A DNA stretch of 39,267 nt, taken from Arenimonas sp. GTDB taxonomy: Bacteria; Pseudomonadota; Gammaproteobacteria; Xanthomonadales; Xanthomonadaceae. Position 1 is the stretch's first letter. Each line of letters begins with the position of its first letter. The position numbers were made by a program, and so were the translations under genes. Where the stretch lies: the NCBI RefSeq assembly GCF_022842045.1, contig NZ_JALHQI010000024.1, positions 1 to 39,267 of the forward strand. Reading direction: 5' to 3'. The notes beneath the pieces are model-generated. The model was not told where the DNA came from. It searched no databases and saw nothing but the letters and a program-made list of their open reading frames with translations. This document shows, in pieces, positions 1-39,267 of the stretch.

Positions 1-923
1 TCGCGCGGGGCCATTCGCGGCTCGGGGCGCGGGGCCGGACGCATCTGCGGCATCTCGCGCGGTGCCGGGCGCATTTCCGGCGTCGGGCGGGGGCGCGGCG
101 CATAAGCCGGCTCCTCGCGCGGCGGCGGCCGGCGGTACTCCGGCGCCGGGCGCGGCGTTTGGCCGACATCCGGGCGCGGCGACGGTGCCGTCCAGCGCGG
201 CTCGCCGCGGATCGGCTGCGGACGACCCACGTCGCCACCTTCCGGCCCCTTGCGCGACGACTCGCGGAAATCCGGGCGCGGCAACGGGCGTGCTTCGCCT
301 TCTTCGCGCGCAGCCGGCGGCGGATTGCCACCCGGGCGGCCAGGACGCCCCTCGGGCTCGAGGATGGCCGGTCGGCCCACCGGGCCACCCGGATAGCCGG
401 GGCGCGGCATCGGCGTCGGTCGCACGGTGCCCGGGTCGTCGCCTACGGACGAACCCGGCGGCGGACCGGGAGGCGGACCCGGCGGCGCCACGGGACGACC
501 CCCGTGGCCGGGACGCGGGCGCGGCGGGTGCGGGCGGTAGTAATACGGGTCGTACCAGGGCGACCAGTAGCCGCCGTAGCCCGACCAGCTGCCGATGCTC
601 CAGTGGCTGCCGAAGCCGATGCTCCAGCCTGAGTAGGACGGCGCGTAGTAGTAGTGCGGCCGGTAGTAGCGGCTCCAGAACGGCGAACAGCCGTACCCGC
701 CAATGCAGTGATAGCGGTCGATGCCCCACGATGAATAGACGTAGGGATCGTCGTAGTAGTAGTCCGGCGCCTCGTAGTAGTCGCCATAGCCGTCGTCGGC
801 CGGGTAGTAGTAGCCGCCGTCCTGGTAGTAGCGGTCGCGCTCGGAGTAGTACTCGCCGTAGCTGACGCAACCGGTGAGTCCGAACCCGAGCAGCAGGGCG
901 AGCAAAAGGTTGCGACGCGTCAT
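1..923 (-). CDS. Tyr/Pro-rich lipoprotein, C-terminus cut by window edge
   Basis: The gene reads from ATG at 923 through position 1 with no stop, about 307 codons visible. A purine-rich GGGGGGAA ribosome-binding site lies just upstream of the ATG. The N-terminus has a positive start (MTRR), a Leu-rich core and a lipobox LTGC with Cys19, so it should be a lipidated envelope protein. The mature part opens with a Tyr/Asp/Gly-rich stretch (YYQDGGYYYP, APDYYYDDPY) and Ser/Trp/Gly repeats up to about residue 160. It then turns into a long Pro/Arg/Gly region with repeated PRP and APRP units, probably disordered. The product may be surface exposed and low complexity; I recognise no enzymatic domain. 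It is divergent from the EamA gene. Function unknown. Confidence 0.75.
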   Translation of the reverse strand, partial: MTRRNLLLALLLGFGLTGCVSYGEYYSERDRYYQDGGYYYPADDGYGDYYEAPDYYYDDPYVYSSWGIDRYHCIGGYGCSPFWSRYYRPHYYYAPSYSGWSIGFGSHWSIGSWSGYGGYWSPWYDPYYYRPHPPRPRPGHGGRPVAPPGPPPGPPPGSSVGDDPGTVRPTPMPRPGYPGGPVGRPAILEPEGRPGRPGGNPPPAAREEGEARPLPRPDFRESSRKGPEGGDVGRPQPIRGEPRWTAPSPRPDVGQTPRPAPEYRRPPPREEPAYAPRPRPTPEMRPAPREMPQMRPAPRPEPRMAPR

Positions 924-1044
924 GTGGCGTTCCCCCCGGAAGTCGGGCCAGTCTCGGCGCGGGGCGGTGAATCCGTGCTTAACCCTGCCGGCCACCGGGC
1001 GCGTGCTACTGTTCGCCGCCTTCACGCCCGCGGGATCGATCGAC

Positions 1045-1968
1045 ATGTCGTTGCACCAGGCTTCGGGACGATGGCGCTTGGGCCTGCTGCTGGCGCTGGT
1101 GACGGCCGCCTGCTGGGCCACCCTGCCGGTGGCGTTGAAGGTCACGCTGGAGCAGGTCGATCCCTACACCCTCACCTGGTTCCGCTTCCTGCTGGCCGCG
1201 GGGCTGATGTTCGCGTGGCTGGCGTCCCGGCGTGGGCTGGGCGGCTTCGCCACGCTCGACCGCAAGCGCTGGGGGATGCTGCTGGCGGCGGCCCTGCTGC
1301 TGATCGGCAACTACGTCTTCTACCTGCTGGGCGTGCAGCAGACCTCGCCCGCCAACGCGCAGCTACTGATCCAGCTGGCGCCGCTGCTGATGGCGCTGGG
1401 CGGCATCTTCGTGTTCCGCGAACGCTTCAACGGCTGGCAGTGGCTGGGCCTGGCGACGATTGTCGGCGGGCTAGGGCTGTTCTTCCGCGACCAGCTCGAC
1501 GGCGGCGGCGCCGGCTACCTGGCCGGTTCGGCGCTGGTGGTGCTGGCCGCGGTGGTCTGGGCCGGCTACGCACTGCTGCAGAAGCAGCTGCTGCTGCGGC
1601 TGTCGTCGCCGGCGATGCTGCTCTTCATCTACGTCGTGGCCAGCCTGGTGCTGCTGCCGCTGGCGCGACCTGCCACGTTGCTCCAGCTCGACGGCCTGCA
1701 TTGGGCGCTGCTGCTGTATTGCGCGCTGAACACGCTGGTGGCCTACGGCGCGTTCGCCGAAGCGCTGGCGCACTGGGAGGCTTCGCGCGTGTCGGCCATC
1801 CTCGCCACCACGCCCCTGCTCTGCCTGGGCGCGGTGGCGGCGACGCAGGCGATCTGGCCCGGCAGCCTCGCGCCGGAACAGGTCGGCATCGCCGGTTACG
1901 CCGGCGCCGTTCTGGTGGTCGTCGGTTCGGCGCTGGCCAGCCTGATGGGCCAGCGGCCCGGGCGCTGA
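1045..1968 (+). CDS. EamA/DMT-family transporter
   Basis: A 307-residue inner-membrane protein with about ten hydrophobic segments and the two EamA repeats typical of drug/metabolite transporters (for example the N-terminal WATLPVALK...DPYTLTWFRF region and a second repeat with ALNTLVAYGAFAEAL and a small-residue-rich end). Family members export amino acids, metabolites or drugs; the substrate cannot be read from the sequence. The frame is open further upstream, but the ATG at 1045 (MSLHQASGRW) starts directly before the first membrane helix and fits the family length of about 300 residues. The stop codon lies inside a GC-rich hairpin shared with the convergent gene. Confidence 0.88.
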   Translation: MSLHQASGRWRLGLLLALVTAACWATLPVALKVTLEQVDPYTLTWFRFLLAAGLMFAWLASRRGLGGFATLDRKRWGMLLAAALLLIGNYVFYLLGVQQTSPANAQLLIQLAPLLMALGGIFVFRERFNGWQWLGLATIVGGLGLFFRDQLDGGGAGYLAGSALVVLAAVVWAGYALLQKQLLLRLSSPAMLLFIYVVASLVLLPLARPATLLQLDGLHWALLLYCALNTLVAYGAFAEALAHWEASRVSAILATTPLLCLGAVAATQAIWPGSLAPEQVGIAGYAGAVLVVVGSALASLMGQRPGR

Positions 1969-1979
1969 GGCCCGGGCCG
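1954..1979. terminator. GC-rich hairpin between convergent genes
   Basis: A perfect 10-base-pair inverted repeat, CGGCCCGGGC and GCCCGGGCCG, with a 6-base loop. It overlaps the EamA stop codon and precedes the convergent stop at 1987. There is no T-tract on either side, so it may be a bidirectional terminator or an mRNA-stabilising stem; the structure itself is seen directly. Confidence 0.5.
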
Positions 1980-1986
1980 TCGCGCG

Positions 1987-2967
1987 TCAGCGGCCAGGGA
2001 TCCGGCAGCAGCGGGCGTAGCCCATGACCTCGGTGGTCAGGGACTCGTTGTAGTACGAGCAGAAGTGGTTGTTGGTCCCTGCTTCGGTCTTGAACGACAC
2101 CAGGCGGGTCGCGTAGCTGTTCGAGGTGCAGCCACCGCCGGTGATCGTGTAGCCGGCCGGGCATGAAGGCGTGTAGAAGTTCGCGCCGGCGTTCTGCTGG
2201 ATCACCTGGGTGATCGTGGTGTCCACGCACTGGACCGGCGTGGCCACCGGCGGCGCGAAGTAACCCACGATATCGCCCACCAGGTGGGTCTGCGCGAAGC
2301 TGTAGACATTCATCTCGGCCGTCGCGACGCCGAGATCGAGCTTCACGATCACCTCGTTGCCGACGATGTCGCCGGCCGAATAGTTGAGGCTGGACGCGAG
2401 CGGCTGGGGCGCATTGAGCGGATAGGCCGTGATGAAGCCGGCCGCGCTCGGGTTGACCACGGTGAAATTGATCACCGCCGCTGCGAACGAGCCGCCCGCC
2501 GCCAGGCCGCAGTTGGAGGCCTCGCCGCCCTGGGAGGCGTAGCTGCCGGCGACGCTGACGTCGAAACTGCGGGTGCTGTTGGCCGCGATCGGCCCGCCCG
2601 CCACCCGCGTGTCGATCAGTCGGCACGGCGTCACCGGCACGAACACCAGGTCCTGCGCCGCGTCGCCCAGCGCGCGCGTTCCGTCGCGCGGCGGGAGGCC
2701 AAGCAACTGCGTGTTCATTTCCTGGAACGTGGTCGCTGCGGCGGCCGCGCGCAGCTCCTCCAGCGACGCCTCGGCGAAGACCGGGGCCATCTCGACCGAC
2801 CAGTCCGCGACGCCGATCGGGTAGGTGTCCCGGATATGGTCGGACCACCGGTCCACGATCTTGCGCGCGAGGTCCTCGCGCGACGGGCCGTCGGCGGCCC
2901 ACGTACCGGTGGAAGGTGCCAGGACCAAGGCCAGGGTGGCCGCCAGGGTCATCGACTTGAGCTTCAT
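1987..2967 (-). CDS. Secreted beta-rich repeat protein, paralog A
   Basis: A 326-residue protein with a Sec signal peptide (MKLKSMTLAATLALVLAPSTG, cleaved near TWA|ADG). The ATG at 2967 is chosen because it begins the signal peptide; an in-frame start 12 codons upstream would add a non-signal-like leader. The N-terminal 100 residues are helical (DRWSDHIRDTYPIGV). The rest carries the conserved pattern seen in many secreted actinobacterial and acidobacterial proteins: TPCRLIDTRVAGGPIAANSTRSF, a VINFTVVNPSAAGFITAYP strand pair, an LNYSAGDIVGNEVIVKL segment and a closing THLVGDIVGYF. A Cys-containing C-terminal domain follows (SCPAGYTITGGGC). It is a tandem paralog of the gene at 3163-4134. Function unknown; probably extracellular or surface binding. 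Confidence 0.8.
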   Translation of the reverse strand: MKLKSMTLAATLALVLAPSTGTWAADGPSREDLARKIVDRWSDHIRDTYPIGVADWSVEMAPVFAEASLEELRAAAAATTFQEMNTQLLGLPPRDGTRALGDAAQDLVFVPVTPCRLIDTRVAGGPIAANSTRSFDVSVAGSYASQGGEASNCGLAAGGSFAAAVINFTVVNPSAAGFITAYPLNAPQPLASSLNYSAGDIVGNEVIVKLDLGVATAEMNVYSFAQTHLVGDIVGYFAPPVATPVQCVDTTITQVIQQNAGANFYTPSCPAGYTITGGGCTSNSYATRLVSFKTEAGTNNHFCSYYNESLTTEVMGYARCCRIPGR

Positions 2968-3103
2968 GCGCTTGCCTCGAAAAGGTGGGGACTGGGCCGG
3001 CACAGGCGCCAGGGCCTGTGTCGGTTCCCATCCTTACGAAGCGGGGGCGCGAACCGTGCCGCGCCGGGCAAAGTCCGGCCATGCGGCTGCCTTCGGGGCC
3101 CAC

Positions 3104-3127
3104 GCCCCGGGCGCGGAGGCCCGGGGC
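3104..3127. terminator. Hairpin downstream of secreted paralog B
   Basis: A perfect 9-base-pair stem, GCCCCGGGC and GCCCGGGGC, with a 6-base loop. It lies in the gap between the two secreted-protein genes and is suited to stopping transcripts of the upstream paralog (3163-4134, minus strand). No T-tract. Confidence 0.4.
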
Positions 3128-3141
3128 GGCGTATCCAGGGT

Positions 3142-3157
3142 CGGGGCTCGCGCCCCG
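3142..3157. terminator. Second hairpin next to the stop of paralog B
   Basis: A perfect 6-base-pair stem, CGGGGC and GCCCCG, with a TCGC loop, 6 bases past the stop codon of the gene ending at 3163. Together with the hairpin at 3104-3127 it forms a double-stem terminator candidate. No T-tract. Confidence 0.35.
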
Positions 3158-3162
3158 TCCGC

Positions 3163-4134
3163 TCAGGGGAAACGGACCCGGCAACAGGTGCGGCTGGCGC
3201 GCAGCTGGGCCGTGCCGGAGCTGTTGTTCTGTGCCGAGCAGGTGCCGGCGGTGAAGTAGACGAAGGGCATTTCCCAGGTGCTGGACTGGCAATTGGTGGC
3301 GGTCTGGGTGTACCCGGCGGCGCAGGCCGGCGCATTGGCGTTGGAGGTGGCGCCCGCGTTGACGGTGTTGATCGTCTGCGCCGTCTCGACGCATTCGAAC
3401 AACGCAGCGGCGGGATTCTTGTAGTAGCCGACGATATCAGCCACCAGGTGCGTCTGGGCGAAGGAGTACACGCTCATTTCATTCGCGGACGCACCCTGGT
3501 CGAGCTGCACGACCGACAGGTTGCCGACGATGCTGCCGGCGGTGTAGTTCAGGGTGGACGCCAGCGGCTGGGTGCCGAGGTACGGGAACGCGGTGATGTA
3601 GCCGGCCGCCGACGGCGTGACGACCGTGAAGTTGATGACCGCCGCGGCGAACGAGCCGGCCGCGCCAGCGCCGTTACAGTTGCTGGCGGAGCCGCCCTGG
3701 AAGCTGTAGTCACTGACCGCCGTCACGTCGAAGCTGCGGACGGTGTTGGCGGCGATCGGGCCGCCGGCGACGCGCGTGTCGAGCAGGCGGCAGGGGGCGA
3801 TCGGCACGTACACGAGGTCGGTGTTCGGATCGCCGAACGCCTGGGTCGAGTCCCCGGCGCCGGCCTTGCCGAGGAGGGCGTTGTTCATGTCGTCGAAGTT
3901 CTTGGACGCCGCGGCCTTGCGCAGGTCATCCAGCGACACGACGTCGAGCAGCGGCGCCATTTCTTGCGACCACTGCCCGCCGGGCTGCTTGTGCGCCTCT
4001 TCCACGTGGCCACTCCAGCGGTCGAGCAGCTGGCGGCTCAGCGCGGCGCGGTCTTCGGCTTCGCCGGCCATCGCGGCCGACGCCGCCAGTGTCCCGGCAA
4101 GCGCCAGGACCAGTGCGGAGCGATTGAAATTCAT
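3163..4134 (-). CDS. Secreted beta-rich repeat protein, paralog B
   Basis: A 323-residue protein starting at ATG 4134 with a clear signal peptide (MNFNRSALVLALAGTLAASA, cleavage near AMA|GEA). The layout matches paralog A: a helical N-terminal part (RQLLDRWSGHVEEAHKQ), then APCRLLDTRVAGGPIAANTVRSF, AAAVINFTVVTPSAAGYITAFP, LNYTAGSIVGNLSVVQL and THLVADIVGYY, and a C-terminal Cys-rich domain (ACAAGYTQTATNC). The two share the same blocks in the same order but differ clearly between blocks, so the duplication is not recent. The frame is open much further upstream, but only the ATG at 4134 gives a signal peptide. Function unknown. Confidence 0.8.
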   Translation of the reverse strand: MNFNRSALVLALAGTLAASAAMAGEAEDRAALSRQLLDRWSGHVEEAHKQPGGQWSQEMAPLLDVVSLDDLRKAAASKNFDDMNNALLGKAGAGDSTQAFGDPNTDLVYVPIAPCRLLDTRVAGGPIAANTVRSFDVTAVSDYSFQGGSASNCNGAGAAGSFAAAVINFTVVTPSAAGYITAFPYLGTQPLASTLNYTAGSIVGNLSVVQLDQGASANEMSVYSFAQTHLVADIVGYYKNPAAALFECVETAQTINTVNAGATSNANAPACAAGYTQTATNCQSSTWEMPFVYFTAGTCSAQNNSSGTAQLRASRTCCRVRFP

Positions 4135-4313
4135 GGTGGGTCTCCCAGGGGTGCGAGTGGCCCGCCGGCCCATGGCCAACGGATCCAATCCTAGGAACGT
4201 GAAAAATTCTTCACACCAGCCAATTATTTGCTGCAAGTTCGCTGGCCGGTCCTGGGCACGACCCACGTTGCGACGCTGCCTCCACGGCGGCGGAGACGCC
4301 CCGCGGACGCCAC

Positions 4314-6920
4314 TCAGTCCGCGCGCAGGCGCGCCAGCAGGTCGCTGCAGTCGGGTGAATGCAGCTGGCCCTCGAGTGCGGCCAAGGTGGCCTGCGCCAC
4401 GGTGCGCAGCGGCGGGTGCAGGCGGCGCCAACCCTCGAATCCGCCCAGAAGCCGGGCCGCGACCTGCGGGTTGGTGGCGTCCAGCCCGGGCAATTGGCGC
4501 GCCACCAGTCGGAAGCCCTCGCCGTCGGCGCGGTGGAACGCGCGCGGATTGCCGCGCTGGAAGTTTCCCAGCACCGCGCGCACACGGTTGGGGTTGGCGG
4601 GCTTCCACCACTCCGAGACCAGCAGCCTCGCGACGTCGTCGATGGCCGACGCGCGCGGGCGGGTGGCCACCCAGCCGATCCACTTGTCGGTCACCAGCGG
4701 ATCGTGGGCGAACTGCGCGCGGAACGCGGCCAGCGCGACCGCGGCGCCCGGCGCTTCGAAGTGCAGCAGGCAGCGCAGCGCAGCGCCGCGCTCGGTCATG
4801 CCACGGGCGGTGTCGAACTGCCGCTGCGCCAGCGTCGCCGCCGGATCGTGGCGGGTCAACCAGGCCAGGCAGGCGTTGCGCAGCGCGCGCGCCGCCATCG
4901 CCGCGCCGTCGAGGCCCTGCCCCGCGGCGTCGGCCAGTGCGTCGTAACGCGCCCGCAGCGGCGCGGACAGCGCGCGCGACAGCCGGTCCAGCAGCGCGTC
5001 GCGGGCATCGAGCAAGGCGTCCGGATCGACTTCGTCAATCGCATCGGCCAGGGTGTCGAAGTCCGGCAGCACCAGGCATTCGGCGACGAAGGCGGGATCG
5101 GCGGCGGGGTCCCGAAGCAGGTCGTCCAGCGCCGCTTCCAGCGCCTCGGCCGCGAGCGTGTCGCGCTGCAGGATCGCCCGCGTCGCCAGCCGCTGCAGGC
5201 CATCCCAGCGGTACACCTCGTCGCGCTCGACGCGCACGCTGCGCGCCAGGTCGGCCGGCGATTGTTCGAACGCGATCTTCACCGGCGCGGCGAAGCCCTG
5301 GTTGAAGGTGGCCAGCGGCTTGCCGGCCAGGCCGCGCCAGCGCAGCACGTGGCGCGCGGCGACCAATTCGACCATGCCGCCGTTGAGCGCCGCGTCGGTG
5401 TCGGGCGCCGCGGTGATGGCGGCACCGTCATCGGCGTACAGCGCCAGCCGCAGCGGCACCAGCATCGGCTGCTTCACCGGCTGGCCCGGCGTCGGCGGCA
5501 GGTGCTGGTCTACGGTCAACGTGTAGTCGCCGGTGGCGGCGTCGAAATGTTCGCTGACCGCCAGCTCGGGCGTGCCCGCCTGCGAGTACCACAGTGCGAA
5601 TTGCGACAGGTCGCGTCCGCTGGCGGCCGCATGCGCGGCCAGGAAATCCTCGATGGTCGCCGCCCGCCCGTCGTTGTCGGCGAAGTAGCGGTCCATGCCG
5701 GCGCGGAACACCGCTTCGCCCAGCAGCGTGTGCAGCAGCCGGATGACCTCGGCGCCCTTCTCGTAGATGGTCAGCGTGTAGAAGTTGCTGATCTCGCGGT
5801 AGCGATCGGGCCGCACCGGGTGCGCCAGCGCGCCCGAGTCCTCGGCGAACTGCCGGCCGCGCAGCACGCGCACCGCTTCGATGCGCTTGATGGCGCGCGA
5901 ATGCAGGTCGGCGCTGAACTCGCTGTCGCGGAACACCGTCAGGCCTTCCTTCAGCGACAGCTGGAACCAGTCGCGCAGCGTGACGCGGTTGCCGGACCAG
6001 TTGTGCAGGTACTCGTGCGCCACCACCGACTCGATCGCCAGGAAGTCGGCGTCGGTCGCCGTGGCCTCGTCGGCGAGGATGTAGCGGGCGTTGAAGATGT
6101 TCAGGCCCTTGTTCTCCATCGCGCCCATGGTGAAGTCCTGGGCGGCGACCACGTTGAACACGTCCAGGTCGTAGCCGCGCCCGAAGCGGCGCTCGTCCCA
6201 GCGCAGGCTGCGCTCGACCGCGCCCAGCGCGTACTCGCAGCGGGCAACGTCGGCGGGCTCGGCCCAGACGTTGAGCTCGACCTCGCGGCCCTCGGCGGTG
6301 CGCACCGAATGGGTGACGCGGTCGAGGTCGCCGGCGGCGATGGCGAACAGGTAGCAGGGCGTCGGGTGCGGATTCTCCCAGGTCGACTCGTGGCGGCCGT
6401 CGTCGAGCTCGCGGCGCGCGACCGGGTTGCCGTTGGCCAGCAGTACCGGGAAGCGCTCGCGCGCGGCGCGCAGCGTGATGCGCCAGCGCGGCATCACGTC
6501 GGGGCGATCGGCGAAGAAGGTGATGCGCCGGAAGCCTTCGGCCTCGCACTGGGTCAGCAGCAGCCGGCCGCTCTGGTACAGCCCCTCGAGCCGGGTGTTG
6601 CCGGCCGGGTGCACGCGCACGCGGGTCTCGAGCTCGCAGGCGCCCGCCAGTCCGTCGATGCGCAGCGTGGCGCCGTCGTAGGTGTAGCGCTCGGCGGGCA
6701 GCGGCCGGCCATCCAGGGCGATCGACAGCAGGGCGAGTTCTTCGCCGTCGAGCACCAGCGGCTGGCCGGGCTGGCCGGGATCCGGTTCCAGCGCCAGCCG
6801 GGCGTGCACCTCGGTGGCGTCGGGGTCGAGGTCGAAGGCGAGGTCGGCGTGGCGGATGCGCCAGGCGGGCGGGACGTAGTCGGCCAGGTGGACGTGGCCG
6901 TCGTCGCGGGGGAGGCTCAT
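4314..6920 (-). CDS. pepN: Aminopeptidase N (M1 zinc metallopeptidase)
   Basis: An 868-residue cytoplasmic aminopeptidase that removes N-terminal residues from peptides. It shows the M1 exopeptidase motif GAMENKGLN at about residues 265-275. The zinc-binding HEYLHN follows at about 296, with the third ligand in KEGLTVFRD about 20 residues later. The Tyr region FYTLTIYEKGAEVI follows. The C-terminal part has the DUF3458-type beta sandwich and helical bundle ending FEGWRRL...LLARLRAD. Length equals that of E. coli PepN (about 870), so it is complete. The start MSLPRDDGHVHL is the first codon before the beta-saddle domain. It is divergent from the dehydratase at 6991. Confidence 0.95.
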   Translation of the reverse strand: MSLPRDDGHVHLADYVPPAWRIRHADLAFDLDPDATEVHARLALEPDPGQPGQPLVLDGEELALLSIALDGRPLPAERYTYDGATLRIDGLAGACELETRVRVHPAGNTRLEGLYQSGRLLLTQCEAEGFRRITFFADRPDVMPRWRITLRAARERFPVLLANGNPVARRELDDGRHESTWENPHPTPCYLFAIAAGDLDRVTHSVRTAEGREVELNVWAEPADVARCEYALGAVERSLRWDERRFGRGYDLDVFNVVAAQDFTMGAMENKGLNIFNARYILADEATATDADFLAIESVVAHEYLHNWSGNRVTLRDWFQLSLKEGLTVFRDSEFSADLHSRAIKRIEAVRVLRGRQFAEDSGALAHPVRPDRYREISNFYTLTIYEKGAEVIRLLHTLLGEAVFRAGMDRYFADNDGRAATIEDFLAAHAAASGRDLSQFALWYSQAGTPELAVSEHFDAATGDYTLTVDQHLPPTPGQPVKQPMLVPLRLALYADDGAAITAAPDTDAALNGGMVELVAARHVLRWRGLAGKPLATFNQGFAAPVKIAFEQSPADLARSVRVERDEVYRWDGLQRLATRAILQRDTLAAEALEAALDDLLRDPAADPAFVAECLVLPDFDTLADAIDEVDPDALLDARDALLDRLSRALSAPLRARYDALADAAGQGLDGAAMAARALRNACLAWLTRHDPAATLAQRQFDTARGMTERGAALRCLLHFEAPGAAVALAAFRAQFAHDPLVTDKWIGWVATRPRASAIDDVARLLVSEWWKPANPNRVRAVLGNFQRGNPRAFHRADGEGFRLVARQLPGLDATNPQVAARLLGGFEGWRRLHPPLRTVAQATLAALEGQLHSPDCSDLLARLRAD

Positions 6921-6990
6921 TCTGTGCGTTTTTCCGGGGCGACACGTGTGCGGTTTGCTAGGCTAGCACGCGCCTTTCGACGGACCGACC

Positions 6991-7929
6991 ATGACTTCCG
7001 ACCTACCGGGATACGACGACGTCCTCGCCGCCGCCGCGCGCATCGCGCCGCATGCCCACCGCACGCCGGTGCTGCGCTCGCGCTCGCTGGATGCGCTGGC
7101 CGGCGCCGAGCTGCATTTCAAATGCGAGAACTTCCAGCGCAGCGGCGCCTTCAAGTTCCGCGGCGCCTGCAACGCGGTGTGGTCGCTCGACGACGCCATC
7201 GCCCCCCGCGGCGTGGTCACGCATTCCTCCGGCAACCACGGCGCGGCCCTTGCGCTGGCGGCGCGCAGCCGCGGCATCCCGGCCCACGTGGTGGTGCCCG
7301 AGGGCGCGGTGCGGAGCAAGCTGGCCGCGATCGAGGCCTACGGCGCCGTGCTGCACCGCTGCGCCCCGACCATCGCCGCGCGCGAAGCGGCCGCCGCGCG
7401 CGTACAGGAAGAGACCGGCGCGACGTTGGTGCATCCTTACACCGACCCGCGCGTCATCGCCGGCCAGGGCACCGCGGCGCTCGAGCTGCTGGCCGAAGCC
7501 GGCCCGCTGGACGCGCTGCTGGCCCCGCTCGGCGGCGGCGGCCTGGCCTGCGGCACCCTGCTGGCCGCGCGCGGCACGCCCGTGTTCGGCGCCGAGCCGG
7601 CCGGAGCCGCCGAGACCTTCGAATCCCTTCGCCAGCACCGCCACGTCACCGACTTCACGCCCGACACCGTCTGCGACGGCCTGCGCGGCACGGTCGGCGC
7701 CATCAACCTCGCCATCATGCGCCGCGACCGCCTGCAGGCCCTGGTCGTGACCGACGCCGAGACCGTGGCCGCCATGCGCCTGGCCTGGGAGCGGCTCAAG
7801 ATCATCATCGAGCCCTCCTGCGCCACCGTGCTGGCGGCCGTGCTGCGCTACCCCGAACCCTTCGCCGGCCGCCGGATCGGGCTTATCCTGTCCGGAGGCA
7901 ACGTGGACCTGGCCGCTCTCCCCTGGTGA
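6991..7929 (+). CDS. PLP-dependent threonine/serine dehydratase family
   Basis: A 312-residue fold-type II PLP enzyme. The cofactor lysine is K55 in SGAFKFRGA, the substrate loop is SSGNHGAALALA (about residues 75-86), and the phosphate-binding glycine loop is LGGGGLACG (about 178-186). There is no C-terminal ACT domain, so it is like the catabolic threonine dehydratase/serine racemase group rather than the biosynthetic, isoleucine-inhibited IlvA. The expected reaction is deamination of L-threonine or L-serine to the 2-oxo acid, or racemisation; sequence alone does not decide. It heads a run of three plus-strand genes; the next start lies 17 bases after its stop. Confidence 0.85.
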   Translation: MTSDLPGYDDVLAAAARIAPHAHRTPVLRSRSLDALAGAELHFKCENFQRSGAFKFRGACNAVWSLDDAIAPRGVVTHSSGNHGAALALAARSRGIPAHVVVPEGAVRSKLAAIEAYGAVLHRCAPTIAAREAAAARVQEETGATLVHPYTDPRVIAGQGTAALELLAEAGPLDALLAPLGGGGLACGTLLAARGTPVFGAEPAGAAETFESLRQHRHVTDFTPDTVCDGLRGTVGAINLAIMRRDRLQALVVTDAETVAAMRLAWERLKIIIEPSCATVLAAVLRYPEPFAGRRIGLILSGGNVDLAALPW

Positions 7930-7946
7930 TCCCCCCGAGGCAAGAC

Positions 7947-8381
7947 ATGATCGTCGACGGCAACCGCGCGGCCGACCGCGCCATCGAACTGGTGCTGGCC
8001 TACTATGCGGCCTTCAACCGCGGCGACTGGGAGGGGATGCTGGCGCGCCTGGACCCCGACGTGGCGCACGACATCAACCAGGGCGGGCGCGAGACCGGCA
8101 AGGTCGCCTTCGCCGCCTTCCTGGCGCGCATGAACCGCTGCTATCGCGAACAACTGCGCGACATCGTGGTGATGGCCAACCAGGAAGGCACCCGCGTCGC
8201 CGCCGAGTACGTGGTGCACGGCGAGTACCTGGCCCAGGACACCGGGCTGCCGCCCGCGCACGGCCAGAAGTACGCACTGCCCGGCGGCGCCTTCTTCGAC
8301 GTCGAGGACGGCGCGATCACCCGCATCACCAACTACTACAACCTCGAGGACTGGATCGCCCAGGTCTCGGCAGGCGCATGA
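7947..8381 (+). CDS. NTF2-like/SnoaL-type ketosteroid isomerase-related protein
   Basis: A 144-residue single-domain protein with the SnoaL/NTF2 signature: an N-terminal helix followed by AAFNRGDWEGMLARLDPDVAHD, a central helix (FLARMNRCYRE) and strands that end in GGAFFDVEDGAITRITNYYNL. Family members bind small hydrophobic ligands or act as isomerases; the ligand here is unknown. The ATG at 7947 is preceded by a CCGAGGCAAG ribosome-binding region and gives the normal family length. Its stop overlaps the next gene's ATG by four bases (ATGA), so the two are probably co-translated. Confidence 0.8.
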   Translation: MIVDGNRAADRAIELVLAYYAAFNRGDWEGMLARLDPDVAHDINQGGRETGKVAFAAFLARMNRCYREQLRDIVVMANQEGTRVAAEYVVHGEYLAQDTGLPPAHGQKYALPGGAFFDVEDGAITRITNYYNLEDWIAQVSAGA

Positions 8382-8851
8382 ACACTCCCGGAGCAGGCAT
8401 GGACACCGAACGCAGCGAATGGACCGGCACGCCCTCGCAGTGGCAGAACGCCGGCTGGTTCCTGGCCTGCCTGTTGCTCATCCCGATCCCGTGGGCGCTG
8501 TGGCGCTGGCTGGTGGTCCGCAACACGGTCTACACGTTGACCGACCAGCGCCTGTCCATCCGCCGTGGCGTCTTCAACCGCACCACCGAGGACCTGGAGC
8601 TGTACCGCGTGCGCGACACCCGGCTCGAGCAGACCTTCTTCGAGCGCCTGTTCGGCCTGGGCGAAGTGGTGCTGTTCACCACCGACGCCTCCACGCCGGA
8701 GATCCACCTGCCCTGGCTGAAGGACGCCGAGTCCCTGCGCGAACGGATCCGCCGCCTGTCGGAAGCGCGCCGCGACGCCAAGCGCGTGCGCACCTTCGAG
8801 TCGGGCGGCGGCGGCCACGCCGACCTGGGCGGGCACGACGCGCTGGACTGA
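8378..8851 (+). CDS. Bacterial PH-domain membrane protein
   Basis: A 157-residue protein with one N-terminal membrane segment (WFLACLLLIPIPWALWRWLVV) followed by a bacterial PH (bPH2/YdbS-type) domain: NTVYTLTDQRLSIRRGVFNRTTEDLELYRV, then LFGLGEVVLFTTDASTPEIHLPWL. The family is membrane anchored with a cytoplasmic PH-like beta barrel; the role is poorly known. The ATG at 8378 overlaps the upstream stop (ATGA coupling). A second ATG at 8399 has a GGAG seven bases upstream and could be the true start. The C-terminus is charged, then Gly/His-rich. Confidence 0.8.
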   Translation: MNTPGAGMDTERSEWTGTPSQWQNAGWFLACLLLIPIPWALWRWLVVRNTVYTLTDQRLSIRRGVFNRTTEDLELYRVRDTRLEQTFFERLFGLGEVVLFTTDASTPEIHLPWLKDAESLRERIRRLSEARRDAKRVRTFESGGGGHADLGGHDALD

Positions 8852-8860
8852 AGCCGGATT

Positions 8861-8877
8861 GCGGCGCGCTGCGCCGC
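8861..8877. terminator. Hairpin between convergent PH-domain and DoxX genes
   Basis: A perfect 7-base-pair stem, GCGGCGC and GCGCCGC, with a 3-base loop, 9 bases after the PH-domain gene's stop and before the convergent DoxX gene. No T-tract follows. Confidence 0.4.
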
Positions 8878-8929
8878 CCTATCGTCCAGCCCTTGGATCC
8901 AGGACTGCGGCCACGCTCGCCGCTTCAAT

Positions 8930-9292
8930 TCATCGTCCGGAACGGCGCCCCGGCAGGCTACGGATCTCGCCGCGACCGGACCAGCCGCGCCACGCGGCCA
9001 GGGCCGCGATGCCCGAGGCCAGCACCAGCATCGCCCACTCCCGGTGCACCAGGTGGGTAGCGATGGCGCCGAGCATCAGCCCCGCCAGGCACAGCGCCGC
9101 CAGCGCGGACACCCGCCGCACCAGCAGCCCGATCGCGCCGGCAACTTCCAGCACGCCCGTCAGGTACATGAAGTAAGGCGGATAGCCCCACCGCGCGAAG
9201 GCCTCGACCTCGAACGGAAGCGACAGCAGCTTGGCGATGCCGGAAGCGGCGAAAACCAACGCTAGCGTGTAAACGGCGATTCTTGTCTTCAT
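8930..9292 (-). CDS. DoxX-like small membrane protein
   Basis: A 120-residue protein with four hydrophobic segments. The first, ending SGIAKLLSLPFEVEAFARWGYP, carries the DoxX-family pattern of a G.AKL motif followed by a helix and a GYP turn; then YLTGVLEVAGAIGLLV and two further helices. DoxX-like proteins are inner-membrane proteins linked in some cases to redox or quinone chemistry; no catalytic residues can be claimed here. The gene follows the META/DUF4377 gene by 16 bases on the same strand, probably a two-gene unit. Confidence 0.8.
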   Translation of the reverse strand: MKTRIAVYTLALVFAASGIAKLLSLPFEVEAFARWGYPPYFMYLTGVLEVAGAIGLLVRRVSALAALCLAGLMLGAIATHLVHREWAMLVLASGIAALAAWRGWSGRGEIRSLPGRRSGR

Positions 9293-9308
9293 GGTGGTTG
9301 GCTGGCTA

Positions 9309-10028
9309 TCAGGGCTCGCTGCTGTCGAGCACTTCGATCAGCTGCCAGCGCCGCGCGCTGCCGTCGGCCGGCGGGTTGGCCACGGTGGTCTCGCGAATGC
9401 GCAGCACGTACTCGACGCCCATCTTCCAGTCGAAGCCCTCGATGTCGCCGTAGTGCAGCTCCCAGGGCGCGCCCGGCTGGGTGCGCACCTGCAGGCACAG
9501 CTGCTGCGCCACGCCCGTGCACGGCGCGCGCTGGCCGGCGATCTGGACGATGCGCTCGCGCGGCGCGTTGGCGACCGGCGGGCGGCTGTCGAAGCGCCAC
9601 GTGGCGCCGTCGGCGGCGCGCAGCTGCAGGAAGGGGCCGTCGAAGCCGAGCGTCAACGGTGCCGCCATCGCCTGCATCAGGGCGGTTTCGCGGCCCATGA
9701 TTTCCGGCGGGCACATGCGGCGAGTGCTGGCGATGGCCCCGCCTTCGCCGCCCAGGCGCAGCTGCATGCCGTCGCGCGACCAGCCGCCGGTGTGGCTGTT
9801 GCAGGGGCCGCCCAGCGAGAACCGATCGGCCTCGAAGCGCAGCGTGGCGACGCCGGGGCCGACGTCGGGCAGCGTGGCCTCGCCGGGCGCAGCCACCAGG
9901 CGCCACTCGGTGCCCTCGAGCACGGCGGCGTCATCGGTGGACGCGATCTCGGTGCGCGTGGAGGCGCAGCCGGCCAGGCTCGCGGCCAGCGCGAGGACCA
10001 GCAGGCGTTGCGTGGAAGTGCGGTTCAT
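9309..10028 (-). CDS. META-domain and DUF4377 lipoprotein
   Basis: A 239-residue protein with a lipoprotein signal ending LAGC (Cys21). Residues about 35-140 form a META/HslJ-type domain (LEGTEWRLVA, FSLGGPCNSHTGGWSRDG, MCPPEIMGRETALMQAM). Residues about 155-235 form a DUF4377-like domain (APCTGVAQQLCLQVR, DIEGFDWKMGVEYVLRIRE, WQLIEVLD). This two-domain layout is known in envelope stress or heat-shock related HslJ-like lipoproteins of proteobacteria. Its molecular function is not established. It sits 31 bases after bioC on the same strand, so read-through from the biotin operon is possible. Confidence 0.85.
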   Translation of the reverse strand: MNRTSTQRLLVLALAASLAGCASTRTEIASTDDAAVLEGTEWRLVAAPGEATLPDVGPGVATLRFEADRFSLGGPCNSHTGGWSRDGMQLRLGGEGGAIASTRRMCPPEIMGRETALMQAMAAPLTLGFDGPFLQLRAADGATWRFDSRPPVANAPRERIVQIAGQRAPCTGVAQQLCLQVRTQPGAPWELHYGDIEGFDWKMGVEYVLRIRETTVANPPADGSARRWQLIEVLDSSEP

Positions 10029-10059
10029 GGCGACTCCGGGTCGGGGGGACCCGGGCAGT

Positions 10060-10935
10060 CTAGCGCCGCCGCACCGGTATGCGGTCGGCCGGGAAGCTGG
10101 CCAGGTCGGCGCCGCCGTCGCGACGCGGCGCGCCCGGCGCCGGTCCCCAGGCCTGGGCGGTGATTACCTCCCAAGTGCTGGGCAGCACGCCGTCGCGGCG
10201 CAGGGCTTCGTAGTGCGCGGTGACGCGCTGGAGCCGGCCGCGCCCGCCGAGCCCGCGCGGGCGGTCGTGCCGGGCGTCGCCGGCGCCGATCGCGCGCAGC
10301 TCGTGCATCAGGCTGCGCAGGTCCGGGTAGGTCAGCGTGTACTCGTCGCGCTCGAGCACCGGATCCTTGAATCCGGCGGCCAGCATCGCATCGCCCACCT
10401 GCTGGATTTGCGCGAACGGCGACAGCGGCGGCACTTCGCCGCAAGCGAGATACGCATCGCGAAGCTCCGACAGCGTGGCCGGGCCGAAAGTGGAGAGCAG
10501 CAGCAAGCCGCCCGGGCGCAGCACGCGACGGAACTCCGACAGGGTGGCGGGCAGGTCGTCCACCCACTGCAGGCACAGGCTGGAGAAAATGACGTCGGCG
10601 CACTGGTCGGCCAGCGGCAGCTGCGACACGTCGGCGTTCACCCGCCGCACCGGCCGCCAGAAGCGGGTGTGGCGCGGCACTTCGCGCAGCATCGGCAGGG
10701 CGGCGTCGAGCGCGATCACCTCCGCCTTCGGCCAGCGCTTCTTCATGGCGCCGGCGGCCCGGCCCGGGCCGCAGCCCAGGTCGAGGATGCGCCCGGGCTG
10801 GCGGTCGTCGAGGTAGTCGAGCTGCTCGAGCAGGCGCGCCTCGGCCTCGCGCTGCAGCGCGGCCACCGCGGCGTAGTTCGGCGCCGCGCGGCCGAAGGCG
10901 CGGCGCAGGTGGCGGCGGTCGAACAGGCCGGTCAC
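10060..10935 (-). CDS. bioC: Malonyl-ACP O-methyltransferase
   Basis: A 291-residue SAM-dependent methyltransferase that methylates malonyl-ACP to begin pimelate synthesis for biotin. Motif I is ILDLGCGPGRA (about residue 50), with ALDAALPML as the SAM acidic loop, and the BioC-type core FSSLCLQWVDDLPATLSEFRRVLRPGG. The C-terminal part LPSTWEVITAQAWGP also matches the family. The start is GTG at 10935 because it overlaps the bioH stop by four bases (GTGA), which signals translational coupling. It is the last gene of the bioB-F-H-C operon. Confidence 0.93.
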   Translation of the reverse strand: MTGLFDRRHLRRAFGRAAPNYAAVAALQREAEARLLEQLDYLDDRQPGRILDLGCGPGRAAGAMKKRWPKAEVIALDAALPMLREVPRHTRFWRPVRRVNADVSQLPLADQCADVIFSSLCLQWVDDLPATLSEFRRVLRPGGLLLLSTFGPATLSELRDAYLACGEVPPLSPFAQIQQVGDAMLAAGFKDPVLERDEYTLTYPDLRSLMHELRAIGAGDARHDRPRGLGGRGRLQRVTAHYEALRRDGVLPSTWEVITAQAWGPAPGAPRRDGGADLASFPADRIPVRRR

Positions 10936-11708
10936 GGCGGGCACTCCGCAGCGAACGCCACCAGCGCATCCGCCACTTCGCCGGCGTGCGTCAGGAAGGG
11001 CGCGTGGCCGCCGCTTTCCACCTGCACAAAGCGACCCTGCGGCGCCGTCTCCGACGCAGCGCGCATCGCCGCGGGCGACACCAACCGGTCGCGCCGGCCC
11101 GCAAGCCAGAGGCTCGGCATCGCCAGCGAAGGCAGCGCGGCGCGCAGGTCGCTGTCCTCCAGCAGGCCCAGCCCGTCGCAAAGCACGTCGGCGGACGGCT
11201 CGCCATGCGCGAAGACTTCCCCGCGCAGCAGCTTCAGTTCTTCGCGCACGTGGTCCGAGCCCTGCGCCTCGAGCATCAGGAAACGATCGAGCGTGCCGCG
11301 GTAGTCGCGGCCCAGCTCGCTGGCGAAAGTGCGGAACACGGCGGCATCCATGCCCGCCGTCCAGTCGTCGGCGCGCACGAAGCGCGGGCTGGCGGCCAGC
11401 ATCACCAGGCCGCGTACCGCCTGCGGCCGCGTCGCCGCCTGCTGCAGCGCTACCAGCCCGCCCAGCGACCAGCCCAGCCACACCGCGCGCGCCGGCACCA
11501 CCGCCGCCACCGCGTCGGCGGCGTCAGCGAGGCGCAGCGGCAGCCCGGCACCGGCGCTGCGGCCGTGGCCCGGCAGGTCGACCAGGTGCAGGGTGAAATG
11601 CGGTTCCAGCCGCGCCACCAGCGGCCCGAAGATGCCGGCGTGCATGGCCCAGCCATGCAGCAGCACCAGGTCCGGGCCCTGGCCGCGCACGTCGTGGAAC
11701 AGGGTCAT
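10932..11708 (-). CDS. bioH: Pimeloyl-ACP methyl ester carboxylesterase
   Basis: A 258-residue alpha/beta hydrolase that frees pimeloyl-ACP from its methyl ester, ending the BioC-BioH pathway. The catalytic triad is visible: Ser81 in GWSLGG, Asp207 in GRRDRLVS and His235 in GGHAPF. The oxyanion-hole region is LLHGWAMHAGIF. The ATG at 11708 overlaps the bioF stop by four bases (ATGA), and the bioC GTG overlaps its own stop in the same way, so the three genes are tightly coupled. Confidence 0.93.
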   Translation of the reverse strand: MTLFHDVRGQGPDLVLLHGWAMHAGIFGPLVARLEPHFTLHLVDLPGHGRSAGAGLPLRLADAADAVAAVVPARAVWLGWSLGGLVALQQAATRPQAVRGLVMLAASPRFVRADDWTAGMDAAVFRTFASELGRDYRGTLDRFLMLEAQGSDHVREELKLLRGEVFAHGEPSADVLCDGLGLLEDSDLRAALPSLAMPSLWLAGRRDRLVSPAAMRAASETAPQGRFVQVESGGHAPFLTHAGEVADALVAFAAECPP

Positions 11709-12898
11709 GCCGGGAGCGGGGATTTGCGGGTGCCGAGCGCTTCGGCCAGGGCGGCCAGCAGGCCGTCCACGTCGCGCTCGTTGTGTTCGCAGCTCAGCGT
11801 GATGCGCAGGCGCGCCTGCTGCTCCGGCACCGTTGGCGGCCGGATGGCGGTGACGAGATAGCCGGCCTGCTCCAGCGCGGCCGACACCGACAGCGCACGC
11901 GCATTGTCGCCCAGCACGATGGGCTGGATCGGCGTGAACGATTCCTGCAGCAGCAGCCCCAGCGCCGAGGCGCCGCGGCGGAAACGCGCCACCAGCGAAG
12001 CGAGCTTGGCGCGGCGCCAGGACTGGGTGCGAATGAGCTTGAGGCTCGCGCGCATGGCCGCGGCCATCGCCGGCGCCGGCGCGGTGGAATACAGGTAAGG
12101 CCGCGCGGTCTCGGCGACGTGGCCGACCACGGCGTGGCTGCCCAGCAGCATTGCACCCTGGCCACCGAAGGCCTTGCCCAGCGGCACCAGCAGCAGCGGC
12201 ACTTCGCGCGCGCCCAGGCCCGCGACCGCGAGGCTGCCGCGGCCCTCCGGGCCCAGCACGCCGATGCCGTGCGCGTCGTCCACGTAAAGCAGCGCGTCTT
12301 GCGCGCGCGCCACCAGCGCCAGGTCGGCCAGCGGCGCCTGGTCGCCGTCCATGCTGAAGACGCCGTCGGTGGCGAGGATGGCCACGCCGTCGCGGCGGGT
12401 CATCAGCTGGCGCATCGCGGCCTCCACGTCGGCGTGCGGATAGCGCTTGAGCTCGCAGCGCGACAGGCGCGCGCCGTCGATCAGGCAGGCGTGGTTGAGC
12501 TTGTCCTGCACGCACAGGTCGCCCTCGCCCAGCAGCGACTGCAGCACGGCGAGGTTGGCCTGGTAGCCGCTGCCGAAATACAGGCCGCGCTCGTAACCCA
12601 GCCACCTCGCCATCTCGCGTTCGAACGCGGCGTGCTCGGCGTGGTGGCCGCTGACGCCGGCCGAGCCGGTGCTGCCGACGCCGTGCCAGGCGGCGGCTTC
12701 CTGCAGCGCCGCCACCACGTCCAGGTGCTGGCTCAGGCCCAGGTAATCGTTGCCGCAGAAGCTGGTGAGCTGGCGGCCATCCACCAGCACCTGCATGCCT
12801 TCGCGCGCCTCGACCTCGCGCCGGGTGCGCACGGCCTGCGCCGCCTCGCGCGCGGCGCGGGCGGTGGCGAGGCGATCGGCGAGGCGCTGGCGGGGCAT
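11705..12898 (-). CDS. bioF: 8-amino-7-oxononanoate synthase
   Basis: A 397-residue PLP-dependent alpha-oxoamine synthase that condenses pimeloyl-ACP with L-alanine in biotin synthesis. The cofactor lysine is K242 in VPLGKAFGGQG; other family features are GNDYLGLSQH (about residue 50), GVGSTGSAGVSGHH, and the PLP-ring Asp-Ala-His in YVDDAHGIGVLGPEGRG. The length and both ends match the family. The start lies one base after the bioB stop (TGACATG), so the two are closely packed. Confidence 0.95.
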   Translation of the reverse strand: MPRQRLADRLATARAAREAAQAVRTRREVEAREGMQVLVDGRQLTSFCGNDYLGLSQHLDVVAALQEAAAWHGVGSTGSAGVSGHHAEHAAFEREMARWLGYERGLYFGSGYQANLAVLQSLLGEGDLCVQDKLNHACLIDGARLSRCELKRYPHADVEAAMRQLMTRRDGVAILATDGVFSMDGDQAPLADLALVARAQDALLYVDDAHGIGVLGPEGRGSLAVAGLGAREVPLLLVPLGKAFGGQGAMLLGSHAVVGHVAETARPYLYSTAPAPAMAAAMRASLKLIRTQSWRRAKLASLVARFRRGASALGLLLQESFTPIQPIVLGDNARALSVSAALEQAGYLVTAIRPPTVPEQQARLRITLSCEHNERDVDGLLAALAEALGTRKSPLPA

Positions 12899-12899
12899 G

Positions 12900-13916
12900 T
12901 CAGGCGGCGCAGGACGTGGCGGCCGGCGCGACGATGTCGGCGTGCACGGTGTTCGATTCCTGCACGACCTCCATCGGGCGCAGGCCCAGGCGGTCGAACA
13001 GGGCGCGGTCGGCTTCGACGTCCGGGTTGCCGGTGGTCAGCAGCTTCTCGCCGTAGAAGATCGAATTGGCGCCGGCCAGGAAGCACAGCGCCTGCAGCTC
13101 GTCGCTCATCTCGGCACGGCCAGCCGACAGCCGCACCATCGAGGCCGGCATCACGATGCGGGCCACGGCGATGGTGCGGACGAACTCGAACGGATCCAGC
13201 AGCGCGGTGCCCTTGAGCGGCGTGCCTTCGACCTGCACCAGCCGGTTGATCGGCACCGAATCCGGGTGCGCCGGCAGGTTGGCCAGGGCCTGCAGCAGGC
13301 CGGCGCGCTGCGCGCGCGACTCGCCCATGCCGACGATGCCGCCGCAGCAGGTCTTCATGCCGACGTCGCGGACGTGGCCCAGCGTGTCCAGGCGATCCTG
13401 GTATTCGCGGGTCTTGATCACGTCGCCATAGAAGTCGGGCGCGGTGTCGAGGTTGTGGTTGTAGTAGTCGAGGCCGGCGGCGCGCAGCGCCACGGCCTGA
13501 TCGGCCTTGAGCATGCCCAGCGTGGCGCAGGTTTCCAGGCCCAGGGCCTTCACCTCGCGGATCATCTCGGCCACCTTCGGGATGTCGCGGTCCTTGGGGC
13601 TGCGCCAGGCGGCGCCCATGCAGAAGCGCGAGGCGCCGGCGGCCTTGGCGGCGCGGGCCTTCTCCAGCACCTCGTCGGTGCTCATCAGCTTGGTGGCGTC
13701 GACGCCGGTGTTGTAGCGCGCGGCCTGCGGGCAGTAGGCGCAGTCCTCGGGGCAGCCGCCGGTCTTGACCGACAGCAGGGTCGAGACCTGGACTTCGCTG
13801 GGGTCGAAGCGCTCGCGGTGCACGGCACCGGCGCGCTGCATCAGCACGGGGAAGGGGAGCTCGAACAGCGCGAGGACTTCTTCGCGCGTCCAGTCGTGGC
13901 GGATGACGGCAGACAT
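12900..13916 (-). CDS. bioB: Biotin synthase (radical SAM)
   Basis: A 338-residue radical-SAM enzyme that inserts sulphur into dethiobiotin. The [4Fe-4S] cluster motif CxxxCxxC is at Cys55, Cys59 and Cys62 ([12 protein letters not shown]). Further family blocks are [20 protein letters not shown], and [10 protein letters not shown] for the second cluster region. An in-frame ATG also occurs at 13940, but the ATG at 13916 is preferred because AGGGG lies seven bases before it. It is the first gene of the operon; a TTGACA promoter and BirA-type operator lie upstream. bioA and bioD are not in this window. Confidence 0.95.
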
Positions 13917-13954
13917 GGCAAACCCCTGACGGCGCTGCATTAATGGAGTGCGGC

Positions 13955-13983
13955 AGTCTGGTGAGCATGCCCACCCCTGTCAA
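13955..13983 (-). promoter_or_regulatory. Promoter of the bioBFHC operon
   Basis: On the minus strand a consensus -35 box TTGACA (13983-13978) is followed, after exactly 17 bases, by a weak -10 box CAGACT (13960-13955). It lies 39 bases upstream of the bioB ATG. The -35 box is inside the left half of the BirA-like operator. Confidence 0.55.
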
Positions 13984-14008
13984 CCAAACCACCCCGCTCC
14001 AGGTTGAC
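13979..14008. promoter_or_regulatory. BirA-type biotin operator
   Basis: A perfect 7-base inverted repeat, GTCAACC and GGTTGAC, separated by 16 bases. This agrees with the class II BirA site known from bacteria, close to TGTAAACC-N14-16-GGTTTACA, with A-to-C/T-to-G changes in this high-GC host. It overlaps the -35 box of bioB, so biotin-loaded BirA would be expected to block transcription. The birA gene is not in the window. Confidence 0.65.
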
Positions 14009-14093
14009 GGCCACCCCCGACGGGCCGCCAACCCGACGCCGGAGGCTATCCCCGTCCGCGGCAGCGAATCCGTGAAGTGAAGCACATCACGGC

Positions 14094-14885
14094 ATGACCT
14101 GGCCTGTCCGTTTTTCTCAGTGGCTGGGCCAGGCCCTGCTGCCCCCGCGCTGCCTGGTTTGCGAACTGCCCGGCGACGGCGGCCAGGACCTGTGCCGGGC
14201 CTGCCGCGCCGCCCTGCCCTGGAACCAGCCTGCCTGCCACGCCTGCGCACTCCCGCTGCCCGGCCCGGGGCCAGGTTCGGAGCCTGATCCCGGGTCGAGG
14301 GTGCGCCGCGGCGCCGTGCCGGCCGCATCGGGGCTCCGCTGCGGCCGCTGCCTGCGCCGCCCGCCGCCGCTGGACGCCACGGTGGCCGCGCTGGCCTATC
14401 GTTTCCCGCTTGACCGGCTGCTGCCCCGCTTCAAGTTCCATGGCGACCTGGCGGCCGGGCGCCTGCTGGGGCAACTGCTGGCCGACGCGCTCGCGGAAAC
14501 CTCGCCCGGGGCGGAGGGACCGCAGGCCATCGTGCCGGTGCCGCTGCACCCGCGCCGCCTGCGCGAGCGTGGCTACGACCAGGCGCTGGAGCTGGCCCGC
14601 CCGCTTGGCCGGGCGCTGGGCCTTCCGGTCAGGGGCGGCGGACTGCGCCGGGTTCGCGCCACCCTTGCCCAGTCCACCCTCGGCGCGGCCGCCCGTCACG
14701 GCAATGTGCGGGGCGCTTTCGCCGCGGCCCCCGGGCCCTGGCCCGAGCGGGTGGCGCTGCTGGACGACGTGATGACGACCGGCGCCACGCTGGGCGAGTG
14801 CGCCCGGGCGCTGCGGCGTGCCGGGGTGCGCCGGGTGGACGCCTGGGTCGTCGCGCGCGCGCCCCGGCCCGGGACGGAAGGCTAG
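14094..14885 (+). CDS. comF: ComF-family phosphoribosyltransferase-like protein
   Basis: A 263-residue ComF/GntX-type protein. The N-terminal zinc-ribbon region has Cys20, Cys23, Cys34 and Cys37 and further CxxC pairs near residues 48-51 and 83-86. The C-terminal part is a phosphoribosyltransferase fold with the PRPP-binding loop LLDDVMTTGATL (about residues 222-233) and the REARGYDQ-like segment RERGYDQALELARPL. Members take part in natural DNA uptake or carbon-source utilisation of DNA; the exact chemistry is unsettled. It is divergent from bioB, as in related Xanthomonadaceae. The ribosome-binding site is weak. Confidence 0.88.
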   Translation: MTWPVRFSQWLGQALLPPRCLVCELPGDGGQDLCRACRAALPWNQPACHACALPLPGPGPGSEPDPGSRVRRGAVPAASGLRCGRCLRRPPPLDATVAALAYRFPLDRLLPRFKFHGDLAAGRLLGQLLADALAETSPGAEGPQAIVPVPLHPRRLRERGYDQALELARPLGRALGLPVRGGGLRRVRATLAQSTLGAAARHGNVRGAFAAAPGPWPERVALLDDVMTTGATLGECARALRRAGVRRVDAWVVARAPRPGTEG

Positions 14886-14892
14886 TCCTGGG
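14868..14892. terminator. Weak hairpin at the end of comF
   Basis: CCCGGGAC pairs with GTCCTGGG across a 9-base loop with one G-T wobble. It overlaps the comF stop codon and lies between convergent comF and ubiA. No T-tract, so only a candidate. Confidence 0.3.
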
Positions 14893-14941
14893 TCGTCGCC
14901 TGCGCCGGGGCGGGCGGCGCCGGGCGCGGGCCGTGCGCCAT

Positions 14942-15850
14942 TCAGCCCAGCGCGTAATGCGCCGCGATGCCCACGAACACCACCAGGCCCACCCACTGGT
15001 TGGCGAGGAAGGCGCGGAAGCAGCCGGCCCGGTCGCGGTCGCGCGCCATCCAGAACTGCATCGCCACCAGCACCAGCGCCACGCCCAGCGCCGCCTGGTA
15101 ATGGATGCCGAAACCGGCGCGCGCGCCCACCAGCCACATCGCCCAGAAGAAGCCCGCGTAGATCACGCCCTGCGCGATCAGGTCGGCGTCGCCGAACAGG
15201 ATGGCGGTGGACTTGGAACCGACCCGCAGGTCGTCCTCGCGGTCCACCATCGCGTACCAGGTGTCGTAGCCGGTGGTCCACAGCAGGTTGCCCAAGAACA
15301 GCAGCCAGGCGATCGGCGGCACGCTGCCCTGCACGGCCGCGAACGCCATCGGGATGCCCCAGCCAAAGGCGATGCCCAGGTAAACCTGCGGCAGGTAGGT
15401 GTAGCGCTTGAGCAGCGGGTAGGTCGCGGCCAGCAGCGCCGCGGCGACGCTCAGCGCCACCGTCAGCCAGTTCGTCAGCAGCACCAGCCCGAACGCGACC
15501 AGCATCATCACGGCGAACAGGACCAGCGCCTCGCGCGGCGACACCGCACCGGTGGCCAGCGGCCGGGCCCGGGTGCGCTCGACGTGCGGGTCGAGCCAGC
15601 GGTCGTTGTAGTCGTTGATCACGCAACCCGCCGACCGCGTCAGCCACACGCCGGCGGTGAAGATCGCCAGCGTGCCCAGCGGCGGCACGCCGTCGGCGGC
15701 CAGCCACAGCGCCCACCACGTTGGCCACAGCAGCAGCAGGATGCCGACCGGGCGATCGCCGCGCACCAGCTGCCAGTAAAGCGGCCAGCGCTCGCGCCAG
15801 GTCTTGGGCGCGCGGTCGGGAAGGGGCGGTGCGTGGCGTTCGTAGGGCAT
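14942..15850 (-). CDS. ubiA: 4-hydroxybenzoate polyprenyltransferase
   Basis: A 302-residue integral membrane prenyltransferase that attaches the polyprenyl tail to 4-hydroxybenzoate in ubiquinone synthesis. Two Asp-rich, magnesium/diphosphate-binding motifs are visible: NDYNDRWLD at residues 79-87 and [12 protein letters not shown] at about residue 200. About nine hydrophobic segments surround them. The start ATG at 15850 ([10 protein letters not shown]) is preferred over the TTG two codons upstream. It is monocistronic and convergent with comF. Confidence 0.93.
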
Positions 15851-15978
15851 CGGCAAAGCCTAGCAGAGCGTCCAGGCCCACCCATGACCGACGGCACCCC
15901 GGCGGCCGCGGGCCTTGACCCGGCGGCGACGCGTCCCCAGTTTAAGCATCGTCATCCACCACCAAGGGAACAACGACC

Positions 15979-16218
15979 ATGAGTGCAGGCCAGGGTTCCA
16001 CCGGCAACGTCATCGCCGCCATCTGCAGCTTCTTCGTGCCGGGCCTGGGCCAGCTGGTCCAGGGTCGCTTCGGTTCGGCCGTGCTCTGGTTCCTGTTCGC
16101 GTGCGCGGCCTTCGCCATCACCTGGCTGATCACGCTGAGCCTGCTGCCGTTCGGCTGGTTCGTGGTCAGCATCCTGTCGTGCATCAACGCGGCGATGTAC
16201 TCGCCGCCCGCGCGCTGA
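15979..16218 (+). CDS. Small TM2-like membrane protein
   Basis: A 79-residue protein with two hydrophobic stretches: NVIAAICSFFVPGLGQLVQGR, then AVLWFLFACAAFAITWLITL and a third short one near FGWFVVSILSCINAAMY. The PGLGQLVQGR turn is typical of TM2-type small membrane proteins. A good ribosome-binding site, AAGGGA, lies eight bases before the ATG. The role is unknown; the gene stands alone between ubiA and the convergent GGDEF-EAL gene. Confidence 0.8.
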   Translation: MSAGQGSTGNVIAAICSFFVPGLGQLVQGRFGSAVLWFLFACAAFAITWLITLSLLPFGWFVVSILSCINAAMYSPPAR

Positions 16219-16224
16219 CCCCGC

Positions 16225-18996
16225 TCAACCGGCCTGGGCACGCAGCCACGTGCCCAGTGCCGCCGGCGCCAGCGGCCGCGTGAACAGATAGCCCTGGGCC
16301 TGGTCGCAGCCCTGCTCGCGCAGCATCGCCAGGGTCGCCTCGGTCTCCACGCCTTCCGCCACCACTTCCATGCCCAGCGCATGGCCCAGGCTGACCACGG
16401 CCTGGGTCAGGCCGCGCAGCCGGGTGGCTTCGGCCATCTGCTGCACGAAGCTGCGGTCGATCTTCAGGTGCCGCACCGGGAAGCGGTGCAGGTAGGCCAG
16501 GTTGGAGAAGCCGGTGCCGAAGTCGTCCACCGCCAGGCAGATGCCGTTGGCGGAAAACAGGTCGAAGGCGCGGCGCAGCACGTCGGTGTCGCGCATCAGC
16601 GCCGATTCGGTCAACTCCAGCTCCAGCCGGTCGGTGGGCCAGTGGTTGCGGGCACAGATCTCGAGCACGTCGGTGGCGAACTGCGGGTCGCGCAGCTGCA
16701 CCGCCGACACGTTCACCGCGATGCGGTCGAACACCAGCCCCTGCTCGTGCCACTCGCGCGCCTGCCGGCAGGCCTCGCCCAGCACCCAGCGGCCGATCGC
16801 CAGTATCTCGCCGCACTCCTCGGCGACAGGGATGAACTCCGCCGGCGAGCGGGAGTCGCCGGCGCGGGTGCGCCAGCGCAGCAGCGCCTCGATGCCGGCC
16901 ACCCGCCCGTCGCGCAGCGACAGCGTGGGCTGGTAGACCAGCGACAGCTCGCGCCGCGCCAGCGCCTGCCGCAGCTCCTGCTCCAGCGTGACCCGGCGCT
17001 GCACCTTCTCGTAGAAGCTGTCGCTATAGAACTGGAAGGTGTTGCGGCCGGCATCCTTGGCCGCGTACATCGCCGTGTCGGCCGAGCGCAGCAGCGCCTC
17101 GAGGTCCGGGCTGCCCTCGTTGAGCAGGGCGATGCCGATGCTGCAGCCCACGTGCGCCTCGTGCTCGCCCAGCGACACCGGCTGGCTGAGCGCGGCGATG
17201 ATCTTGCGCGCCACGAAGGCCGCGTCCTCGGGCCGCCCGACCTCGCGCAGCAGCACCAGGAATTCGTCGCCGCCCAGGCGCCCGACCAGGTCGCTGCCGC
17301 GCACGCACTGGCGCAGCCGGCCGGCCACTTCCTGCAGCAGGCGGTCGCCGGCTTCATGGCCCAGGCTGTCGTTGACGTTCTTGAAGCGGTCGAGGTCGAG
17401 AAACAGCAGCGCCAGCGGTGGCTCGCCGTTGCGCACCGAGGCGATGGCGTCCAGCGCCCGGCGGCGGAACAGGAAGCGGTTGGGCAAGCCGGTCAGCGTG
17501 TCGTAGTGCGCCAGCTGCTCGATCTGCTCGTTCGCCTCGTGTTCCTCCGTGATGTCCTGGGTGAGGCCGGTGATGTGGTGCGGCTTGCCGTCCACCTTCT
17601 CCATCCGCCCGGTGATGCGCAGCCAGATGCGGCGATCGTCGGGCGTGTAGTAGGTGACCTCCAGCGTCTCTTCCTCCGTCTCGCCGCCGAACATGCGGGC
17701 CATGGCCTCGCGCATGCGCTGCTGCGAGTGCTCGTCGTAGTTGGGCAGCGTGCCCTGCACGCTCACCGGCGTGCCGGGCTCGAGGCCGTGGATGCGGTAG
17801 TTCTCGTCGGTCCACTGCAGCTGGCCATCGGCCATGATCTCGAAGCCGCCGATGCGGCCCATCGCCGCGATGCGGTTGAGCAGGTCGCTGCGCCAGCGTG
17901 AATTGCGCTCGGCGACCACCTGCTCGGTGATGTCGTGGATCACGCCGACCAGGCGCAGCACGCGTCCGTCCGGGGCCCGCATGCCTTCGCCGCGGGCCTT
18001 GGTGAAGCGGCGCTCGCCGTCCGGGCGCACCATCACCAGCTCCATCTCGTAGGGCTCGCCGGTGGCGAGGGTGCGGCGCGAGGCTTCCTTCAGGCGCTCG
18101 TAGGATTCAGGCTCGTACAGGTGGCGCTGGCCGCGGAACGGCGGCGGCGACTGGTCGGCCGGCAGGCCGGCGATCACGAACAGTTCGTCCGACCACCAGA
18201 TGGCGTCGCTGTCCGGATCCCAGCTCCAGCTGCCCAGGCGCGCCACGTGCTGGGCCTGGTTCATCAGCAGCTCGCGTTCGCGCAGCTGCTGTTCGATCAG
18301 CTTGTACTCGGTGATGTCGGTATGGGTGCCGATCACCCGCCGCGGCTTGCGGTCCAGGGTCCACTCGATCACCCGGCCACGGTCGAGGATCCAGCGCCAG
18401 CCACCGCTGGCGTCACGGGCGCGGTAGACCGACTGGTAGCCTTCGCGCTGGCCGTCCAGGTGCAAGTTGAGCGCATCGGCCACCCGCGGCTGGTCGTCGG
18501 GGTGGACCAGGTCGCGCCAACTACCAAGGTTGTCGGCCAGGTGGTCGGGCGGGTAGCCGAGCATGCCCAGGCAGCGCGCCGAGCGGTAGACGCGACCGGT
18601 GTCGGCGCTCCAGTCCCAGAGCCCGTCCTGGGCGTTTTCCAGCGCGAAACGCCAGCGGGCGCGGTTGGGCGACTCGGCGAGTTCAGGCTCCTCGGCCGGG
18701 TTGAACAGGCTGGCGGTGTAGCCCAGGATCCGGCCGTCCTCGTCCAGGGCTGCCTGCAGCACGCAGTCCAGCACCCGCTCGCCGTCGCGGTGGGAGTGGT
18801 GGACCTGGCGGCCCGGGTGGCGGGCAATCTGGGCGATGGCGTCGGCCAGCACCGGCCGCAACGCCTCCTCCAGCGCCGGCGTCAGCAGGTCGCGGGCGCG
18901 GTCGTTGCCGGTGACGTACTTCCCCGCCGCATCCAGCACCAGCAGGGCGCGACGCGAGGGGTGCAGCAGCAGGCTGTTGAGGAACGCGGAATCCAC
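16225..18996 (-). CDS. PAS-GGDEF-EAL cyclic-di-GMP signalling protein
   Basis: A 923-residue cytoplasmic protein that can make and/or break cyclic-di-GMP. It has four PAS-like sensory segments at about residues 10-120, 130-250, 250-370 and 375-490. A GGDEF domain follows (motif [12 protein letters not shown] near 573) and an EAL domain (IEALLRWR near 702, later [16 protein letters not shown] and LKIDRSFV). Both catalytic motifs look intact, so cyclase and phosphodiesterase activity are both possible. No membrane segment is present. The start is GTG at 18996, with a weak ribosome-binding site. Confidence 0.9.
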
Positions 18997-19105
18997 GAAT
19001 GGCGGGCCCAGGACACGGTTGTCCCGACACTAACGCCCGCACGCCTGCGAGGGAACCGGCCGATCGCCGGGCCGTGAACCCCGCCACACTCGGCATGGCC
19101 GCCCC

Positions 19106-19135
19106 TTAGACCGGCGCGGCCATCGGTGCCATAAT
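19106..19135 (+). promoter_or_regulatory. Candidate native promoter of the tRNA-Arg locus
   Basis: TTAGAC (19106-19111) and CATAAT (19130-19135), 18 bases apart, lie 11 bases upstream of the broken tRNA copy at 19147. No comparable promoter is seen before the intact copy at 19277, so the intact tRNA may depend on this one. The -35 match is poor. Confidence 0.4.
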
Positions 19136-19146
19136 CCGCGCCCTAA

Positions 19147-19186
19147 GCGCCTGTAGCTCAGCCGGATAGAGTAGTGGCTTCCGAAG
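19147..19186 (+). pseudogene. Truncated tRNA-Arg(CCG), 5' half only
   Basis: Forty bases identical to the first 40 bases of the complete tRNA at 19277: acceptor 5' strand GCGCCTG, D-arm and anticodon arm up to TTCCGAAG. After this the sequence diverges, and there is no T-arm or acceptor 3' strand. The break lies in the anticodon arm, a standard crossover point for tyrosine integrases. This is a scar of integration or recombination. Confidence 0.85.
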
Positions 19187-19276
19187 GCTCTACTCAGGGA
19201 TTCGGCGGGTCGGGTAAAGTGTCATGCCGCTTGAACTCCGTTTCAGGCCGGAAGCAGCAAAAAGTCTTTTGATTAC

Positions 19277-19353
19277 GCGCCTGTAGCTCAGCCGGATAGA
19301 GTAGTGGCTTCCGAAGCCATTGGTCGGGGGTTCGAATCCCTCCAGGCGCGCCA
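19277..19353 (+). tRNA. tRNA-Arg (anticodon CCG)
   Basis: A complete 77-base cloverleaf with encoded CCA. The acceptor GCGCCTG pairs perfectly with CAGGCGC; the discriminator is G. The anticodon stem GTGGC/GCCAT holds loop TTCCGAA, giving anticodon CCG, which reads CGG. The T-arm is GGGGGTTCGAATCCCTC-like, with the standard TTCGAAT loop. It is the attachment-site type gene for the integrated element(s) that follow, and directly follows a 90-base spacer after the broken copy. Confidence 0.93.
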
Positions 19354-19425
19354 AGACCCCTGTGACAAATCTGTGCCGTGGCTGTGCCAAGTTCTTCCTG
19401 GCAACCCGGCCGCGTTGAGTAAAAG
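19354..19425 (+). repeat. Element end flank, copy 1 (downstream of tRNA)
   Basis: This stretch starts right after the tRNA CCA and shares with 22055-22126 the block CCCTGTGACAAATCTGTGCC, then GCTGTGCCAAGT and TTGAGTAAAA at equal spacing. The repeated CTGTGmC words look like integrase arm-type sites (inference). Confidence 0.7.
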
Positions 19426-19430
19426 CCGCC

Positions 19431-20051
19431 ATGCCAACGCAAATCCTCCAGATCCGGATTGAGCTCGAGCGCATCGAGCCGCTGATCTGGCGCCGCATCC
19501 AGGTGCCGGGCGACTACACCTTCTGGGACCTGCACGTCGCCATCCAGAGCGCCTTCGCCTGGACGGATACCCATCTGCACGAGTTCCGACCCTGCGGTCA
19601 ACGCGACGGCACTCCGCGGTTCGGCCTGCCGCTCGACGATTTCGACGACAAGCCGCCGCTGCCCTGCTGGGAACATTGCGTGGCCGACGTCCTGAGCCGC
19701 GCCAACCCGCGGATCGAGTACGAATACGACTTCGGCGATGGCTGGGAGCATACGGTCGTGCTCGAGGAAGTCCTCGAAGCGGCGCCGGGCAAGAAGTACC
19801 CGCGATGCACCGCCGGCGAGCGCTCGGCGCCGCCCGACGACTGCGGCGGCCCGGGCGGCTACGAAAGCCTGCTCGAAACCCTGGCGGACCCCGGAGACCC
19901 GGAATACAAGTCCTCCCACCTCTGGGCCAGCAGCCAGAAAGGCCAGCGCGGCAAGTTCGACCCCGAGGCCTTCGACGAACAGCAGGTGAAGTTCGCCAAC
20001 CCGGCTCCGCGGTTGAAACGGCTGCTGGCGCACCTCGCTTCACGAACGTAG
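19431..20051 (+). CDS. Plasmid pRiA4b ORF-3 family protein
   Basis: A 206-residue protein matching the pRiA4b ORF-3-like family: the N-terminal ILQIRIELERIEPLIWRRIQ, the following DLHVAIQSAFAWTDTHLHEF, then YEYDFGDGWEHTVVLEEV, and a Cys-containing YPRCTAGERSAPPDDCGGPGGY. These are frequent on plasmids and genomic islands; their biochemical function is not established. It is the first gene after the tRNA and its flank repeat, so it belongs to the small element. It is followed by the hipBA pair. Confidence 0.88.
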   Translation: MPTQILQIRIELERIEPLIWRRIQVPGDYTFWDLHVAIQSAFAWTDTHLHEFRPCGQRDGTPRFGLPLDDFDDKPPLPCWEHCVADVLSRANPRIEYEYDFGDGWEHTVVLEEVLEAAPGKKYPRCTAGERSAPPDDCGGPGGYESLLETLADPGDPEYKSSHLWASSQKGQRGKFDPEAFDEQQVKFANPAPRLKRLLAHLASRT

Positions 20052-20122
20052 TTCGGCCCCTCTAGCCGCTGGGCAAGCCTGTCGCCGGTGATTCGAGCCA
20101 AACCCTGGAAAACAGCCTGTGT

Positions 20123-20157
20123 TGTGTTTTCTTTGTAAACAGCATATAAGCTGTTTT
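20123..20157 (+). promoter_or_regulatory. hipBA promoter with palindromic operator
   Basis: TTGTGT (20123-20128) and TATAAG (20146-20151) are 17 bases apart. A perfect 7-base palindrome, AAACAGC and GCTGTTT with a 6-base spacer (20138-20157), covers the -10 box. A further AAAACAGC half-site is at 20110-20117. HipB-type antitoxins autorepress through such palindromes, so this is the expected operator. Confidence 0.6.
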
Positions 20158-20175
20158 CAAGCAATACAGACCAGG

Positions 20176-20454
20176 ATGCGTGAAGTGAGCCAGTACGCCG
20201 TGCGGACCGCCGAACAACTGCCCGCCCTGCTCAAAGCCTTCCGCAAGCAGGCGGGGCTGACCCAGGGACAGGTCGCCATGAGCCTGGGCGTCACGCAACA
20301 GACGCTCTCCGCCATGGAGCGCAACGCCCAGAAAGTGAACGCCGAGCGGCTGCTCCAACTGCTGGGCATCCTTGGCGTGGAGATGGTGCTGCAGCCGCGC
20401 GGCCTCGAAACGGGCGCGGCTCGACCCACCCCCCAAGGGAACGCCGGGTGGTAA
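20176..20454 (+). CDS. hipB: HipB-like XRE antitoxin
   Basis: A 92-residue helix-turn-helix protein. The XRE domain spans about residues 15-68 with GLTQGQVAMSLGVTQQTLSAMERN as its core, and the ending LLQLLGILGVEMVLQPRG is typical of HipB. The ATG at 20176 is chosen because it leaves the promoter palindrome upstream untranslated. Its stop overlaps the hipA GTG start by seven bases. It should neutralise HipA and autorepress the operon. Confidence 0.87.
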   Translation: MREVSQYAVRTAEQLPALLKAFRKQAGLTQGQVAMSLGVTQQTLSAMERNAQKVNAERLLQLLGILGVEMVLQPRGLETGAARPTPQGNAGW

Positions 20455-21818
20455 CGGCCGTCACCGGCAGGAAGTCGCGCCGAAAGGCGCTGGGCCTGTG
20501 GATGAACGGCGATTTCGTCGGCACCTGGCGGATGGACGCCGGGTCCGAGGACATCCTCGAGTACCACGCCAGCTGGCAAGGCTCGCCGCAAGGCCGCCCC
20601 CTGTCGCTCTCCCTGCCTTTCACGCCAGGGGCAAACCTGCATCGCGGGGACGTTGTCCGGGCGTACTTCGAGAACCTGCTGCCGGACAGCCAGGACATTC
20701 GTGCGCGCGCCGCGCGTCGCTTTCGCGCCAGATCCACCCAGGCCTTCGACCTGCTCGCCGAGATTGGAAGGGACTGCGTCGGTGCGCTGCAGATCCTGCC
20801 CGACGGCATGGCGCCCGGCGATGTGCGCACCCTCGACGCGAGCCCGCTCGACGAGGCCCAGGTGGCCGCAATCCTGCGCGGCACCGTGGCACCGCCGGCC
20901 ATGGCGGGCGCCGCGCCACAGGACGACGATGACTTCCGGATCTCCATCGCCGGGGCCCAGGAGAAGACCGCCCTGTCGTGGATCGACGGCCGCTGGTGCC
21001 TGCCGCACGGTTCAACGCCGACCACGCACATCCTGAAGTTGCCGATGGGACTGGTCGGCAACATGAAGCTGGACCTGAGCCATTCCATCGAGAACGAATG
21101 GCTGTGCTCGCGGATCCTCGCGGCCTACGGACTGCCGGTCGCCGAATGCGAACCGCTGCGGTTCGAGGACATGAAGGTCCTCTCGGTCCGGCGCTTCGAC
21201 CGCGCGTGGCTCGACGGACCTTCGGGCAGATGGCTGGCTCGACTGCCGCAAGAAGATTTCTGCCAGGCGACCGGCACGCCCGCGGCCCTCAAGTACGAAT
21301 CGGACGGGGGCCCGGGGATCGAGCGCGTCATGGGCTTGCTCGCCACCTCCGAATCTCCCCAGCGGGATCGACGCGTTTTCTTCCTGGCCCAGCTTCTATT
21401 CTGGATGCTGCGTGCGCCTGACGGCCACGCCAAGAACTTCAGCCTGTTCATTCGCCCACAAGGCGCTTATGGGCTGACGCCGCTGTACGACGTGATGTCG
21501 GCCTGGCCGCTGATCGGCGAGGGGCCCGGGAAGTTGTCAGAGCACAAGATCCGGCTGGCGATGGCGATCCGAACCACCAATGCCCACTGGAAGATGAAGG
21601 AAATCCATCGCCGGCACTGGCTTGCGCTCGGCAAGCGGTTCGGCGTGCTGGATGACGAAGGACGGGAAATGGAAGCGATCCTCGGCGACCTCATCGCGCG
21701 AACGCCCCGGGTGGTGGCTGACCTCGAAGCCGGACTGCCGGCGAACTTTCCCGAGCACGTTGCCAACTCGGTACTTCGGGGATTGCAGCAAGCGGCGAAC
21801 CAGCTGGGCCAAGGCTGA
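20448..21818 (+). CDS. hipA: HipA-like Ser/Thr kinase toxin
   Basis: A 456-residue HipA-family kinase. The N-terminal domain (LWMNGDFVGTWRMDAG) is followed by the kinase part with ISIAGAQEKTALSW (regulatory P-loop-like segment), the ATP-binding THILKLPMG, the catalytic loop DGHAKNFSLF near residue 325 and the metal-binding YDVMSA. In E. coli HipA phosphorylates glutamyl-tRNA synthetase and induces dormancy; the target here is not known. It begins with GTG inside the end of hipB. All catalytic elements seem intact. High GC, unlike the defence island that follows. Confidence 0.88.
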   Translation: MVTAVTGRKSRRKALGLWMNGDFVGTWRMDAGSEDILEYHASWQGSPQGRPLSLSLPFTPGANLHRGDVVRAYFENLLPDSQDIRARAARRFRARSTQAFDLLAEIGRDCVGALQILPDGMAPGDVRTLDASPLDEAQVAAILRGTVAPPAMAGAAPQDDDDFRISIAGAQEKTALSWIDGRWCLPHGSTPTTHILKLPMGLVGNMKLDLSHSIENEWLCSRILAAYGLPVAECEPLRFEDMKVLSVRRFDRAWLDGPSGRWLARLPQEDFCQATGTPAALKYESDGGPGIERVMGLLATSESPQRDRRVFFLAQLLFWMLRAPDGHAKNFSLFIRPQGAYGLTPLYDVMSAWPLIGEGPGKLSEHKIRLAMAIRTTNAHWKMKEIHRRHWLALGKRFGVLDDEGREMEAILGDLIARTPRVVADLEAGLPANFPEHVANSVLRGLQQAANQLGQG

Positions 21819-22010
21819 TACCGCTCCGGCGGGCGCCGGAGTTGGCCTTTACTCTGGCCGCTGTGCCGGAGAGCGCCGGCAGACCTGGGCGGTACCGACG
21901 CAAATCGATGTTGTCGCCCGCGGTCGGGTGCCAACCTCGAGGCCGCCCGCAGCGCATCTGGTCGACCGATCCCAACTGCAATCTATTGCCACGACAGAGG
22001 TTTTCCGGAC

Positions 22011-22054
22011 TCCGAAGGCAGGGGTCACAGGTTCGAATCCTGTCGGGCGCGCCA
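22011..22054 (+). pseudogene. tRNA-Arg 3' half (att-site remnant)
   Basis: TCCGAAG followed by 37 bases, the same length as the 3' half of the complete tRNA, with T-loop TTCGAATC, stem ACAGG/CCTGT, acceptor CGGGCGC and encoded CCA. It resembles other gammaproteobacterial tRNA-Arg(CCG) 3' halves more than the local copy does, and its GGCAG anticodon-stem strand cannot pair with the local 5' half. It therefore arrived with an integrated element, not from the host gene. Confidence 0.8.
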
Positions 22055-22126
22055 ATCCCCCTGTGACAAATCTGTGCCCTTGCTGTGCCAAGTCCCGGGG
22101 CACGTGCCCATCGGCATTGAGTAAAA
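22055..22126 (+). repeat. Element end flank, copy 2
   Basis: This stretch starts right after the tRNA 3' half at 22054 and repeats the flank seen at 19354-19425, including the 20-base block CCCTGTGACAAATCTGTGCC. It marks the left end of a second related element, probably the one that carries the defence island. Confidence 0.7.
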
Positions 22127-22571
22127 CCCTACGCGCCCCGCGGGGAGCTGGCTGTCAGCATTCGGCCGGCCCGGCCGCTCAGGCGTCATGAGTAAAGGCA
22201 CGGATTGGCCCTCCCAAGGCTACCCCAGCCTCACACTCACCCCTCGGCCAGCCTGCGCCGCGACGCAGTCGGCTGCAAGTCTAGGCTGGCGATCCGGAGC
22301 AGGCCCGAAGATCCAGCCGAGGTCCATGCCGAACCTGAAGTTGGGCGTGTGCGTCGCAGTGGGTTTCCGCGTGAATCTCCCGCTGGCTTACGAGACCTTG
22401 GCTGGCGATCGCTAGCTAAGCGACTCTCTGCAGGCTCAATCTGCACAACGGACCAGCGAATATGCCCGCTACAACTACTGTGCGATCAGCATTTAAGGGC
22501 TCACGGGATCCGGGCCCCTCCTACTTCAACGCTTCGGAGCCTACTGCCCACTTATAGGCGGCAAGCCCGAA
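22127..22571. other. Non-coding junction region
   Basis: About 445 bases without a convincing gene. Short open frames exist but lack ribosome-binding sites and recognisable content. GC falls across this stretch towards the lower value of the defence island. No hairpin or repeat stands out. Confidence 0.5.
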
Positions 22572-23081
22572 CTACTTGAGTCTTGCCAACGAAATCAGTT
22601 CTTGAACTACAACACGGAGGTGCGGAGCGAGCTTCTCAATGTCCTTACGGTGCGCCGTGAAGTACCTGCTATGCGCGGACTTATCACCAACTTCCTTTAG
22701 CTCCGGCAGGGCTTTCTTGACCGGCCTACTAAGATTGAATGACGGTTCGGCGGAAAGTCTTGTAATCAGCTCGCCCAATAGAAAGAAGTCGCCGTTCGCA
22801 TCTTTGATCTTCATTGCCAAATTGTTGCGTTCAAAGGTTTCGATTATGAGAGTTTCAACCAAGCGCCGAACCATAACCGCCGAAGCATCGTACCAACCGT
22901 GCTCGTAGCTACCGTTAATCTGATGGACGATGCGTTCGAGATAAGGCCGCGTGCCGCGCACGAGCGCGAAGTAGACGATGTGATCTTCCGAACTGGGGGC
23001 ACCCTCCTCTGGAGGTGGGTTCCTGGCACGAACCCCATCTCGCAGCTCTCGGATGCCAAGCAGCATCGCTTCAATATCCAT
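22572..23081 (-). CDS. DUF4145/HEPN-like protein
   Basis: A 169-residue, mostly helical protein. The middle (SAVMVRRLVETLIIETFER) and the later VGDKSAHSRYFTAHRKDIEKL resemble DUF4145-type domains of the HEPN group, which often occur in defence loci. An R-x4-H pattern (Arg139 to His144) agrees with the HEPN ribonuclease motif Rx4-6H, but the neighbouring His could be the family's structural one. The ATG at 23081 has a weak ribosome-binding site. It starts 8 bases after the DUF5343 stop, so the two are co-transcribed. It is probably the last gene of the defence cluster. Confidence 0.65.
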   Translation of the reverse strand: MDIEAMLLGIRELRDGVRARNPPPEEGAPSSEDHIVYFALVRGTRPYLERIVHQINGSYEHGWYDASAVMVRRLVETLIIETFERNNLAMKIKDANGDFFLLGELITRLSAEPSFNLSRPVKKALPELKEVGDKSAHSRYFTAHRKDIEKLAPHLRVVVQELISLARLK

Positions 23082-23089
23082 CCGACTGA

Positions 23090-23791
23090 TCAGCCCTTAA
23101 TTGGTAGGTGCTTCGCCATACTCTCGAAGATTCTGTCAATCTGCTCGGGCGTGCTGTCCGGCGAGATGTGGATCTGAATGTCCACATGGAGGTTCGGGCT
23201 GAAGGCTCGCCTTTGACCACCGCCCCCGCCAGCGTGACCATGACGCTCTTCTGCTTCAGACATGACATCAGCAGCCTTCGCAGGCTTTGGTTCAGTTGCC
23301 GGCTTTTTGGCCTTGACGACCCGTGGAGCGGTTGCCTTTTGCTTAGGTGGCCCGTTCTCCTTGCCCTTCGAAGGATCGCCTTCCAGAAGCAATAGGTAGA
23401 GCGCAGTGTAAGCGCTGACCGCCGACTCTCCCTGTCGCGTGTCGCGCGCGAACCAGTTGGAAACGTCTTTGAACTTGGCGTCAGGCGTATGAAACAGATC
23501 CCTAATTTCCTGCGGGTAGGTCGCCACCAAGATCTTCTCGCATGCGGCGGCGTAGGTCTCGTCGTCCCGCCACTCAAATGCTAGGTCGCTCGGCTTTCCC
23601 GCCTCGTCAATCAAGCCGAGCTGCTTAAGCGGCGGAACGAGGTTTGCAGCGGAGGCCGTGCCGATGTTCAGGGCGCCTGCTATGTAAGTAGCGGTAACCT
23701 CCGCCGGTGGTTTCTGCCTAAACTTTTCGCGCAAGGAGAACCAGTTTGCACGCGGTAATTTCGGATAACTCTTCTTCTTACTCTCAGCCAT
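23090..23791 (-). CDS. DUF5343 protein
   Basis: A 233-residue protein. Residues about 8-135 match the DUF5343 pattern: WFSLREKFRQKPPAEVTATYIAG, a winged-helix-like SAANLVPPLKQLGLIDEAGKPSD, then YAAACEKILVATYPQEIRDLF and VSAYTALYLLLLEGD. The C-terminal part is Lys/Pro/Ala-rich, then HGHAGGGGGQRR, then a final strand-helix segment NLHVDIQIHISPDSTPEQIDRIFESMAKHL. Two ATGs are close (23797 and 23791); GGGGA lies at normal distance only from the second. The domain is a probable DNA/protein-binding winged helix found in defence or mobile loci; function not established. Confidence 0.75.
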   Translation of the reverse strand: MAESKKKSYPKLPRANWFSLREKFRQKPPAEVTATYIAGALNIGTASAANLVPPLKQLGLIDEAGKPSDLAFEWRDDETYAAACEKILVATYPQEIRDLFHTPDAKFKDVSNWFARDTRQGESAVSAYTALYLLLLEGDPSKGKENGPPKQKATAPRVVKAKKPATEPKPAKAADVMSEAEERHGHAGGGGGQRRAFSPNLHVDIQIHISPDSTPEQIDRIFESMAKHLPIKG

Positions 23792-23985
23792 CTTCATTCC
23801 CCACTGCCGTAGCCGTCACTGAAGGCCTTTCTCCTGTAAGTCAGGGGTATCGGCCCGCCATTTTCTAACACCCCGAGGCGCCGGGGCCTAGTCCTAAGGA
23901 ACTCCAAGCGTTCAGATCACCGCCGCTCAGCGACTATCGTCATTATGCATTGAGCGGATCAGTATCATGCCGCCCCTCATACTCG

Positions 23986-24573
23986 TTACTTCTGGAAGTA
24001 GTACTCATCGAGATTGAAGAAAGAATCAACAACCAGCGGAACTTCTTGGTTCAGACCCGAAGAAAAAGCTCCAACCACTACCTCACACCCCGAATGCATG
24101 AGCTCCTGATACAGCGGTATAAAGTCACCGTCACCGCTAAGTAAGACAATCTTTTGCGCTTGATCTCGGTAGGCGGCGCGGAGCGCCTCAACGGAGATTG
24201 CGGTATCGCAGATGCTTTCTTTTCTCGTTTTGGATGCTCGCTTTCTTACTTGTGGCACAAGCCGCCCTTCGGCAGTGCGAAACATTTGCGTCTTCTGATA
24301 GAGCGCGATCACCTCGGCCCGACACTTGAATCGCACCGCGGAGATGGCACCTCTTGCCGCGTCCAACGCAGCTTGGTCCCCAACTACAGATGTGTGGTAG
24401 GAAATGCGAAGAATGTCCCAGAGCCAACCACCGAGGACATCCGGGTTCCATACAAAGAAGTCTCCAACGACAACATTCCCCGTTGCCGCCGCTCGGCCAT
24501 CGGCAATCATCTGCTTGTAGCGTGATGAAAGGTTCTCGCCATCAACTAATACAAGCGTCTTTCCGATTGGCAT
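23986..24573 (-). CDS. NYN-domain (LabA/PIN-like) nuclease
   Basis: A 195-residue NYN-domain protein, the PIN-like fold of metal-dependent RNases. Acidic residues expected at the active site are seen: Asp11 in LVLVDGEN, the Asp in ESICDTAISVE, and the two in LLSGDGDFIPLYQEL near residue 148. The end (VVVGAFSSGLNQEVPLVVDSFFNLDEYYF) is typical of LabA-type members. The ATG at 24573 has GAGGG seven bases upstream and is preferred over the non-ATG start 24 bases further up. It lies 112 bases after the AIPR gene and about 190 before DUF5343, all on the same strand. Likely an RNA-cleaving accessory effector (inference). Confidence 0.8.
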   Translation of the reverse strand: MPIGKTLVLVDGENLSSRYKQMIADGRAAATGNVVVGDFFVWNPDVLGGWLWDILRISYHTSVVGDQAALDAARGAISAVRFKCRAEVIALYQKTQMFRTAEGRLVPQVRKRASKTRKESICDTAISVEALRAAYRDQAQKIVLLSGDGDFIPLYQELMHSGCEVVVGAFSSGLNQEVPLVVDSFFNLDEYYFQK

Positions 24574-24685
24574 CAATAATCCCTCTGCTGAGGTCAATTA
24601 GTCGAACAGCGCACCAGATTCTCGGCTAGCTGAGGTTGCTGGAAATAAATGGACAATCCTGATGATCATTCCTTCCAAGCATTCT

Positions 24686-26740
24686 TCAAGATTCGCGAAG
24701 GCGCTCGAGAACGCCAATGGCGTGCTTACACTGCAGTTCACTGGGAAGCCTGGTTGGCATTGACGCACACACTTGAAGTATCTGCTGATCCTTAGGCGAA
24801 AGCATCTTCCCTGCTACACCGCGAGCGAGAACCTCACTCCAGAACTCCGCCCCCAACCTGACCACCTCAGCTTGAGCTGATATCCCATCAACCTCGCGCT
24901 TCTTTTTGCGTTCATCCCGCTCGCTCGTTCTCGCGGTTTCTACCAGCGTAAGGCAACTGTCAAAGCTGTCCCCGTAGTCGAGCGTCCGGCTCTGCAGAGC
25001 ACTCCAACATGCTTGTTGCTTGGCCCATTCAGACATGTTTCTCATGCCTGACACAGGATGGGTGATCACCTCTTGAGCAGCAGCGGCAGCGGCAAGCAGC
25101 GCTTGAACCAAAGCTTCAGGGACAGCCTGCTTTCTGGCGACCGTATCAAGATCAAGAACCTGCCCGTCCCGCGTTGCGTCGTTGAACACCTTCGCCATTG
25201 CATAGGTGACGATGTTCGCCCGATAGCCGCCTTGGTACCAAGACTGCTTCGGGATCTCGACCTCCAGCTTGCGGAAGATGATGGCTTTGGCAACCAAGCG
25301 TCGGTACCAGAGCTCGTCATACCGATCTTCGTGCTTTGACCAAGCTTCGCCGATCTCTCTCGCGAAATCAGCAAAGTTCTTCTGAGCGCCGCGCGAAACG
25401 ATGTGCGGCCTACCGGTAGCGGAGTACTCAAACTTTGCCAGGTCGGTTTTGCTGAACAGCTGCGCTTTGGGGAACTCCAGTTCAAACTTTTTGGCTTGAG
25501 CGGGAGACAGACGTGTCCTGGCATTAAGGAACTGACCGCGGGAACGCTCGTAAAACCACTTGCTATCATGCCGCGTGCCTTCCCTGGCGGCAAAAATGAC
25601 ACGCCGCGAGAATTGCTCGATACGGATATGGAAAGGATGGTTTGAGAAGAAGTCTGCTGCATTCACCTTATTCTGAGTGTTCGCATACTCCGAGATCCGC
25701 GGCACGATGTCCTCAGATCGCTCTGCAGGAACAACTGTCAGCTTCATTTGTACGAATATTTGCGCCAGCTGTTCTTTTGCTGACTTCAAGGCTGCGTGAA
25801 TAGAACCCGTGGTCTGCGCTCCATTGACAATCTGTAGATTACTGACCGAAGAAACAGCCAGGCCCTCCTTGGATCTCACACACACAACGGCATCGGCTGT
25901 CGCCGACAGGCCATTGTTGTATGGGAAGAACAGCTCTGGCTCCTCCTTTATCGTCTTCTGGATACCCTTGTTGGTCTTGGCCCTCGCCTGCAGGAAAGAC
26001 CGAACATTCGCCTCAAGGAGGCGCGCGCCCCACCGATCGTAGATAGCAGCAAGTTGTTGTCCGGGCATAATCAGCAGATAGCTTTCGAGGCCGGCTCCAT
26101 GCTGCGATGCCTTGAGTGCCGGCAATGACGCACCGAAGTCTTTCTCGAAGTCGATGACAAGCTCTTCTCGAGCCTGCCCGGATCGATCGAATCGCTCAAA
26201 CCGTGCCAGGTCCCAGACCGACCATGTAATTGGAATATCGCCTGGCTCTGCCAGCTTGACCGTGTCGTCCCGGCCAATGTATTTCCGGTTAGATATGAGT
26301 ATGAGTTTTACTTTTGAGACTTGGGACCAGGTTGATATGACCAGATCGGACACCTGAAACGCGGGATTGACCTCATTCAAAGAGTCACGGAAATCCTCCG
26401 TTCGAGCTTTCTTTAGAAACCGAACAAGCGGATTTAGTATCGCCGGCACATCACTCTTTCCAAAGGTCTGGACAGCGTCAGAGTCGACGAAGTCACAAAC
26501 GATCAGGCCAAGGACGCCCTCGCTGTCACGGGGATCCCCAGCATATCCGTCGACCCTGAGCTTTTGGCCTCCTTCCCCGGCCTCATAGAACGCACGGTCA
26601 GCCACCTCCAGCTCTCCGGCCTCGGTGAGCCTTTCAGTCATCCGATCAAAAAAGGCCTCGACCATCATGACGCCACTGGCATCCGCTTCACGTCGAATGT
26701 CTGCCATCAGGCTCTCGTGATACTCCTCAATCTCACTCAT
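24686..26740 (-). CDS. AIPR-family protein (abortive infection/phage resistance)
   Basis: A 684-residue protein. The AIPR core covers about residues 235-520: RLLEANVRSFLQAR, NKGIQKTIKEEPELFFPYNNGLSAT, QIVNGAQTTGSIHAAL and later EGTRHDSKWFYERSRGQF. An N-terminal restriction-endonuclease-like segment is possible (DGYAGDPRDSEGVLGLIVCDF). The start at 26740 (MSEIEEYHESL) overlaps the upstream stop by one base (TGATG). AIPR proteins are known from phage-resistance loci and from neighbourhoods of GHKL/Z1 restriction genes; the enzymatic role is not proven. Base composition is lower in GC than the chromosome. Confidence 0.85.
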   Translation of the reverse strand: MSEIEEYHESLMADIRREADASGVMMVEAFFDRMTERLTEAGELEVADRAFYEAGEGGQKLRVDGYAGDPRDSEGVLGLIVCDFVDSDAVQTFGKSDVPAILNPLVRFLKKARTEDFRDSLNEVNPAFQVSDLVISTWSQVSKVKLILISNRKYIGRDDTVKLAEPGDIPITWSVWDLARFERFDRSGQAREELVIDFEKDFGASLPALKASQHGAGLESYLLIMPGQQLAAIYDRWGARLLEANVRSFLQARAKTNKGIQKTIKEEPELFFPYNNGLSATADAVVCVRSKEGLAVSSVSNLQIVNGAQTTGSIHAALKSAKEQLAQIFVQMKLTVVPAERSEDIVPRISEYANTQNKVNAADFFSNHPFHIRIEQFSRRVIFAAREGTRHDSKWFYERSRGQFLNARTRLSPAQAKKFELEFPKAQLFSKTDLAKFEYSATGRPHIVSRGAQKNFADFAREIGEAWSKHEDRYDELWYRRLVAKAIIFRKLEVEIPKQSWYQGGYRANIVTYAMAKVFNDATRDGQVLDLDTVARKQAVPEALVQALLAAAAAAQEVITHPVSGMRNMSEWAKQQACWSALQSRTLDYGDSFDSCLTLVETARTSERDERKKKREVDGISAQAEVVRLGAEFWSEVLARGVAGKMLSPKDQQILQVCASMPTRLPSELQCKHAIGVLERLRES

Positions 26741-27705
26741 CAGTCGACGTCCTTGATCAGACTTCGCATAGTCTCCCACTCCACAGTGAATGGTTTGCAG
26801 GCGGAGAGTTCTATCGCATACGTCACGCCCGACACACCAAGTGGCACCGGCGCAGCGATTCTGGGGAAATCACTTTCTACTTGGTAAAATTCAGGCTTCG
26901 ACACAATCCACCGCCATGGGGAATAGTCATCCATCGCATCAAATCCCGCGTCAGCCAGGCGAAGATCCCACTCCTGTATGAGAGATGGATCAAACTCTTC
27001 CAACTCAGCCTTTACGACTGACACGAAATCTGGAAGCGTCTTACCATGCGGTTGCTGAACCTTGTCAACCGCGAGGACTGCGAGCCAGAGTCTGCGATCC
27101 GGAACATCGGCCAGCTGATGCTCATTTGATATTTTTACGAATGGCTGGGACGCGCCACGCCGAGCTTTTACCTCAAGACAGTCCGCCGTCATCTCAAAGT
27201 CTTTCGGGGCGCCTGATGGTCCTGTCCAAGCTGCTATCGCCGCTTTCGGTCCGATTGCCGCCATCAGTATCTTTAGTACTTCAATCTCACCAATGAGGCC
27301 TTTCTGTTCCTCTTCTGAAAGTAGATCAAGCTTCCCGCCACGGAGCAGATAGTGCCAACGAAAGGTTCGACCGATGGCACGTTCGACAGCCTCCGCCTCA
27401 GAAGCCCCCTGCTCTCCTGCGTTGATGACGTCCCTGCAGAGCGTTTCAAACAGCTCGAGCTGACTTCCTTCTTTAAGCCGTATATAGAGGATCGGTCCAC
27501 CAGGCAGTGTCTGGAACCGTATCTCAAGGCTTTTTAGCTTTGGCAGATCCGGAAGGGGCTTTGGAAGGCTGGCGAGCTGAAGCACGAGTGCCACATCGGC
27601 GCGGGGCATGACAGCCCAGAACCAGCCCCATTTAGCTGCCGCATCGACACGACGTGTGTCGATAGCGCCGGACTCGAGACCGGACCAAGGCGTATCACTC
27701 AGCAT
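26740..27705 (-). CDS. PD-(D/E)XK motif protein (DUF4420)
   Basis: A 321-residue protein. The nuclease core is at about residues 130-180: EEEQKGLIGEIEVLKILMA (helix with conserved Glu), WTGPSGAPKDFEM with the catalytic Asp, and ADCLEVKARRG carrying the E-x-K. This is the DUF4420 arrangement of the PD-(D/E)XK superfamily. The ATG at 27705 (MLSDTPWSGL) has GGAGG about eight bases upstream, and overlaps the end of the Z1 gene by 11 bases. It is predicted to cut DNA for the Z1/GHKL system. Confidence 0.85.
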   Translation of the reverse strand: MLSDTPWSGLESGAIDTRRVDAAAKWGWFWAVMPRADVALVLQLASLPKPLPDLPKLKSLEIRFQTLPGGPILYIRLKEGSQLELFETLCRDVINAGEQGASEAEAVERAIGRTFRWHYLLRGGKLDLLSEEEQKGLIGEIEVLKILMAAIGPKAAIAAWTGPSGAPKDFEMTADCLEVKARRGASQPFVKISNEHQLADVPDRRLWLAVLAVDKVQQPHGKTLPDFVSVVKAELEEFDPSLIQEWDLRLADAGFDAMDDYSPWRWIVSKPEFYQVESDFPRIAAPVPLGVSGVTYAIELSACKPFTVEWETMRSLIKDVD

Positions 27706-30433
27706 CGCCACGCGCCTCCTCCTCTGCTTCGTCCTCGCCAAACATCTCGCGCATCCGGATCGTGTTCACAACATACTCGACAGTGCCGCCCTGGACCTCA
27801 GATGGCGGGAAGCAGATGCTCCAAGCGAGAACGATGGTTGGTAACTTCTTCTTGAGGGAGTCGTCCTCAACGGTTGGCTCAACGAAGCGCAGGATCAGCA
27901 GGGGGCGTCTGCCGGGAATTTCGCAGAAAATGCGCGGAGGCAAGGTTTCCGGAACCGGTTTGCCGTCCAGAACCCTCTGCTTGCGAAATTCAGACGTCGC
28001 TGTCTCAATCTGCGCTTCGGAAAGGCCGATGCGCTCATCGCCAGGAGAGCCGACTCTTCGGCTAGTTCCGCTGATTGCTAGGACGCCTTGCCGAAGATCT
28101 GCGTCTCCAACAGATCGACCGTAAGCCTTCATCTCAAGCTGACCCAGTGCAATGGGACTTGCTCCTGACTTCACTGCACTGGCAAACAAGACATCCCAAG
28201 AAGCCAACTCTGTGTCAGCACGGGCATCAATGTAGTCATTGATAAGGCGCGTATCAGTCAGGGGATCAGCAGCGTCGGCGCGGAACGCCCGAAGAAAATC
28301 GCGCACCAAGGTGACCGGCACCGATCGGAATAATGTTCCTCTAGTTGGATGCTCGGGAACAATCCCGCACCCGTTGATAGATTCAGCCAACCACTCGCCA
28401 GCTTGCTGATTCAACCTGATCTGATCGGCGTCAGCTCGTATCCTGGTCGTCTCAACCATCTTTCCTGCCAAACCCACCTTTACCGGATACTCTCTGCCGC
28501 TGCCCATCTTGTTCCGCGCCGTCACAATAAGCGACTCCGGATGACTCCGGACAGCGAGGCCAAATTGCTCCGGGGTCGCCTTTGCCAGTTCCATTCGCTT
28601 GAGTTGTGCTTGAAGATCTTCCATCGCTTCATGGATATGCGAGTACCAACCAACTCCGTCCGCTGGCATCCATACTCGGCAAAGGTCCTCGTAGCCGGGG
28701 CGGTACCCGAACCACCGTCCCATTTGCATGAGCGTGTCGTACATCACGGAGTTTCGTAGGAAGTAGCTGACGGTCAACCCCTCAAGCGTAAGGCCACGAG
28801 AAAGTGAGAAACCGCCAATAGCTATGACGGTAACGCCGTGCTCCCCAGGCTGATCGTAGTCGAGCGGCTGCGACCGTTTGGAGGCATTCACCTCGACAAC
28901 CCGCGCAGCAACAAGCACCTCGTGCAATCGCCCCTGCACAGCCGACCACGCAACATCCTGCGCGCTGGCGTACTCTTCTTGCCAAACGTCGTGAAGCGCT
29001 CTTATTTCCGGATTATTCAACGCGTCGCGTCCCTTTCCTCCCTCAACCGCGACCGCATCTCGCATGCGCCCAACTACATCCAGCACCTTTGACTTGATGC
29101 GGCCTTGTACATCTGTGAATCGGGAGGCATTGATAAGCATGGACGCATGCGCGGCCTGTTGGCCACGGGCATTGCGCAATGCGCGAGCAACCACGAAAGT
29201 TCGAACTGCTTGAGCAAGGCTTTCAGGAATCGTATCGACCGGGTGGTCAATCTTGTGCTTCATTGGCAGGACGTCTTCATTGTCCTTAATGAGACGAATG
29301 TGTTTTTCCCGAGCGTCGATGAAGACCTTTTGTGCCCCAAAGTAGTTGGATGGGGCATCCAGGCCAATGATGAAGTGCCGCGGGAATAGATCCTGCTTGA
29401 GCGCTTCGTCATCAGTATCCGGGTCGATGAAAATGTTCGCGAACGGCGTGGCGGTGTAGCCCACGTAACAGCTCCGGTGAAACAGCGAAAGAAGCTCGCG
29501 GATCTGTCCGTTGATTCGCGTAATCTCGTCCTTCGCGTAAGCCGTGTTGATCGACGCGTTGTCTGCCTCGTCGTCGATCAGAAGCATAGGCTGGCTCACC
29601 ATTTGCGTACTTTGGTGGGCCGAGTGCTCCTTGAGCCACTCGAGGAGATTCTTGAGCGTGCTTGAGTTCTTTTTGATTACCAGAACCACAGGTACGTTGT
29701 ACTGCGCGATCTGGCTTGTATTGGTTGTGGCTGTTGCCTTATTGAAGTCCCGGAGCGTATTTGTCAGCGACACTGGGAATTCACGCTGGTCAAACGTACC
29801 AACACCAATCAGTTTCTGGCGCTGAGCCTTGTTCGCATGTGCCAACCGGCCGGTATCTCGACCGATGAACCCCTCATCTATTCTTGCCTGCGTCTGGTTG
29901 CGTAGATTGTTGTGGATACCCGCAATCACAACGATCAATCGGTAGCCGGCGTCTGCCGCCTTGCAGATAAGTCCCGTGTAGTTGGCGGTTTTTCCACTCT
30001 GCACGTTTCCAACGACCATTCCACGACGGCTCCATTGACTCATATTGCGCGGATCACCCAGTCGATCCAGCACGCGGTCAGTAACCTCGTCCGTCGCATC
30101 AATAACTGTTTTTGGCAACCCGCTTAGGTTTAGCAACCTTCGGTACCGGCTCCAATAGAAATCGCCAATCTCGCCATTGATCCTGGCGTCATGCAACCAC
30201 GGACGGAAGTCCTTGGCGTCTATAATCGCGCCAAAACCCATGCTGATTCCGTGCTTTTCTTCGATTAGGCGCGCGAGCTCCTCCGCTTCTGCGTCGCTGA
30301 CCTTATCTGAGAACATCGGCGTCTCGCGCAACTGTTTCACGATTTCGCGAATCGACACAGCAGTGTGTGGCCCTGGCTGGGACGCCATATACATCGACGC
30401 CATGCCTTCAAGGCTGCTCAGTAGTGGATTCAC
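27695..30433 (-). CDS. Z1-domain superfamily-II helicase-like protein
   Basis: A 912-residue protein. The N-terminal half has a P-loop NTPase with Walker A GNVQSGKTANYTGL (near residue 143) and Walker B LLIDDEADNAS (near 286), followed by YVGYTATPFANI, the motif III region. The Z1 domain proper occupies the middle to C-terminal part, with VIAIGGFSLSRGLTLEG (near 543) and QMGRWFGYRPGY (near 574), like helicase motifs V and VI. The GTG start at 30433 is set by GGAGGAG six bases upstream and by the GTGA overlap with the ATPase stop. It is likely the ATP-driven DNA translocase or remodeller of the system. Confidence 0.9.
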   Translation of the reverse strand: MNPLLSSLEGMASMYMASQPGPHTAVSIREIVKQLRETPMFSDKVSDAEAEELARLIEEKHGISMGFGAIIDAKDFRPWLHDARINGEIGDFYWSRYRRLLNLSGLPKTVIDATDEVTDRVLDRLGDPRNMSQWSRRGMVVGNVQSGKTANYTGLICKAADAGYRLIVVIAGIHNNLRNQTQARIDEGFIGRDTGRLAHANKAQRQKLIGVGTFDQREFPVSLTNTLRDFNKATATTNTSQIAQYNVPVVLVIKKNSSTLKNLLEWLKEHSAHQSTQMVSQPMLLIDDEADNASINTAYAKDEITRINGQIRELLSLFHRSCYVGYTATPFANIFIDPDTDDEALKQDLFPRHFIIGLDAPSNYFGAQKVFIDAREKHIRLIKDNEDVLPMKHKIDHPVDTIPESLAQAVRTFVVARALRNARGQQAAHASMLINASRFTDVQGRIKSKVLDVVGRMRDAVAVEGGKGRDALNNPEIRALHDVWQEEYASAQDVAWSAVQGRLHEVLVAARVVEVNASKRSQPLDYDQPGEHGVTVIAIGGFSLSRGLTLEGLTVSYFLRNSVMYDTLMQMGRWFGYRPGYEDLCRVWMPADGVGWYSHIHEAMEDLQAQLKRMELAKATPEQFGLAVRSHPESLIVTARNKMGSGREYPVKVGLAGKMVETTRIRADADQIRLNQQAGEWLAESINGCGIVPEHPTRGTLFRSVPVTLVRDFLRAFRADAADPLTDTRLINDYIDARADTELASWDVLFASAVKSGASPIALGQLEMKAYGRSVGDADLRQGVLAISGTSRRVGSPGDERIGLSEAQIETATSEFRKQRVLDGKPVPETLPPRIFCEIPGRRPLLILRFVEPTVEDDSLKKKLPTIVLAWSICFPPSEVQGGTVEYVVNTIRMREMFGEDEAEEEARGDAE

Positions 30434-31944
30434 AGCATCTCCTCCTTCGCGACGATCGTCGCGATCATTCGCTGCGTGTCTTCCCACGAAGACCTGAAGG
30501 GATCCACATCCTTCATAAGGGCCGAGATTTCCTTGACGTCTTTTCCAGCACCCTTCAAAAGCTTCAAGGTTGAGTGAACCGCTTGCATTAGCGTGTCCTC
30601 GTCTACTCTCCCAGGTACAATTTTCTCTGGCGAACCCGCCATATCCGCATGCAAGGTTTCGATTGGGAGCGAGGCTCCGACCAGTTCAATACAGTTGTAG
30701 AATCCGCGCCGCAGTGCCTCGGGAAGGCTTTCCGCGAAATCAGAAAAAGCAGGGTGCTCCGGGTTGGGCTGGTAACGTATCTGTCCGTCGGCTTGGACTC
30801 GATGCCACAGCGGAAGTCGCTCTTGGTCCACGAGCTTCTGGCCGCTCTTGGTATAGGTCCGCTTCGACCCATGCTGGATTCGCTCGATAACCTTTTTCAG
30901 GCGATCGCGGACAATCGGCGGTAGCTGGGCAGACGATTTTTTGACGTCAATTTTCCAGCTTGCGTCCATGCTGTTTGGTATGTCTATTCTCACCCGCGAC
31001 AATTTCGTGAGCTCAGACTGCCTGCATAGGCCGAACCATGTGCCATGGATGATCAGACGTTTCCCGCGATACAGATAGAAGCCTTGGGACTTCAGATGTC
31101 CCTCAGGTCCTCCCAAGTCGTCCCAGTCGGAGGTGCTCATTTTTTTATGGTGCGGCAATGTGAAGCTTTGAATGGCAATGGCACCGTTGCCTAGCACAAC
31201 AACCTCTTCGGGGTCGCGGATTGTTGCTGCATGGTTGATTGCAAACGGGTCTAGCGGCTTCAGCAGCCGCCCATTCAAGCGCACCTGCAACGGCTTACTG
31301 CTTTCCATGAAGCGATGAAAGACCAGCCGAAGATGGCGCTCTGTTTCAGCGATTCTTTGATTGATAACCTCGGCTCTTTTGGCGACATCTTGGGATATTC
31401 CGCCGGAAAGACGATCCATCTTCTCCCAGACCACCAACGTCCCATCGGACTTAAGCCGTTCAATTTCCGGGACATTCGATATTTCGTCCGGAAGCTGAAC
31501 CGTCCACTCGTTTCGCTCGGCGACGTCATCCAAATCCCATACCGCCGCCGTGGTCTTGCCAGCTTTTCTGGATACCACTGTCAGACGTCGACATTGGGAG
31601 AAGCTTGCGCTCTTCAAGCCTAGGCCAAATCGACCAAGATCCGGCTCGTCTCGCGTAGCAAGCGGGTTCTTGCTGCCGGGTCGCATTGCCGCCACCAGTT
31701 CCGACTCGGTCATCCCTTCGCCATTATCGATGATGGCGATATGTGGGTATTGGGCGGAGGCGTCTGTGAAGACGTCAACCATCTGGGCTTTCGCCGTAAT
31801 GGAGTTGTCGATGATGTCTGATATTGCGGTCTCGAGCGAATAGCCAATATCCCGGAGCCCCTCAATGAGCGCGGCTGCATGGGGCGTTGCATCTGCACGT
31901 CGAATCAAACTGGCTGTTGGTAGTTCTGTAATTCGCTGGATCAC
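30430..31944 (-). CDS. GHKL ATPase (MORC/MutL-like)
   Basis: A 504-residue ATPase of the GHKL fold. The N box is AISDIIDNSITA (about residues 39-50), G1 is IIDNGEGM (about 71-78) and G2 is GRFGLGLKSAS (about 103-113). After the ATPase fold comes an S5-like region (residues about 230-350) and a unique C-terminal helical part (SLPEALRRGFYNCIELVG). It resembles the paraMORC/MutL-like ATPases of restriction gene clusters. The start is GTG at 31944 with GGAG nine bases upstream. A possible regulator half-site lies 49-61 bases further upstream. It heads the four-gene overlapping operon. Confidence 0.9.
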   Translation of the reverse strand: MIQRITELPTASLIRRADATPHAAALIEGLRDIGYSLETAISDIIDNSITAKAQMVDVFTDASAQYPHIAIIDNGEGMTESELVAAMRPGSKNPLATRDEPDLGRFGLGLKSASFSQCRRLTVVSRKAGKTTAAVWDLDDVAERNEWTVQLPDEISNVPEIERLKSDGTLVVWEKMDRLSGGISQDVAKRAEVINQRIAETERHLRLVFHRFMESSKPLQVRLNGRLLKPLDPFAINHAATIRDPEEVVVLGNGAIAIQSFTLPHHKKMSTSDWDDLGGPEGHLKSQGFYLYRGKRLIIHGTWFGLCRQSELTKLSRVRIDIPNSMDASWKIDVKKSSAQLPPIVRDRLKKVIERIQHGSKRTYTKSGQKLVDQERLPLWHRVQADGQIRYQPNPEHPAFSDFAESLPEALRRGFYNCIELVGASLPIETLHADMAGSPEKIVPGRVDEDTLMQAVHSTLKLLKGAGKDVKEISALMKDVDPFRSSWEDTQRMIATIVAKEEML

Positions 31945-32043
31945 TTCCGTTTACTCCAATTTTTCAACCTGTGCAGATGCAAAAACGCGAAGCTGATCAC
32001 TCGACACAGATTTTTGCCTCGCAAGGTTCAGCGAATGTTCGCC
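31945..32043 (-). promoter_or_regulatory. Probable defence-operon promoter region with operator half-site
   Basis: The 99-base gap between the methyltransferase stop and the ATPase start is the only sizeable gap ahead of the four-gene operon. At 31993-32005 it holds TGATCACTCGACA, which repeats the half-site of the inverted repeat at 34552-34582 with one difference. No clean -35/-10 pair can be named. Confidence 0.4.
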
Positions 32044-33648
32044 TTACTTCGAATTCGACAGGACACGATGAACCACTCTCGCAATCTGTCTGGCCACCAT
32101 CGGTGGTACCGCGTTTCCTACCTGGACAAACTGGTCAGTTCGGGGGCCGAGGAAGAGGTAATCGTCAGGGAACGTCTGCAGCCTCGCTGCCTCACGCACA
32201 CTGAGGCTCCTGCATTGGGATGCGTCCCAATGGATAAAGGCGTGCCCGTCTTTCGAGAGATGGCTCGTGATTGTGTTTGACGGCTGACCTTTCCGCTGTA
32301 CCCGGAATCGGTCGGCGAATGATCCCGCGGACCAGCTTTCATGATCTGGTGCCAGCTCAACTGGAAAATCACGACTGGTCGGGGAACGCCCCTCCGCCTC
32401 TGCGAACGCGGCAACGAACATGTACCTAGCGAGGTCTGATGGCATATGCCCCCTCGTGTCATGATTCAGAACAACCCCAGGATTCAGCCCCCTCAGCTCG
32501 CCTGCGAGCGTTGACACGCGACCGGGAGCATACTTGGTCGAGCTTCTTGGAAGATTTGCCGCAGGGACAGTCGTTTGGAGCACCTGCGCCACGGCAGGCA
32601 TCGTCTGCTTGATTGCCCTGATGACTCTTTTACGCTCGCGCTCCATGGCGTCGTACCACCTTTTGGAATCATCGAACTCACGGCTCACCCCACTGCGAAG
32701 CGAGGGCAGCCCTGCCAGCGCGTGCTCGATTCTATTCCGGGTTGCCGATGAATCTAAGCCAGAAAGTTTCGCAACGAACGGTTTCGCATAGTCCCTCCTC
32801 ACACCCATGATGATCACACGGTGCCTCGCCTGGGGGACGCCGTGTTCTTCGCAGCGGATGATGAAGGCTGAAGGGTCGTTGGCGACGAGGTCCTCCGTTC
32901 TCTCCATTCCATCCGGTACATGGATGGGTAGCAGTGCGTACTGTTCCGTGTCGGCGGAGGAGACTGCGGCACCCAGTGCGGCTGAAGGGTTCTTCAGATC
33001 CCGCTGGATGGCGGCGAACATTTCCTGATTACCCACCTTGGACGTGAGGATGCCCTTTACATTCTCCATGATGAAGACTGCGGGCTTGAACGTGGCGAGG
33101 ATCGCGAGGTACTGCTTGTAAAGGAAGTGACGCGGATCACCTTTTGTGCGGAATTCGGCGACCTTTTTCTGTCTCGCCCTGCCCACCAGCGAGTACGCCT
33201 GGCATGGGGGTCCACCGATGAGGACAAGTTCATCGTATTCGGATTTGACAGCTTCGATTCTGCGATAGAGCTCTTGGTTGTCCTCCGACTTCCCGAGCGT
33301 AAGGTTGAGGGCCTCAAGCTCGGCTTCTTTCCACAGCGATCTCCATCGGCCTTCTTCGAATCTCGCCCGAGGGGTTTCAGCCTTGCCTGCTGCGACATCC
33401 CGGAGGTAGTCCCAGTATTCTTCCGGAATTTGACCCTCGTTTCGCTGAAGGAGACGGTAGAAGGCCCTCAGCCGGAGCGTTGCGTGGGCTGACCGCTCCA
33501 TTTCCGCGGAGACAGCCAGTTCAAATGGGTAGGTACCGCTGCCTGGTTTCCGTTCATAACTGCTGAAGCCTTCGCCAAGACCGCCTGGGCCTGCGAAGAT
33601 GTCGATGACCCCGAACTGGGCGCGCGTTCCTGCTCGTGCTGCGGACAA
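32044..33648 (-). CDS. DNA (cytosine-5)-methyltransferase
   Basis: A 534-residue C5 methyltransferase. Motif I is IDIFAGPGGLGEGF (near residue 15), motif IV with the catalytic Cys is GGPPCQAYSLVGR (near 144), motif VI is IMENVKGI (near 193), motif VIII is QARHRVIIMGVR, and motif X is VQVGNAVPPMVA close to the C-terminus. All motifs are present and in order, so it should be active; the target-recognition region lies at about 280-380 and its site is unknown. The only in-frame start is TTG at 33648, 18 bases from the divergent vsr. It is expected to mark host DNA for the restriction cluster. Confidence 0.93.
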   Translation of the reverse strand: MSAARAGTRAQFGVIDIFAGPGGLGEGFSSYERKPGSGTYPFELAVSAEMERSAHATLRLRAFYRLLQRNEGQIPEEYWDYLRDVAAGKAETPRARFEEGRWRSLWKEAELEALNLTLGKSEDNQELYRRIEAVKSEYDELVLIGGPPCQAYSLVGRARQKKVAEFRTKGDPRHFLYKQYLAILATFKPAVFIMENVKGILTSKVGNQEMFAAIQRDLKNPSAALGAAVSSADTEQYALLPIHVPDGMERTEDLVANDPSAFIIRCEEHGVPQARHRVIIMGVRRDYAKPFVAKLSGLDSSATRNRIEHALAGLPSLRSGVSREFDDSKRWYDAMERERKRVIRAIKQTMPAVAQVLQTTVPAANLPRSSTKYAPGRVSTLAGELRGLNPGVVLNHDTRGHMPSDLARYMFVAAFAEAEGRSPTSRDFPVELAPDHESWSAGSFADRFRVQRKGQPSNTITSHLSKDGHAFIHWDASQCRSLSVREAARLQTFPDDYLFLGPRTDQFVQVGNAVPPMVARQIARVVHRVLSNSK

Positions 33649-33666
33649 TGTCTGGACTCTTGCTAT

Positions 33667-34149
33667 ATGGTTGACGTGATGAGTGCCGAAAGGCGCTCTG
33701 CATTGATGTCACGCATCAAGGGGAAGAACACGGCCCCTGAGGTGTTTGTTCGCAAGTACCTTTGGCGCGCTGGTATGCGTTACAGGCTCCACACGAGCGG
33801 TCTTCCCGGCAAACCGGACCTGGTGCTGAAGCGATGGGACGCTGTCGTGTTCGTCAACGGCTGTTTCTGGCACCGGCATTCGGGCTGCCCCTTGTTTCGT
33901 CTTCCCAAGACCCGCAGTGAGTTCTGGGACCAGAAACTCCGTGCCAACCAGATTCGGGACCTTAAGGCGATCGCCGAACTTTCTGGCGCTGGGTGGCGCG
34001 TATGCGTTGTCTGGGAATGCGCACTTCGTGCCGCTCCTGAACAGAGCTGCAGCCATTTGGTGGATTGGATTCGGCGGGGCGATACCAACGCCGCACTGGA
34101 GGCAGTAGGGCAATCCGCCCAGTTGCACCCCCTGGCTCCTCACGCCTGA
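33667..34149 (+). CDS. vsr: Very short patch repair endonuclease
   Basis: A 160-residue Vsr endonuclease that nicks at T:G mismatches produced by deamination of 5-methylcytosine. It shows MSRIKGKNTAPEVFVRKYLW, catalytic Asp51 in GLPGKPDLVL, and the zinc/His region NGCFWHRHSGCPLF with Cys66, His69, His71 and Cys74, followed by TRSEFWDQKLRAN and RVCVVWECALR. This matches E. coli Vsr closely in order. A second ATG at 33679 (MSAERR) is possible. It is divergent from and paired with the C5 methyltransferase, as expected for a repair partner. Confidence 0.93.
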   Translation: MVDVMSAERRSALMSRIKGKNTAPEVFVRKYLWRAGMRYRLHTSGLPGKPDLVLKRWDAVVFVNGCFWHRHSGCPLFRLPKTRSEFWDQKLRANQIRDLKAIAELSGAGWRVCVVWECALRAAPEQSCSHLVDWIRRGDTNAALEAVGQSAQLHPLAPHA

Positions 34150-34231
34150 CGGGACCGCCCCTTCCCCAAGGGTCATCTCCGCATTGACTCCTGTATCGCT
34201 ATGACGTTTCCCACGCTAGGCCATCCAGTTC

Positions 34232-34483
34232 TCACGGACTGATACCCGACCGCTCCGGATCAGTCTCGGCCACGTGTTCCACCAGATCTTCCACCCGACA
34301 GGCAAAGTAGGTGCAGAGTCTGTCCAGGGCGTCGGTTTGAACGTTCGCCCCATGGTGGTTCGCCAGCTTGGACAGCGTCATTCGGTTCAAGCCCGTCGCT
34401 TCAGCGATCTCCTGAATGGTCACGCGCCGCCGCTCCCGGAATTCCAGGTCGGCTATGCGCTCCTTGAGCTTAAACCTTAACAT
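34232..34483 (-). CDS. Small XRE-family regulator
   Basis: An 83-residue Cro/C1-type protein with the helix-turn-helix at about residues 18-60: VTIQEIAEATGLNRMTLSKLANHHGANVQTDALDRLCTYF. The short form without a second domain resembles YozG-like phage regulators. The ATG at 34483 has no clear ribosome-binding site. It is divergent from the excisionase/integrase pair across an AT-rich region with an inverted repeat, so it likely controls those genes and perhaps the defence operon. Confidence 0.85.
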   Translation of the reverse strand: MLRFKLKERIADLEFRERRRVTIQEIAEATGLNRMTLSKLANHHGANVQTDALDRLCTYFACRVEDLVEHVAETDPERSGISP

Positions 34484-34551
34484 TATATGAACGGTGATTA
34501 TTTAGACTGTCGTTTGATCTCGTAAGTCTTCAAGCGAGTGCTATCTTTGTC

Positions 34552-34582
34552 GTCGAGTGATCATCCAAATGATCATTCGACA
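34552..34582. promoter_or_regulatory. Inverted-repeat operator between XRE regulator and excisionase
   Basis: TGATCACTCGACG on the minus strand (34564-34552) faces TGATCATTCGACA on the plus strand (34570-34582), 5 bases apart. A further outer repeat, CTTTGTCGT (34545-34553) and ACGACAAAG (34590-34598), brackets it. The region is AT-rich for this genome. It is the natural operator for the adjacent XRE repressor. Confidence 0.55.
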
Positions 34583-34608
34583 GCCTCTAACGACAAAGGA
34601 GTGATCGC

Positions 34609-34845
34609 ATGAGCGCAACGTACCTGACCACAGACCAGTTGGCTACCCGGATCCACTACGACATCCGCACCATCCGGGACCGCCTCAAGGACAGCGTCCT
34701 GCTGGAGGGAGTCCACTACATCCGCCCGTTCGGTGGCCGCAAGCTGCTTTTCATCTGGGAGGCCATCGAGAAGGACATCGCCAGCTTCTCGATGGGGCGC
34801 GGCCCGGTGATCCCCATGGCTAACGGCGGGGTGGCCCATGGCTAA
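34609..34845 (+). CDS. Excisionase-like small DNA-binding protein
   Basis: A 78-residue protein with a winged-helix/MerR-like start: YLTTDQLATRIHYDIRTIRDRLKDSVLLEGVHYIRPFGGRKLLFIWEAIEKDI, the pattern of AlpA/excisionase-type proteins. A good ribosome-binding site GGAG lies seven bases before the ATG. Its stop overlaps the integrase ATG by eight bases, supporting a xis-int pair. The likely role is to direct excision by the integrase. Confidence 0.75.
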   Translation: MSATYLTTDQLATRIHYDIRTIRDRLKDSVLLEGVHYIRPFGGRKLLFIWEAIEKDIASFSMGRGPVIPMANGGVAHG

Positions 34846-36124
34846 GGTCCGCGTCCGCCCGGAGACCCGGACCTTGTACTTGGACTTCCAGTACCGGGGC
34901 GTCCGCTGCCGGGAGCAGACCGCCCTGCCCGATACCCCCGGCAATCGGCGGACGGTCGAGGCGCTGGCCAAGCGAATCGACCGGGAGTTGCTGAAGGGCA
35001 CGTTCGACTACGGCGCACTGTTCCCGGATAGCCCTCGGGCCAAGGCTGGCATCGGTGAAGACGCCCCGTCCGCCGCCAACGACCACCCCACGCCCACCTT
35101 CGCCGAGTTCACCGAGCTATGGGTTTCCGAGTCCGCTCCGCGGTGGCGGGCCCATTACGGTCGCGCGATCCGCGACACGCTGGACCGCATCATCCTGCCG
35201 GTGCTCGGCCCGAAGCCGCTGGCCTCGATCGACCGGGGCGACCTGCTCGGCTTCCAGGCCGAGCTCGCCAAACGCCCCGGCCGGGGTGGGCAAGCCATTT
35301 CCGCCAAGCGGATCAACAAGCTGATGTCCCTGGTCAAGGCCATCCTCAACGAGGGCTGCGACCGCCATGGCCTCACCAGCCCGGGCCGATCCCTCAAGAC
35401 CCTCAAGCAGAAGCGGGCGGACGTCATGCCGTTCTCCATGCCGGAAGTCGAGCGGCTCATCGCGAGGATCCGGCAGGACTACAGGCCTTACCTGACGGTC
35501 CGCCTGCTCACCGGGTTGCGGACGGGCGAGGTCGACGGGCTGCAGTGGCAGGACATCGACTTCGAGGCCGGCCTGATCCACGTTGAACGGACGCACTCCA
35601 GGAACGGGGATGGCGGCACCAAGAACGAAGGCTCGCGGCGCACCGTCCCGATGGTGCCGCAGGTTCGGGCTGCCCTCGAGCAGCAGCGGAAGGCGGCCCA
35701 TGCGACCTGTCCTTGGGTCTTCCACAGCCTCCATGGAAATCCGATCGATGCGGTGAACTTCGCGAACCGGGTCTGGTATCCGCTGTTGCGCAACCTCGGG
35801 CTCAGGAAGCGCCCGCCGTACCAGATGCGGCATACCGCCGCGACGCTGATGCTGGCCGCAGGCGAGAACCCGGAGTGGGTCGCGTCGATCCTCGGACACT
35901 CCACGACCGAGATGTTGTTCCGCGTCTATTCGCGCTTCGTCCCGAACCTGACCCGCAACGACGGCCTGGCCTTCGCCGGCTTGGTGAACGGGCATTTCGG
36001 CACCGCCGCGGTTCAGACGAGCAGCCCGCCCGACCCGGCCGGCCCCGACATCCTTTCCGCCCTGCAGTCCCTCACCCCCGAGCAGCTGGCTACGTTGCTC
36101 ACCCTCGCCAAGAAGGCGTCCTAA
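34838..36124 (+). CDS. int: Tyrosine-type site-specific integrase
   Basis: A 428-residue phage-type integrase. The N-terminal arm-binding domain (RVRPETRTLYLDFQYRGVRC, DUF3596-like) is followed by the SAM-like core-binding domain (about residues 88-190). The catalytic domain shows Arg in LLTGLRTGEVDGL (near 229), Lys in GGTKNEGSRRTVPM, the RH pair in YQMRHTAATLM (near 330), His in LGHSTTEM, and the nucleophile Tyr in LFRVYSRF (near 364). The catalytic HxxR starts with Tyr instead of His, a known variant. It is complete, with no frameshift, and should be active. Confidence 0.92.
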   Translation: MAKVRVRPETRTLYLDFQYRGVRCREQTALPDTPGNRRTVEALAKRIDRELLKGTFDYGALFPDSPRAKAGIGEDAPSAANDHPTPTFAEFTELWVSESAPRWRAHYGRAIRDTLDRIILPVLGPKPLASIDRGDLLGFQAELAKRPGRGGQAISAKRINKLMSLVKAILNEGCDRHGLTSPGRSLKTLKQKRADVMPFSMPEVERLIARIRQDYRPYLTVRLLTGLRTGEVDGLQWQDIDFEAGLIHVERTHSRNGDGGTKNEGSRRTVPMVPQVRAALEQQRKAAHATCPWVFHSLHGNPIDAVNFANRVWYPLLRNLGLRKRPPYQMRHTAATLMLAAGENPEWVASILGHSTTEMLFRVYSRFVPNLTRNDGLAFAGLVNGHFGTAAVQTSSPPDPAGPDILSALQSLTPEQLATLLTLAKKAS

Positions 36125-36143
36125 CGTTCAAGGAGGAACACCC

Positions 36144-36989
36144 ATGCTCAACCAGAATGCTGCGGCTCCCGCCACACTCTCTTTCCCCGCCGTCGTGGAG
36201 GTGCTCCCCGGCCATGACCCCGACCGCGGGCTGCGCTGCCGGCTCTATCACCAGGACGGCTGGTGCAAGGCATGGACCTGGCTCTCGCTCGACACCACAC
36301 CGCCTTCCGCCCTGCAGTGGGGCTCGGTAACCACCATGGAGGTCGGCAAGGAGAAGGAAGACTACCTGCTGCTCGGCCTGCGTGAGGGTGTCGAGCCGCC
36401 GCTGTCGCAGCTGCTGCCTGAGCAGTTGTGCCCCATCCCGGGGGTGCTGCGCCAGACGACGCAGCTTATCGACAGCTTGAAGATCGCCCCCCTTCGCCAG
36501 TTCGTGACCCGGGCCCTCCTGCAGCAAGACGTGCTGCACGGCTACTGGAACAGTCCAGCGTCGCGTCGCGACCATCACGCTTACCCGGGTGGCTTGGCCC
36601 AGCACTCGTTGGAAGTCGCGACCATGCTGGCCAGCGCCAGCGGCCTGCCGCAAGAGGACCGGGAGCTCGGGATCGTGTTCGCCCTGCTACACGACTTCGG
36701 GAAGATCTGGTGCTACGACCCGATCGCTTTCGACCCGGTCAATCCCCGCGAGCACGAGGCGCACGGGCTGAGCCGGCTTGAGTTCGACCTGATCTACCTG
36801 ACCAGGCGGGATCCGCGACTCGGGGCGCTGATGCACGAGTTGCTCGGCGGCCCCCGCGCGCCCCGGGAAGGCAAGTATCCGCTGGCGATCGGCCGGATCG
36901 TCCGGTCCTTCGATCAAATGAGTTGCGAGAAGACCCGCAGGGTGCCGACGGATTCGTGCGCAACTTTCGAATGGGAAATCCCCTTCTAG
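36144..36989 (+). CDS. HD-domain protein, TraI_2/YhaM-like
   Basis: A 281-residue protein with an HD-type metal hydrolase domain at about residues 125-260: RDHHAYPGGLAQHSLEVATML, then LLHDFGKIWCYDP (HD near 182), then LMHELLGG. The HHAYPGGL...H.L pattern resembles the TraI_2 domain of MobH-type relaxases and YhaM exonucleases. No helicase or relaxase C-terminal part follows, so it is a stand-alone form. The ribosome-binding site AGGAGG is excellent and the gene starts 19 bases after int. Substrate unknown. Confidence 0.75.
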   Translation: MLNQNAAAPATLSFPAVVEVLPGHDPDRGLRCRLYHQDGWCKAWTWLSLDTTPPSALQWGSVTTMEVGKEKEDYLLLGLREGVEPPLSQLLPEQLCPIPGVLRQTTQLIDSLKIAPLRQFVTRALLQQDVLHGYWNSPASRRDHHAYPGGLAQHSLEVATMLASASGLPQEDRELGIVFALLHDFGKIWCYDPIAFDPVNPREHEAHGLSRLEFDLIYLTRRDPRLGALMHELLGGPRAPREGKYPLAIGRIVRSFDQMSCEKTRRVPTDSCATFEWEIPF

Positions 36990-37022
36990 GTTGGAGGTCC
37001 ACCCACCGTGAGGATCACGACC

Positions 37023-37286
37023 ATGAAGATTGTTCTTTTCTCCTGCGCCCGTATCGCCCGCACCTTCGGCCTGGTCCGGGGTATCCGGCTCGTCCGGATC
37101 CGCGACGACCGCCGCCGAATGCGTTGGGCCGTCGCCCTCCGGGTGCTCGGCGGCTGGCGCCTAGTGGGCCGAGACCCGATGACCAGCCCCTGGATCATCC
37201 AGCGCGACCCGTGGCTCAACCCGCGGCCGATGCTGTTCCCGAACATTCGGACGGCTCGACGGTTGCTGGCGACCCTCGACCTGTAA
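37023..37286 (+). CDS. Small basic hypothetical protein
   Basis: An 87-residue, Arg-rich protein (MKIVLFSCARIARTFGLV, then RRRMRWAVALRVLGGWRLVGRD). I do not recognise it. The ATG at 37023 has AGGA eight bases upstream; a GTG at 37008 with GGAGG before it could be the start instead. It is transcribed with the neighbouring accessory genes, all having short gaps. Predicted nucleic-acid or membrane-surface binding cannot be supported beyond its charge. Confidence 0.55.
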   Translation: MKIVLFSCARIARTFGLVRGIRLVRIRDDRRRMRWAVALRVLGGWRLVGRDPMTSPWIIQRDPWLNPRPMLFPNIRTARRLLATLDL

Positions 37287-37354
37287 CCCGTCGCAGCCCA
37301 TGCGACGGCCCCGCCGCAACGTAGGGCCGTCACTGCAGTCAATGAGAGACACCC

Positions 37355-37624
37355 ATGGATGAACTGACCCGGATTCGCCAGCTGGTCGCGGAATCAGAGT
37401 TACGGGAGGAGGCTCGCGCCGAAGAAGTGTGGAACCTGCTGCTCGACAGCCCCGAGTTCGGATTGCGGGAGTTGATCGAGGACGTTGGCATGGACACGAC
37501 GCAAGCCCGGCAGGTGCTCCTGAATGCGCGAATCGGCGAAACCTCTGCCCTCTACCTGATCGTGGTCGGCCGCCAAGAGGAAGTCCGTGAAGCACTGCTC
37601 CGCATGATCCATGGCCATTACTAG
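37355..37624 (+). CDS. Small helical hypothetical protein
   Basis: An 89-residue, mostly helical protein (MDELTRIRQLVAESELREEARAEEVWNLL, then FGLRELIEDVGMDTTQARQVLLNARIGE). The central part could form a small helix-turn-helix, but I recognise no family. A GAGAGA ribosome-binding site is just upstream. It belongs to the row of accessory genes between the HD gene and the BPSL0761-type gene. Confidence 0.6.
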   Translation: MDELTRIRQLVAESELREEARAEEVWNLLLDSPEFGLRELIEDVGMDTTQARQVLLNARIGETSALYLIVVGRQEEVREALLRMIHGHY

Positions 37625-37650
37625 CTTCCTTTCCGATATGGAGAACCCTC

Positions 37651-37905
37651 ATGACTACCCCCGACGAAAGACGACGCACCCTCGTTCAAGCGGGCGCGTT
37701 CCTGAAGGAGTTGCGCGGCAACGCCGCGCTACCTGAGGCGGTCCGCCAGGAAGCCCATCGGCTGCTGCGCCACTATCCAGGCCTGCGTGAGATCGAACAT
37801 CTCGCCAGGGTTACCCAAGGCGCTTGGGGCGGAAGCCCGCTGGGTGCGGAGCACGATCCTGACTGGCTTCGGGGCTACGCACATGGGGCGCATCAGGGTG
37901 GTTAG
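37651..37905 (+). CDS. BPSL0761-family small protein, full copy
   Basis: An 84-residue protein starting MTTPDERRRTLVQAGAFLKEL, with LPEAVRQEAHRLLRHYPGLREIEHLA, the pattern of the small BPSL0761 family found in integrative elements of Burkholderia and Xanthomonadaceae. The C-terminal DPDWLRGYAHGAHQGG overlaps the next gene. Function unknown. Its first 45 codons are repeated at 38364-38522. Confidence 0.72.
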   Translation: MTTPDERRRTLVQAGAFLKELRGNAALPEAVRQEAHRLLRHYPGLREIEHLARVTQGAWGGSPLGAEHDPDWLRGYAHGAHQGG

Positions 37906-38293
37906 TCCCAAGAGTCCACTCTCGCTTCAGGCCCTCGCTATCGGCGCACTGGAGGCGTTCCGCCAGCCCGGGGAGGCACACCTCTCACCAAGCCGGTTCC
38001 GTGAGTTTTTCGCTCTCGGGATCAGCGAACTCGAGCGCGTGCTCGGCGCACCACACTGGCTGCTTCGGACCGAGCCGAAGACCCCGCGGATACAGCTTCG
38101 GCTGCTTGCCTTCCTTCGGCTCTATGCAGCACTAATCGGCCTCGGCCTGGACCCGATCCGAGCCGGCTACCATATGCGCAACACGCCGATCAATACATTC
38201 AGGCACCGAACGCTCTTCGAGGTTGTGCGGAACGGGCAAGCCGAAGATGCACTTGGCTATCTGAACTCCATCAGATCGGGATTCGTGGGATAG
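37883..38293 (+). CDS. MbcA/ParS-like toxin-binding domain protein
   Basis: A 136-residue protein. The N-terminal part (LSLQALAIGALEAFRQPGEAHLSPSRFREFFAL) and the central helices are followed by the C-terminal LGLDPIRAGYHMRNTPINTFRHRTLFEVVRNGQAEDALGYLNSIRSGFVG, which resembles the Xre/MbcA/ParS (DUF2384) C-terminal domain with its final G.. motif. No RES toxin partner follows. The ATG at 37883 overlaps the previous gene by 23 bases; the frame continues further upstream inside that gene, but that part is out-of-family. A GTG at 37898 is another possible start. Assignment is tentative. Confidence 0.55.
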   Translation: MGRIRVVSPKSPLSLQALAIGALEAFRQPGEAHLSPSRFREFFALGISELERVLGAPHWLLRTEPKTPRIQLRLLAFLRLYAALIGLGLDPIRAGYHMRNTPINTFRHRTLFEVVRNGQAEDALGYLNSIRSGFVG

Positions 38294-38363
38294 GAAGTAG
38301 GCAGGAACCATAGGACGCACTCTACTCAAATCGGATTGGCCGAGCAGCTGGGGCAAGTCACTC

Positions 38364-38522
38364 ATGACGACCCCCGACGAACGACGCCGCGCCCTGGTGC
38401 AAGCTGGCTCCCTCCTAAAGGAGTTGCGCGGCAACGCCGCCCTACCTGAGGCGGTACCCCAGGAATCCCATAGCCTGCTGCGCCACTCCCTCAGTGAGGA
38501 AGAACTCCAAAGCGGCAGCTAG
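38364..38522 (+). CDS. Truncated/diverged BPSL0761-family copy
   Basis: A 52-residue frame MTTPDERRRALVQAGSLLKEL, then LRGNAALPEAVPQESHSLLRH, that repeats the start of the gene at 37651 and then diverges to a short end (SLSEEELQSGS). The copy lacks the rest of the family (EIEHLA, DWLRGYAHG). It is a partial duplicate, possibly still translated. Confidence 0.55.
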   Translation: MTTPDERRRALVQAGSLLKELRGNAALPEAVPQESHSLLRHSLSEEELQSGS

Positions 38523-38716
38523 ACCCCTCTAACGGTTACTCGGAAGTCACAGCTTGTGCAAGCGACAAGAAACCCACTTCCGCCGCCGCGAAAATAAAGA
38601 TTCCCGGCGCACCACGGACATTTCTTTTCAGTGTGACCAGTTTCAGTAAACTCACCGTAGGCGTCCTCCGCATAGAGAGCCTCTGCTTCTGTAATGCATC
38701 TTTTGTCAGTAGCCAT
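38519..38716 (-). CDS. Small zinc-ribbon protein
   Basis: A 65-residue protein with two CxxC pairs, Cys33/Cys36 in KKCPWCAGN and Cys53/Cys56 in VACTSCDF, spaced as in a zinc ribbon. The N-terminus is acidic. It starts 11 bases before the upstream ImmA/IrrE stop, so the two are translationally coupled. Other functions cannot be named. Confidence 0.65.
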   Translation of the reverse strand: MATDKRCITEAEALYAEDAYGEFTETGHTEKKCPWCAGNLYFRGGGSGFLVACTSCDFRVTVRGV

Positions 38717-39143
38717 AGAGCATCTCGCGCATAAATTTATTCATCCGGATCGGCGCACCTGCTTCCCTGGCACGCATGATCGCATCATTCAAGAGATCAA
38801 TGCGCTCCATCTGGTTCAACCCAGGCGCATGCTTTGCAGCCCAGTAGCTTGCCCTGAACTCGTCGTTCCAGGCTCCAGGAGTGACAGACGTACCTCGATG
38901 CGCCCTGTGCCCGAGCTCGTGCGCAAGAGTTGCTCGACTGCTCATGCTTGACCGTGGATGCACGGCACCTTCGATTGGGAGCACGTCACCACGAACTCGA
39001 ATGACATCGATTCCATCCACATATGATGTTTGCCTGCCCTGGTTAAATCTTAGGATTGAGGGATCGCCCCCGACCTCAATAAACTCCTGTGTAAGTCGAT
39101 CGACCTGGACATCATCCAATACGAGGCCTGCGGGGCGTCGCAA
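38706..39143 (-). CDS. ImmA/IrrE-type metallopeptidase
   Basis: A 145-residue protein with the HELGH zinc motif at residues 75-79 (SSRATLAHELGHRAHRG) and EFRASYWAAKHAPG, typical of ImmA/IrrE peptidases that cleave phage or stress repressors. The frame has no ATG; the only possible initiators are TTG codons at 39143 and 39119, and the in-frame region upstream is taken up by the end of an IS3-type transposase gene. The 5' end, which often encodes a helix-turn-helix domain, may have been lost. Confidence 0.75.
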   Translation of the reverse strand: MRRPAGLVLDDVQVDRLTQEFIEVGGDPSILRFNQGRQTSYVDGIDVIRVRGDVLPIEGAVHPRSSMSSRATLAHELGHRAHRGTSVTPGAWNDEFRASYWAAKHAPGLNQMERIDLLNDAIMRAREAGAPIRMNKFMREMLYGY

Positions 39144-39153
39144 CCCACGGGTT

Positions 39154-39267
39154 CTACCCCGTTTCCACGGACGGTTTGGTTAAGGTCTGAAACTCCCGAT
39201 CGCGCCGGGCAACTCTACGACGCATTCTCGGGTTGTGGGACCGCTCGAGGTAGCCGAATACGTCGGC
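39154..39267 (-). CDS. IS3-family transposase OrfB, C-terminal end (partial)
   Basis: The minus strand reads without a stop from the right edge, ending at TAG (39156-39154): 37 codons with DVFGYLERSHNPRMRRRVARR, then EFQTLTKPSVETG. This is the known ending of many IS3-family (IS3/IS911-like) DDE integrases: DYIERFHNPRMRRRVA...PSVETG. The rest lies outside the window. It stops 11 bases before the TTG start of the ImmA gene. Confidence 0.75.
   Translation of the reverse strand, partial: ADVFGYLERSHNPRMRRRVARRDREFQTLTKPSVETG

Follow-up and report, generated by a model that had tools for sequence, protein, structure and literature searches.

Does the gene cluster at 24686-34149 of this Arenimonas sp. 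contig represent a poorly described restriction system, as an earlier note had proposed, or a form of defence that is already known? The results showed that the mobile island in the window (the whole stretch of 39,267 nucleotides that was analysed) is host to a six-gene bacterial anti-virus kit of a kind already described. The four-gene core (GHKL, Z1, DUF4420 and AIPR) is thought to locate and cut unmarked DNA, and it is accompanied by a DNA-marking C5 methyltransferase and its repair partner, Vsr. The cluster itself had been read correctly in the earlier note, and its gene families were borne out by HMM searches, in which Pfam DUF4420, AIPR/AIPR_N, HATPase_c_3, DNA_methylase and Vsr all matched.

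The GHKL ATPase, a homolog of MzaB, is encoded at 30430..31944 on the minus strand (504 aa) and was assigned to the MORC family by its HATPase_c_3 match together with the S5-domain motif GhXhhpXXRhl, the criterion of Iyer et al. (2008) for MORC-family GHKL proteins, found as GFYLYRGKRLI at residue 288. This motif was present in 100 of 123 aligned sequences; of the 1364 other ORFs with 300 aa or more, 6 had it. The SF2 helicase motif DThhQXuRhFG, a criterion for MORC operon type 3, was found as DTLMQMGRWFG at 566, and occurred in 102/109 aligned sequences against 0/1404 background ORFs. The DUF4420 protein (26740..27705, minus strand, 321 aa, ATG at 27705), a homolog of MzaD, is a predicted PD-(D/E)XK nuclease. 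Its residues E140, D169, E178xK180 and Q197 were identical in all 106 aligned sequences, confirming the D and E-x-K noticed earlier; E140, D169, E178 and K180 constitute the neighbouring nuclease with E-D-ExK that is a further criterion for operon type 3. A structural search with its AlphaFold model (mean pLDDT 92) gave no significant match. The AIPR protein (24686..26740, minus strand, 684 aa, ATG at 26740) matched both AIPR/AIPR_N and MzaE, and N306, G307, Q309, E398 and R399 were kept in 104/104 aligned sequences.

The methyltransferase (32044..33648, minus strand, 534 aa, TTG start) gave DrmMII as its top PADLOC match (286 bits), and the draft genome yielded no second C5 methyltransferase gene. 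Vsr, a mismatch endonuclease, is divergent from the methyltransferase at 33667..34149 on the plus strand and scored 133 bits with TIGR00632, above the cut-off of 97.9. Residues 446-479 of the methyltransferase (32212..32313, minus strand) are presumed to be a recognition segment of type A, a role that we assume by analogy with M.HhaI. Core loci were paired with six types of recognition segment as we defined them, including Dcm-like ones. The history of the methyltransferase/Vsr cassette differs from that of the core, and the exchange of its two genes appears to be independent of the core.

The mixing of cores with these segment types, like the DrmMII match, would also suit a DISARM-like mode of action, in which the core attacks according to DNA structure or replication state, 5mC merely represses it, and the sequence methylated is irrelevant provided that 5mC is present in self DNA. 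DISARM is described, in the part of the source available (PMC9142583), as repressed by methylation and not activated by a specific sequence; even so, we regard this explanation as unlikely. More doubtful is a system acting first by abortive infection, the core sensing phage activity and AIPR or DUF4420 harming the cell, while the methyltransferase and Vsr only protect the host or control expression. The invariant E-D-ExK of DUF4420 speaks against it, the near-constant C5 methyltransferase is a better fit to self-marking, and no ExK-like residue pair at 95% conservation was found in the AIPR N-domain. That the methyltransferase and Vsr are orphans or a separate neighbouring type II system, leaving a system of four genes only, is very improbable: EcoRII-type endonuclease genes do adjoin the pair in L060, L063 and L071, and the differing histories would agree with it, but the methyltransferase was linked to the core in 49/50 cases (loci labelled in their records as coming from several phyla), lay upstream of it on the same strand in 35/67 genome loci, and a Pfam scan of 20 window proteins found no type II endonuclease besides Vsr.

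We prefer, as more likely than not, the explanation that the core cuts unmarked DNA. As to the sequence methylated, the Dcm-like replacement methyltransferases of other loci suggest CCWGG, an argument weaker in L060 and L063, which have an EcoRII neighbour, and in L071, where the contig begins near GHKL and may therefore lack a methyltransferase lying upstream; L078, L085 and L150 showed no EcoRII gene. An NgoAVII-like recognition segment in L114 suggests GCSGC, and the P. intermedia system suggests GCWGC. DISARM methyltransferases also vary in motif (CCWGG in Bacillus, others in Serratia, in the part of the source available). As these leads disagree, no target is named for the methyltransferase of the window.

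Neighbouring genes were also considered. An NYN-domain gene (23986-24597, minus strand), ~90 bases after AIPR and without a relative found beside other cores, and an XRE gene (34232-34483) were rejected as parts of the system, as each was present in the window only among the loci searched, by single-sequence searches that are weak for short proteins. Counted families aside, the most frequent neighbour cluster within 6 kb, which we read as a serine recombinase, was present in at most 11 of the 102 core loci. Downstream of the system, DUF5343 (PADLOC candidate PDC-M34A; 23090-23797) and DUF4145 (22572-23081) genes on the minus strand may form another small defence module within the island. An HTH and HipA-like kinase pair (20119-21818, plus strand), likely a toxin-antitoxin module, lies between two tRNA-derived 83-nt direct repeats (19310-19392 and 22011-22093; 83%), which comprise a tRNA 3' end and the conserved stretch after it. 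These are probable integration sites, and the repeat core has two near copies on contig C32. A 127-nt direct repeat (37648-37774 and 38361-38487; 87% identical) is close to the contig end.

Among known systems, DISARM shares a DrmMII-like methyltransferase and an SF2 motor with the locus, but the nuclease is of another kind, and neither the DrmA helicase nor DrmB (DUF1998) was matched by PADLOC among ten proteins scanned around the locus. CglI/NgoAVII-type restriction cleaves an unmethylated target in an ATP-dependent manner (PMC4267653); its R-protein is a PLD nuclease with a B3 domain, whereas the nuclease of the window locus is DUF4420. MZA (mzaABCDE) is represented by homologs in the order B-C-D-E (PADLOC: MzaB 278, MzaC 437, MzaD 54, MzaE 234 bits), all far below the NCBIfam equivalog cut-offs (334/850, 537/1500, 101/420 and 317/1050 bits, respectively). 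The sigma-like MzaA had no match in the window, and its top match elsewhere in the genome (453 bits, cut-off 800) is probably an ordinary sigma factor. The closest known systems include Pin25611FIII of Prevotella intermedia (PMC5608340), likened by description only, and the putative system that Miller et al. 2022 (PMC9523054) call 'Type II', in whose description, as far as available, Vsr is not named, whereas the window locus has it. The earlier interpretation is partly supported, the locus being of a kind that has already been described. MORC operon type 3, predicted from gene neighbourhoods (Iyer et al. 2008, PMC2292703, a study cited in the earlier note), has its helicase and nuclease motifs in the locus and differed from it in no tested feature.
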